From the NCBI GenBank assembly GCA_963422465.1, contig OY730171.1:1736001-1800000 (forward strand): DNA of 64,000 nt, written 5' to 3'. The position numbers and the translations under genes are program-made. Source of the stretch: Lichina pygmaea (Eukaryota > Ascomycota > Lichinomycetes > Lichinales > Lichinaceae). Positions 1 to 64,000 of the stretch are shown in pieces; position 1 is the stretch's first letter; each line of letters starts with the position of its first letter. Below the pieces are notes generated by a model. It worked only from the letters and a program-made list of their open reading frames with translations, made no database searches and was not told where the DNA came from.

Positions 1-27
1 CCGACCATCCTCTTGAGACTACGATAG

Positions 28-583
28 GGATGCAGCCGAGGCGAAGAAGGCCGAGGCGGCGCGCAAGAAAGCCGAACGGGAGGCTCAGCTCGCAGAGGAA
101 GAGCGAACGATGAAAGTGGCCAAGACGGGCAACGCCAAGAGCGCGGCCAAGAAGAATGTCAACGGCGGCGGCACGCTGGACATGACCAAGCTCGACGACG
201 AAGCAGAAGCAGGACCGTCTTCGGCAGCCGGTCGGGCCAAGCGGGACCCCGCGCTCACGGCGTCGGGCATCGACAACGCCCTGGACGCGTTGACGTTGAC
301 GACGACGGACCCGTCGCGCGACAAGGTCGACCGACACCCGGAGCGGCGGTTCCGGGCCGCCTACCTCGCGTACGAGGCGCGCCGCCTGCCCGAGGTCGAG
401 CACGAGTTCAAGGGGCTGCGGCGGAACCAGCGCATCGAGATTGTGCGCCGCGAGTTCGAGCGCCACCCGGACAACCCCTTCAACCAGGCCAGCGCCCGGT
501 TCGACTCGTCCAAGCACGAGCTCGAGGGCATCCGGCTCGACGAACGCCAGAAGATGGAGGAGAGGTTGACCAGGGAGGGGTAG
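28..583 (+). CDS. CCDC124/LSO2-family (DUF1014) ribosome-associated protein, 5' part missing
   Basis: Last exon of a small basic coiled-coil protein. The frame opens after a TAG acceptor at 25-27; an in-frame stop at 14-16 shows the sequence before it is intron. The exon starts with a Lys/Ala/Glu-rich helix (AAEAKKAEAARKKAERE), then a linker, then the conserved C-terminal HMG-like block that includes HPERRFRAAYLAYEARRLP and HPDNPFNQA, which marks the CCDC124 family. Family knowledge: yeast Lso2 and animal CCDC124 bind 80S ribosomes and act during hibernation and recovery. The first exon(s) lie outside the window. The gene converges on CDC45, with 1.8 kb of repeat-rich DNA between the stops. 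Family assignment is fairly sure from the C-terminal block; ribosome function is inferred from relatives. Confidence 0.85.
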
Positions 584-859
584 ACACCCGAACCGCTGCC
601 GATGGAGAGTTTTATATCCGGAGGAGTGTCAGGGGAAAGCAACAGCAGAGCAGCAGTAGATGTACGACTAGTTGCTTCGTGCTGTTTTCGGAGCAGCTCC
701 ATCTCATGATTACTTGTCATCCACCCTTTCCTTTCTGCTCGTACGCAACGTAGGTGCTGTGCGTACGACATTATACGTCCATATATTCAGATGAGAATCT
801 GTGGTGGCAGCATGAGCCCGGGCATCTATTCGATCCATCTCTTGCCCGGCTGCTCGTCC

Positions 860-1050
860 TTTTATCTGTCTGTTCATCCGTTGATCCGTTCCTTCATTCC
901 ACTATTCATCCAAGCATTCATTCGTTCATCTATCGATCATACGTTCATCTGTCGATCTCTTATCTGTCTACGTGTGTATCTACGTACGTATCTATTATCC
1001 CATCTATCCCATCCGTCTATCCATTCATCCATCCACTCAGTTATCTATCT
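860..1050. repeat. Degenerate ATTC/ATCC tetranucleotide tract
   Basis: Imperfect runs of CATT, CATC and CTAT tetranucleotides on the + strand. It is a decayed microsatellite with no fixed phase. Confidence 0.7.
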
Positions 1051-1104
1051 GTCTCGCCCCCTCCCCAACACCTCCCACACTCATGTTCCAAGAACCCCCC
1101 TCTG

Positions 1105-1130
1105 CCCCCCCCCCCCCCCCCCCCCCCCCC
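1105..1130. repeat. C26 homopolymer
   Basis: Twenty-six consecutive C on the + strand in intergenic DNA. One of five G/C runs of 22 nt or more in the first 31 kb. Confidence 0.9.
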
Positions 1131-1764
1131 TCTTCCACTCCCTGACCTGGGATACAACAAAACCACAGTAGAGCACGAAGAGTCTACAAGGGTGGGCCTG
1201 CCCCCATCAGTACAGCATGAACATGAACATGGAGTTTGATTATGAGTAGGAGTGGGACAACAACGACCATGAGCAGGACCACGACTATAAGCATGACCAT
1301 CACCATGAATTTGAGCAAGACCATGGCCATGAATACAACCATGAGCAAGAATACAAACCTCGTTCCAGCTATTGCAGAGCCGGATACAACTAGGTCATCC
1401 AAGGGGTTGTCTAGAATAGCAGTCTCCGAGGCCTTCCTCTTCCCCCCAATCTCTCTCCTCTTCTCCTTCCTTGTTTCCACCCTCGCCTGTCTTGTATCAC
1501 TTCTCCTCCATACTCTCCATAATCCAGGTCAAAATAATAGCACAGAATTCATGCTGAGTGATGATGATGATCGTTCGTACTGTAAGAAAGTACTCTACAT
1601 GTGAGTGAGTGTGTGCGTATCTGTAAAGAAGGGAAGGAGGAGGGGGGACAGAGATGGAGAAAGAGGGATGATCACATGCTCACGACAGGCATGACTGGCA
1701 CGACTGGCACGGTTGGCACGACCTTCTCGATTGCTGAGCTGGAACGAGAAACCCAGAAGCAAGA

Positions 1765-1875
1765 AGCAAGACCCAAGATCCAAGATCCAAGACCCAAGAT
1801 CCAAGATCCAAGATCCAAGATCCAAGACCCAAGATCCAAGATCCAAGATCCAAGATCCAAGATCCAAGACCGAAA
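1765..1875. repeat. Heptamer minisatellite (CCAAGAT)n
   Basis: About 14-15 tandem copies of a 7-bp unit CCAAGAT, with a CCAAGAC variant at intervals. Because 7 is not a multiple of 3 and the unit contains no stop in any frame, it opens long spurious frames on both strands. Confidence 0.85.
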
Positions 1876-2407
1876 GACCAACGACCAAGAACCAAGATAT
1901 CAGAAGCCAAAGACCAAGAACCAGAAGCAAGAACCACAAGCAAGAGGCAAGAGGCAAGAAGCAAGAAGCAACAACCAAGAATTCAAAACCAAAGACCAAG
2001 AACCCGAAGCAGGAAAGCAGGAAGCAACAACCGACAACCCAAGAACCAAAAGACCAAGATCCAAGACCACATTTTGTTTTGTTTTTGACAAAACAAGCAA
2101 AAGTAATATACCGATATACTGTACAGATGTAAGGAGTATAGACGTACGGAGATTAAAGATGGCTGTCGTTCATTCGTCGCTCGTTCATATACTTCTCGCT
2201 GCCCTTGACCATACCCCCCCTTCCCTCTCTCCACGCCCCCGTGATCCCCAGGGCCAGCAAGGTTTCCCAAGGCTTTCTCAAGGGCCGCCAAGGGCCCGAC
2301 GACCCCTCCACAAACCTACAGTACAGTACGAGGGGTACAAGCCCCAAGCCTAACGGCGGCCTTGAACCGAACAACGACCCTCAAACCCGGCACCCGATAT
2401 GCCTGAA

Positions 2408-2732
2408 TCAACCGACGACGGCCTTGAAGCTCAAGCCCTCGAGAAAAGCAGCGAGGTCGTCAATCTTGACCTCGACGACGCAATGTTCGAAGCTGTCGAT
2501 GCGGACCCGGGCGTTGGTGTCCTCGACGACTTCTTGAAAGGCGTTCCCGAAGCGGTTGAGGCCGAGGGGCTGGTGTAGTCGGCGGACGTCGTTGCTGCTG
2601 CTACTTGACGGGCCGGTGATGCTCTTGGAGTTGCTGGTGGTAAAAGGGGTTGACGTGGAAGAGTGCGATGACACGGACGAGGACGAGGTGCTGGATTCAT
2701 CGCTGGATGATTCTTCGTCGTCATCATTCTCG

Positions 2733-2776
<44 letters not shown>

Positions 2777-5232
2777 CGTAGAGCCTCCTCCCCGCTCGGC
2801 TCGTCGTTGTTGCCGTTTCTCTGTTTTCCGGACGCCCTTCTCTTTTCGACGTCGCTCTTTCCGTTCGGCCCGTTGTTGATCCTTCTTCTTGTGCCGTCCC
2901 ATGTCGATTGCCGCGACACTGTTACCGCCACCGCCGGCGGGGGCGCCGCGCCCCGTGCCCACGACGACGTACACGCCTCTCCGTTCGTTGAGCCCTGCGA
3001 CGACGAGCGGCGTGCCCTTGGCGCCCCTCTTGAAGGCGCTCTTATGCTCGCGCTCCTGCTCGGCGATGGCCTCGCCGAGCCACAGCGCTAGCTTCGTAAG
3101 AGCAGCCGGGTGCGTGAAGAGCTGCACGTCCGGCCCTTCCTTGACCACGGCCATGCGAAAGGCCCGCAGATGCCGGATCTGTCGCTTCTCGAGCAAGGCC
3201 GTGCCGGTTCGCAGAATGGCCCTATGCAGGTGCATCGCCGTCGGCAGAGCCGATTTGAGTGTGTCGACGCTGCGAGCGATCCACAGTCAGCAAGCAGGGA
3301 CCGGCGACACTACCCGTGAGTCGAGGACAGGCCATACTTGTCCAGCGCGTCGTAAGCCTGCCAAAACCGAGTCACCCACTCCTCGCTCTCGGCGTGGCCC
3401 TCGACGTCGACCGGCTCGGACTCGCCCCGCGATCGGTCCGATCGGCCGGCAGCGCCACCAGGGCCGACCTCGAGGATGGCGCCGACAATGACGCCAACGT
3501 CGGTGGCGCTGAGGCACGCTTTGAACCCCCAGTTGCGGACAAAGCCCCATCCCTCTCGTCCGCGGCCGGCGCTCGCCTCGGGCGGGACAAGGTCGTCCAG
3601 ACCGTACACGGGCGCGTACTTGAGCAGTCGCGCCCGCAGACCCCGTTTGACGTCCATGTCCATGTGGGTGTAGCTCTGCTTGCACTGCGTCAACGAGACG
3701 CCCATCTTGGCGAGGAGCTTGTGCAGTCGCTTTCGGCCGGCGTCGCTCCAGATGTGCAGCCGGGCCGACAGGTACGGCGAGTGAAGCATGCTGTCGTAGA
3801 GACTCCAGTGGCGGATAAGCAGGAAGCGTGGCTCGGGCGAGAGACGGATCGAGGTGTCGGTGGGGGACCGCGCGTGGGTCGGGATGACGTCCGAGACGTC
3901 GCCGCGGTTGATCTCGCGCCCCGTCTCGGACAGCACGGGCGGGTTGAGCCGGCGAACCTCGTCGCGCATGATCTGCTGGATGCGCTTGATGCGGCCGGCT
4001 TCCGAGCCGGTGGCGGTGATCACGCCATCGTCGGCGGCGGCGCGGCTGATGCCCACCCCCATCGTGCTGCGGCCGTACAGCTCGAGGCTGCCGACGCCGA
4101 TGATGGCGAGCCAGAGGAGGTCGTTGTCGTCGCGTCCGAGCTCGGACGCGAGCGAGTACATCAAGGACGAGATCGGTTCCGAGTACGAGTTGCCCAGGTC
4201 GTAGTATCGACGCAGCACGGCTTCGTGTTTGCGGCGCAGGCGGAGCAGTCGGCGGCGGAGCGTGCGGGCTGAAGGCTGAGACGCCAAAGGGGATCGTTGA
4301 CCTGAAGGAGATGTTGCTCCCGAGCCCCGAATCGACCGGTGCTCCCCCTCGACCGCGCGGCGTCGACGACTCGGCCGCACCGGCGAGCTAGAGGAAGGAG
4401 ACGACTGCGGGAGTAGTTAGTCGGTATCGCTTTGCGCCCGACCCAGAAGCTGCCGACAACGCACCTCGCCCGTCCTCCGTCTCCTCGTGGGTCTCCCAGT
4501 CTCTTCCTCGCTCTCGTCGTCGTCCTCACGGTCCGACCAAGACTTTCGTTTCCGTCCGGACCGTGCACTGGCAACGAGGCCTTCCCCTCCAGAATCGCTT
4601 TCGGACGCGTCAGAGCCGTCCCCGTCGTCCTCGACTTCGGGCATCTGCTCCAAGGCGCAGTAGGCTTCTCGTTCGCCTCCGAGTTCATCCTCGATATCGC
4701 CGTCGTCAAAGACGATGATGCCGCCTTGGCCTGGCTTGTACGAATGCTGTATTCGCCCGTTCTCAACTCCGCCAGCACGCCGTGCACCCCCCGCCTCACC
4801 CGTACTTGATCTGGACGCGTGCCCGCCGAACACGTTCCCGAGGTTCCACGGTCTCCTCGCGTCGACCACCCATACCTCGACGCCTTCCATGCCGTCGCTC
4901 ACTCGGTCCTCAGTTGCATCCAGTCCCAACAACGAGCCGAGATCGACGAGCCCTCCGACGCCGAGGCAGACGACGACCCCGCCGCTGCCGCCCTCGGACG
5001 TTCGCATCGGCCGCACCATCCGGTCGCCAGCTCTGGCGAGGTCGCCATAGCCCGACACCGGCTGAATCTTGTGCGGGATGTAGTCGCGCTTGAGCAACGT
5101 CGTGAGAATGCGGCAGGCGCATAGTGCGTCGGGTTCCAGCGCAACGAGGACGAGCACCGGAGGCGAGAGAGGGTGGTGGGTGCGGAGGAGATGCAGGTAA
5201 AGATGCGATATCAATTCGCGAGGCAGATACAT
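2408..5232 (-). CDS. CDC45: CDC45, replication initiation factor of the CMG helicase
   Basis: Cdc45 joins MCM2-7 and GINS to form the replicative helicase in the nucleus. Three exons read on the minus strand: 5232-4465, 4404-3314 and 3269-2408, with introns of 60 nt (GTGCGT...CGCAG, branch CTAAC) and 44 nt (GTAGTG...CGCAG, branch CTGAC). Frames join to 906 residues. The N-terminus MYLPRELISHLYLHLLRT and the early block ALEPDALCACRILTTLLKRD are the family hallmark (DHH-phosphoesterase-like fold). The middle exon carries the conserved WLAIIGVGSLELYGR region, and the end FGNAFQEVVEDTNARVRIDS is typical. Acidic and basic low-complexity stretches follow the N-terminal domain, as usual. The last exon has an unusual insert: a Lys/Arg-rich helix, then 14 Asp encoded by a GAC repeat (about 2737-2777), then a Ser/Thr tract. 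This makes the protein somewhat longer than most relatives. Confidence 0.95.
2735..2777. repeat. (GTC/GAC)n trinucleotide repeat inside CDC45
   Basis: A run of GTC on the + strand that codes for about 14 consecutive Asp residues on the minus strand, within a disordered insert of CDC45. Confidence 0.85.
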
Positions 5233-5800
5233 GTCGTCGTCTAAGGCCTACGCCGGCCAACGAGCTGCTATCTGCTGGCGAGGAGTCACCTTGTCCCTGC
5301 GACGATACTTCATCTTAGTTAGCAGATGATCGGGTTGACGGTTATACTGTAACTCAGAACCAACGCGTGGAACGCACCTGAAGGGGACAAGGGATAGACC
5401 TAAGGAATTGCGTGCTGTACTCAGTGCTCAATACCGTATATGGCCATATTGAATGTCCCGCGTTGAGATTTCATTGCGTCCTAATGTTGATGGCGATATC
5501 CCCGTCGCACACACCAAAGTCGTGAGTTGCGTCGGGAGACGCGACGTGACTTTCGACGAATACGCCACCCCGAACATCGCGCTAGAACCAAACGGGATGA
5601 TTGAGCCATCCGTGGTCCAGATAGGGTTTACGGTACGTACTCGTACACTATTCACGTGAGATCTACGTGCTTAGTAAGACTGCTCTTCTCAGAGCTTCAC
5701 CTCATGATCCAATGCACGGCAAAGTTAGGTCAGGTTCAAGCGTTGCACGATATCAGGTGTCAGTTAGAGTACTCCCGAGTGTCTGGGATGAAACAGAACA
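5233..5800. other. CDC45 upstream region, no gene seen
   Basis: 568 bp between the CDC45 start codon and the 3' end of the next minus-strand gene. It must hold the CDC45 promoter and the 3' UTR of the chimera. Short open frames here show no recognisable domain. Confidence 0.6.
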
Positions 5801-8123
5801 TTACACAAGAGCGGCTTCATTCAAAGTCCCAGCGTCTGCAGCACCGCTCTCGCCCTTCGATATTGTACTTGATCCCTCCCCGTCGGCGACGGAGCTGTCC
5901 GGTTCGTTCGAGCTCCCCGGGGCCCGCTGCAGCGGAGTGTCATCGTTGTAGAGACGGAGAAGCATGGCCCTAGACCCAAGTAAGCGGCGGCGGACCACCC
6001 AAAGTAGGCAGCTGAACATACTGCCGGTCCTCCTTTGGCAGCATCAAGTTGAGCGAAGCAATGCCTTTCCACAGGGGTAGAACCATTGGCTCTCTTGGAA
6101 GCATGTGTCAGCGAGAGTCGGCCATCTGCGTCCCATCCGTCGGTCATGATACTACGTACCGAAACCCATTGGGGTCATCGCTGGCCTCGATCCGCAGCAC
6201 GCAGCAGCCAGGGTCAATGTCCCTCACCCTCTCCCCAATCTCGCCCAGCTCTTTCCAGCTTTCATGGCTGATCTTGGGGAACATCTCGACGAGCAGTTTC
6301 TTGAGCGTGTCTCGCCGACAGAGCTTCACCGTCCGTTTGTCGCCTAGCCAGGGCTCGATGATGGACACACCCTCCATCTGTATCCTCCACCTGCAGGTGT
6401 TCAGCCGCTGGACGTCCTGGCTCACGAACATCTTGACGCCCGAGTGCACAAACTTGACGCTCTTCCCTTCGTTCTCCGTTAGGATATCGCGTGCCAGACC
6501 TGCGGTGTAGTAGATGGCTTTGTTCGGCTCGCCTGTGGCGTTGCGAACCAGGAAACGGTCTCGCGGAAATTTCGGAGAGATGTCGTAGAACGCCCATATG
6601 GAGTCGAGCTCCGCATGATCTGCTGCGAGGTATTTAAACGGCTCTTCAAACTGCTGCTTTCCTCGTTTTCTGTCGTTTGGCTGTGCGGCTGGCGTCTGAG
6701 TGCTGTCAGGTTCACCGTCCGCCCGGGAGGCAGGTGCTGCATCCACAGGCAGCATCTCCTGATCGGCCCGCAGTGCGTTTGGGTTCTCGGATGTGGTGTC
6801 CATGAGTGGGCGCTTGGGGTGGGCCTCTGCGGCTCCTCCATCATCGTCCTCCCGAGTCCGTTTCTTGGCCGGATTCGACCCAGATACGTCATCAGCTTGA
6901 TCGACCTGCATCGCATCTTCCGGAGCTTCGTCGGTTGGGGCAGGCGACTGCGACTGCTCGACAAGAGACGGCGGCGGATTCGCCGACCTCAAGCGTTCCG
7001 TGACGCTGGGGTCCGTGCCAGGCCAATGGCTCTCGAGCCAGGGTTGCCAGTCCCAGTCGACCCACTTTGTAAGCCCGCCAAAGTAACGGCTCCACCGCGG
7101 CCGGTGCCAGCGAAGAAAAGGCGATACCGCGGTACCTGGGAGCATGTCCCTTGCGTGCTGAGACCCAGAATCAGGACCTGCTTGGCCGACCTCTGCACGG
7201 GTGAAGTCGATGAGAACAACACAGGCCGGAGGGGTTTCCCCTGCACGGTATTGCACGATGATGTGCCGTGCTTTCAAATCGTGAGCGAGACCTCGAGCGT
7301 ATAGAGACGTCTCGGCCTCAACGAGACATTTCATAAGGCTCTGCCGTTCTACCTGGTTCAAGAGCACGGGATCCAGCCGACTCATGGGAGCGCCAGGCAC
7401 GCATCCTAACAGAACCAGTCGAACTGGGCGCAGCCCGCCGTCTGGCGTTTCCATATCGCAGGTGTAGGACCCATAGAACCTGGGAACGACAGAGCCCTGG
7501 AGAGTAGCCATCGCTCTGTAGGCTGCGACCTCGTGGGCGTAGCTGCAGTCCACGCTGATGAAAGGATCCGTCTCATCGTCCCGGTGGTCCCAGTAGAGGG
7601 GGTCGTAGAACTTGGCCACCATGGCCACATCCTGTGAGGCAAATCCGGGGATGTACCCACTATCCTCGAGTATTTTTACCGCAACCACTTGGGAACGGTA
7701 GCCGTCGTCCGCTCGAGTTCTGGAAAGGATCTCCAGCCGAAGAATCGCACTTTCTGTCCAACCGTCCAACGGAGAGTGGATATAACATCTTTGCAGCGGT
7801 GTCTTTTCCCGCCTCTCAAGTCGGGTGATGGCAGTTAGGTGGCGGTCCCTCTTCAGAGGCGCAGGAGGAGTATGGGGACGGATGAGCAGTTTCCGTCCGG
7901 TATCGTACGGGAAAGGAGGTTTGGGCTCGAGATAACTGGTCGAGGTGCAAGCAGCCAATCTGCGTTTTGCATCATCCTCCGGGTCCTTCCGGGTGCCATC
8001 GAGCATCATCTGCGCCATCTCAAGCTGGGGTCCCGTGGAGAACGCTCGACTTATGAATGTCCTATTGGAAAGTAGGACGGGAGTTTTCAGGCCGCCAGAT
8101 ATGGTCTTTCTAAGGAGAGACAT
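5801..8123 (-). CDS. Chimeric protein: kinase-like domain fused to the C-terminal domain of tRNA m5C methyltransferase NCL1
   Basis: Three exons (8123-6160, 6093-6022, 5969-5801; introns 66 and 52 nt) join in frame to 734 residues. Residues 1-30 are Arg/Ser-rich with no acidic residue and resemble a mitochondrial presequence (SRAFST). Residues about 110-360 are protein-kinase-like: AVK at 148-150, a degenerate catalytic loop HDLKARHIIV at 281-290 (His where the Mg-binding Asn normally sits) and IDF at 305-307. After a linker (about 395-490, with KKRTRED) comes the end of NCL1/Trm4/NSUN2: EEPFKYLAADHAELDSIW, FPRDRFLVRNATGEPNKAIYY, KFVHSGVKMF, LLVEMFPKISHESWKELGEIG, and in the small exons LPLWKGIASLNLMLPKEDRQ and AMLLRLYNDDTPL. 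The NCL1 introns are kept. No methyltransferase core is present; it lies on the other strand from 8293. I see the fusion directly; whether one mRNA is made is inference. Confidence 0.8.
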
Positions 8124-8292
8124 CCATCAGCAACGCCACACCAAAGCATCTAGGGCTTCACCCTGAACCGAACGGCAGTCCGGTCGATGCTGCTGTACGT
8201 ATCGTAGCAGTCCCAAGCTGTCGCACAACGGACTCAAACGTGTCTGCCCGCTCGGCAATTGCTGGACAGCTCCGGTGAAGCTCGTGCGGGTG
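8124..8292. promoter_or_regulatory. 169-bp bidirectional intergenic region between the chimera and the NCL1 N-terminal gene
   Basis: The start codons at 8123 (-) and 8293 (+) are only 169 bp apart, so both genes must share or overlap promoter elements. I see no clear TATA box. In the inversion model (see findings) this shared promoter travelled inside the inverted block. Confidence 0.55.
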
Positions 8293-10105
8293 ATGGGGAA
8301 ACGCGGCGGCAAGAGGGTAGAGATGCTCCGGAGGCAGTCTTGTGGGGGTTTTGGAGACTGATGGTTACGGTGTAGCCGCACCGAGGACGAGACTCACACC
8401 GAGGACGGAATTCACACCGGCCAGGTGTTCGCGCAGACTACGCCGAGATCTCGAAACACAACCATCTTTTCGAGGATTACTACAACGGACTCGGCATCGT
8501 AGATGAGGACGAACAAACCGATTTCTGGGCTGCGCTCCGGCGAGAACTGCCCAACAGCTTTCGCTTTACAGGATCCAGGAGGTATGAACCCCACGGATGA
8601 GTTTCGCGGGACAGTTTGAGGGCAGCGGGCACCGGCTGACAGCTCTCTGCAGCCATGCGCTTGCGGTGCGAGAACGCCTCGAGGACCACCACATCCCCGA
8701 GATCACCAAGATCGACCATTTCGACGGCGAGAAGGTGGAGCCGCCGTTCCCGATACCATGGTACCCGGATCGGCTGGCCTGGGCCATGACCACGCCCAAG
8801 AAGATCGTGCGCCGCTATGCGCCCTTTGCTACTTTCCAAAAGTTCCTGGTGGCCGAGACCAGCGTCGGCAACATCAGCCGGCAGGAGACGGTCAGCATGA
8901 TACCGCCGCTGCTGATGGGCGTCAAGCCGCACATGGCCGTGCTCGACCTCTGCGCGGCGCCCGGAAGCAAGGCGGCGCAGCTCATCGAGATGATCCATGC
9001 CGGAGAGGAGACCCGAGTCCGGGCTCGTCAGAGCCGCGTAGCGGACGAGCTGGAGGAAGCTGGCGCAACGGTGGAATTGGTAGCCGGACGCGAAGGTGGA
9101 GCGTCGGGGCAACACGAGGAGGTCGCCGATGACGGCCGGTCGACAGGGCTGCTCATCGCCAACGACGCGGACTACAGACGGAGCCACATGCTCATCCACC
9201 AGATGAAGCGCCTCAACTCGCCGAATCTGATCGTCACCAATCACGACGCGACCATGTATCCCCTGATACGGCTGCCGGCAAGCGCGCCAGCGGCGGCCGA
9301 CGACAAGCGGATACGGTATCTGAAGTTCGATCGGATCCTGGCCGACGTCCCTTGCTCGGGGGACGGGACGGTGCGGAAGAATCCGAACGTGTGGAGGGAT
9401 TGGAACCCGGGGCTCTCCCTGGGGCTGCATCAGACGCAGGTGCGGATCCTGACGCGCGCGTTGCAGATGCTGAAGGTCGGCGGCCGGGTCGTGTACTCGA
9501 CCTGCAGCATGAACCCGATCGAGAACGAGGCGGTGGTGGCGAGCGTCGTCGACCGCTGCGGCGGGCCGTCGAAGATCAGGATCGTCGACTGCGCCGGCGA
9601 GCTTCCGCTGCTGAGGCGAAGGCCGGGCCTCGGTCGATGGCGCGTCATCGACAAGCTCGGACGGGTGTGGAGCAGCTGGGACGCGGTCGAGCAGCAGCGA
9701 GGCGCGGCGGGGTCGGAAGGCCTGAGCCGTCTCTCCGAGAGCATGTTCGCTCCGAGCGAGGGGCCGGACGGCGGGCTCGCCGAGGACGACGATCGGATAC
9801 CGTTGGAGAGGTGCATGCGCATCTACGCTCACATGCAGGACACCGGAGCCTTTTTCATCGCCGTGCTCGAGAAGCTGTCGGAGTTCAAGGCTCGACCGGA
9901 GTCGGAGCCGCGGAAGAACCGGACCGGGCCACCGGCCGCTGCCCTTGCGACTGCCGCTGCAGTCACCACCACCGCCACCACCACCCTCGATGTTGACGCT
10001 GTTACCGCAACCGGTGCTGCTCCCGCCGATCCAGCCCTCGAAGGCGCGGTTCCGCTTTCCGCGGGGCAGGCCCCAGAGCAGGACCCCAACCTCATGCAGC
10101 CATAG
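8293..10105 (+). CDS. NCL1: Catalytic N-terminal part of tRNA (cytosine-5) methyltransferase NCL1/Trm4, lacking its C-terminal domain
   Basis: NCL1 methylates cytosine-5 at several tRNA positions in the nucleus using SAM. Exons 8293-8316, 8376-8581 and 8653-10105 (introns 59 and 71 nt) give 560 residues. The start MGKRGGKRPHRGRD reproduces the family's basic RG-rich N-terminus, followed by ISKHNHLFEDYYNGLGIVD, FWAALRRELPNSFRFTGSR and PWYPDRLAW. The SAM site is LDLCAAPGSKAAQLIEMI. Both catalytic cysteines are present, in DVPCSGDGT (motif IV) and YSTCSMNPIENEA (motif VI). The conserved part stops after GAFFIAVLEKLSEFKA near 9893. The last 65 or so residues are Ala/Thr/Pro-rich and unlike the family. 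The expected C-terminal domain, about 200-300 residues in relatives, is absent here and found in the divergent gene at 5801-8123. The 24-nt first exon is the least certain part. Confidence 0.88.
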
Positions 10106-10737
10106 AAGCCCAGAGCAAAGCTGTATTGTCGCTCTCCCGCTTTCCTACGAGATGACAAGACAATGGAAATGCACCCCAACCTCTCACTCGAGTGACTACC
10201 GCATGATGACTCTCATGAGCACAGACTCAGATATCCGTAAACCGGCCTAGACTTTTCCCCGGCGCTACCGGTACTTCCAACCCTCGGCATCTCGATCCCA
10301 CCCTCCCCTTCCGCGCCCCCGCGCAAGCTCTGTCTCCCTTTCTCTCTTGCGTCCCTTCCTCTTCTGCAAGGTGATACTGTACCTCCAAGAAGTGCCCGGC
10401 TCTAACAAAGTCCTATCGAAAGCCTGTCGGCCATCCAGCCTGCAAGCCTGCAGGTCTACAAGCCTACCACCCCGCCGCCCTACCACTCTGTCAGCCTGCC
10501 AGCATATCCATCATGCCAAACGATCAAAAAACATCTCTCACACCGACGAGTCTGGCTGCGTAGAGCATCTGTAGAAGGCTTGCGGAGGGGAGGTTACCCG
10601 GTGCTTACTTACCTACTCGCTTACGGTACCGTACGTGCTTGCTTGCTTACGGTAGCGGGGCATGGCTGTATAGCATAGCTCCATACCATAGCTATACTCG
10701 TACGCCGTAGGTCTGTACTAATTATAGCTTTATATCG
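10106..10737. other. Intergenic DNA, no gene seen
   Basis: Downstream of the NCL1 N-terminal gene. It holds pyrimidine-rich DNA, a degenerate CAAGCCTGC-type stretch near 10420-10505, and TA-rich imperfect repeats of ATAGCTCTATATC near 10665-10750 that recur past 12510. Confidence 0.6.
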
Positions 10738-10750
10738 TAGCTCTATATCA

Positions 10751-11348
10751 CCCGGCCAGACATCGGCACTCCACCGGGAGACCGGCGCCCTCAATCACTG
10801 TGGCAGGCCTACCAGCTGGCTGAACGGTGGTGTTGGGACCGCTGGAAGGAGCTTGACGGTGGCCCGCCAATCTCCCGCCGCCCGACCGACCCAGACCCCG
10901 GGGGAGGCTGGAAGCCAGAGGCAATGCCGTACCTATGTACGTACGTACGAGAAGACGGCCCTCCGCCTCCACTCCGGCCTCCCGAAGGCACACAGCAGCC
11001 TCCTGACTCAGATCCGGACGGGGAAGATTGGCCTTGCAGGCTTCCTGCACGGGTGCCGGGTCCCCGGCTTCGAGTCCCCGGCGTGCGCCTGCGGGTGGCA
11101 GTGGGAGACAGCGAAGCATGTCATAGTGGACTGCCCTCGCTGCTCCAGGGAACGCATGCAGCTGCGCCAGGCAGTTGCCTCTACTGACTTCCACCGGCTA
11201 TCCTCGGACCCCCGGGCAGCCGCCGCCCTCACGACGTGGTTCCTCCGGCTCAACCTCCTCCCCCAGTTCTCCTGGGCCCAGGAGCAGCTCCCCCCCCGCC
11301 TGACTGCTTCACAGTCTCTCTCCTTGTTTTACAGTATCTTGGTAGGTA
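10751..11348 (+). mobile_element. 5'-truncated Tad-like LINE, 3' end of ORF2 only
   Basis: Translation gives the post-reverse-transcriptase end of a fungal non-LTR element: LHSGLPKAHSSLLTQIRTGK, IGLAGFLHGCRVPGFESPAC, then the CCHC-like knuckle CACGWQWETAKHVIVDC, with an upstream piece AYQLAERWCWDRWKEL in another frame. A frameshift near a TACG repeat (about 10930-10950) and a missing 5' part make it a dead copy. It is GC-rich and not visibly RIP-mutated, unlike the LINEs after 35 kb, so it belongs to a different subfamily. The 13-bp TAGCTCTATATCA at 10738-10750 recurs at 12515-12527 and may be its target duplication, with the inverted-repeat element inserted later near its 3' end. Confidence 0.75.
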
Positions 11349-12347
11349 CCCGTGCCCATAGGGGGGCAATACCCCCCTCCTCCCGCCCCTTCGGTACGTC
11401 CGGAACACCCCCTCGTGCCCCTCCTCCGTAGGGGGTGTCTATCACCGGTACGATACTATCACCGGTCCAATACATTTTCTGGATAGAGTCAACTGCAATA
11501 CACATAACTCCACAACAAAGCGACCAAATAGAAATGTAAGTGGCTAGTTTGATTCCTCTACATCTCTTCTACAATCTGTGAAGATCTAGGCTTCTCTAGA
11601 TTTTTGTGGCATTACTGAGAAGTTACAGTAGTTATCGCTCAAGGATAGATTCCCAGCAACATCAATTTTATAACACTTATAACTCCGCAACCAGATAGAC
11701 AACCCATGATTTTTATGTGCCCATCTGATTCTCCTGCTCTTTTACTATCATCTCTGAGGCTACAAGCCTTTCTTGATCTTGCTGGCGTTGTTGAGTAGCT
11801 GCTGTAGCTACTGTAACTACCTTAGCTACCATAGAAACTTGAAGTTGCTCGCTTCACTTCTCTCAGATATGTGCACTTTTCATCACTCCTTCTTGGTTTA
11901 CAGTTCTTCCACTACCATGGCTTGAGAAAAGGCCTACAACTTCAGAGATTATAGTGCAGAAGCAGGCGAATCAAATAAGCCACTTACATTTCTATTCAGT
12001 GGTTGTGGTGTGGAGTTATATACTGTTGACCTGGGGGGTGGGAGAGACCAGTCCTCGCTCGCTGCCAGAGCCGAGGTCACGTGAGAAGAAGAGAATTTTT
12101 CCTGTATATTAGACTGCTAGATCACGACACAGAGAATCAAGAGAGTCTTACGCGCTGGAAGCCTCTTCCGTACGAACACTGACGTCGCACGCAGACCAGT
12201 CGCTTTACCGCTCCACATATACATTGTAGTTGACCCTATCTACAAAATGTATTGGACCGGTGATAGTATTGTACTGGTGATAGACACCCCCCTACGGAGG
12301 AGGGGGTGTTCCGGACGTACCGAAGGGGCGGGAGAAGGGGGCACGGG
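11349..12347. mobile_element. Non-coding terminal-inverted-repeat (MITE-like) DNA element
   Basis: Long inverted repeats begin CCCGTGCCC on both sides. The left arm (11349 to about 11560) matches the reverse complement of the right arm (about 11960-12347, minus an inserted LTR) over more than 180 bp, including CTTCGGTACGTCCGGAACAC and CACCGGTCCAATACATTTT. TA dinucleotides at 11347-11348 and 12348-12349 flank it, fitting a TA target duplication of the Tc1/mariner type. No transposase frame is present. The interior has a second, direct, diverged copy of the arm module (about 11678-11830, starting ATAACTCCGCAACCAGATAG). The superfamily is inferred only from the TA flanks. Confidence 0.8.
12024..12217. 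mobile_element. Solo LTR, 194 bp, inside the inverted-repeat element
   Basis: A TGT...ACA-bounded segment flanked by a perfect 5-bp duplication TATAC (12019-12023 and 12218-12222). It interrupts the right arm of the inverted-repeat element: the DNA on its two sides corresponds to continuous sequence in the left arm. An internal TATA-like stretch TGTATATTAG lies near 12103. No internal retroelement sequence remains, so it is a recombination relic. Family unknown. Confidence 0.8.
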
Positions 12348-12527
12348 TAGGGGGGACCGCAGGGGAGATTTTTCAGCCCGAGGTCAGGTGATCAGATCAC
12401 ATGACCTCATGGTTTTCCTTACCAGATTTATATAGATCCCCAAATCTAGCCTAGCTAGCTTGAGATTGGAGTAGGAATACTGCGTACATACATACTGTGG
12501 GTAACGTACATACATAGCTCTATATCA

Positions 12528-14675
12528 TAGCTCTGTACGTACCAGAGCTCCACATCATAGCTGTACGGTATAGCAACATGCTCACCACCGTAAATCACCA
12601 CTCTTTGCGTACTGATACTGCCGGAGGAACAAGACGCAGCCTTGTACGATCCGGCACAACATAGTCACCGCACTTGGTGTCTGTTCCACAGAGCTAATGT
12701 AAAATTAGAGTCGCTTGTCTGCATGTTTACCAGCATGGTACTTATCCTTCAGCGCTCACTCCCCGTCTGTTCGGAGCTGGTGAACTTGAAGTGGTCACGT
12801 GCTCATTCACAGTACTGCAACTTGTACGGAGTACTTGTAAGCTACGTACGGATTACTGGTAAGAGGGACAAGGCCGAGGACGGAACAGCTTGATGCTTCT
12901 TGAGGGGGCTTGCGTGAGTGGGTCATCAAGTTTTTTTGGTTGAAGGATAGGTGTGAAATACTCCATGGTGGTTTGTGTGGTGTAGCAGGAGTTGCTGGTC
13001 AAAAGAGCGGCAGATGTACTAATTATAGGTGACGATGGCCGTAAGCGTCGGATTCGACAGATGTACGGAGTACTGTACGAGTAGTCAAGAGTAGCTCTGA
13101 CCGGACGGATTGTTGATACTCATTGGATCGAGCTGGTTGTACAGTAAGCATGGAGTTTGGTATCTCCTCTGCTTGAGGGCACGAGGTCACCGCAGCAGCA
13201 TGGCTTGACGTCTGCCTTTCGACGCCGACTGGTCGATTCTCCGTGGCCGCGTGGCCGTGGCTGTGGGCGGCGGCTGTGTAGAGTACCTGTTCTGTACCGG
13301 TACAGTACGTACCCCGACATCCGGAAGAGGCCACGGGATCTTCCGAAAGACGTTGTTCGGGGACAGGGCAGAGAGCGTACGACCACGACAACTACAGTCG
13401 ACCGTGACGGGGCCTCCCTACAAGAGCTTGGACGGCATCACCAGGACTAGCAAGAACAACGATCGATCGTTACCCCCGTGAGCTTCCTCGCTCGGAGAAG
13501 GATCCGGCGATGTTTCTAGCTGGAAATCGAGAAGTCTTTTGTGCGAGTCCCGGAGCAACGTTTCTCCGGTTTACCGGTAGTCAGCAACCCCCTTAACTAG
13601 GGCTGCCGAGACCCGAGAATCAGCAGTCTCACAACCCCCTTGGGCGGATGTAGAAGGTGCAAAGACCTTCCGCATCCCCCGTCAAGCCGCGACGTGCTGC
13701 CGCGGCCTCTTGTCTCGCCGGATGAGAGGCGTCGTCGGCGCTCGTCGAGGAAGCCTCGCCCTTTAAATGGTTGGCGGATCACGGCGGCTGAACTTTGCTT
13801 GGCACACGCCACACAAGGCTCACATGTGTCTCGAGCCAATCGACCACGACATGGATCCATGTAAGATGGTCTCCTCTCCGCCCGGCTGCACTTGAAGCTC
13901 GCACACGTTGAGCTCAGTCGAATCCGGACAGCAAGTCCTCGCTTTTCCACAGCATCGTGCTCTCGCGTGTCCAGCGGCATGCAGCTAGTGCTCGGTTCAG
14001 GCTGCCTTGACCTTCTGCTGAGAGCCCCTGTGAAAAGACTGAGCAGCGTCGAAAGTACTCCGTACACTATCAAGTACTACGTACTTGCACTGTACGTTAC
14101 TTACGCCTCGTTCGTATGTCCATCCGCGCCAAACAGGGTCGAACCTGGGCATCGGGGCCCCTCGACTATTTTCATCGCCGTCGCAAGTCTCGGCCGACGG
14201 CGGTGTTCCACCACGTTCAAGCTGGTACCTGCACGGTACGAGCGTGTACGACGCGATACAGCGAGCCGGCAAGGTCCAGGCCAATGAAAGTGGTCTGTCG
14301 TTGCTTCTTGATAGGCTGGCTCGACTGTCAGCCGCGTTCGGGGTCATCGGTAATTACCGAAGGCAAGGCGAGACACGCGAGGGTAGAGCGATGCGTACGC
14401 ATGTGTACGTATGTACGGACCGGTACGGCATCAGTTCTGCCTCCGCCACCACGCACGGATGGCGTCGGCAATCGTGACCCTGAGCGCAACTTCCAGAGAG
14501 CGCCCCCGGGCCGACTCGCCGGCCAAGCTGCGCTGCGGCGAGGCTGGGCCGGGATCACGGCACACCGTCCGTCTGAACGTCTCGGCCCTTTTCTTAGCCT
14601 CGAACGGACGACTTCAGCAGCAGTGAGACGGGCCGAGTGCACGGTCGACGGTACGTAGCGTCCCTTCTGGACAGC
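12528..14675. other. Intergenic DNA upstream of the PLAC8 gene, no gene seen
   Basis: About 2.1 kb with many TACGTAC/GTACGTA motifs and no recognisable coding domain on either strand. The part nearest 14829 should carry regulatory sequence for the PLAC8 gene. Confidence 0.55.
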
Positions 14676-14681
14676 TATAAA
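14676..14681 (+). promoter_or_regulatory. Candidate TATA box of the PLAC8 gene
   Basis: TATAAA in the context ACAGCTATAAAGGAC, about 150 bp before the start codon and followed by a pyrimidine-rich leader. This is a plausible core promoter position for a fungal gene. Confidence 0.5.
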
Positions 14682-14828
14682 GGACGTCGCCCGGTGCTTG
14701 GCGCGTCGACCCTGTGGCCTTTCGACCCTCGTGCCACAGCTCTTCTCTGTCCTCCGAGTCGTCTTGATATCCTCAGGCACCTCCGCCAGCACGCGACCCA
14801 GCATCTTCTGCGACCTCCCGCCGCCACC

Positions 14829-15593
14829 ATGGCCACCCCTCCGACCTACGCCGAGCAGAAGGTGACCGAGCCGGCGCCCGTCGTCGGCGCGGCCTACCCG
14901 CAGCAGTCCCAGCCGGTCTATCAGGCTCACACGCATGTCGGTGCCACGGCCGCGGCCGGTCCGCCTCAACCGTGGGCCAACAACTTCTGGGACTGCCTCG
15001 ATCCCCTCGACCTCTGTATGTTGGCCCAGCGCGCACCGACGCGGCGATCCGAGCCTGGCTACGTGACCCTGTGGCGACGGTCTCGGATGGCCTCGAAGTT
15101 GCGCCCCCAAGTGTCGAGCTGCATCCGCTGACCTGATCCTCGCGCGTCTCAGGCTTTATGTCCTATTGCTGCCCATGCATCGTCTTCGGCCGCACCCACC
15201 AGCGCGTCGTCGACCCGCAGCTGGAGAAGTACGAGACGATAAACGCGGACGTAGGCAATCCCCCCCCCGTGTCTCGGCGTACCATGTTACCCGGTGCCGG
15301 TGGCCACGACGGCCGCTGACACCTCGCCGTCTTGACAGTGCCTGATCTGGTACGGTCTCACCTGCGTCGGCATCCAATGGCTCTACCAGATGATCAAGCG
15401 CAGCGAGCTCCGTGAGCGCTTCAACCTCGAGGGGTCGCAGGGCATGGACTGCTTCTCCAGCTACTGCTGCCCGTGCTGCGAGTTGATGCAGTCCGAGAAG
15501 GAAGCTCGTTATCGCCTGCTGCCTGGCGGCGCCACGGCCCAGGGCTACAGGAAGAACGACATGATGGTGCCTCCCGGCGGCTCCCACGCCTAG
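14829..15593 (+). CDS. PLAC8-family cysteine-rich membrane-associated protein
   Basis: Exons 14829-15015, 15153-15250 and 15339-15593 (introns 137 and 88 nt, branch CTGAC in both) give 179 residues. The start is in a strong context (GCCACCATGGCC). A Pro/Gln/Ala-rich N-terminus of about 50 residues is followed by the PLAC8 signature: WDCLDPLDLC, then FMSYCCPCIVFGRTHQRV, a hydrophobic segment CLIWYGLTCVGIQWLYQMI, and the second Cys cluster CFSSYCCPCCELMQSEKEA. Family knowledge: fungal PLAC8 proteins are small membrane proteins related to plant PCR/FW2.2 proteins linked to metal transport and cell-size control; no specific role can be assigned here. The gene stands alone, with more than 2 kb upstream and 0.8 kb downstream. 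Confidence 0.9.
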
Positions 15594-16420
15594 ACGGTCT
15601 CTGCCATCACCCCTTTCGTGCGCGCAGCTCAGACAACACCTATGATACCAGTTCGACACGCATTGCATGTTTCTCTTGCCGGAGCATCGTCACTTGTCCC
15701 GTCGTGGCCGTCCAGCTGTCCGGGCCACCCAAGTTTGATTGTCGATCCACTTCTTTTTCGGTCATCTCGTCTGAAGGTGCCGTGGACATGGCCGTCTCAA
15801 TGAAGGGGGCCAAGCATTAATGTCACCGTTTGCAAAAAAAAAAAGGATTGGGGCACATCTCCGTATGAAAGTGTGGGGACGAAAGGTCGGCCGATCTGGA
15901 GTTTAGGAAGCTGGGAAATGGGATCAACTTTCTTCAACTCAGCTAACTGATTGCTTGTTGACCCGAGATGCCTGACTGGTGATACTTTTGTAACTCGAGG
16001 CCTCGGTGCGAGAGCTGCAAATGTAACAAGAACGCATTCGTGTTGGACTACGAGTACTGGTACTGAGCACTTGTCCTTCACAAGGACACGGCAGCTCTCT
16101 CAGGTACGCAGTGGTACGGTACTGTGTGGAGCCTTTGGTTAGCGACGTGAGCGGCCATCAGACCCTAATTAGGTGTCTGCGACCGTCTCGAACAGCCTAC
16201 AAGTACAGACACAGCCAGCGGAGGCCCGACTCGCTGACTCATGATTTGGTAACAGAGTTTTCGGACCAGATTGCAGAGCCTCATTCGACAGCTAACCTCA
16301 ATCGGGCCGATGTAGGGACGCTTCGGCTCCGAAATTTTCGCCGCAAGCTTTCGTACTGGAGCTCGACCACATCTTTCTTCTACGCAGCTCAATTCCATCC
16401 ACCCCACCGAATTTCTCTCC
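15594..16420. other. Intergenic DNA between PLAC8 and MSS116, no gene seen
   Basis: Includes the 3' region of the PLAC8 gene (an A-rich run at about 15834-15844) and the MSS116 promoter side. No coding domain recognised. Confidence 0.6.
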
Positions 16421-18643
16421 ATGTTCGCCGCCAGAAGAGCACCGGCTACGGCCGTCAGAGCGGCAAGATTCACATCCACCCTCGTCGGTCGCACGCTCAA
16501 GCATCGGCCCGTCAGTGTCGTCGCCGGGCGCTGGCCGCGGCCGGTGGCCGCAAGGTTCCTCCACCTCTCGACGAGACGACTGCAGAATGCGGCGCCCAGC
16601 AGAGCAGTCGACGACGTCGAGTCGGAAGGCGCGAGCGCGGACGAGATCACCACCTTCCAGCAGCTCGGCGAGCGAGGGCTCGTCGGTCAATCCTTCATCG
16701 ACCGGATCACACGAGACATGAACATCTCGAAGATGACGGACGTGCAGCGTCTGACCATCCCCGCCAGCTTGGAAGGCACCGACGTGTAAGCACGTCGAGT
16801 CGGGGAGGGAGAAGCGGCTGGACCGCCGTTGCTGACGGGAAACCCCCCCCCCCCCCCCCCCCCCTTCAGGATTGCTCAAGCGAGGACCGGCACCGGGAAG
16901 ACGCTCGCCTTCTTGATTCCGGTCCTGGAGAACATCCTGCGGGCCGACCCTGGGCTGCGCCATCGGCGAGGCGATCGAGCCACGGCGTCGGACGTCCGGG
17001 CCTTGATCATCTCCCCGACGCGAGAGCTGGCCGAGCAGATCGCGGTCGAGGCGAAGAGGGTCGTCGCCGGGACGGGCGTCGTCGTGCAGGTCGGCGTCGG
17101 AGGGACGGAGAAGAGGGCCTCGCTGCAGCATATGCAACGGCAGGGCTGCCATCTGCTCGTCGGCACGCCCGGTCGGCTCAACGACCTCCTGTCCGACCCG
17201 TCGTCCCAGGTGGCGGCGCCGCGCCTGCACACCTTCGTCCTCGACGAGGCCGATCGACTGCTCGACGACGGCTTCTGGCCCGAGATCCAAGCGATCCAGT
17301 CGCTCCTTCCGAGCCCGGACAAGGTCGAGCGGCAGACACTCATGTTCTCGGCCACGATCCCGGACGAGGTCGTGCATCTGGTCGAGGAGACGATGCGGCC
17401 GAACTTCCGCTTCGTCAGGACCGTCGCCGACGGCGAGCAGCCGACGCACGAGCGCGTGCCGCAGAGGCTCGTCGTGCTCAAGAGCTTCGAGAACGTGATG
17501 CCGGCCCTGCTGGAGCTGTGCATGCGCGAGAGGTCCAAGGCCGGCGCGCCGCCCTTCAAGGCCATCGTCTACTCCGCCGCCAACGCGCACGTCTCTCTCG
17601 CCGCGGCCGCCTTCCGCGCCCTGAGCACGCCCAACGCCGAGGGCTTCTCGCGCCACCCGATGCATCCGACCAAGATCATCGAGATGCACTCGCGGCTGAC
17701 GCAGCGCCAGCGCACGTACGCGTCCGACGCCTTCCGCCGCGCCGAGAGCGCCGTCCTCTTCTCGTCCGACGTCACGGCCCGCGGCATGGACTTCCCCAAC
17801 GTGACGCACGTCGTGCAGATCGGCATGCCGGCGACCCGGGACGTCTACGTCCACCGCCTCGGCCGCACCGCGCGCGGCGACAAGTCGGGCGAGGGCTGGA
17901 TCCTCTTGACCGGCGAGGAGATGCGCAACACGCCCAGGCGCCTTCAGGACCTGCCGTTGAAGCGCGACGGCAGCCTCGAGACGGCCTCGGCCGACCTGGC
18001 GAGGCCGACGTCGGCGCTCTCGGCCTCGGTCGGCGCCCTCGTCGACGGCGTCCGCGGCGCCATGGCCAAGGTCGACCGCGAGCTCAAGGCCAAGGCGTAC
18101 ATCGCCTACCTCGGCGTGTACTCGTCCATGCACAGGCCCGCGCTCATCGCCGGGATCAACAAGCTTTCGGCCGTGATCTGGGGCCTGGCCGAGCCGCCGT
18201 CCATCCAGCCGGGTCTCGCGTCGCGCCTCAACCTCGGCGGCGTCCAGGGCGTCCGCGTCGGCGCGGACCAGTACGGCGAAAGTCCGTTCGGTCGGCGCGG
18301 ACCGCCTCCCGCGAGAGGGTCGCACTACGGAGGTGGCGGTGGCGGTGGCGGTGGCGGTGGCGGACGAGGACGAAGCTACGACAGCAGCGGCGGCGGTGGC
18401 CGCGGTGCGTTTTCTTACGGCGGCGGTAGAGGCGACCGGCAAGGAGGAGGAGGAGGGGGAGGAGGCGATCGAGGCTTCAACCGAAGAGACAATTACAACA
18501 ACGCATCCTACGGCTCGAGAGACGGCCGCGGCAGCGGCGGCCGCGGCGGCCGCGGCGGACGAGGGGGCTACGTCAAGAACCGTTTCCCGTACGGCAACGG
18601 ACCGGGTCTGGACGACTTTGACGCGGACTTTGGTCGTAGATAG
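16421..18643 (+). CDS. MSS116: MSS116-type mitochondrial DEAD-box RNA helicase
   Basis: ATP-dependent RNA chaperone that helps group I/II intron splicing and translation in mitochondria. Exons 16421-16785 and 16870-18643 (intron 84 nt) give 712 residues. The first 55 or so residues are Arg/Ala/Ser-rich with no acidic residue (MFAARRAPATAVRAARFTST...FLHLSTRRLQ), a good mitochondrial presequence. Motifs in order: Q-motif region MTDVQRLTIPASLEGTD, I ARTGTGKT, Ia SPTRELAEQI, Ib TPGRL, II DEAD in VLDEADRLLDDG, III SAT, V DVTARGMDFPNV, VI HRLGRTARG. The C-terminus is a Gly/Arg/Tyr/Asp-rich RGG-type tail (about 630-700), longer than the basic tail of yeast Mss116. The intron ends in a 22-nt C run directly before TTCAG, an unusual acceptor context. 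Splicing joins GACGT to GATTGCTC in frame. Confidence 0.95.
16843..16864. repeat. C22 homopolymer in the MSS116 intron
   Basis: Twenty-two C on the coding strand, immediately followed by TTCAG at the 3' splice site. It serves as the whole polypyrimidine tract of the only intron. Confidence 0.9.
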
Positions 18644-19378
18644 TAGGAAGACGGGGGATGTCAGTGTATCAGTATTCTGAGGGGGGGGGGCATCCAAGTC
18701 CAAGTGTCGCGATACTTGACTTGAGAGTATTGTACACTGAAGAATGTGTCGCGTCTGTTCTGTTCCAAGGACTACTCTCTACTCTACTCTTTCACCACGG
18801 CAGCCTTTTCTTTCCTTGTGTTTTCTTCTCTTTCTGTTCAATGTGATTCTGTGCTGTGTTGTGCTGTCCTGTCTTGGGTTTTTTGTTTCTTGTGTCCTAT
18901 TTTACCCTCTTGATCCTCCTACTACTCTATCCTTCAGTGCTCTATGCTTCACTTCTCTACCCTTTACTTCTCTACCCTCTGTCTTTGTTCTGTTGCTCTT
19001 GACCTGACCTCTGTCTTTCCTCCCCATTTGCTCTTCCTATCCTCTGGCTTCTTATCCTCTGTCTTCTTATCCTGTCTTCTTATCCTCCATCCTCGTCTCT
19101 ATCTTTCTCCCCTCCGGTGCACACACCAAGCCATGTAAAACCCTCCAGTACTTACCTACATACCTAGACACAACTCATAGATCTCTCCTTCATCTCTTCC
19201 CTCGTGCCCCTTTCCCGTTCCTCAACCACTTCTATCGTTTCCTATTTGCCATTTCTCAACATGCTCATGTGATTGTGGTTGCTCTTCTCTTACTCAACTC
19301 TAGACCTTGGTAGGAATATCAATACCAATACCAGTTCTAGATCTTGTATCTGTATGTTGATGAGAGGGAGGTGGTGGT

Positions 19379-19401
19379 GGGGGGGGGGGGGGGGGGGGGG
19401 G
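19379..19401. repeat. G23 homopolymer
   Basis: Run of about 23 G following a GGT repeat, intergenic. Confidence 0.85.
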
Positions 19402-19915
19402 AAGGAGGGGTGGAATAGAGGCAGGGGGGCCGGCAGGGGGGGCGGGGCGCAGAGAAGAGACGGAGAGAGAGCGGAAGAAAATATGCAAATATGGAGACCA
19501 ATGAAGATAGAACCCTCCCGTACAAAACCACGATTCAACATCAGATTCCCGTCCCTTTCCTTGCAATACCTTTCCATCCTTTCCCCCAAGAAGACATACA
19601 ATCCACTCTACCCTCCCACTCTGTCCATCAGCCCCCGTCCTCCGCAAATCAGACGTACAGTACACACCCACAAAGACCCGCAAGACACCAAGCACGACAA
19701 ACCAAACAGATTCAAACCAGGGATGATCATGTCCTCCTCATACCTCCGTTCCGCACGGAAGTACTGTACTCCAGACGTGCAACGCAGAAATAAGGGGCCT
19801 GTCTTACGAGAAGATGATCTCTAAAGCCGATCCCCCCCCCCGGGGGGGTGTTGTTGGATAGTAGATTCGTCCTCGAGGGGAGGTTACGTCCGTCCGCGGC
19901 GCCCGCCGGGGGGTT

Positions 19916-19937
19916 GGGGGGGGGGGGGGGGGGGGGG
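19916..19937. repeat. G22 homopolymer
   Basis: Run of about 22 G in intergenic DNA. Confidence 0.85.
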
Positions 19938-20114
19938 ATCTCTCACGGTGGATTAACCCTGGATTCGAAAGCTGGGATTCGTCCCCGGTGCAGGGCTGAA
20001 TGCCCGTCTTGGTGGCGGCTTGGATCATCCACCGCCCGGCCAAATGGCTGTTGCCCTCGTCGTCACGGCACCCTCTGCGCTCGATTCTTCTTGGCGTCAA
20101 GACGTGTTGACTTG

Positions 20115-20200
20115 GACTTGCTGGCTTGCTGGTTTGCTGGTTTGCTGGTTTGCTGGCTTGCTGGTTTGCTGGTTTGCTGGTTTGCTGGCTTGCTGGCTTG
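20115..20200. repeat. TTGCTGG(T/C) minisatellite
   Basis: About ten tandem copies of an 8-bp unit TTGCTGGT/TTGCTGGC on the + strand. Translation gives a Leu/Ala/Gly/Trp/Cys repeat with no sign of being a gene. Confidence 0.8.
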
Positions 20201-20983
20201 ATGGATATATGGATGTTTGGCCAGGAGGCTAGTTGGCTAATTGGCTACGGAGTTGCCAGGGAGGACTTGATGGCTTGTCGGCAGATTGGCTGGGGATGTT
20301 CACCGGCTCGAGGCTTTTACAGGACCCATGCGGTACTGTGATGATCTGTCTTTAGGGGGGTTTTGCCAGGGAAAGTCGCTGGGATTGTCGACCTGCCTAG
20401 ATCGATGGATTGTGCTGTACATATGGTGTGTGCATGATAGTCATGTCGACGACCGGGGGGCAATGAATATAAGTAATCGCTGGTTCAAGCACTGGGTTCA
20501 AGCTGAAGCTAAAGCTAAAGCTGAATAGCAGCTGCGGCCAGGATCTCTGTGCAGTACTTTGTACAAGGTGTCCGCAAAACACATTTCGTACTAAATGTCA
20601 AGGGATCGAGAAACGCCGCTACCGCCGTCGACAGGGCCGTGTTTGCCCCCGAGAGAAGACACATGCGCGTTCCCGCCTTACCCGTCTGCTCGGGATGGTG
20701 CAAGAGACATGAGGTGCGCGAACGACACGCTCGAAAGAGATTGGAGAATGACATGCTCAGAGGGAAGGGCATATGAGAGACAAGTCGTCCGCTTCGAGAC
20801 CCCGAAGAAATCCACGGTTGTTGTCGGCAGCACTTATCGACCGGGCTTGCTCCGATTTGACAACAGGAGCTATCAACAGGAAAGCATGAGACGCCGCGAA
20901 AATCGATCGGCTTGAAATAGGAGAGCAAACGATGATGGGAAGGTAGAAAGACATGGCAAAACGGCAGCGGCATCTCCAACGGG

Positions 20984-21514
20984 TCATCGCCGCCGTGAAC
21001 TCCGCCTGTCGTAGACCTCTTGCACGGGATCGTCTCCACCGGCAAAGCGCTCCGGGTCGACGGAACGGTACCCGCTCAACGGCCGGCTGCGGCTACCCCG
21101 GCTGCGGCGCGGCACTTCCTCTTCGATGACCTCGACAAAGTCATCGTCTGGGCTGCGAGTTGTCCGTCGCGTATCCTCAATGATAACTCGCTCTTCTATA
21201 TGCGTCTCAGTCCGGGGCGGGCTTCGCGGCACTGGGGGGCTCGACCTTGAGTGGGAATGGGAATGCGAATGCGAATGTCGAGACGACCGTGACGCGCGCC
21301 GCTCCTGCCCGACGTAATCGTCCTCCTCGACCGCGGCCCCGCCACCCCGGTTAAGACAGCTATTGATAAGCCAGAGAATAAGGAGGAAGCCGACGACGGA
21401 TCCCAGCACTGCGCCGACGACGGTGCCGGGCGCGGGGCTGTCGTCCATGTCGGAGTAGAAGGTCGGGATGATGACGACGGGGTTCTGCTGCCGCCGCACC
21501 AAGTGGGAACCCAT
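20984..21514 (-). CDS. Small single-pass membrane protein, family not recognised
   Basis: 176 residues from the start I prefer (MGSHLVRRQQNPVVIIP). Residues about 29-52 form one hydrophobic segment (GTVVGAVLGSVVGFLLILWL) ending in INSCLNRGGG. The rest is a hydrophilic, presumably cytoplasmic tail with a (Ser-His)5 run, Arg/Ser/Pro-rich stretches, an acidic patch DDDFVEVIEEE, and Arg-rich repeats to the end (RRSSRRR). The frame stays open 132 codons further upstream to 21910, but that part has no domain and looks like promoter DNA. Small one-pass proteins with this layout occur widely in Pezizomycotina; no function is known to me. Confidence in the gene is moderate and rests on the clean membrane segment and biased tail. 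Confidence 0.65.
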   Translation of the reverse strand: MGSHLVRRQQNPVVIIPTFYSDMDDSPAPGTVVGAVLGSVVGFLLILWLINSCLNRGGGAAVEEDDYVGQERRASRSSRHSHSHSHSHSRSSPPVPRSPPRTETHIEERVIIEDTRRTTRSPDDDFVEVIEEEVPRRSRGSRSRPLSGYRSVDPERFAGGDDPVQEVYDRRSSRRR

Positions 21515-22745
21515 GTCGGACGATGGCAGGAAGTCGCTCAAGGGCTGTTCCCACTTGCGCTCGAGGGACCGAGGCCGAGTGGCCGGCGGTGATGGTCCCT
21601 GCTGCATCTTCTGCGGGCTGGCTGCTCGACGCCGTCGTCGGGCTCTCGAGGACTCGTGCGACCGCGGGGACGACCACCAAGAAGACCAGGCTGGCGCCAT
21701 GTCGTGAGTTGTTTCGGACACGAGATGAAGGCCGTCGGCATCGGCCAGCAGCCTAAGCGGCTGCAAGCGACCTGCGAGTGCGCGCGTGCGGGGGGTGCCA
21801 CCCGACGAATCAAGCACCCGGCCGTCCTCGACCGACAGCGCGGCCAAATCCGATGCGGCGTGCCAGCGCAAGGAGTTGCTCGAACGATAAAGGATCCCCG
21901 CCGCGACCACCAGAGTGTGGGGATCTCAAGTGAGACGACCCTTGGAGGCGCAATGGAAGGAAGCGAGTGATGAAATGCGCAACGGGCCTGTCATGAACCC
22001 GAATCGGTCGCAGTACGATAATGCATCAGCGGCATGTTTCTGTACGTCGCGTGTAACGTGCGCATTGAAATATCAGCCTGATTGATATCTTGACCTCGAC
22101 GTTGTCCTGATATTTTGATGTCATGCAACTGAATCGACCTGCTTGTTCTTAGAGAAACGACCGTCAAGGTGGCTGGGAAGACTGGCTGTCCAGCCATGTG
22201 GATTCGAGTCCGTTGTTTTTTGGTTGGTCTCGGTTGTCGATTGGTTCCAGATGCCAGATTTTCAGCCGCAAGTGCATGACGTAAGCGTCGCGATCGACTG
22301 GCTTACCAAGGGACCGTGGCCCTCAAAGAACTTTTGAAACCCTACCCACGTCAACAGAAATAATGATGAACGTGACCAATTACGTAACTGTGAGCGTTGC
22401 CGTGCTTGCCGGAGTCGGATGTGACCAAACCCGTTGCTTAGTCCGCCGTAGCTTTCAGAAAATACGGCAGATGGTTGGACAAAAGAGCCCGCTTCTAGGG
22501 TGGCATCAGTCTTGGCGCTCCGTAGCCAAGCGCACGTGATTCACAGCCAACCGCAAGAACGCGTGTGTCAGGGGGCTTTGTGGCGAGCCGTTAAAGGATC
22601 ATAAAGGATTCATCCTCCTTGGACTTACGACCTGTCCCATCTGCAACTCCGATCTCCTCGTCGACATATCTAGGCCAGTCAACGCTCGACATCTTCGTCA
22701 CATCCTCGAGGTCAACTGTCGCTTGCAGAGGCAGAAGACGACAAG
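21515..22745. other. Divergent intergenic region, no gene seen
   Basis: Lies between the start of the minus-strand membrane protein and the + strand CYSTM gene, so it should carry both promoters. No coding domain recognised. Confidence 0.55.
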
Positions 22746-23170
22746 ATGGCGGACAAATACGTAAGCTGCCTTTGATTCCGTGCTTCCGCCGACGAAGCTT
22801 TTCGCTCACCCAGTCAACCGCCTAGGGAGCGGCACCACCTGCATATCCAGCGTCGGCCTACACGCAGCAACAGTACGACGCCTCGGCATACCCCAATCAA
22901 GATCAAGGCCCGAACTACGCAACACATCCCTACTACCAGCAACATCAAGCGCAACCGGCCAGCGCCGATTATTACGGCCAGGGCGCGCCTCCGCCGCAAG
23001 GATACTACGGCCAGCAGCCTCCTCAGCAGATGCACTATCAGCAGCAACCCGCGCCCATGGCCCAAGGCCACTTTGCCGACGGACGGACCAAATCCGGTGC
23101 CGGGACCGGTTTCTGCGCAGCACTGGTCGGCGCGCTCGCTTGCTGTTGCTGCTTGGATTTCATCTTCTAG
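22746..23170 (+). CDS. CYSTM-type tail-anchored small protein (Tyr/Gln/Pro-rich)
   Basis: Two exons, 22746-22760 (MADKY) and 22826-23170, with a 65-nt intron (GTAAGC...CCTAG), give 119 residues. The first exon is five codons long, so single-frame searches miss it. The body is Tyr/Gln/Pro/Ala-rich (QQQYDASAYPNQDQ, PPPQGYYGQQPPQQ). The C-terminus is a cysteine-rich transmembrane module: GFCAALVGALACCCCLDFIF, ending one residue before the stop. Family knowledge: CYSTM proteins are tail-anchored membrane proteins across eukaryotes, often stress-induced. The splice is supported because it joins a start codon in frame to the Tyr/Gln-rich body. Confidence 0.85.
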
Positions 23171-26100
23171 AGCCGCCTTCACTCGACAGATCGGGATCGG
23201 TTGTCAATGACGATTTCGATTTCTCACTCTGTTGTCTCTCCCCGCAGGGGGCCGGCGTCCTGGTGTGGCAGGATATGGTGCCTGGGATGTTGTGGGGGTT
23301 TGTTCCTAATTCTTCTTCCGAGTGGTCTGTCCGCGATGTCCTCTGGCACTCGTCATTCAGGACATGCTCTGTAGAGCATACGAAGCGCTTGAGCAAACCA
23401 CTATGAATAGGGAGCAGAATCAATGGAATCTGTTTTGTTATGCCCTCCTCGTCCAGAGCTTTTTTCCATCGGACTTCACATTCATCGCTATCGGTACATT
23501 TGAAAGCATGATTTGGATCGTTTTTACGTGCTGACTGTTCTATCCGGGTTTGCATCGCCGTTTTCATCTAGAACGGACAGCAGCGGAAGCGGTATTGGCA
23601 TATTCTAATCTCACTCTCACCAAGCCCAGTTTTCCAAACACGGTGGCATCTACCACTGTCATGTTGCTCGCAGGAGCAAAGCATTGGCTCACAAGAGTGG
23701 GGATTTCAGATCATCTCAAGCCATCGGCAGTGGGCAGAATCAGCAACATCCGTACTCGGTGCTACTCGATCCTACCCGCCGCCGGCGGTCTTGAAGCAGT
23801 ACCCGGGAAGCCTTGCTGAAAGGATCAGGTGATACCCAGCGTCTCCCCTTGTTCAGGCATCTGCCAACCTGAAAATCCTGCTGAGAAGGCACTCTACTAT
23901 CTGCGGCAGAGCTCGCGGGATCGGCCGTGGACTGACCAAGCTGCAACAAAGGTGCCAGGGGGATGCGACTGTGTCTGTGTGGCGCGCTGCGAAGAAAGGC
24001 CGTAGAATACTTGGATGCTCGATCTTCCTGGTTCTCTCGTTCTCCGATCTGACTGGCTTGACCGGCACCACGGGACTCTCCGTCATCGTTCGCTGCTCTT
24101 CGCTCAGCGACTCAATCTTTGTTTCAGCAGAGGGACGGCTTCATCACTGGAATGGGGACTATGTGTCATCATGGTTTGACCGACGTGACCGGGTCGACAT
24201 CCGTCGCCATAGAAAACCAACCTGTTGACCGGAGACCGAGTCTACCAGCCAGTGGAGCTGAAGAAGCTGTTGTCAACCCGGCAGAGACATGGAGGAGATG
24301 CCAACCACGGTCCGAAAAACAAACAATCCCCTTACAACGTCTGAGTCACCAAGTCATTGCTAATGGCGGATGCTGTCCAACTCATGCAACGTTCCTCCCT
24401 CTCCTCCTCCTCCTCCTTCTCAAGGCGCAAAGTGTGCCTTCCTGAACCCATCCACGGCGCACGTTCAAAGCCGATACAGAATTCGTCGCCGGTCTGTCGT
24501 CGATCTATTGGCCGGGACTATGGAACACGCAACAGGCAACATCGGATTTGCTTGAACCGGCTTCTTCGATCTTCTCGACAATGGCATCGCAGTCACTGCA
24601 GACGAAGGCCAGCAGCAGGGCACGCCTATGACCGAGAGGTTTCATCGCCGGTGCGAACCCGACAAGGATTCATTGAGCCAGCTTAGAAAGGCGCATCGGG
24701 CCGCTCGAACCGTTGGGTTGGGCACAGCGGGGTTCTTTACGGCTTGGCGACAGCTTTTGGGTTAAGCTACTGTGCTCGTAAGTGTTGATTACGGTACGGA
24801 AGTCACATAAATGAATGTCGACTCGTCACGATGTTTACATCTTGCTATACAGCCTCACTCGTACTCGGCAGCGTCACTTACTGCCGTTCTTGCTTCCTTC
24901 TCTCTTTCTTTCTCTCATGTGTGGGCGCTGAGAGGAGGGATCTCGATGATTACTGTGTTTCATTTCCTTTGGTTTGGTCAGCTGAGCTGCACGTTCGTAC
25001 AAGATCGATGTAAGCATTTGACTTTCTCCGGAGGGCTTGGGATGAATCCGAACTCCTACAGCTCTGTCGTGGCAGTGCCAACTTGTATGTTTCGTGTGCT
25101 ATCAGGCGGTAGAGTGCTTTAAATGCCTTCAGCGTAAAATGCTACATGTCAGGCTCGTTCCTGCTATCAGAGTTTGTGCTCCGTCATCAATCATCGTCGT
25201 GTGCCCCAGTCACACTTCCCCCAGGCGCTTTTCTCAACCGGACTTGAATCAAGCTTGATCAGTCGGCGGTCGTCACCTACCTCGGCCATACGAGAACTAC
25301 ACCTCTTCGGGCAGCAGCTGGTCTGCTGCGGTACCAAGTCTCTCCCGCCGGTCCGAGCTGCGGAAGGCACTTCTCGAAACCGAGCACTGGCACCCAGAGA
25401 GGCTGTGAAGAGGTCACACCATCAGGCCAGATCCTCTGAAACGCTTCGGTCTCAGTCTGATGCCACTCTAACAACTCGGTGTGTCGCGCAGCGGTCGAGA
25501 ACAACGCCTGGAGGCGGCTGTTGCAAGCCACACCCGACCAGCCGGTGCTTTATCTCCGTACGGTAACTTACGTATGTATGGACATATTGCTACAGTAAGT
25601 TAGTACGCAACCCCTCGTCACTGGCCACTCGTTTACAGCGCGTTGTTGACCAGGCTGGCCAACACGACTTGATCGTATAGCAGTTAAGCCTCAGTTCCCG
25701 ACGCCGCTCGCGAAACTGGTCCAGGTGCAAGGATACATACCAAGGCAATATTCGCACGGGATGTACAACAGGGACACGTCAGGACGCAGCTTTTACTCGT
25801 CCGTGGCACGTTCCTTTACATCCGTACTGTACGACTGCTTCGTACTCTGCTAGGTCCACCATCAGTGTCAATATGCTGCGTTAGGTTTGGTCGTGGAAAC
25901 ACTCAAACAACCAGCCGCAGGGATCCCGAAAGTCTACTTCTCGACAGAGGCACGGAAGGCATACTGTACACAGCCTCGTCCTCCGCAGCATCGGCACGGC
26001 GGACATGGGTTGCGCAAGCTGATAAGTTTCCGATCAGATGTGTGGGGGAACGCGGAGGAACCAGCTCCTGTCAGAAGCCGTCGAATGCGGAATGCAATAC

Positions 26101-27566
26101 AGCGGGGCTGTCTCAGAACGGGCGCTCACAATGTTGGATCTGGTTCTAGTCTCAAACTGTGGCACCACCAGGGATCGATTGTGGGGCGTCGCAAGACACG
26201 CAGCCTCTAGGCACAAGCCCTCTCGGCCGTGTTGGTTTTCAAGTTGAGCCAAGCGCGATCCCCCTGATGTTGGCTCTCTGGGTGGGGGAAGGAGGATCAC
26301 ATACTACGTCTACCAAGACTGTTATCTTACTCGTGTCGAGGGATCTGACCCCCAATGCTCCATTCTCGGCTGAGCGGCGAGGCCGAGCAGGCTTCGGGTA
26401 TGGAGTTGCAGCCAATCGCCTCTTGTGCCTCCTGCTCTTCCACTACGGCTTCATCACGACCGTCGTTCGGAGCTGAGATTTACCTCTGGCATACTTACAG
26501 CAATGCCCAAAGCTTCCGGGTCTACCGGCAACCCTCGCATGGACCACCATCCTACTTACGCGCCGTCAGCAAGAAGCTGGATGAGGGCTTTTCCGTTGTT
26601 TGTTTTTCCTTCTCTTTGGCTTTCCTCTGGCCTTTGGTCGCGCGCCAGCGAGCGAAACGGACAGGCAGGCGAATGGGATGTGGCCTTCGCCGCGGCCGAA
26701 AGGTGAGATGTGCTGTACGAGCGAGGTAGAGTACGAGTATCTTGGCGCGCCAGACTCGCAGGAAAGGCTACTCGGCCGTCTCATCCGGACGACTTCGACA
26801 TACGCTCGCTTGGCCCCTCGTTTCGTTCTTGTGCTGGACACGATACGGGAAACGGGGCTGCATCGAAAATCACTCGCCCTGTTCGTCGAAAAGTGCTGCT
26901 GGTGCCGCTGCCGTTGCTGCAGCAGCTGCTGATGACTGCTTGCTGGGCCTCACTTACGGTCAGCGGCGAGCCCATGTTGTTTCTCCGCCGCGGTATTGCT
27001 GAAGACCTGTTCCTTCCACATGGCCCGTATAAGCCCGGCAGGGTCAAGGGTCGACGCCAGGACCGGGCTTTAAGCCTCATGTGGTGCGAGTGGCGCTGTG
27101 ACCAGGGTCCCAAACGTCAAACCTTGGGTGACGGTGGAGCTTGGGATACAGATCGGAGGGGTCTGAGTCTTAAAGCTCTTCATACGTCCCAATATCAACA
27201 TCTACGGCGGGATTGCAGCGTTCATATTTCCGTGGGGCCAGTGGTGACTGTTGTTCGACCGAGCTGTCCTCGGAGTCGACGTTCTACGGTACATCCCAAC
27301 GGAGACTGAGAAGACACGTGTGTCACCGGCGCTGCAGTCACATCGAGCGGTGGTGCCGGCCCCTGGAAGTACCGAGGATGGCTGGAAGATGATGTCTGGA
27401 CCTTGGAGCTGCATGTATCCGATCCAAGACATCGACAAACAGCTCCAGAGACCGGCGGCGCTGACATCAAGAGGTCGTCGTGGGCCACCTCATGACACTG
27501 GCCTCCGGCTCTCGACCGTCCGCGCCGGAAGTGGTCCTCGGGCTCATCCATCGCGGTGGCCTCGCC
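23171..27566. other. 4.4-kb region with no recognisable gene
   Basis: Several open frames of 80-200 codons exist on the + strand (for example 25174-25566 and 26710-27309), but none shows a domain, a credible start context or biased codon use. There is no repeat family that I recognise from elsewhere in the window. It may hold regulatory DNA, a non-coding transcript or a decayed gene. Confidence 0.5.
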
Positions 27567-29343
27567 ATGACCGAACCGCCATCCCTTTGGGATGACCCCC
27601 CACCAGCACGGACCTTCCACGAGAACAAGCCGACGCTGCTAGCTAGCTGGTGGTGTACCGGATTCGCCGTCACCATCATCCTCCTGCGCATCGGTTGTCG
27701 CTACATGCGCATGGAGCGCCTCTTCCGCGAGGACAAGGTCATGGCCGCTGCCGTCGTGCCGCTCCTGTTCCGCATGGGCCTGGCCCACGTTGTCTTGCTG
27801 TGGGGTACCAACAACGCCCAGACGACCAAGCTCGCCGACGAACAACTGTGGCATCGAGGGATTGGGAGTCGGGTGGTGCTGGCTGCCAGGATCATGTATG
27901 CGGCAACGTAAGTTTCGACCTCCGTCCTCCCCACTCCTGCCCCCGGTGTCGATTGGCTCACGTCAAACCTCGCGGGCAGGCTGTGGATCGAGAAGTGGAG
28001 CATCGTCGAGACGGTATCGCGCCTCGTCGCGCGGATCGCCGATCCTCTTTACAGGAAGATTATCGTAGCCTTGCGATGGTTCCTGCTGCTCACTTTCCTC
28101 GGCGTCGTAATCTCGACCCTCGCCGAGTGTAGACCACTGCGCCGAGCCTGGCAGGTCGTGCCCGACCCGGGCCCGCGTTGCCGGCTTGCCTATGCTCAGC
28201 TAGCAACGATGGGGACGTCGAGCGTCGTGGCAGATCTGATCTTGGTCCTGTTTCCTATTCCCGTCGTTCTCCGGTCACGAATGAGCTTTAGGAGGTACGC
28301 GCGCGGCATCGAGTGTTTGGGGTTGGGCACAGATTCGCTGACTAGCCTTTGCCAGGAAACTGGTCCTCATCCTTCTCTTTGGACTGTCGCTGGGCACAAC
28401 AGCAACGACGCTGTATCGCATGCCGACCTTGGTCTACCGTCGTGGCAACCAGCAGTACCGGACCCTGTGCGCGTCTATAGAGATCTTCATCGCCACCTCG
28501 GCTTCCAACATTCTGGTGCTAGGATCTTTCTCGCAGGAGCGCCCGCCCAAGAAACCACGGTTCCGGGTCGTGTCGTCCATTGCCTCGATCGCCCGAGCGC
28601 CCGAGCAACGGCCGACGGACGGCGAGAGCGAAGGCGCCACTCGCGGCGTTGGCGTGTACATGGATCCCGCCGTCGAGGACGCCGAGGTGGCGCACATCGC
28701 CCGGCCGTCGTCGATCACGGTCAACCGAGTTCGAGCGAAGATGGGCCCCATGGTGCAGGTAAACCGGCTCGACTGGCCGCTGCCGTCACCACCGATCTCG
28801 CAGAGTCCCTACGAGCGGCACGAGATTCTGCCGGCCCCGATGCTGCCCTCGCTGTCGACCCCAAGCCCGACCAACCCGTCCACGGTGTCGACGGCAGGGA
28901 TGACCTTCTTCGACGTCGGCGGCCTCCTCGAGGACGGCGGGGCTCCGGCCAGCGTGAGCTCGACCCCGATCATCGACCTCTACACGAGCACGCCCATCGT
29001 GGACTACTACGCCGGCTCGCCCACGCCGGAGATGATGCCGATGGAGTTCAGCGAGCTGCATCCGAGCGCGGCGCCGAAGATCACCCTGCAGGACCTCGGA
29101 GGCCTCCTGTCCCACCCAAAGGCCACACCGGATCTGCAGGCGAGTCCACCGCAGAGCTCGGTCAGCGCCAGCGAAGTCAGCACCGAGGACGAGCCCTATC
29201 ATCCCATCGCCGCGGACGGGCCGATCCGACCGCGGCGCGTCGAGACGTCCGAGTTCTCACACTACGCCCCTTCTCGGCCCTTTAGCTTCGAACCGCTGAA
29301 CGATTTAGGCGGTCTTCTTTCAGCCTACAATCGGACCCGATGA
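27567..29343 (+). CDS. Seven-transmembrane fungal integral membrane protein (rhodopsin/PTH11-like layout) with long cytoplasmic tail
   Basis: Exons 27567-27907, 27980-28294 and 28356-29343 (introns 72 and 61 nt) give 547 residues from the start MTEPPSLWDDPP; an in-frame ATG at 27492 would add 25. Seven hydrophobic segments fall in the first 300 or so residues: WWCTGFAVTIILLRIGC, AAAVVPLLFRMGLAHVVLLW, a segment around SRVVLAARIMYAATLW, WFLLLTFLGVVISTLAEC, TSSVVADLILVLFPIPVVL, LVLILLFGLSLGTTATTLY and IEIFIATSASNILVLGSF. Sequences such as LLWGTNNAQ and CRLAYAQLATMGT are typical of a widespread Pezizomycotina membrane-protein family with this layout. The tail of about 260 residues is Ser/Pro-rich and carries three copies of a D(V/L)GGLL motif (FFDVGGLLEDG, LQDLGGLLSHP, LNDLGGLLSAY). 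Ligand and partner are unknown. Exon joins are in frame and conserved residues cross both junctions. Confidence 0.88.
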
Positions 29344-29494
29344 CAATGACCGTCGGTGATATTTTCAAGAGCGTGTTCTCTTCATGTTTTTTTCTTCTGG
29401 TACACCGTCTCTACTTGGTGTCCTTTGCATCATGCGCAGATACCCATTCATTCATTGATTCATCCATTCATCTATCTATCCATCCTTCCATCCA

Positions 29495-29527
<33 letters not shown>
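29495..29527. repeat. (ATC)n microsatellite
   Basis: About ten copies of CAT/ATC following a CATT/CATC tetranucleotide tract. Confidence 0.85.
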
Positions 29528-29528
<1 letters not shown>

Positions 29529-30297
29529 CACGTCACCACTGACACCTATCTCCGTTAACGACCCGTCCCCAGCCAAGACTCTTTTTCTATTCCGAGCTAC
29601 CCATAGCTCGGCGTACATAATCCGTGCAACGGAGGAAACGTCGCCACAAGACGAAAAAACCTCCGTGCTTTAATGGCGCATCGGGTGTCAATAGTTGAAG
29701 GGTGGCATCTAGCGAAGGGCGTTTTTCTCAGAACATGACATGGCTGCTGGCCGTATCTACTCTACTCTACTCTATCCTATTCTATTCTATTCTCAAGCTT
29801 GCAAGCTCTCGAGCCTACAGGGCCTATCAATCATATCATGACATTCATTATTTCCCTCTCTCTTCATTCTCTAGGGCCTATGCACAAGCCTTGTATGATC
29901 AAGCAGTCCGTACATAGGCAGTGCGTACGCAGTCACTCACTACACATACAATCCATATGGTAACTCCCACCTGCAGGTGACAAAACCCTTCTGTTCCCCT
30001 TGTCTCTCCCTTGTCTCTCCCTTCTCTCTCCCTTCTCTCTTGAGAGCACTCTCTCGATATATCCCCAGCCCACCCAGTATCCTGACTACATCTACACCAT
30101 CAACAAGTGATTGGATCAATTTAGCCGCTACGCTACCGACATCATTCACTGAGATATTAGCTCAGCCTCCAAGTGACGGTCCCGATATCGTCTCGTGGGA
30201 TGGGCGCCCAGCAGCAAAGGTGATGATGGATCGAGCTCTCCCCCTCTGTCTGTTCTATCGGTCGTAAAGGATGGAGCTTGACACGTAGCAAGAACGC

Positions 30298-30299
<2 letters not shown>

Positions 30300-30332
<33 letters not shown>
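30300..30332. repeat. G33 homopolymer
   Basis: Thirty-three consecutive G, the longest homopolymer in the window. Its length in the assembly is likely uncertain. Confidence 0.9.
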
Positions 30333-30333
<1 letters not shown>

Positions 30334-31291
30334 GAGCTGGGTGATCGAATGGTATGGTATGCTACTGTAGAGTATCAGGGAATGGGATGGGATGGGATGG
30401 GATGATATGGCACATGAAATGACATGACGTGGGATGATATGACAGGATGATCTGATGTGGCATGAGATGAGATGAAAAGATAGGATATGGCATGACATCG
30501 TATGGTAAGACATGACATGGCACATGGACTGATAATACATACAGCTGTCGACAAGGAAGCATGATATAAGACGCCCGGCCTTTGCGAGTTTAGCCACTGC
30601 TGTAGCGTGAGACTCGTAGCCATAACACCTGTCGTGAGCTGCACCGTGACATTGGCTCGTCGTGAGCTACCCCCATGACTGTCATCTTTCGTGAACTACA
30701 CCATGACAGTCACCCACCGTGAGCAAGAGAGACCACCCAGGCAGATGTCTTTTGCCGGGAGGAGAAAAGATTGGCATTCCATTTCTCTATTGAATGTAAT
30801 TTACACCAGAACAGCAGCTCTTTCTTAGATCGAGTCACGCGTAGAGACAACCTGTGCGTAGAAAATAGAATGGATGAGGACTAGGGCTCTTGGCAAAAAA
30901 AAAAATCGAAGCCATCTCAAGAAGGAGAGAAGAAGGTTCGGTTGCCTCAAAGGAAAGAAGCGGAAGAAAGGAGATGGGTATCTGGGTTGAATATCCTGAA
31001 CGTGGGATGCTGACAACGAGAGAACCGGTCTTGAAAATGACGCCAGGCTGCGCTGGCTCCCGTTGCCGGGCATATGTCTAGGTAGCAAAACTCCGTCTCC
31101 ATACACGGGTTGTAACTCGGAAAGACCATGAGAATAGAGATTCCAACGGGACAGACGGAACAGAGGGGGGGCTTTTAGGATTGACAGGATGGTACAAGAC
31201 TTTTAGGGCATAGCTGGTCCGAGATAGAGAATCAGATGACACGCACGCTCGTGCTCATGAAGCTAGCATGGTTACCTGTGGCTGTGAGGAA

Positions 31292-32142
31292 TCAGATCAC
31301 CACACGATAGCTGGCGTAGCGTCCGGCTGTCTCGCTTCGACGGATAATCTTGACGACTTGGCTGCGTCGAAGGGCGAGATAGCGAGCGACTGGGTCGGTG
31401 GACTGGATCCGTGGCAACTGGCTCTCCTTCAAACGGTACCTGAGCAGCAGAGCCTCTTTCTCTGCCTGGCTGAGGAGAATGTGCTTCGGGACAAGCTCGT
31501 GATGGGTGATGTTGACCACCAGGTCCTGCTCGACGAAGCTCTCGATGATGGCCGGCAAGACGGTCGGGATGAGCTTCATGGCCGCCGAGGTCGGTGGGGC
31601 CTGCGTGATCATGATGCCAGTGTAGAACTTCTGCTGGTCGATATGCTGGGCGAAGCTGCGCATCTGCTTGATTCCGATGGAGTTTTCTTCCAGGAAATCG
31701 ACCCAGATCGTGCCGATGGCCGGCTCGTCCGGCGTCGGGTTGGCAAGCATGGGGATGTTCTTGTATTTTTCGATCATCTCGGCCGACGGTCGGGCTGAGA
31801 AACTCATCTTCTTGCGGCTGCCATGCTCACTTTAGCATCGTGAATCCAGCCAACACGTACGGCAGACAGCTGGGGAGGGAACAGATGTTACTCACTCCGG
31901 TCGGCCTTTATCTCCGCTGGTATACTCAGCCTTGAACTGGTCCAACGAGATGTGAATCTCCTCTTCCGTGAGTTCATATCCCTGAAGCCCGTCAGCATTT
32001 CTTGCTGTCCGATACGTGTCATCTGAGATACACGTACCCTGTCGGCCACCATTTCATGGACCGTCCTCCAGATGCGCCAGAGCCTGACGACCTGCCGCTC
32101 AATCTCTTCATTTTCTCGCTGTTCCTTCCACACAGACGACAT
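31292..32142 (-). CDS. RPB5: RPB5 (RPABC1), shared subunit of RNA polymerases I, II and III
   Basis: Exons 32142-32038, 31981-31896 and 31817-31292 (introns 56 and 78 nt) give 238 residues. The N-terminal jaw domain reads [16 protein letters not shown], then [20 protein letters not shown], then [15 protein letters not shown]. The assembly domain includes [37 protein letters not shown], and the near-invariant C-terminus [20 protein letters not shown] ... [20 protein letters not shown]. All landmarks are present and the length is normal for filamentous fungi. The acceptor at 31818 is the one that keeps the frame and yields the conserved GRPDRKKM. The frame is open 60 codons upstream of 32142, but that sequence has no family resemblance, so I start at [10 protein letters not shown]. 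Divergent from BFR1. Confidence 0.96.
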
Positions 32143-32521
32143 GGCGACGCGTTCGACCTTTCGGTCAAAGTCCTTCGCAGAATTTGAGTTCTCTGGAGCT
32201 CCCTCCGCGAGAACAGCAGACTTTGGCCTGAAAGGAAGAGTGGCAGTGGAGGTTGGAGAAACGTCGAAACCACCGTAGTCAAGAAAAAACGCGATGTCTT
32301 CCAAAGGGTCAGATGGCGGCATCCTCTGCGTGCGGCTCTGCTGTCGGCAGATAGTTTATCCGGAAGGGCAAGTGCAGCCGAGTCCATGGATGGCACGGTC
32401 TGAGTAATGCTAGCGAGAATTTTGGCAGTCACTAGCCGTAGTACGGAAGTATAGGGTCTTCTCACCTGCACAACTCGTCTTACTGTCCGCGATCACCAAA
32501 GGAGAAGTTGCGTTAGCAAGC
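32143..32521. promoter_or_regulatory. Divergent promoter region of RPB5 and BFR1
   Basis: 379 bp between the two start codons. It must serve both a polymerase subunit and a translation-linked mRNP factor. No clear TATA box. Confidence 0.6.
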
Positions 32522-34379
32522 ATGTCAACCATGGCAGACTCTACAAAGCCATCAGAGAAGGCCGAGGTGTCCTCACCGAGTCCTGCTCAGGAGCAGCAGT
32601 CGAGGCCCGAAAAGCCTGACAAACCTGACGAGGAACAGTTCAGGGTCGATGTCGTCAAAGCGGAGAAGGACCACGCAGCTCTAGTAGATCGGCTTGTGAG
32701 TGCTTATTTTCAATCCACGATGTTGTTCTGTGTTTACTTGTCACGGCAAATCTACTGTCTTCTGCCGTGCGCATATTTTAAGACGTGGTCAGCTGACGTT
32801 GTGCTCCTCCAGAACGCCGTCAGGGCCAAGCTAGACCTGGCAAGACCGTCGACCAAGGGCTCGCCAGCGCAGCAGCGCCAACAGGAATTGCGGGCTCAAT
32901 TGAACACGATACGCCAGCAGCAGCAACAGCTCAAGTCGTCCAAGGGCAACGTGCGCGAGAAGATCGAGCAGCTCGACGCATCTCTGAAATCGCGAATCGC
33001 CGAGCAGAAGACAGCCCGCTCGCGTGTCCCATACAAGAATGTCGAAGAAATTGATCGCCAGATTGAACGGCTCGAGAAGCAGGTGGACACCGGCACGATG
33101 AAGCTCGTGGACGAGAAGAAGGCGCTCGCAGAGGTCTCGAGTCTGCGGAAGCAGCGCAAAGGATTTGGCCAGTTTGACCAGGCCGAGAAGGGCATTGCTG
33201 ACACCAAGGCGCAATTGACGGACCTACGGAAATCGCTTGAAGATCCCGAAGCCAAGTCGCTCAGCGAACGGTACACGGCCGTCTCGAAGGAGTGGGAAGC
33301 CGTCAAGGCCGAGCAAGACGAGGCCTACAAGAGCATCAACTCGCTGCGGGACGAGAAAACCAAACTGCACGCCGAGCAGCAGGAGACGTACGGTGCGATC
33401 CGTGCGATCAAGAACAAGTATCACGCCCAGAAGAGGGCGTATTTGGATTACGAACGCGAAGCCTACAAGGCACGAAGAGAGCGACAGAAGGCGCAGCGAG
33501 AGATCATCGAACGAGAGAAGCGTAAGAAGATTGCCGATCAAAGACTCGAGGAGGCAAGCCGGCCGGCATATCTGGACCAGATCTTGTCGGCCGAGGGATT
33601 GATACGGTTTTTCGACAAGTCGGCAGCCAACGGTACGAGCACGTCGACCGAGCCCACCGAGCCCAGCAAGTTCGCAGCGCCGGCGCTTCGGACGATTGAC
33701 GAGAGTGAATTCAAGGGTACCAAGGTCCTCAAGAAGGACGACCGTGAGGAAAACTACTTTGTCGGAGGGGGCGGCAAGAAGGGCAAGAAGGGCAAGAAGA
33801 ACGGAGGGACCGCCTCTGCGACCAACGGAACCGGTGCAGAGAACGGTGCCGTCGCCGGCAAGTTTAACCTCAGCGTGGGCGTCATCGAAGAACTCGGCGC
33901 CCTGAACATCGACCCGCCTATCGAGCCGCCTATGAGTCAAGCCGACGTTCCCAGAGTGGTGGAGAAGCTCAAGGCCGAGGTCGAGACGTGGAAGGAGGAT
34001 CAGGACAGGCAGACCAAGGCCGTGCGTCCTTTCAATCGCCCTGCGCTTCGTTCGATCGTGCTGATTTGTCATCCAGAATATCGACAAGGCTCAAAAAGAA
34101 ATTGACCGGCTCGAGAAGGAAGGCCTCGACGCTACTGCCGTTGACGCTGATCGCTCCACCTCGAACGGGCGAGAAACGGCGACCGCACCATCCTCGGCCA
34201 ATGGCGCACCGACCAAGCCGACCGCCGCATCCGTTGACGGCACCGGCGCAGACGCCACGACGCCCTCCAAAGGCGCGGGCGCAGACGACGATCCAGCCGC
34301 CGAGCTGAGAGCCCAGAACGATGCCGCTGCAGACGCGGCCGAGGAGTTGCAAAAGGCCAAGATCGAGGACCAGGCATGA
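32522..34379 (+). CDS. BFR1: BFR1-like polysome/mRNP-associated coiled-coil protein
   Basis: Exons 32522-32695, 32813-34021 and 34077-34379 (introns 117 and 55 nt) give 561 residues. Family knowledge: yeast Bfr1 associates with polysomes and mRNP complexes at the ER and affects ploidy and secretion. Visible features: an acidic/Pro N-terminus, then a long predicted coiled coil (about 60-320) rich in Lys/Glu/Gln/Arg with the hallmark VPYKNVEEIDRQIERLEKQV, LRKQRKGFGQFDQAEKGI and AIKNKYHAQKRAYLDYEREA. A middle region holds RPAYLDQILSAEGLIRFF and EENYFVGGGGKKGKKGKK, then a Ser/Ala/Pro-rich acidic end. The first intron is 39 codons long with no in-frame stop, so a retained form would still be translatable. 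A second in-frame ATG at 32531 is possible. Confidence 0.94.
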
Positions 34380-35249
34380 ACCGATGCTTCATCGGTGATG
34401 ACATTTTCGCCTTGGCTCTTTCATCCTCGCCTGACTAGTCCGTCACGAACATGAAGGCCGTCCCTTTTCTTATCTACTAAATCCTGGAGATCCGTTTTAC
34501 GCGGAGAATGCCCCTTTGGATCGACACCCATTCCACTTGGACGAAGCGAACTACAATCAAGAAGTCCCTTTCCTCGCTCCCAATAAGAGGTCGGATCCCC
34601 CCTCACTCTTTGAGATTCATGATGATGACGTTGATGGACATTACCTCTTCTCTTCTCCTCTCGACTATCTCTCATCCTCGTCTCCCACTTCCTTCTGTTC
34701 CATCAGGCACTCCTTCATCATGGAAACTTCGTCTCGAGTCTCAAGTCTCCAATATCGAGTCTTTCACGAGGACAGGACAACAGAGAAGTGGAGAAAGCAC
34801 AATGCTCATGGATGGAAAGGCAAAAAATGAAATCATGACCACCTCTTGACAATCGCTAGGGATAAAAAGAACCGTACTTGTATCGGGCCTTGTCACCTAT
34901 GAAGTTTTCTGTACCCTGCACGGATGTGGTCTACATCAATTGACTGCCGCCAACCCTGTCGAAGAGAGTGTGTGTGAAAGGGGCAAGTAGAGCATCAAGT
35001 GGGAGATGTGGAAGTGCCCGCCTGACTATCCTTGCCTGATAAGTTGCAGAGATTTGATGACGCTCTTTGGATGTAGCGAACAGTACGTTTCCGTTAGGAA
35101 ACAATCTACACATGCAAAAAGACGGAAGATTACGTCGAATGTATCATCTGCAGCACGCCTATACGTAGATATAAAAAAGGCATCCAAGACGCCCCTGTAG
35201 CCTTCTAGTTATCAAGATCAAGATCCAAAAACAATTTAAAAAGAGAAAA
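34380..35249. other. Intergenic DNA between BFR1 and tRNA-Ala, no gene seen
   Basis: 870 bp; includes the BFR1 3' UTR. Open frames around 34508-34849 and 35006-35200 show no domain. The end nearest 35250 carries the Pol III terminator of the tRNA gene. Confidence 0.6.
35236..35240 (-). terminator. Pol III terminator of tRNA-Ala
   Basis: A run of five T on the transcribed-sense minus strand (CTCTTTTTAAATTG), about 10 nt after the tRNA 3' end. Confidence 0.75.
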
Positions 35250-35383
35250 TGGACTAACAGGGAGTCGAACCCTGGACCTCTCGCAGATGTGGTTGCAAGT
35301 CATGAACCCCTGAGATTTCAAAGCACAGTGTCATATACATAATTTCTTGCGAAGCGAGCGCTCTACCACTGAGCTATTAGCCC
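35250..35383 (-). tRNA. tRNA-Ala (anticodon CGC) with a 62-nt intron
   Basis: The minus strand folds as a tRNA: acceptor GGGCTAA with TTAGTCC plus discriminator A, with a G3-U70 pair, the alanine identity element. The D-arm is GCTCAGTGGTAGAGC, the anticodon stem CTCGC/GCGAG, the loop TT-CGC-A, and the T-arm CAGGG-TTCGACT-CCCTG. An intron of about 62 nt follows position 37. Mature length is about 72 nt. It is the last host gene before the retroelement block: the first LINE begins 53 bp from its 5' end. Confidence 0.92.
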
Positions 35384-35436
35384 AAGTGATGATGAGTGAT
35401 TTCTGATTTGATGTGATATATAATCCATGGTCGATG

Positions 35437-35768
35437 TCAACTCTTCCCAGAACCACGCTGTTCAAGGACCATCACTTTTGGTAAAGACAGCAATTTGTCA
35501 TATGTTCTGGAAAACAGCAGACACCCAAACTGTAAGGTGAAAACCCATCACCTTTGAGAATCACACCTGATTGTCAAAAGTTGTGATCTTGGAATCCACA
35601 ATCTGTTTCTTCAACAACCAGCAATCCAGCCACAACCAGAGAGAGAGAGTCTCAGGATAAGAGGAATAGTTAGAGTCTGACTGACTCTGGAGCTAGCAGA
35701 GTCCATGACTCAAGGAAAGTCTAGATAGGGGGTCTGGTCCCTAGTCTAGGTAAATACTCCTAGCTTTA
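35437..35768 (+). mobile_element. LINE-A, piece 1: 5' UTR
   Basis: Matches the 5' leaders of LINE-C (51131 on) and LINE-D (ending 61140), beginning CAACTCTTCCCAGAACCACG. It stops at CTTTA, where a Ty3/gypsy element has inserted, and resumes at 42300. Non-LTR retroelement of the Tad-like fungal group. Confidence 0.88.
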
Positions 35769-38700
35769 TGTTGCGGTCCGTACCATACTGTCCTATCCGA
35801 GTATAGGATTAGGGCGAGAGGCGGAAGGCGGGTTGGTTCTCGCAGGAGAGGAGTGTCAAGGAGTGTGAAGGGGTTTGGTGGAACGTGGTGATGGTGACAC
35901 CTGATCAACAGCTTCATACAAAAAGGATTGTATTGAAGTAGATCTAGTTGTCTGGATCACAACATGAGTTGAAGACGATCGTTCCATAGGGGAACTATCG
36001 CCGGACTATATAGTGCCCAGTTTGTGAGCAGAGTGAGCTCTGCTCACTTTGCTCACTTTTCATGCACGCTGCAGTGAGCTGGGTGAGCTCTGCTCACTTT
36101 GCTCACTTTTCATGCACGCTGCGGTGAGCTGGGTGAGCTCTGCTCACTTTGCTCACTTTTCATGCACGCTGCGGTGAGCTGGGTGAGCTCTGCTCACTTT
36201 GCTCACTTGTTCGTGCATATGCATGCTGCGGCGAGCACCCCCTGGTTTGTCTCACCGGTCATGTGACCGGTTCCCGTGTCACGCTGTCTGGTACTTCTGT
36301 CCAGTATCCTGTCTGCTGCTTTCTGTGAGTATATAAAGACTGTGTTCCTCCTGGGTCGTAACACTATCCTCCTCTTCATCTTTCATCATCTTGATGAAAT
36401 CTGGTCATGCCTCCAAAGTCACGTGCAACTGTTAGCTGAACTCAGCTGGCTGCTCAAATCTGCGATCGGGGTTTTGTTTCGCGTACGCCCTGCGACTTTT
36501 GTGTTCTCTGTGGTCGTCCGTGCTTCCAGATGCCGGGAGAAGACGATAAGTTGAAATGTGCTGCGTGCACTCGGCGCGGAAGGTCTTGTGTCTCTGTGTC
36601 CTGGGAATCTTTGAACATGTCCCGGGACAACCTCCGTGAGGATGTTGCCACTGACAAGGCAACACGCGATGTACTCTTTGAACAACTTGCCACAGTGCAG
36701 GCTCGTCTGTCTCGGAAGCGAAAGGTGTTGGAGAGTGCCGAGGTCTGTGCGAGGCAGAAGCTTCAGTGCTTGGTGAAAGAGATGGAGTCAGATGGCGAGG
36801 ATTTGACTTGATCAGTCATTGACACATCCCTCCTGCAGGCCGAGCTGTTCAGTCCTGCTCCTGCCAAAACTGTCGCAGGAGAAGCCGGCAGTTCGCGAGG
36901 TTCTTGAGTGGTTCCCAGGTATTCTCCAAGTCTGGGTATCCTTTCCACTTGATGAGGTATTGCTGACCTTTTCTAGCCAGGATCTGTTCAACCTCAAACT
37001 CTTGTTCTTCTTCGGGTTGGTGATGAAATGTTTCCTGCAAGGGTGTGCTCTGGTCGGCTGGTTCAATCATTGATATATGAAAGTTTGGATGGACTCTGGC
37101 ATCCCTTGGTAGTCGCAGTCTGACGTTGACTGGTCTGGTTTTTTCTTCGACTGAAAATGGTCTGACCTTGACATGGTCTAGTTTCTTTGTTCTTGGTTTC
37201 TTTGTTCTCCAATTTCTTGTGAGGAGGTAGACTTTATCCCCCTTCTTTAGCTGAGGTGCTATTTTCGATTTCTTGTCTATTTGATGTTGCATTTTTTCTG
37301 AGGTTTCTTGAAGGTAGTGCCTCATCATCATGTGTGTTTGTTGTAGGAGCTTGTCATGTTGGAGTGCTTTCTCCACATTTGGTGAAGCTCTGCTTGGCAT
37401 CCTGATGTTCACATGTTGTCCAAAATTGGCAAAAAATAGCGATTCCTTTGTTGAGTCTGATCTGTGCTGGTTGATTGCCAGCTGTGCCACCAGTAATAAC
37501 TGTACCCAATTACTGTGGGTCTTGTTGATGTAATGCTGTAAGTAAGTCTCCAGGACTTGGTTCGCTCGCTCTGTCTGGCTGTCAGTTCGTGGGTGATAGG
37601 CTGTAGACATTTTGGGTTTTGTACCTATGGCTGCACTGATTGTCTTCCAGTAGTTGGATGTGAAGAGTTTGTCTCTGTCTGTAATGATCGTGATCAGAAC
37701 TCCGTGGTCTCTGACCAATCTGTCCAGTAAGAGGTGTCCCAACTGTTCTGCTGTGTGGGTCTCCTTGAATGGTACCGCTATTAGATATTTTGTGAATCTG
37801 TCCACTATCACCATAATCAAGTTGTAGGTGATTCCTGTGACTGGGTCTTTGGACTTGGGTAGCTTTGTGATGAAGTCCATTGACACGTCTTCCCACAGGC
37901 CTCTCGGTATCATGTTCGGGTGTCCTTCTCCGTATAGCTTATATTGTCCATGTTTGTTTTTCTGGCATAGTAGACACTTGCTGATGTAGTTTGTGACATG
38001 TTGTCGGAGGTTAATGACATTGTTCCCTGCCTGTTGGATAAGGTCTGTGGTCTTGGAGATTCCTGGGTGACTATGTGCTGGGTTATCATGGTAGTTCCTT
38101 ATTAGTTCTTCAGTGTCTTCTGCTGTGAGCTTGTTGATCTGTGGTTGAGGCACCAGGTTTCCTTGCTGGTCCTGCTGTAAGATCATTCCTTGGTGTTCAT
38201 CATCTTCCATGTGGTCTTTTTGTCGGCTTAGTGCGTCTGCTCTCCTATTGTCTTGTCCAGGGGTGTACACAATCTTGAACTTGTGTTGCCCTAGGAGTTC
38301 AGCCCATCTGACTTGCCGTCTGTTCAGCTTCTTGGTTGTCGTGAACATTGTCAGATTCTTGTGGTCTGTGAGAATGGTGAGTTCAGAACTGCTTTCCGTG
38401 TACACTCTCCAATGTTCAAGTGCGTTGACAACTGCCAGTAGCTCTTTATCATGGATATCATAGTTTTGTTCCGCTTGTGTTATTTTTCATGAGTAGTAGG
38501 CAACTGGGTGCCACTTGCCGTCTGCCTGTTGGCATAGACATGCTCCCACTGCCTGATCTGAAGCGTCTGTCTTGATTTGTGTCAGTTGGCCTGTCTTGAA
38601 GTTGAGGAGAACTGGTTCCTTGGCGCAAGTGTCCTTGAGCTGTTGGAATGCTTTTTGTTGTCTCTCTGTCCACCGGTACTCCACGTCCTTCTTCGTGAGT

Positions 38701-41700
38701 TCTGTCAGTGGTGTTGCCATCTGTGAGTAGTTCTTGATGAACTGTCAGTTGAAGTTGGCAAATCCCAGGAAGACTTGTACTTCCTTAACTGATGTCGGTG
38801 TTGGCTATTGCTGAATCACTTTGATTTTCTCAGGGTCAATCTTGATCCCTTCAATCTCTATGATGTATCTGAGGAATTCAACTTCCGGTTTGTTGAACTC
38901 GCATTTCTTCAGGTTGAGCTTGAGCCCTGCCTCTTGTAGACATCGTAGAACATCCTTCACATGTTTGGTATGTTCCTGTTGCGTGTTCGAGTAGACAAGA
39001 ATGTCGTCCAGGTAGGTGATAGCTGTTTGGTCCAGGTGTGCTCTGATGACATTGTTGATCAATGCTTGACATGTTGCTGGTGTGTTTGTGAGTCTGAATG
39101 GCATAACCAGATACTCATAGTGTCTGTATCAGGTTCTGAAGGCTGTCTTCCATTCTTCTCCTTCTTTCATGCGTATCAGGTTGTATACTCCTTTCAAGTC
39201 CAGCTTGGTAAAGATTGTAGCTTGGCTGATCCTGTCTCGCAATTCGTTCACATTTGGCAACAGATATCAGTTCTTGATGGTAATGTTGTTGAGTTTCCTG
39301 TAATCCACACAAAGTCGAAGACTTCCGTCTTTCTTTGGTGCAAATAGTATCGGGTATCCTGCTGGTGATTGAGATTCTCGAATGAAACCCTTTTTCAGGT
39401 TTTCCTCCAGGTACTCGCGAAGTACTTGGAGCTCTTTCTCTGATAACTGGTAAATTGGTCCAAATCCTGGCTCTGTCCCTGGTTGCAACTTGATCTCATG
39501 ATCCCAAGGTTGGTGCTTAGGCAACACTGCTGTTGTTGTCTCTTCCTGAAAGAGGTTATCATACCCAGGTCGGTACTCTTCAGGGATCTCCAGAGGGTTA
39601 ACAACTTCCTCTCTCTTCATCTCTGACTGTTTGGCCACCTGGTTCCGGGGTGTGCCTGTCAAAGCAGACCTCTTCTTTTGAGAGTTGTCCTTTCTGTTGG
39701 TGAGGTTCCACTGAGGACTCCTTCCCTCATCTGTCCATGCCTTCTGCGGCTGGTAACAGGTCTGAGCTGTGTTGTTAGTGCAGTTCCTAAACGTGAGTAC
39801 TCCTGTTCTCCAGTTAACAACTGGGTTGTGCTTCTTTAGCCAAGGCATCCCCAAATAGATATCCTGAGTGGCCAACTCGACAATATCAAGGTGGATCCTT
39901 TCAGCATGGTGTCCGGTAACCATTTCTATTGGCTGCGTCTCATGGCAGACTAGCTCTGTCTGTCTATTTGCCATCGTGAGCTGATAGGGCTGCTGCTTGC
40001 GTCTCCTTCCAGTGCTGAGAGTATTGTAAAGTTGTCTCAAGATGTAGTTTCCACTGGCTCCAGAGTCAACAAGTGCGTATGTCTGTACTGGCGTGTTGGC
40101 GTGTAGTGACACAGGCAATCGCAGGTGCTTTGCGTTGCTAGGGGTCATGTTGTTGAGCTCCTGATGTCACCCCTTGACAAGGGAGTTCAGTCTTTTCCTG
40201 ATCGAAGTGTCTTACCACTGACTGGGCAATGGGTCCAGCTATTCCCATCAGTTCTGAGGAATCTGTTCATGAATTTGTCTTGCTGATGCTTGTCACATCC
40301 AGGCTTGAGGCAGTACTGCCAATTGTCGACATAGCAGTTGTAGTTGTTGCCTTGCTGTAGGAACATGAGGTGTTTGTGCCAATCATGTGTGTGCCCGGAG
40401 AATGCGGTGTGTTGGCGTTTGTCCCAAAGATGGATCTCACACGCATCCTTCTTGCAATTGACCCAATGCTTGTGGCAGGTGGCGTGGTAGGGTGAATGTC
40501 CTCTGTACCTTCGTAGTTGTTTGTGGTAGGTGCAGTAGTGCTTTGTGCAAAACCTCCACTGTAGTTCACCGTGCTGTAGATTTCGTGGGTCCATGCTGTA
40601 AGCATAGCTTCCTTGTGGTATTTCTTCTTTGATAGACGTGGGTTTGTCTCAGTCCCCATCAGAGGTGGTTAAGAGCTCCTGTCCCTTGTCCTGACCTGTT
40701 AGTTCTGGTAGGTCCTTGCCTCCTGATGTTGCCAGTTGGTGGGCTGCTTCCAATGTCTGATTGTAGTTGTCCTATTGTTCAAGGGATAGCTGAGCCTCTC
40801 CTGGTGGGTCCTCTGGCTTGATGACATTCCAGTCTCTGTCAAGCGTATTAAGTTGCTGTCAGTGCACCTTGTTCTTTGAACAACAGTCTTTCGCCATGTG
40901 GCCTAGCTTGCCACAGGCATAGCACTTCAGTGCTTTCCCCTTTTTGTTGTTCCTTCCCTTTGTGAACCTTCCCTTGTGGTGGACTGCATCCAGTTCCATG
41001 GGTGCATAGCCATATGGATCATGTGGCGGTGCCTTGTTAGGCAGCTTGTAGTGGTTGCTCACATGCCATGCGGGGTGGCTGTATCCTCTGTCGTGGTGTT
41101 TCTCCATCACTCACTCAAATAGCTTGTCATCGATGTTGATTGCTTGTGTGATGAGTTTGTCCAGTGTGTTGACTGCTTGTCTGTCGAAGGTGATCTCATC
41201 CTTCATGTTTTCCTTGAGTCCACGTCAGTACATGACCATCAGGGTGTTGTTGTCCCAGTCAGTCAGTACTGAGTATTGTTTGAACTGCGTGGTGTACTCT
41301 GCAGCTGAGCGTTGTTGTTTGATGTGCTGGATCATTCGTATAGCCACTTTGTCTTTGTTAGATGGTCCAAGGATCCTTTTGATCTTGTCCTTGAATTATG
41401 TCCATTTTGTCATCCATTCTGTTGTGCTGTTGTGGTCTCTGTTTCCTGAGAGGTGTTTGTTGACGTAGGGCTTGATCCATTGATAAGTATTGCCTCTCAT
41501 GTAAGTGGTTGTGAAGAGGGGCCACTTCTCCTTAGGCAGCTTTGTCTCTGGTTGGAATTGAAAGTAGACTTGGAGTTGCATGAGCCAGTTGTTGACCTTG
41601 TTTCTTTCACCATAGAACAGGTCTGGCTTGGCGACGCTAATCTTTCCATCTGGGAAGTTGGGGTTGGTTGCTCCTGAGGTACTCATCCTTGAGGGTCTTC

Positions 41701-42299
41701 AAAGTGTTGCAGTCTGTACTGTACTGTCCTATCCGAGTATAGGATTAGGGCGAGAGGTGGAAGGCGGGTTGGTTCTCGCAGGAGAGGAGTGTCAAGGAGT
41801 GCGAAGGGGTTTGGTGGAACATGGTGATGGTGACACCTGATCAACAGCTTCGTACAAAAAGGATTATATTGAAGTAGATCTAGTTGTCTGGATCACAACA
41901 TGAGTTGAAGATGATTGTTCCATAGGGGAACTATCACCAGACTATATAGTGCCCAGTTTGTGAGCAGAGTGAGCTCTGCTCACTTTGCTCACTTTTCATG
42001 CACACTGCAGTGAGCTGGGTGAGCTCTGCTCACTTTGCTCACTTTTCATGCACGCTGCGGTGAGCTGGGTGAGCTCTGCTCACTTTGCTCACTTTTCATG
42101 CACGCTGCGGTGAGCTGGGTGAGCTCTGCTCACTTTGCTCACTTGTTTGTGTATATGCATGCTGCGGCGAGCACTCCCTGGTTTATCTCGCCGGTCACGT
42201 GACCGGTTCCCGTGTCATGCTGTCTGGTACTTCTGTCCAGTATCCTGTCTGCTGCTTTCTGTGAGTATATAAAGACTGTGTTCCTCCTGGGTCGTAACA
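35769..42299 (-). mobile_element. Ty3/gypsy chromovirus 1 with paired LTRs, broken
   Basis: Two 595-bp LTRs (35769-36363 and 41705-42299), bounded TGTTGC...GTAACA, flank a minus-strand interior. The 5-bp duplication CTTTA (35764-35768 and 42300-42304) shows a single insertion into LINE-A. A purine-rich tract borders the left (3') LTR. Parts in coding order: gag (about 41690-40860, with a CCHC knuckle), protease (about 40150-39900), reverse transcriptase (about 39450-38750), RNase H (about 38750-38400), integrase (about 38250-37100) and a C-terminal chromodomain (about 37060-36850), which places it in the chromovirus branch. The reading frame is broken about six or more times. The LTRs differ by a few percent, almost entirely by transitions, so RIP has probably inflated their apparent age. 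Confidence 0.92.
36020..36233. repeat. Four tandem ~50-bp units inside the left LTR of gypsy 1
   Basis: Each unit contains GTGAGCTCTGCTCACTTTGC followed by TCACTTTTCATGCACGCTGC. The same array occurs in the right LTR (about 41956-42170) and, diverged, in the LTR at 49268. Confidence 0.85.
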
Positions 42300-42614
42300 C
42301 TTTACCCAGAGCTTAGTTGGAATAAGCTGCCCAGGAAAGTCTAGTCTTGGGGTCTGGTCCCAGGACTAGATTATTACTGCTGGGAAACCAGGTGACTCCT
42401 CTCTCTCTGGTACTACTTCACAGACTAGGAACAGTTAACCTGTGCCAAGCAAGCTCCACCATGACACTAAAAAAGAAAAAACCTACTTCTTTAGAAACCA
42501 ATCCCAGAGCACTACTAGCCACACCAGCTTCCAGTCTCTCTAACACTCAAGCCAGTCCTCCCACCACTGAAAGTACTATACAGAAAGACTGGGAACTTCT
42601 TAACTCCTGGCTGA
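42300..42614 (+). mobile_element. LINE-A, piece 2: end of 5' UTR and start of ORF1
   Basis: Continues LINE-A after gypsy 1 and matches LINE-C from 51474. ORF1 starts at ATG 42461 (MTLKKKKPTSLETNPRA) and is interrupted after NSWL by gypsy 2. Confidence 0.88.
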
Positions 42615-45600
42615 TGTGACGAGGCAATGGCAGAGCAGAACTCAAGCCTAACTGATTCAGTAACCGTGACCTGGCTTGGCTTGAGACTTGAGACTTGGAT
42701 TGATGTACAAGACGAAAGACGAGAAAGGAAGAAAAAGAGAAAGGAAGAGAAGAAGCTGGGGGAGCAGGAGAAGTTCTTATAGGCAGGGGATCAGGCAACG
42801 GCGGAGCAAACAGGCAACAGTGCAGATGGAACTTCCCAGCAAGGTGCGTGACTTGTGCCAGATATGCAACTGGGCCAGAACCGTGACATTACCCCCCTCC
42901 TTCACATCGCGAACTCCTGTGAGCCTCAGGCCGCTCGTGGGCGTAGTTCCGTGGCTGTGGTTTCCTTGGGTATTTCTCATGGAAGTTGTAGATGGCGTCT
43001 TTGGCGTTGTCAAGATGCTCAATAGACTCTTCAGTGGCATCTTCAATTGGCCATCCGGACCATTTGACCAGGTACTTGAACTTCTGTCGAGACGTTGCTG
43101 GCTTGGAGTCAAGGATTTCTTCAACCTGGAACTCTTCATCTGTGTCTTGACCAATGACAGGGCCAGGGTGTTCATTTGATTGGCCAGAGATAGGATTAGC
43201 AGGTGTCAGACGTAGAAGGGAAACGTGAAAGACAGGGTGGATCTTGAGAGTGTGTGGAAGCTCCAGATGGCAGGCACGGCTTCCGACTGTCTTCAACACC
43301 TTGAATGGTCCAATCCACTTGTCGTCAAGCTTTTTGCATGGGCGGTGTGTCCTGATGTTCTTGGTATTCAGCCAAACAAGATCTCCAGTTTGATAGGACG
43401 GTGACGGGACTTGATGCAAATTGGCGGCGTGAGCTTGAGCTTCCTGGGATAGTCGGAGTTCCGCTTGCAACTGTTCCAGAATCTGTGTCATTTCTCCAGA
43501 GATTTCCATAGCATCTTGGTTGCAGGCTTCACTCGTGGGTGTGATGCTGAGCCGTGGATGGAACCCTTTGTTGGCGAAGAACGGTGACATGCCAGAGGAA
43601 TCAGACTGGGAGTTGTTCTGCGTGAACTCTGCCAGAGGAAGCCATTGGACCCAGTCATCTTGGAGATAGTTGACATAGGATCTCAGGTAGCGTTCAAGCT
43701 CCTGATTCTCTTGTTCTGTCTGACCATCTGTCTCTGGGTGGTGTCCTGAGGATAGTCGTAGCATGACATCAAGATGGGCACAGAGTGCTTTCCAGAATAA
43801 GCTGACAAACTGACCTCCTCTGTCTGAGACAATGCTCCTGGGTAAGCCATGGGTACGGACAACAAACTGGATGAACATCCGGACAAGATGCGAGGTTGTC
43901 ATCTCAGCACATGGCACAAAGTGGTGTTCTTTGGTGAGACGGTCAGTGATGACCCAGATGTGCTTGGCACCAGGGAAGCAGGTATCTCTTGACTTGGGCA
44001 AGTCAGTAATGAAATCCATAGCCAGATCCTGCCAACATTGCTGAGGCACGGGAAGAGACAGCAGCTCTCCTTGGCGATCACGGGCAGGCTTTGCTTGAGA
44101 GCAGACATGACAATTCCTGATGTACTGCCGTATGATGTTCACCATCTTTGGCCAATAGTACCAACAAGACAGAAGATTGTGGGTCTTGGCAATCCCAGTG
44201 TGGCCAGCCATTGCTTGGTCATAGGCTTCTTGGAACAGGCGTAGGCGTAGCTCATCGTTCTCAGGGATCCAGAGTCGGTTCTTGTAGAAGAGACAGTCAT
44301 TTTCCAAGCTGCAGTCTGAGAGAGACACTTCTCGACTGTGCCTGACACCATCCCTTAGCATCTGTGACACTGTTGCCACTGGATCACCTTCAGCAAGGTT
44401 GTTATAGGCAGCTTGGATGACGTCTGAAAGAGGTGTAGTATCAGGTTCAGTGTCAACTGGTGCAGCTTCTGAACGTCTCAGGATCCGGATGGGCTTGACT
44501 TGAACCTCTGAATGTGCAAGATTCTTGGGCTTGAGGACGACTTGCTCCCTGAAGTCTTGACAGGGATCACTGTCTGACGGAAGGTCTTGGGAACGTCGAG
44601 TGAGGGCGTCAGCCTTGCACTGACTGCCTGGACGGTAGCTGATCTTGAAATTAAAGTGTGACAAGAACTCGCTCCAACAGGCTTGACGGCGGGAAAGGCG
44701 CTTTGACGACATGAAGTACTCCAAGTTCTTGTGATCAGAGATCACTTTGACAGGTTCTGGAGATCCTTCAAGCTCTGCTCGCCATTCTTCAAAGGCACGG
44801 ACAATTGCCAGCAACTCTTTGTTGTAGATCTCGTAGTTGCATTCTGCTGGCAGGTGGCGGCGTGACAAGAAGGCAACAGGGCGTAGAACTGCTTCATGAT
44901 CTGGCTGTGACAGGACAGCACCAGAGACGTAGTCAGAAGTGTCAGTCTCAACAACACACTCCTTCTCCGGATCAAAGTGCTGCAGGATGGGTGCAGTGCT
45001 GAACGTCTTCTTGATGCTTTCAAACAAGCACTGCTCTGGGGTTTCCCACTTGAAGGCAACATTCTTCTTGGTCAGAGCTGTGAGCAGGGATGCAAGCTTG
45101 GCAAAGTCTTTGATGAACCGGCGGTAGAAGTTTGCAAAGACAATGAAGCTCTGCACTTCCTTGAGACTGGCAGGAGGATTCCACTCCTTGATGGCGTCAG
45201 TCTTGGCTGGGTCCATGCTCACAGATCCGGGTCAGCTATCTTCAGTGGCAGACTGAATGATGAGGCCAAGGTACTTGACTTGATGCACTTCAAAGTCACA
45301 CTTGGAGATGTCAACTTGCAGGCTTGCGTCTCGTAGTCGACTGAGAACAAGCTTGACGTGCTTCTGGTGTTCCTTGAGTGTCTGACTGTAGACAAGGATG
45401 TCATCCACATAGGCAGTGCCAAAGACGTCAAGGATGTCAGGTCCCAAAACATCATTGATGTAGTTCTGGAACGTGCTTGGAGCATTGGCAAGACCAAAGG
45501 GCATGACAAGGTATTCGTAGAGGCCTGAGCGTGTGCGGAACGCAGTCTTCCATTCTTCACCTTCCTTCATCCGGATACGGTTGAAGGCACCAACAATGTC

Positions 45601-47938
45601 AAGCTTGGTGTACCACACAGCTTTGCAAAGCTGGTCCAACGTCTCCCGGATCAGTGGTAGGGGGTAACAGTTCTTGATGGTGATGGTGTTGAGTGCTCTG
45701 TAGTCTACACAGAAACGCAATCCACCTCCTGGCTTCTTGACAAAGAGGACTGGTGCAGCAGCAGGTGATGAAGATGCTCGAATGAAGCCCTTGTTCAGGT
45801 TCTCTGTCAGGTACTTCTTGAGAACTTCAAGTTCTTCTCTGCTCATGCTGTACAGAGGTCCAGAGGGTGCCTGGGTTCCTGGTTCCATCTTGATCTTGTG
45901 GTCAACTCCTGGGCGTAGAGGAGGAAGCTTGTCAGCGTCATCCTTGCTGAAGACGTCCAGGAACTTGTGGTACTGAGCAGGGAGAAGTGTGGCAGGATCC
46001 ACGCACTTCTTTGGCTTCAACGCCTGCTCAATGTCTCTCAGAGAAACACTGAACACCTGGTGATCTGGCTTGGCAGCAAGGAGAGAAAATGCGGCAGCAT
46101 TGATGGGGATTGGTGTGGCAGAAAGGGGCTTGGGATCCTGAGGCTTTCCAGCAGACATCTTGGCTTCAAGATCCAAAGAGATTGGATAGCCATTGTTTGA
46201 CTTGAGGCATGCAGATCAGCAGTGATCTGACTTGAACATGATTGAGGTGTTTGTCCAATCAATGTGTGGCCTGTGCTTCTGGAGCCATGGCATCCCCAGA
46301 ATCACATCATAGTGAAGACCAGGAGACACAAAGAGAGAGACTTCCTCCTGGTGCACGCCATGTGCCGTGGTCATGATTGTCTTGGCGAGATGTGTGGTTT
46401 GTGACGTCTTGCCATCGAACAATCGCAATGTGCGTGGGTAGGGGAGAGGTTCTTGGTGAAGAGATTGCGCAAAGGAAGCACCAATGCAGCCAAATGCTGA
46501 ACAGCCAGAGTCAATAAGAGCATTGCACTTGAATTTCCCATCTAGGATACAAGGAAGAAACAAGCACTTGCTGTCCAATCACTGGTCTGGAGACAGATAG
46601 CCAACATGGAGATCCTTTTCATGTCCTTGGGCGCGACGATGACCAAGGACTACTTGTTTTCCGACTCTGGAGTAGTCTCAACAGTGGCAGACTTGGTGGT
46701 GGTCGTGGTGGTGGCAACAACAGGCATGCTTTTCACTGGACAGAAGGTTGAGACATGACCCTGGTTCCCACAGTAGAAGCAGAGGCCTTTGCTTCGGCGA
46801 TGTTCTCGCTCTTCTGGTGTCAGCTTAGAGCGGCTGAGATCCATAGTAGGACTTGGTGACTGTGGCGTGAAGGCTGGCTTGATGAACCCTGGACACAGAA
46901 CTGAAGCTCCTGACTGTGGAACTGAGGCTTGGGTGGGAGATGCTTGACGTGGACGGTGAGAGTTGGCAGAAGTGGCACGCAACTGGTTGTCCTGCAGCTG
47001 GCATTCCTCAACAAGCTTCTGATAGCTGATGTCCTTGAGGTTGATGCTGACAAGCTGCTTGGCAAGCTCTTCAGAGACAGCGCATCGAAGATGGCACTTC
47101 AAGGCCTTGTCGTTGAAGCCTGTGCGTGGAGCATACCGATTGAACTCTGTGAAGAACTCAGCAAAGGAACGGTTGGCCTGACGTAAGGTGATGAGCTTCC
47201 TCTGAGCTAGGAACTCTGGGTCTGGGTCGGAGAAGGCGTTCCGGAGATCTTGGACGATGTCGTGCCAGTCAATGTACTGGCCAGCCGTGATCTTAGCTGA
47301 GATGTAGGACTGTGCAGTGCCAGTCGTGCGTGAAAAGACGTACGCAATCCGCGATGTTTCCGTGGGGTACCGGTCAGCGTTGAGCGTCATCTTGAGTGAC
47401 AGTGACGTGATGAAGCTCTCAAGCTTCTCATGCGTGATTTCCGTGTTTCCACCATCGCCACTGAAGATCTGTGGGTCAGCAGTGCGTTCGGACTTGGACT
47501 TGGGAGTAGTGTTAGTAGCTTGAATTCGCATGAACTCTGCAAACATGTTGCGAAGGAACTTGTCATTTCCAGCAACTGGCATGGCTTGGTCTGGTTGTTG
47601 AGACATGACAAGGACGTGAACGTGGCTTGGTGAAGTGTGTTATGGTTGGGTAGGTCTTTCGTAGTGTGACAAGGCAATGGCAGAGCAGAACTCAAGCCTA
47701 ACTGATTCAGTAACCGTGACCTGGCTTGGCTTGAGACTTGAGACTTGGATTGATGTACAAGACGAAAGACGAGGAAGGAAGAAAAAGAGAAAGGAAGAGA
47801 AGAAGCTGGGGGAGCAGGAGAAGTTCTTATAGGCAGGGGATCAGGCAACAGCGGAGCAAACAGGCAACAGTGCAGATGGAACTTCCCAGCAAGGTGCGTG
47901 ACTTGTGCCAGATATGCAACTGGGCCAGAACCGTGACA
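42615..47938 (-). mobile_element. Ty3/gypsy chromovirus 2 with paired LTRs, nearly whole
   Basis: Two 274-bp LTRs (42615-42888 and 47665-47938; TGTGAC...GTGACA) differ at about three positions, so the insertion is young. The 5-bp duplication GCTGA (42610-42614 and 47939-47943) marks insertion into ORF1 of LINE-A. A purine tract (GAAGGAGGGGGG) adjoins the left (3') LTR. Minus-strand parts: gag (about 47606-46650) with CCHC knuckle CFYCGNQGHVSTFC, protease (about 46580-46220), reverse transcriptase (about 46000-45240, with YVDD), RNase H (about 45100-44700), integrase (about 44250-43550) and chromodomain (about 43120-42930). It has only about two or three breaks and belongs to a different lineage from gypsy 1. 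Confidence 0.93.
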
Positions 47939-48281
47939 GCTGAAAACCCAAACAGTTCCAGAACCAGTCAGAAAAAGCTGGGAGAACCTTAAGCAAAAAC
48001 TCTCTGCAGAGCTGCAGACTTGCACTGTCCAATCTCTAGCCTCTGGCATTACCAACAAGATTATCCAGAAGCTTGAAAACTTCAACAAACATCTAGATAG
48101 ACAAGAGGCAAAACTATCTTATGCACAGGCAGCTGCAAAAACTTCCTCTACTCAAATTCCACTAGCTTCCAGAATTCTCAAAGAGATTCTGGTACACCCT
48201 GGGCACCAGACTCCAGATATAGCTAACAGAACCTATGTCCAGCTCTTCCAAGCTCTCCAAGACAGACTCCCAAGCTCTTAT
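47939..48281 (+). mobile_element. LINE-A, piece 3: ORF1 fragment
   Basis: Resumes ORF1 after gypsy 2 (ENPNSSRTSQ-type frame; matches LINE-C from about 51783). It ends within the sequence coding for QDRLPS, where the T-rich complement of another LINE's 3' tail begins. Confidence 0.85.
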
Positions 48282-49267
48282 TTTATTTTTTTATTTTATT
48301 CTTACTCTGATTTGGCTGGTGAGCCATGCAGAACTTCTAGATACATGCTTTTTTTTCCCAGAAAACCTTTGAAGGAATAAAAACTGAGACTTGGGTAAGA
48401 CTAGGGAATTATCTGGAAGAATATGCAGTGTCTGGAGTAAATATAATCACAGAGATGATAGGTTTTCTGGTAAGAGTTGGTGTGCTAAGTTAAACTGGTC
48501 TAGTCTTTTCAAAGACATAAACCAGAGAAGAAATTCTTTAAGCACTTTAGGTTTTTGAAGTAAAGTAGAGAAATTGTAGGAAAGAAAAGTGGCTTGCTGT
48601 CTTTGAGTAAGAAACTTGTTACAAGAGAAAGTGATATGTTGAGTAGTCTCTTCTCCAAAACCACAGAAACATAGAGGGGATTAGAAGTCAGGAACATTTG
48701 CTCTGAAAAGAAAGCTAGCTAGTCCTATCCTTGCTGATAGAATCTGCAAGTAAAGACTAGCTTCAGCTTTTCTCAAGTCTTTGAAAACTTTGAGATTTTT
48801 CCTTTGGGGTAGTCTGCAAAATAGCTCCCAGACTGGAGAACACTTCTGTCTGTTTGCCTGCCATCTGGCTTCCCACTCTTTCTGAAACACTGCTTGAAAT
48901 TGTTTCTTAGAGTAATCTTGGTTAGTGGTTAGTTCTTCTAGCCATGTTGGTTTCCAGTTAGGTGTGATAGTAGACAGAGACTTTGGAGGTGTTCTCAGAG
49001 TAGAAACAAAAACAGTGATCTGGGAAAAGAGCTTATAGAGAAGTGAGGAGAGAGGATTAGAAGTATTGGAAAAATAGAAAGATTGTAGGAAAGTTGCTGT
49101 TCTAAATTTGAAATAAAGATCAAGAGGTGGTAGGAATAGTTCTCCTTCAATAAGAAATGTAGGAGTAGCTTTGAAGACACCTCCTATAGTTTTTAAACAC
49201 TTAGTCTGGAAAAGATTTAGAGAAGAAATATTAGAAAGTTTTTTGTGGGGATTGAACCAGACTCTGA
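48282..49267 (-). mobile_element. LINE-B: 3' end of ORF2 and 3' UTR
   Basis: Minus strand. The 3' tail is an AT-rich AAAAT-type repeat (48282-48301 complement). Upstream of it lies a 3' UTR similar to LINE-D's (AAAACCTTTGAAGG on the + strand), then the end of ORF2: TKCLKTIGGVFKATPTFLIE, PLDLYFKFRTATFLQSF, LQILSARIGLASFLFRANVP. It carries stop codons and is cut at 49267 by a gypsy LTR. Sequence differs clearly from LINE-C/D, so it is a related subfamily. Confidence 0.82.
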
Positions 49268-50878
49268 TGTTGCGGTCTGTACTGTGCCGTCCTAACCGAG
49301 TATAGGATAAGAGCAAGATGTGGAAGGCAGGTTGGTTCTCGCAGGAGAGAAGTGTCAAGGAGTGCGAAGGGGTTTGGTGGAACATAGTGGTGGTGACACC
49401 TGATCAATGGCTTTGTACAAAGGATTGTATTGAAGTAGATCTAGTTGTCTGGATCACAACATGAGTTGAAGATGATTATTCCATAGGGGAACTATCACCA
49501 GACTATATAGTGGGTGATCAGTGAACAGAGCGAGCTCTGCTCACTTTGCTCACTTTTATGCACACTATGGTGAGCTGGGTGAGCTCTGCTCACTTTGCTC
49601 ACTTATGCATATGCATCCTGCGGTGAGCTGGGTGAGCTCTGCTCACTTTGCTCACACATATGCATCCTGCGGCGAGCTGGGTGAGCTCTGCTCACTTTGC
49701 TCACGCATATGCATCCTGCGGCGAGCAACCCCTGGTCTGTCTCACCAGTCACGTGACTGCTTCCCGTGTTATGCCACTTTGGTACTTCTGTTCAGTATCC
49801 TGTCTGCTGCCTTCTGTGAGTATAAAAGCTGTGTTCCTCCTGGGTTGTAACACTATCCTCCTCTCCATCTTTCATCGTGCTGATGAAACTTGGTCATGTC
49901 TCTGAAGTCACATGCAACTGTTAGCTGAACTCAGCTTACTGCTCAAATCTGCGATCAGGATTTTATCTTGTGTACACTCTGTGACTTTTGTGTCCTTTGT
50001 GGTTGTCTGTGTTTCCAAATACTGGGAGAAGACAATAAGTTGAAATATGCTGTGTGCACTCAGCACGGAAGGTCTTGTGTCTCTGTGTCCTGGGAGGCTC
50101 TGAACATGTCCCGGGACAACCTTTGTAAGAATGTGGCTGCTGAAGAGGCAACACACAATGCACTTTTCAAACAACTTGCAGTGGTGCAGGTTTGTCTGTC
50201 TCAGAAGTGAAAGGTGTTAGAGGGTGCTAAGGTCTGTGTGAGGCAGAAGCTTCAGTGTCTGGTGAAGAAGATGGAGTTGGATGGCAAGGACTTGACTTCA
50301 TCAGTCATCAATGTGTCTGTGCTGCAGGCTGAGCTGTTCAGTCCTGCCCTTTCTGAAACTGTCGCAGAAGAAGCTGGCAGTTCTCAAGGTTCTTGAGTGG
50401 TTCCCAGGTATTTTCCAAGTCTGGGTATCCTTTCCACTTAACAAGGTATCACTGACTTTTCTTAGCCAGAATCTGTTTGACTTCAAACTTCTGCTCTTCT
50501 TCAGGCTGGTAATGAAATGTTTCCTGCAAGGGTGTGCTCTGGTCGGCTGGTTTAATCATTAAGATATGAAAGTTTGGATAGACTCTGGCATCCCTTGGTA
50601 GTCGTATCTTGATATTGACTGGTCCTGTTTTCTTTTCAACCAAAAATAGTCTGACCTTGATGTTGTCAAGTTTCTTTGTTTTTGGCTTTTTTGTTTTCCA
50701 ATTCTTTGTGAGGAAGTAGACTTTATCCCTCTTCTTTAGCTGAGGTGCCATTTTTGATTTCTTGTCTATTTGGTGCTGTATTCTCTCTGAGGTCTGTTGA
50801 AGGTAGTGCCTCATCATCATGTGTGTCTGCTGTAGGAGCTTGTTGTGCTGGAGTGCTTTCTCTGTGTTTGGTGAAGCT
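49268..50878 (-). mobile_element. Partial Ty3/gypsy element (gypsy 3, same family as gypsy 1)
   Basis: One LTR (49268-49852, about 585 bp) plus about 1 kb of adjoining interior that matches the 3' end of gypsy 1: end of integrase and chromodomain region. Gag, protease and reverse transcriptase are missing. It is broken at several points and more diverged from gypsy 1 than the two gypsy 1 LTRs are from each other, so probably older. Confidence 0.85.
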
Positions 50879-51130
50879 TGTTGCGGTCTGTACTGTGCTG
50901 TCCTAACTGAGTGTAGGATTAAGGGTGAGATGTGGAAGGTGGGTTGGTTCTCGCAGGAGAGGAGTGTCAAGGAGTGCAAAGGGGTTTGGTGGAACATGGT
51001 GGTGGTGACACCTGATCAATAGCTTTGTACAAAAGGATTGTATTAAAGTAGATCTAGTTGTCTGGATCACAACATGAGTTGAAGATGATTGTTCCATAAG
51101 AGAACTATCACCGGACTATATAGTGCTCAG
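50879..51130. mobile_element. LTR fragment of the gypsy 1/3 family
   Basis: First 252 bp of an LTR (TGTTGCGGTCTG...TATATAGTGCTCAG) directly following the truncated gypsy 3 interior and directly abutting the 5' end of LINE-C. No partner LTR is seen. Confidence 0.85.
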
Positions 51131-51633
51131 TCAACTCTTCCCAGAACCACGCTGTTCAAGGACCATCACTTTTGGCAAAGACGGCATTTTGTCATATGTT
51201 CTGGAAAACAGCCGACATCCTGTCCCGACCCACCCAAACCTTAAGGTGAAAACCCATCACCTTTGAGAATCACACCTGATTGTCAAAAGTTGTGGTCTTG
51301 GGATCCACAATCTGTTTCTTCAACAACCAGCAATCCAGCCACAACCAGAGAGAGAGAGTCTCAGGATAAGAGGAATGGTTAGAGTCTGACTGACTCTGGA
51401 GCTAGCAGAGTCCTTGACTCAAGGAAAGTCTAGATAGGGGGTCTGGTCCCTAGTCTAGGTAAATACTCCTAGCTTTACCCAGAGCTTAGTTGGAATAAGC
51501 TGCCCAGGAAAGTCTAGTCTTGGGGTCTGGTCCCAGGACTAGATTATTACTGCTGGGAAACCAGGTGACTCCTCTCTCTCTGGTACTACTTCACAGACTG
51601 GAAACAGTTGACCTGTGCCAAGCAAGCTCCACC

Positions 51634-53058
51634 ATGGCACTAAAAAAGAAAAAACCCACTTCTTTAGAAACCAATCCCAGAGCACCACTAGCTACACCAG
51701 CTTCCAGTCTCTCTAACACTCAAGCTAGTTCTCCCACCACTGAAAGTACTATACAGAAAGACTGGGAACTTCTTAACTCCTGGCTAAAAACCCAAACAGT
51801 TCCAGAACCAGTCAGAAAAAGCTGGGAGAACCTCAAGCAAAAACTCTCTGCAGAGCTGCAGACTAGCACTGTCCAGCCTCTACCCTCTGGCATTACCAAC
51901 AAGATTATCCAGGAACTTGAAAACCTCAACAAACATCTAGATAGACAAGAGGCAAACCCATCTTATGCACAGGCAGCTGCAAAAACTTCCTCTGCTCAAA
52001 TTCCACTAGCTTCCAGAATTCTCAAAGAGGTTCTGGTACACCCTGGGCACCAGACTCCAGACATGGCCAACAGAACCCATGTCCAGCTCTTCCAAGCCCT
52101 CCAAGACAGACTCCCAAGCCCTTATAACAAACAGATCAGGGCAGTGAGAAAACTCCCATCAGGGGATATTCGTATTCACACAGAGAGCCAGGAAACTAAG
52201 CTTTTTCTGGAAAAGGATTCCTCCTGGACTGCAACTATCTTCAACACAAAGGCAATAGTCCAGCCCAAGAGATTCCCAGTTCTGGTTCATGGAGTCAGAA
52301 CAGCAGATATCCAGCCAGAGAATCTGGAGGACACCTGCAAAAAAATCCAGACTAGCAACCCTTCTCTTGGCAAACAGATCACTATTCTGAGAGTATATTG
52401 GTCCAAGAAATCCATAGCTCAAAAGAAACAGGTCACCTCTCTCCACCTGGATCTCTCTACTCTCCAACAGGCCAATCTTCTTATTGAGAATGGACTAGTG
52501 CTGGGACACAGACTACATGAAGTGGAACTCTTCCTGGCAAATACAGTTATTGCACAATACTTCAAGTGCTTTGGCTATGGCCACCAAGCTCATGCCTGCA
52601 GGAACAGAACTGCCTGTGGAGCATGTGGTGGACAACATGAGAGGAGAGCATGCCCAATTCCTGAAAACTTGCTGAAACCAAAATGCTGCAATTGCCAGGG
52701 ATCTCACCCAGCCTGGGCTAGCACATGCCCAGTACGCCAGGAAGCAGCCAAGAGAGCCAGGGAAGCTTGGATTTCACGCCCAGAGAAGTATGAGATCCTA
52801 ATCTCTACATCTCTGACACCAGTACCCCAATCTCCAGCTACATCTTTCTCTTTCTCCCAGCCACTCCCAGGGGGGAAAAACGTAAAACAGCTGAGCCAAC
52901 CAGAAGCTCAGAGAGAATCAGGGGAAGCTGTCCAGAAGTTCAAATTCTTGGGGCAAGATCAACAAATAATAAGGGAAAAGTATCAGCCAACCCTTTCAAG
53001 ATCTTTGAAGATGAGATATCTACATGAAAGACTCAAAGCTCACACTTCTCCAGTATAA
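51634..53058 (+). pseudogene. LINE-C ORF1 (zinc-knuckle RNA-binding protein), frameshifted near the end
   Basis: Begins MALKKKKPTSLETNPRAP. A central RNA-binding region (AVRKLPSGDIRIHTESQE) is followed by three zinc knuckles: CFGYGHQAHAC preceded by FK, CGACGGQHERRAC and CCNCQGSHPAWASTC. After PLPGG the frame differs from LINE-D: a run of A is one base shorter (5 rather than 6, near 52875), so the last 60 or so residues are read in another frame and the natural stop beside the ORF2 start is bypassed. Otherwise open. Confidence 0.82.
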
Positions 53059-55829
53059 TGTGCAAAAAAGCCAATCAGTCCAAGAGCTACTTCTAACAAC
53101 CTCAGCTCTTCAAGAGGTGGACATTATTGCACTTCAAGAACCCTGGAAAAACCCTCACCTGGAGACAAGCACCTCTACTGTTTTCTCTTCTTTTCTTCCT
53201 CTTTACTGTTCAGAGATTGGTAGAACACTTTTTCTTATTAACAAAAATCTGAAACTCTCTTCTCTTCATCCTACTTTCTGGAGTAAAGACTTTATTTCTC
53301 TTGAAATCTACTTGGAAAACTCTTCTACTTCTCTTTGGGTGCATAATCTTTACTTTACCCCATCAAGTCAAGAAAACTATACAGAGGCATCAGAAGCTCT
53401 TCTCTGTTTACTTCAAAATGCTTTACAAGTACAAGGACAACATATTCTTCTCACAGATTCAAACCTCCACCACCCAGACTGGTCAAAGAAAAGAAGACTG
53501 TACTCTGACACTGCAAACAAGTTCCAAGGTCTAATGAAAGATTTAAATCTGGATTTAGCTATTGCACCTTTTACTCCCACCAGAGCAAGATCTCTTTCAG
53601 AAAAACCATGTTCTGCAATTGATCTGTCTTTTATTTCTTCTTCTCTTTCTAACTCTCTGATTTTCTCTAAAGTGGCTCTCCAGTTCTTTCATGGGTCTGA
53701 CCACAGACCTATACTAACTAGCCTGGACCTGGATCCTCCAAGGAAAACCTGGAAGCCAGAAAGGAACTGGAAGACACTGGACTCAAACCTTGCAAGAGTA
53801 GAGTGTGAGAAGCTACAGCTACCTTCCCGCTTTCAAGACAAAAATGAAGTGGATAAGTACTTGGAGTACCTGGACAACTTTCTCCAAGAAGTGGCAAGCA
53901 AATGTACACAGCTCCAGAAGCCATCTGGTCACTCAGTTCCCTGGTGGAACCAAGACATCCAAAACAAGGTTAGAGAGGAAAGAAGAGTAAGAAGACAAGT
54001 TCTCAGAGGACAGGCATCCCAAGAAGACCTTGAGCAAGCAACTAAGAACAAGAAAAAAGCAGTCAGAGAGGGAAAGCAGACCACCTTCAGACAACAAGTC
54101 CATGAGCTAGCCAGTTCTTCAAAATTCTGGAAGCTTGCAAAGTGGGGAAAAACAAAGGCCAACAGGACTCCTGATCTTCCCCTGGTCCCAGACTTGGAAA
54201 CTCAAGAAGGACTAGCAAAAACCTTTGAGGAGAAGACAAAAGCATTCTCAGCCCAGTTCTTCCCCAAAGCACTTGTTCCAGAACCAAGTACAGAGAGTTC
54301 CCAGAGTACTCCAGAGATCCAGCTTTCTCAGGAAGTTACTGCTGAAGAAGTGGAACAAATCCTGAACAAAAAGAAACCTTTCACAGCAGGGGGAAAAGAT
54401 AAGCTGCCAAATGGATTTCTGAAAGCTCTGGGTTCCAAGTTCTGCCAAGCTATAGCTGTTCTCACATCAACATGCTGGAGACTGGAATACTTTCCAGAGA
54501 GGTTCAAGAATGCAAAGAAAGTCTGTCTAAGAAAACCTGGTAAAGGATGCTATAACCAAGCTAAAGCCTGGCGCCCTATAGCTTTGCTAAACACAACTGG
54601 CAAGCTGATGGAAGCTATTACAGCAACCAGGCTAAGCAAGGTAGCAGAAGAAGCTAGACTTTTGCCAGAAATCCAGATGGGCTTCAGGAAAGGAAGATCA
54701 ACTGAATCAGCACTCTTCCTACTAACTTCCCAAGTGGAAAAAGTCTGGAAGGAAGGCATGGTTGCATCTCTACTTTCTCTGGATATCTCAGGAGCCTATG
54801 ACAGAGTTCTACCTAAGATCCTCCAACAAATCCTAGAGAGAAAAGGAATTCCTCTCTGGCTATCTTCCTGGATTCTCTCTTTCTGCACCAGTCGTTCTAC
54901 CACTCTTGTGTTTGATGACTCTGAGTCTTCTGCTATTCCTATTCACTGTGGAGTTCTCTAAGATTCCCCTTTATCTCCTATTCTATTTCTATTTTACATT
55001 TCTGAACTTCATGAAACTGTACACTCTCCTTCCACTGGTGTTTCTGCTCTGGGATTTGCAGATGATACAAATCTGCTTGCATTTGGACACTCTAAAAAGC
55101 AACCTTCTGAAGTTAAAGAACACACACCTCAAATGTCTATCATGGGCTGCAAGACATGGAATGGTCTTCTCTCCTGAGAAATATGAAATACTTCATTTTT
55201 CCAGAAGAAGATCAGACAATCTTCAGCTTAAGCTCAGACTGGGGAATGTGATTCTAAGACCAAAAGAAGAAGTGCGAGTATTAGGAGTGTACCTGGATGC
55301 AAAACTCCACTGGCATAAGCACCAGAGAATTATTCTTCAAAAAGCCCAGAAAGCACTTTCCTCTCTTTCTAGAACTTCATATTCTACTTGGGGTTTCCCA
55401 GTCCTCACATCACGTCTTGTGTACACTGCAATACTCAGATCTTTACTGAGTTATACTGTGGGGATCTGGTTCAATCCTCTAAGAAAATCTTCTAATATCT
55501 CTTCTCTTAGCACATTCCAGAACAAATGCCTGAGACTTATTGGAGGTGCCTTCAAAGCCACTCCATCTTTCTTATTAGAGAGTGAGCTTTTTCTTTTACC
55601 TCTAGATCTCTATTTCAAATTTTGCACAGCCTGTTTTCTCTCTTCTATTCAAACCTCCTTTCTGAAAACACTTCTGGACAATATCTTTTCCAATATCTCC
55701 CACTATGCCTCTTCTGTGAAGAAACCTTTAAAGAAATCCTCAACTATCTCCCCCTATTGGAAGTTCACTTGGTTAAACCAATTAACTACTAACCAGGCGA
55801 GTTCAAAGAAAGAACTACAGAAACTCTTT
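53024..55829 (+). pseudogene. LINE-C ORF2 (endonuclease-reverse transcriptase), broken
   Basis: Starts MKDSKLTLLQYNVQKSQ. Endonuclease motifs: IIALQEPW, LLTDSNLHHPDW, GSDHRPI. Reverse transcriptase: RPIALLNTTGKLMEAI, MGFRKGRSTESALFLLTSQV, SLDISGAYDRV, then IHCGVL and a stop at 54961 where LINE-D keeps GVPQGSPLSP; the change CAA to TAA fits RIP. A net 2-bp loss near 55092 then shifts the FADDT frame. The rest reads on as YTAILRSLLSYTVGIWFNPL and PLDLYFKFCTACFLSS before truncation at 55829. Confidence 0.85.
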
Positions 55830-56011
55830 GTTTTATTTTTATTTTTATTTTTATTTGATTCTTACACTGGTAGTAGCTTTACAGCCATGCAGATCTTCTA
55901 GCTAATAGTGAACTCCTTCAGAAAACCTTTGAAGGGATAAAAACTGAAGGCAGGGTGTGACTAGGGAATGTAACAAAAGGAATCTTGAAGTTTCTGGTAA
56001 GAGAAGAGAAT

Positions 56012-59000
56012 CTAGGTATTGGATTGGGAATAGTGGAGTTTGAAAGCTAGATTAAACTGGTTTAGTCTTTTCAAAGACATAAACCAGTACAAGAACTTCT
56101 GTAGTAGCTCTGGGTTTGAAATAATAGTGGTGAAGTCTTGGGGATTAAAAAAGACTTGTTGTCTTTGTCTTGAATAAAGAGAGCATGAAGAGGTGATATG
56201 TTTTGCAGTTTCTTCTGCTTGGCCACACACACATAGTGGGGTAGGGAAGTCAGGAACTCCAGCTCTGAAAAGAAAACTTGCCAGACTAATTCTTCCAGTC
56301 CTGATTTGCAGTAGCAGACTTGCCTCAGCTTTCTGTAACTCTTTGTAGAGCTTCAGATTGTTTTTGTGTGGCTTTTGACAGAAAGTCTGCCAGCCTGGAT
56401 AGCTTCTTCTTTTCTTCTCTTCCCATTGGTCTTCCCACTCTTTAGTAAAGAGCTTTTGTAGTTCTTTCTTTGAACTAGCCTGGTTAGTAGTTATTTGACT
56501 TAACCAAGTGAATTTCCACTTAGGAGAGATAGTTGAGGATTCCTTTAAAGGTTTCTTCAAGAGAGAGGCATAGCTGGAAATAGTGGAAAAGATACTGTCA
56601 AGAAAGTATTTGAGAGGGGAGTTTTGAATAGAAGAAAGAAAACAGGCAGTGCGAAATTTAAAGTATAGGTCTAGAGGTAGAAGAAAAAGCTCACTCTCTA
56701 ATAGAAAAGAAGGAGTGGCTTTGAAGGCACCCCCAATAAGTCTTAGGCATCTGTTTTGAAATGAAACAAGAGAAGAGATATTGGAGGATTTTCTTAGAGA
56801 GTTAAACCAGATCCCCACTGCATAGCTCAGTAGAGATCTCAGTATAGCAGTGTACACCAGACATGATGTGTGAACTGGAAAGCCCCAAGTAGAATAGGAA
56901 GTTCTAGAAAGAGAAGAGAGTGCTTTCTGTGCTTTTTGAAGAATAATCCTCTGGTGTTTGTGCCAGTGGAGCTTTGCATCTAGGTACACTCCAAGTACTC
57001 ACACTTCTTCTTTTGGTTTGAGAATCATATTCCCCAGTCTGAGCTTGAGCTGAAGATTGTCTGATCTTCTTCTGGAAAAATGAAGTATTTCATATTTCTC
57101 AGGAGAGAAGACTATTCCATGTCTTGCAGCCCATGATAGACATTTGAGGTGTGTGTTCTTTAACTTCAGAAGGTTACTTTTCAAGGAGTGACCAAAAGCA
57201 AGCAGACTTGTATCATCTGCAAACACCAGGGCAGATACACCAGAAGAGAGAGTATGCACAGTCTCATGCAATTCAGAAATGTAGAATAGAAAAAGAATAG
57301 GGGATAATGGAGAACCTTGAGGAACTCCACAATGAATAGGAATTGAACAAGACTCAGAATCATCAAAGACAAGAGTGGTAGAGCGCTTATCACAGAAGGA
57401 GTAGATCCAGGAAGCTAGCCAGGCAGGTATTCCTTTTCTTTTCAGAATTTGCTGTAGTATCTTGGGGAGAACTCTGTCATAGGCTCCTGAGATATCCAGT
57501 GAGAGTAGGGATGCAACCATGCCTTCCTTCCAGACTTTTTCCACTTGGGAGGTTAGAAGGAAAAGTGCTGCTTCTGTGGATCTTCCTTTCCTAAAGCCCA
57601 TCTAGATATCTGGCAATAGTCCAGCTTCTTCTGCTATCTTGCTTAGTCTGGCTGCAGCAATAGCTTCCATCAGCTTGCCTGTTGTGTTTAGCAGAGCTAT
57701 AGGGCGCCAGGCTTTAGCTTGATTGTAGGTTCCCTTGCCAGGTTTCCTCAAGCAGACTGTTTTTGCACTCTTAAATCTTTCAGGGAAGTACTCCAGTTTC
57801 CAGCATGTTGAAGTCAGAATAGCTAGAGCTTGGCAGAACCTAGACCCCAGAGCTCTCAGAAATCCATTTGGCAGCTTATCTCTCCCTCCTGCTGTGAAAG
57901 GTTTCTTCTTGGCCAGAATTTGCTCCACTTCTTCACATGTTACCTCCTGGGAGAGCTGTATCTCAGAGATAGTCTGGGAGCTTTCTGAGCCTGGTTCTGG
58001 AACTAGAGCTTTTGGAAAGAACTGCTGTGAGAAGGCTTTAGTCTTTTCCTCAAAGGTTTTGGCTATTCCTTCTTGTGTTTCCAGGTCAGGAACCAGAGGA
58101 AGATCAGGAGTCTTGTTGGCTTTGGACTTTCCCCACTTTGCAAGCTTCCAGAACTTTGAAGAGCTGGCCAGCTCATGGATTTGGTGTCTGAAAGTGTTCT
58201 GTTTTCCATCTCTGACTGCCTTTTTCTTGAGCTTAGTTGCTTGCTCAAGTTCCTCTTGACTTGCTTGCCTTTTTTGCACTTTTCTTCTTACTCTTCTTTC
58301 CTCTTTAACCTTGTTTTGGATCTCTTGATTCCACCAGGGAACTGAGTGGCCAGATTGCTTCTGGAGCTGTGTGGATTTGCTTGCTATTTCTTGGAGAAAG
58401 TTGTCAAGATACTCCAAGTACTCATCCACTTCATATTTGTCTTGGAAGTGGAAGGGCAGGTGTAGCTTCTCACACTCTACTCTTGCAAGGTTTGAGTCCA
58501 GTGTTCTCCAGTTTCTTTCTGGTTTCCAGATTTTCCTTGGAGGATCCAGGTCCAGGCAGGTTAGTACAGGTCTGTGGTCAGACCCATGAAAGAACTGAAG
58601 AGCCACTTTAGAGAAAATCAGAGAGTTAGAAAGAGAAGAAGAAATAAAAGACAGATCAATAGCAGAACATAGTTTTTCAGAAAGAGATCTTGCTCTGGTA
58701 GGGGTGAAAGGTGCAATAGCTAAATCCAGATTTAAATCTTTCATTAGGTCTTGAAACTTGTTTGCAGTCTCAGAGTACAGTCTTCTTTTCTTTGACCAGT
58801 CTGGGTGGTGAAGATTTGAGTCTGTGAGAAGAATATGTTATCCTTGTTCTTGTAAAGCATTTTGGAGTAAACAGAGAAGAGCTTCTGATGCCTCTGTGTA
58901 GTTTTCTTGACTTGATAGGGTGAAGTAGAGATTATGTACCCAAAGAGAAGTAGAAGAGTTTTCCAAGTAGATTTCAAGAGAAACAAAGTCTTTATTCCAG

Positions 59001-59254
59001 AAGGTAGGATGAAGAGAAGAGAGTTTCAGATTTTTATTAATAAGAAAAAGTGTTCTGCCAATCTCTGAACAGTAGAGAGGAAGAAAGGAAGAGAAAACAG
59101 TTGAAGTGCTTGTTTCTAGGTGAGGGTTTTTCCAGAGCTCTTGAAGTGCAATAATGTCCACCTCTTGGAGAGCTGAGGTTGCTAGCAGTAGCTCTTGGAC
59201 TGATTGGCTTTTTTGCACATTATACTGGAGAAGTGTCAGCTTTGTGTCTTTCAT
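56012..59254 (-). pseudogene. LINE-D ORF2 (endonuclease-reverse transcriptase), three nonsense changes
   Basis: Starts MKDTKLTLLQYNVQKSQ directly at the ORF1 stop. It runs through the endonuclease (TDSNLHHPDW, GSDHRPV) and reverse transcriptase (MGFRKGRSTEAALFLLTSQV, SLDISGAYDRV, GVPQGSPLSPILFLF, LVFADDTSLLAFG) to the C-terminal knuckle CVCGQAEETAKHITSSC and the end FKLHYSQSNT. Stops occur near 58838 (Q to TAA), 57602 (Q to TAG) and 56999 (R, CGA to TGA). All are C-to-T on the coding strand, two of them in CpA. No frameshift is needed to read the whole length. Confidence 0.88.
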
Positions 59255-60642
59255 GCAGACATCTCAGCATCAAAGATCTTGAAGGAGTTAGCTGGTAGCT
59301 TTCCTCCAGAGTTGGCTGATCTTGAAGAAAGAATTTGCACTTCTGAGAGTGCACCTCTGAGTCTCTCTGAGCTTCTGCTTGGCTCAGCTGTTTTACGTTT
59401 TTTCCCCCCTGGTAGAGACTGAGAGAGAGGGAAAGACATAACTGGGGGGGGTTGTGGAGCTGGAACAGAGGTAGCTGTTGGGATCTCATATTTTCCTGGG
59501 CGTGTGTTCCATGCTTCTCTTGCCTTCTTGGCTGCTTCCTGGCGTACTGGACAGACACTGGCCCAGGCTGGGTGAGCTCCTCTGCAGTTGCAGCATTTTG
59601 GCTTGAGAAGCTGTTCAGGAACTTGGCAGGCTCTCCTTTCATGCTGGCCTCCACAGGCACCACACACAGCTTTGTTCTTGCAGAAGTGTGCTTGGTGCCC
59701 ATAGCCAAAGCACTTGAAACATTGTGCAATAACTGTGTCTGCCAGAAAAGGTTCTGTTTCATGCATCCTGTGCCCCAGCACTAGCCCACTCTCAATCAAA
59801 AGATTGGCTTGTTCAGGGGTAGCCAGATCCAGGTGGAGAGAGGTAACTGGCTTCTTTTGAGCTATAGCCTTCTTAGACCAGTAGGCTCTCAGGATGGTGA
59901 TTTGTTTGCTCAGAGATGGGTTGCTGTTCTGGATTATCTGGCAGGTTTTCTCCAGGTCTTCAGGTTGGATATCTTCTGTTCTGACTCCATGGATCAGAAC
60001 TGGAAATCTCTTGGGCTGGATGGTTGCTTCCTTTGTGAAGATAGCTGATACCCAGGCAGGGTTTTTCTCTAGGAAGACTTTAGTCTCTTGGCTTTCTGTG
60101 TTAATAAGGATATTCTCTGAAGGAAGTTTCCTTACTGCTCTGACCTGCTTGTTGTAGGGGCTGGGTAGTCTGTCTTGAAGAGCCTGGAAAAGCTGGATGT
60201 GAGTTCTATTAGCCATGTCAGGTGGCTGGATACCAGGATGTACAAGAACTTCTTTGAGAATTCTTGCAGGTAGAGGGATTTGTGCTGGAATAGATTTTTG
60301 GACAGCCTGGGCATATGATGGCTTGGCTTCTTGTTTGTCCAGCCGCCTGTTGATATTCTCCAGCTCCTGGAAGATTCTGTTGGTGAGGCCAGTAGAGCTA
60401 GACTGGGCTTCTGTAGGGAAGAAGTTTTTTTTGATATTTTCCCAGCTTTTCAGAATAGATTCTGGGACTGGTTGAGTTTTGATCCAGGAGTCTACTAGTT
60501 TGTAGTCACTCTGGGGAGCTGGTTGGGGGGTAGGAGAGCTGGACTGGGTGCTAGCCAGACTCGGAGCTGGTTGGGAGAGTATAGCTGGTGTAGCTCTGGT
60601 GTTACTTTCTGAAAAGGTGGGTTTTTTCTTCTTGGGAGCCAT
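59251..60642 (-). CDS. LINE-D ORF1, intact zinc-knuckle protein
   Basis: 463 residues, uninterrupted. Basic start MAPKKKKPTFSESNT, a Pro/Ser-rich linker, a helical segment with GLTNRIFQELENINRRLDKQ, a likely RNA-binding fold (PPDMANRTHIQLFQALQDRL, VRAVRKLPSENILINTESQE), then three CCHC-type knuckles: FKCFGYGHQAHFC, CGACGGQHERRAC and CCNCRGAHPAWASVC. The stop overlaps the ORF2 start as ATGA. This layout is that of ORF1 in Tad/I-like elements, where it coats element RNA. Confidence 0.88.
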   Translation of the reverse strand: MAPKKKKPTFSESNTRATPAILSQPAPSLASTQSSSPTPQPAPQSDYKLVDSWIKTQPVPESILKSWENIKKNFFPTEAQSSSTGLTNRIFQELENINRRLDKQEAKPSYAQAVQKSIPAQIPLPARILKEVLVHPGIQPPDMANRTHIQLFQALQDRLPSPYNKQVRAVRKLPSENILINTESQETKVFLEKNPAWVSAIFTKEATIQPKRFPVLIHGVRTEDIQPEDLEKTCQIIQNSNPSLSKQITILRAYWSKKAIAQKKPVTSLHLDLATPEQANLLIESGLVLGHRMHETEPFLADTVIAQCFKCFGYGHQAHFCKNKAVCGACGGQHERRACQVPEQLLKPKCCNCRGAHPAWASVCPVRQEAAKKAREAWNTRPGKYEIPTATSVPAPQPPPVMSFPLSQSLPGGKKRKTAEPSRSSERLRGALSEVQILSSRSANSGGKLPANSFKIFDAEMSA

Positions 60643-61140
60643 GTTAGAGATTGTTTGGCACTGGTTGGGTGTTTCCTGTCTGCAGAGTACTGCCAGAAAG
60701 AAGAGTCACCTGGTTTCCCAGCAGTAATAATCTAGTCCTGGGACCAATCCCCAAGACTAGACTTTCCTGGGCAGCTTTTTCCAACTAAGCTCTGGGCAAA
60801 GCTAGAAGTATTAACCTAGACTAGGGACCAGACCCCCTATCTAGACTTTCCTTGAGCCAAAGACTCTGCTAGCTCCAGAGTCAGTCAGACTCTAACTATT
60901 CCTCTTATCCTAAGACTCTCTCTCTCTGGTTGTGGGTAGATTGCTGGTTGTTGAAGAAGAAGATCGTGGATTCAAGATCACAACTTTTGACAAACAGGTG
61001 TGATTCTCAAAGGTGATGGGTTTTCACCTTAAGGTTTGGGTGGTTTCAGAGAGGAACTCAGCTGTTTTCCAGAACATATGACAAATTGTGGTGTTTGTCA
61101 AAAATGATGGTCCTTGAAGAACGTGGTTCTGGGAAGAGTT

Positions 61141-62939
61141 GTGAGTCCACCTTGAACTCTATCATAAGCTTCTGAGATATCCAGAGAAAGAAGACTGGCT
61201 ACCATTCCTTCCTTCCAGACTTTTTCAACTTGGGAAGTGAGTAGAAATAGTGCAGACTCAGTTGATCTTCCTTTTCTGAAGCCTATCTGGATTTCTGGTA
61301 GTAGGTTTTCTTTCTCAGCCAGTTCACTTAGCTTTGTGGCTGCCAGAGCTTCCATCAGCTTCCCAATTGTGTTGAGAAGTGCTATTGGCCTCCAAGCTTT
61401 GGCATAGCAATAGGATCCTTTGCTAGACTTTCTCAAGCATATTGTTCTGGCTGCTTTGTATCTGTCAGGGAAATATTCTAGCTTCCAGCAGGCCTCCAGA
61501 ACTTTGGCTATCTTTTCATTGAAAGAGTCTCCTAATACCTTTAGAAATCCATTGGGTAGAGTGTCTTTCCCAGGAGCTGTAAAAGGTTTTTTCTTTTTCA
61601 GAATATTGTGGATATCTTCTTTGGAGATTTCCTGAGATAGCTGGTGTTGTTGGTGGTTGGCTGGCTGGTCCTGGGATTCTGGTACTGGCTGGAGAGGTAG
61701 AGGGAAGAACTGGGTTTTGAATACTTCTACCTTTTCTGTGAAAGTTCTGGCAGTTTCTCCATCTTCCTTTGTGAGCTCTGGAACAATTGGAAGTTCTGGT
61801 GGTTTGCCAGCTTTTTCTTTACCCCACTTGGCTATTTTCCAGTGCTTTTGTGTTTCAGCCAGGTTCTGGAGTTGTTCTCTGAATGTCTTTCTTTTAGCAT
61901 TCTTGATCAGGTGTCTCTTTTCCTTTATTACCTTTTCAAGTTTGTAGACTGGTTCTTGGTTTTGGAAGACTTTTCTTCTTAGTTTTCTTTCCTCTTTAAT
62001 TTTCTCTTTAATCTCTTGGTTCCACCAGGGAACAGTGTACTTTGAGTCTCTCAGAGGTCTTGTTGTCTTGTCAGCCAGTTCTTGAAGAGCTTTGTCCAGA
62101 TTCTCCAGATAGCTGTCCACTTCCTCTCTGTTAAGTAGTGGTGGAATAGGGGGAAGATTCTTAGCTTCTTTCTTGACTTGGTCCAGATCTAGTGTTCTCC
62201 AGTTTCTTTGGTGGGTTCTGGCTTTCTTTGGTGTTTCCAGACTTAGAATTGTCTGAACTGGTCTATGGTCTGAACCTGTGTAGAAGTCTAGGTTAATCTG
62301 GGAAGAAATAAAGAAATTAAGAAGTGATATAGAAATAAAAGATAAGTCAATAGCAGAGGAGGGAGGCTCTGCCAGTGTTCTTGCTCTTGTTGGTGTGAAA
62401 GGTACTATTGCCAGCTCTAGTCCTTGATCATCTGTGAGTTCTTTGAACTTAGTAGCTAGTTCAGAGTAGAGTTGGGAGGATTTTGACCAGGATGGGTGGT
62501 GGAGGTTTGAGTCAGTCAGAAGAATATGTTCTCCTTCTTTCTCCAGTGCCTGGGCCAGTACATCCAGTAGAGCTTCTACTGATACTCTGTAGTTTTCCTG
62601 GCTTGTGGGTGTGAAGTACAGGTTATGTACCCAGAACACTTTTGCTTGCACTCTTATCTCCAGTGATGTTAAATCCTTGCTCCAGAACACAGGGGTTATA
62701 GCTGACCTCTGTATTCTTCTGTTGATTAGAACCAGAGTTCTCCCTAACACTTGGTCTTGAAGAGGGTAGAAGGCTGAGAAGACTGTTGAGGTACTTGTTT
62801 CCTGGTATAGATTTCTCCATGGTTCTTGAAGTGCAATCAGATCCACTTCCTGGAGTCTGGGGTTAGCTAGTAGAAGATCTTGACATATCTGGCTTTTCTG
62901 TACATTATACTGGAGAAGGTTGAGAGTTGGTGTACTCAT
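61141..62939 (-). pseudogene. LINE-E ORF2, N-terminal 600 residues, truncated in the reverse transcriptase
   Basis: Starts MSTPTLNLLQYNVQKSQ; one stop-free frame of 1.8 kb. Endonuclease: IALQEPW, LLTDSNLHHPSW, GSDHRPV. Reverse transcriptase start: RPIALLNTIGKLMEALAA, IGFRKGRSTESALFLLTSQV, SLDISEAYDRV. The active-site FADD block is missing because of the junction at 61140. The open frame over this length suggests less RIP damage than in LINE-B. Confidence 0.88.
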
Positions 62940-62945
62940 CAAGCC

Positions 62946-64000
62946 TCTGGGTTAGAATCCACAAGTATCTCAAAAGAGTTTTGTTTTGGAAGATTAGTGG
63001 TAGTCTTCAGGTTTTGCAGAGAGGTTGCTTGAGAGCTAAGTCTTGCACTTGATCTAGTTCTCACCAGCTCTCTCTGTTTTCTTTTCTTCCTATCCTCTCT
63101 ATCAGATAGATTAGGGCCACTTCCAGTATTGGTGGTCTGGCTTGGAGAGAAGATAAAAGTGGAAAAGATGTTTTCTGGAGTAGTGTATCTTCCAGGTCTG
63201 GTGAGCCAGAATTCTCTAGCTTTCTGTGTAGCTTCCTACTTTTTAGGGCAGACTTTTTCCCAAGCAGAGTGCTTCCCTCCACAGTTAGCACATTTGGGAA
63301 CTAGCTTTTCTTGAGGAATTAGGTAATCTCTTCTGGCATGTTTTCCTCTATATGCCAGGCACTGTGCTTGAGCTTGGCAGGTTCTTGCCTGGTGTCCAAA
63401 CTTTGAGCATTTGTAGTATTGGACCACTGATGTATCCAGAAGTGCTGGCTCTACTTCATGGATCATGTGGCCAAGTACAACTCCTCTTTTGATTAGTAGA
63501 TTAGCTTGCTTAGATGTTGCAAGATCTATGTGCAGAGATGTCACAGGTTTCTTGAGAAGTTTGGACTTTCTGGTCCAGTAGGTTCTCAGGATTTTGACCT
63601 GGTTTTCTATACCAGAGTTTTGTCTGAAGATAGTCTTAGTTGTCTCTTCCAGGTTATCTGGGTTAAAGTTCTTTGTTTGAACTCTATGAACCATGACTGG
63701 GAAGATTCTGGAAGAGATCTTAGCTTCTTCAGAGAACACTGCAGAGATCCAGTCTTTGTTCTGTTCTAGTTGGGTCTTGGCTGAGGGAGATTCCAGAAAG
63801 ATGATAATATCACCAGAAGAGAGCTTTCTGACTGCTCTGATATCTTTCTGGCAAGATGTAGAGACTTTGTTCTTGATAGCTTGCACAAGCTGGGAGGGTG
63901 TTCTGTTTCCTGCCTATGCTATTTGGACTCCAGGTCTGATAGTAATCTCACTGAAGATTCTCTGGGGAACTGGAATTTCCTGAACTGTAGTTTTCTGGAC
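62946..64000 (-). pseudogene. LINE-E ORF1, C-terminal part, with one internal stop
   Basis: Open from the window end to 63236: RAVRKLSSGDIIIFLESPS, KKPVTSLHIDLATSKQANLL, then knuckles YKCSKFGHQARTC, a degenerate one with CLAYRGKHARRDY, and CANCGGKHSAWEKVC. A TAG near 63236, probably from CAG, interrupts the frame. The same frame then continues (AREFWLTRPGRYTTPENIFS) to a TGA just before the ORF2 start. The N-terminus is beyond the window. Confidence 0.78.

Follow-up and report, generated by a model that had tools for sequence, protein, structure and literature searches.

The sole detected NCL1/Trm4 gene of Lichina pygmaea is divided into two head-to-head genes on opposite strands

Introduction

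Can the catalytic and the RNA-binding parts of one tRNA methyltransferase reside in two different genes, and if so, how did they get there and how does the enzyme act? This question is raised by a locus of Lichina pygmaea at which the only Trm4/NCL1/NSUN2 detected in the genome is encoded by two head-to-head genes on opposite strands. The window, i.e. the whole stretch of DNA that was analysed, comprises 64,000 nucleotides (bases 1,736,001-1,800,000 of contig C3) of a genome of 32.47 Mb in 8 contigs. An earlier note on this DNA had proposed that a single inversion around a shared promoter exchanged the 3' ends of NCL1 and of a divergent, kinase-like neighbour.

Archaeal Trm4 and bacterial RsmB/RsmF are not known to possess the C-terminal module of NSUN2, and short archaeal Trm4 enzymes methylate tRNA with the core alone. 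Trm4/NSUN2 of yeast and human modifies C34 or C40 in an intron-dependent and C48/C49 in an intron-independent manner, while fission yeast splits the tasks of Trm4 between Trm4a and Trm4b, as outlined in PMC11408192. Fusion and fission of genes are common in fungi, with 1,680 events in 12 species according to PMC2557144. In the modelling paper PMC10249782, the PUA domain of human NSUN2 is located at residues 54-147; unlike that paper, we follow the C-terminal PUA_NSUN2 of Pfam. The accessible part of PMC2584109 holds nothing further on the C-terminus of NCL1, and a published split NCL1 was not found among the matches listed for the open-licence PMC literature (titles and abstract openings).

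Results

Two divergent genes share the parts of NCL1

The features of the locus are given below in window coordinates.

8293-10105, plus strand: NCL1/Trm4 methyltransferase core gene; exons 8293-8316, 8376-8581 and 8653-10105; 560 aa; stop in the linker
9898-10105, plus strand: new C-terminal tail of the core, NCL1 linker first, then Ala/Thr/Pro-rich up to the stop
8124-8292, no strand: start-to-start gap (ATG to ATG) of 169 bp between both start codons
5801-8123, minus strand: fused gene; exons 8123-6160, 6093-6022 and 5969-5801; 734 aa; presequence-like start, kinase-like half (by motifs), linker, pre-PUA and PUA
6969-8123, minus strand: non-NCL1 half of about 385 aa, kinase-like by motif alone
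6654-6968, minus strand: linker that contains the basic stretches KKRTRE and RKRGK, assigned by comparison with intact homologues in the same region
6162-6653, minus strand: NCL1 pre-PUA and initial portion of PUA (PF25376, PF25378); 37 of 38 columns conserved to at least 98% kept
5801-6159, minus strand: C-terminal introns 6159-6094 and 6021-5970 with the end exons, by splice model

The frame on the plus strand matches PF01189 (E 7.3e-32) and contains both catalytic cysteine motifs, DVPCSGDG and STCSMNP. Its top PDB matches are human NSUN2 (9z2p, E 1.4e-94; NSUN2 chains E 1e-93 to 1e-94), and by both searches it carries an RsmB/F-type methyltransferase domain that is nearest to NSUN2. Two GT-AG introns (8317-8375 and 8582-8652) are removed to give the protein of 560 aa, from which pre-PUA and PUA are absent. 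These are located in the other gene on the opposite strand, where a single open frame (8126-6144) comprises, in this order, some 385 unrelated residues, a linker, Pre-PUA_NSUN2 (E 7e-28) and PUA_NSUN2 (E 8.3e-10). Removal of the introns 6159-6094 and 6021-5970 restores FREPMVLPLWKGIASLNLMLPKEDRQAMLLRLYNDDTP, which resembles the ends of intact homologues. Profile matches, PDB matches and splice models hence agree with the layout first described for this locus, namely a core with both catalytic cysteines at 8293-10105, the C-terminal domain of NCL1 with its introns as the end of a minus-strand gene, and 5' halves spaced by 169 bp.

Residues 1-34 of the fused protein (8123-8022, minus strand) resemble a mitochondrial presequence, with five K/R and no D/E, a filter that was passed by 3 of the 85 ATG-led frames of the window, the fused frame included. 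Another start, at residue 36, has a stronger context (GAGATGG), and its use would, speculatively, permit a second form of the protein in the cytosol or nucleus.

The cut lies in the linker of NCL1

The tail of the core starts with RKNRTGPPAAALA, which aligns with the NCL1 linker of the homologue P0003 and, more loosely, with those of P0012 and P0004. For this reason the breakpoint would be situated further 3', and the tail is not simply the old end of the partner gene, as had been supposed for the Ala/Thr/Pro-rich stretch from about 9900. On the minus strand, the junction is probably close to the 5' end of the linker at 6654-6968, a position that is approximate and not defined to the base. Given that the intact sister rows read through the linker in a single frame, an intron is not expected there. 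In a structural model of the intact P0007 (mean pLDDT 72, pTM 0.73), the linker at about residues 491-621 is mostly below pLDDT 50 and is flanked by better-modelled parts; the cut of the window falls within this stretch of low confidence, between the core and the C-terminal module.

NCL1 is single-copy in the genome searches

PF25376 and PF25378 have one match each in the whole genome at E <= 1, both at the split locus, and PF01189 has three, at the split locus, C2:4696326 and C3:2888428. The core of the window as protein query scored 1146 bits against itself, 47.5 and 19.4 against the latter two places and 12 at a third one. Because of these low scores, C2:4696326 and C3:2888428 are assigned to other members of the family, which we take to be Nop2-like and Rcm1/NSUN5-like. 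With the fused frame as protein query and with the DNA of 9880-10740, only the self-match was obtained. Thus a second NCL1 elsewhere, which the earlier note had suggested looking for, was not found in the genome by family profiles or by protein and DNA searches that scored the top candidates of a first pass.

Neighbourhood of the locus

The NCL1 C-terminus is directly followed downstream by a CDC45 gene in the same orientation (5247-2411, minus strand; PF02724, three frames). To the right of the core gene, 0.6 kb beyond its stop, an open frame on the plus strand (10679-11428) without a Pfam match is, by its reading, presumably the end of a LINE reverse transcriptase, and inverted repeats at 11373-12341, with arms of 42, 69 and 88 nt that are 78-98% complementary, resemble a fold-back element. 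The fungal rhodopsin domain (PF20684) is found in a plus-strand frame at 27912-29282. An AT-richer block at 36852-63913 contains at least one frame of the Ty3 type (42892-45231; RNase H, integrase, chromodomain) and at least one of the LINE type (61101-62951; endonuclease, reverse transcriptase).

The partner protein resembles a kinase in its motifs

In the half of the fused protein that is not derived from NCL1, we take VVAVKI, HDLKARHIIV and VVLIDF to be kinase-like motifs, and we assume that the natural end of fungal proteins of this type lies near WVDWDWQPWLE..ERLRSAN, at about residue 385. This half matched neither a Pfam family at E 10 nor an NCBIfam family at E 1, and its two PDB sequence matches at E 10 include no kinase. 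The AlphaFold2 model of the fused frame was poor and unusable (pLDDT 41, 14 rows); to the eye, the order of strands and helices in this low-confidence model looks kinase-like. A Foldseek search with it returned 0 matches at E 0.001, and rows of MerTK kinase at E 0.4-0.9 were consequently not counted. The earlier description of the partner as kinase-like was therefore not confirmed by any family or structure match, and we use the term kinase-like for its motifs. No paralogue of this half was detected in the genome by protein search, and a DNA pattern for DWDWQP matched the window itself as its single place in the genome. By codon usage the annotated frame of the kinase-like half is the best of six, narrowly (-0.070 vs -0.094), and in the linker and in the tail of the core another frame outscores the annotated one.

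The split recurs on other contigs and the core-only form in a second species

Methyltransferase, pre-PUA and PUA are joined in one chain in 115 of the best 120 of 4067 core homologues, and the five without PUA are P0002, P0003, P0006, P0008 and P0069. The relatives of the locus point to a filamentous ascomycete, and the best-scoring named homologue is that of Sclerophora amabilis (62%). P0002 consists of four member sequences on six contigs no longer than 4,282 bp, is spliced at both core introns and differs from the spliced core model of the window in 1 of 560 residues; as P0009 and P0020 from the same source read across introns, P0002 is most likely RNA-derived. P0003 belongs to a second species and has 506 aa, 84% identity to the core of the window and no PUA domains; it is located on a contig of 3,100,742 bp and has the last residues DPNLMQP in common with the core of the window. 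The unspliced fused frame is represented by P0001 on two contigs, which with at most 188,170 bp are not the contig of the window. An assembly error or chimera at both junctions is very unlikely, since the frames across them recur on other contigs (two for P0001, six for P0002) and the ending of the core recurs in another species, so that we regard the split as genuine.

No PUA partner of P0003, P0006 or P0008 was found among the matches listed (ORFs of 253-803 aa, all 711 candidates scored). With the fused frame as query (ORFs of 362-1153 aa), P0001 was the only match and no orthologue was found; this search drew its words from the first 500 residues and scored the best 7999 candidates, so that it may overlook more remote relatives of the kinase-like half. 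Among the matches listed in this search and in that for PUA partners, there was no spliced version of the fused gene on its own. PUA proteins without methyltransferase make up 13 of the 120 listed, P0001 aside, and all 13 start in the core or linker of NCL1, none in a kinase-like half.

Both halves most likely descend from one NCL1

The window, P0002, P0003, P0006 and P0008 form one clade in a quick tree of 196 rows (SH-aLRT 95) and in a careful tree of 27 rows (95/89), with one change in 97% of 200 bootstrap trees. An alternative that unites the window with P0002, P0003 and P0004, the latter being nearer than P0006 and P0008, was not rejected (p-AU 0.053). P0069, which breaks off inside EEPFKY, is placed elsewhere in the tree. 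P0006 and P0008 stop at other points of the linker than the core of the window and may be incomplete, cut at the ends of their contigs. The core-only state is firmly common to the species of the window and that of P0003, and it probably extends to the small clade.

The intact P0004, P0012, P0017 and P0052 adjoin the core clade (88 in the 196-row tree, 97/94 in the 27-row tree), and the C-terminus of the window groups with the same four in a tree of 208 rows (SH-aLRT 92, not starred). Since core and C-terminus take matching places, both most likely stem from one native NCL1. Together with the kept introns this upholds the identification of the piece as the native C-terminus, and a transferred or duplicated domain is less likely, as the same intact rows adjoin both halves.

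Both halves appear to be under constraint

Conservation was referred to 150 intact rows out of 213 proteins, the remainder of which failed the coverage filter, and the C-terminus was scored over 163 residues, with the last two exons outside the scoring. All 83 core columns that are invariant in the intact rows are kept. Among columns conserved to at least 98%, the window keeps 125 of 125 in the core and 37 of 38 in the C-terminus; the corresponding values are 149 of 152 and 48 of 50 at 95%, and 174 of 181 and 71 of 74 at 90%. The identity of the C-terminus relative to the core is no outlier (residual z -0.9; 27 of 150 rows are lower). In a leave-one-out comparison, fewer conserved residues than in the window were counted in only 9 of 151 rows for the C-terminus and in 28 of 151 for the core. 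The retention of nearly all invariant residues scored suggests that both halves are maintained, and a loss of the enzyme, which had been considered as one outcome of the split, looks unlikely. The path from P0003 to the window amounts to 0.1 changes per core site; given that P0003 is already core-only, the constraint on the C-terminus would have persisted in the line of the window beyond that speciation at least.

Discussion

The domain composition of the two genes documents a fission of NCL1/Trm4 that we consider inherited, while its cause has to be inferred. With the RNA-binding half in another gene, the enzyme must either consist of two chains or dispense with that half. As overall explanation we prefer, at a probability of about one half, an inherited fission after which the PUA module would still contribute in trans to tRNA methylation, both chains together forming a non-covalent Trm4; this would be our first choice. 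The fact that the module was kept argues for its continued use. The two-chain reading is weakened by the lack of a PUA partner in any relative and of a spliced fused copy among the matches listed. Moreover, a mitochondrial presequence would separate the two halves unless the later start is used.

The main rival, which we rate as a serious possibility of lower probability, is that the core alone methylates tRNA and that the PUA module was adopted by the neighbour as an RNA-binding domain, perhaps in mitochondria. The core-only P0003, P0006 and P0008 without partner among the matches listed, the core seen spliced in P0002 and the presequence-like start of the fused protein are in line with such a division, as are core-sized relatives with solved structures that were retrieved by PDB sequence search, e.g. 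MJ0026 (3a4t, 274 aa). However, the scored C-terminus is about as conserved as expected of a part of NCL1, and partners may have been missed owing to the limits on ORF length.

Concerning the origin of the split, the fission that we favour would go back to a single ancestral rearrangement that cut the linker of NCL1 between the methyltransferase and the pre-PUA/PUA module. In its simplest form, a segment of about 3 kb that included the two 5' halves and their promoter would have been inverted, with one break in the linker of NCL1 and the other in the 3' part of the divergent neighbour or past it. In this one step, the core would have gained a new stop and become a separate protein, the neighbour would have acquired the PUA module and its introns as C-terminus, and both genes would have kept their promoter. 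We infer such an exchange of 3' parts between two divergent genes as the simplest geometry, because one inversion would yield the adjacency, the head-to-head order and the kept introns at once. As potential drivers of an inversion, only short, chance-like repeat pairs were found near the breakpoints, e.g. 6955-6972/9726-9743 (18 nt, 78%). A stepwise origin, in which a stop in the linker was followed by the transfer of the C-terminus to the neighbour, is compatible with any functional reading and could explain why P0006 and P0008 end elsewhere in the linker, with no partner among the matches listed. Both proteins are, however, possibly truncated at contig ends, and since adjacency, gene order and introns follow from one inversion, we consider the stepwise course less likely, though possible.

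It is improbable that the PUA piece is a fossil that is out of use and has not yet decayed. Although the matches listed include no spliced version of the fused gene on its own and the conserved residues are slightly fewer than in most rows, the open frame and the splice sites are intact and 37 of the 38 columns are kept. Furthermore, the core was already free when P0003 diverged, and an unused frame would since have had sufficient time to decay.

The locus shares with Trm4/NCL1/NSUN2 of fungi and animals the core and C-terminal domains, both cysteine motifs and the place in the tree, but it encodes two chains in divergent genes and has the C-terminus on an unrelated protein. Like archaeal Trm4 and bacterial RsmB/RsmF, it has a catalytic domain without the C-terminal module of NSUN2, which here was cut off and yet kept in another gene. 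Trm4a and Trm4b of fission yeast, as summarized in PMC11408192, likewise spread the work of Trm4 over two genes; there, two homologues share the sites, whereas here one enzyme is present in two unlike parts. The fusion and fission events of fungi outlined in PMC2557144 are broadly of the same kind, but in our case the 3' ends were apparently exchanged over a shared promoter, and a single-copy tRNA enzyme was affected.

NCL1 is one chain in 115 of the best 120 homologues, and four of the other five group with the window. That a whole fungal clade uses a tRNA m5C enzyme whose two chains are encoded by divergent genes, the RNA-binding module residing on a kinase-like, possibly mitochondrial and nuclear protein, is a doubtful extension of our preferred reading. 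If it were true, tRNA methylation could be coupled to the signal or the place of the kinase-like protein. A PUA domain that was separated from catalysis and kept through at least one speciation represents a natural experiment on the C-terminal domain, by which the dependence of C34, C40, C48 and C49 on PUA, the action of this domain in trans and its role on another protein can be addressed.
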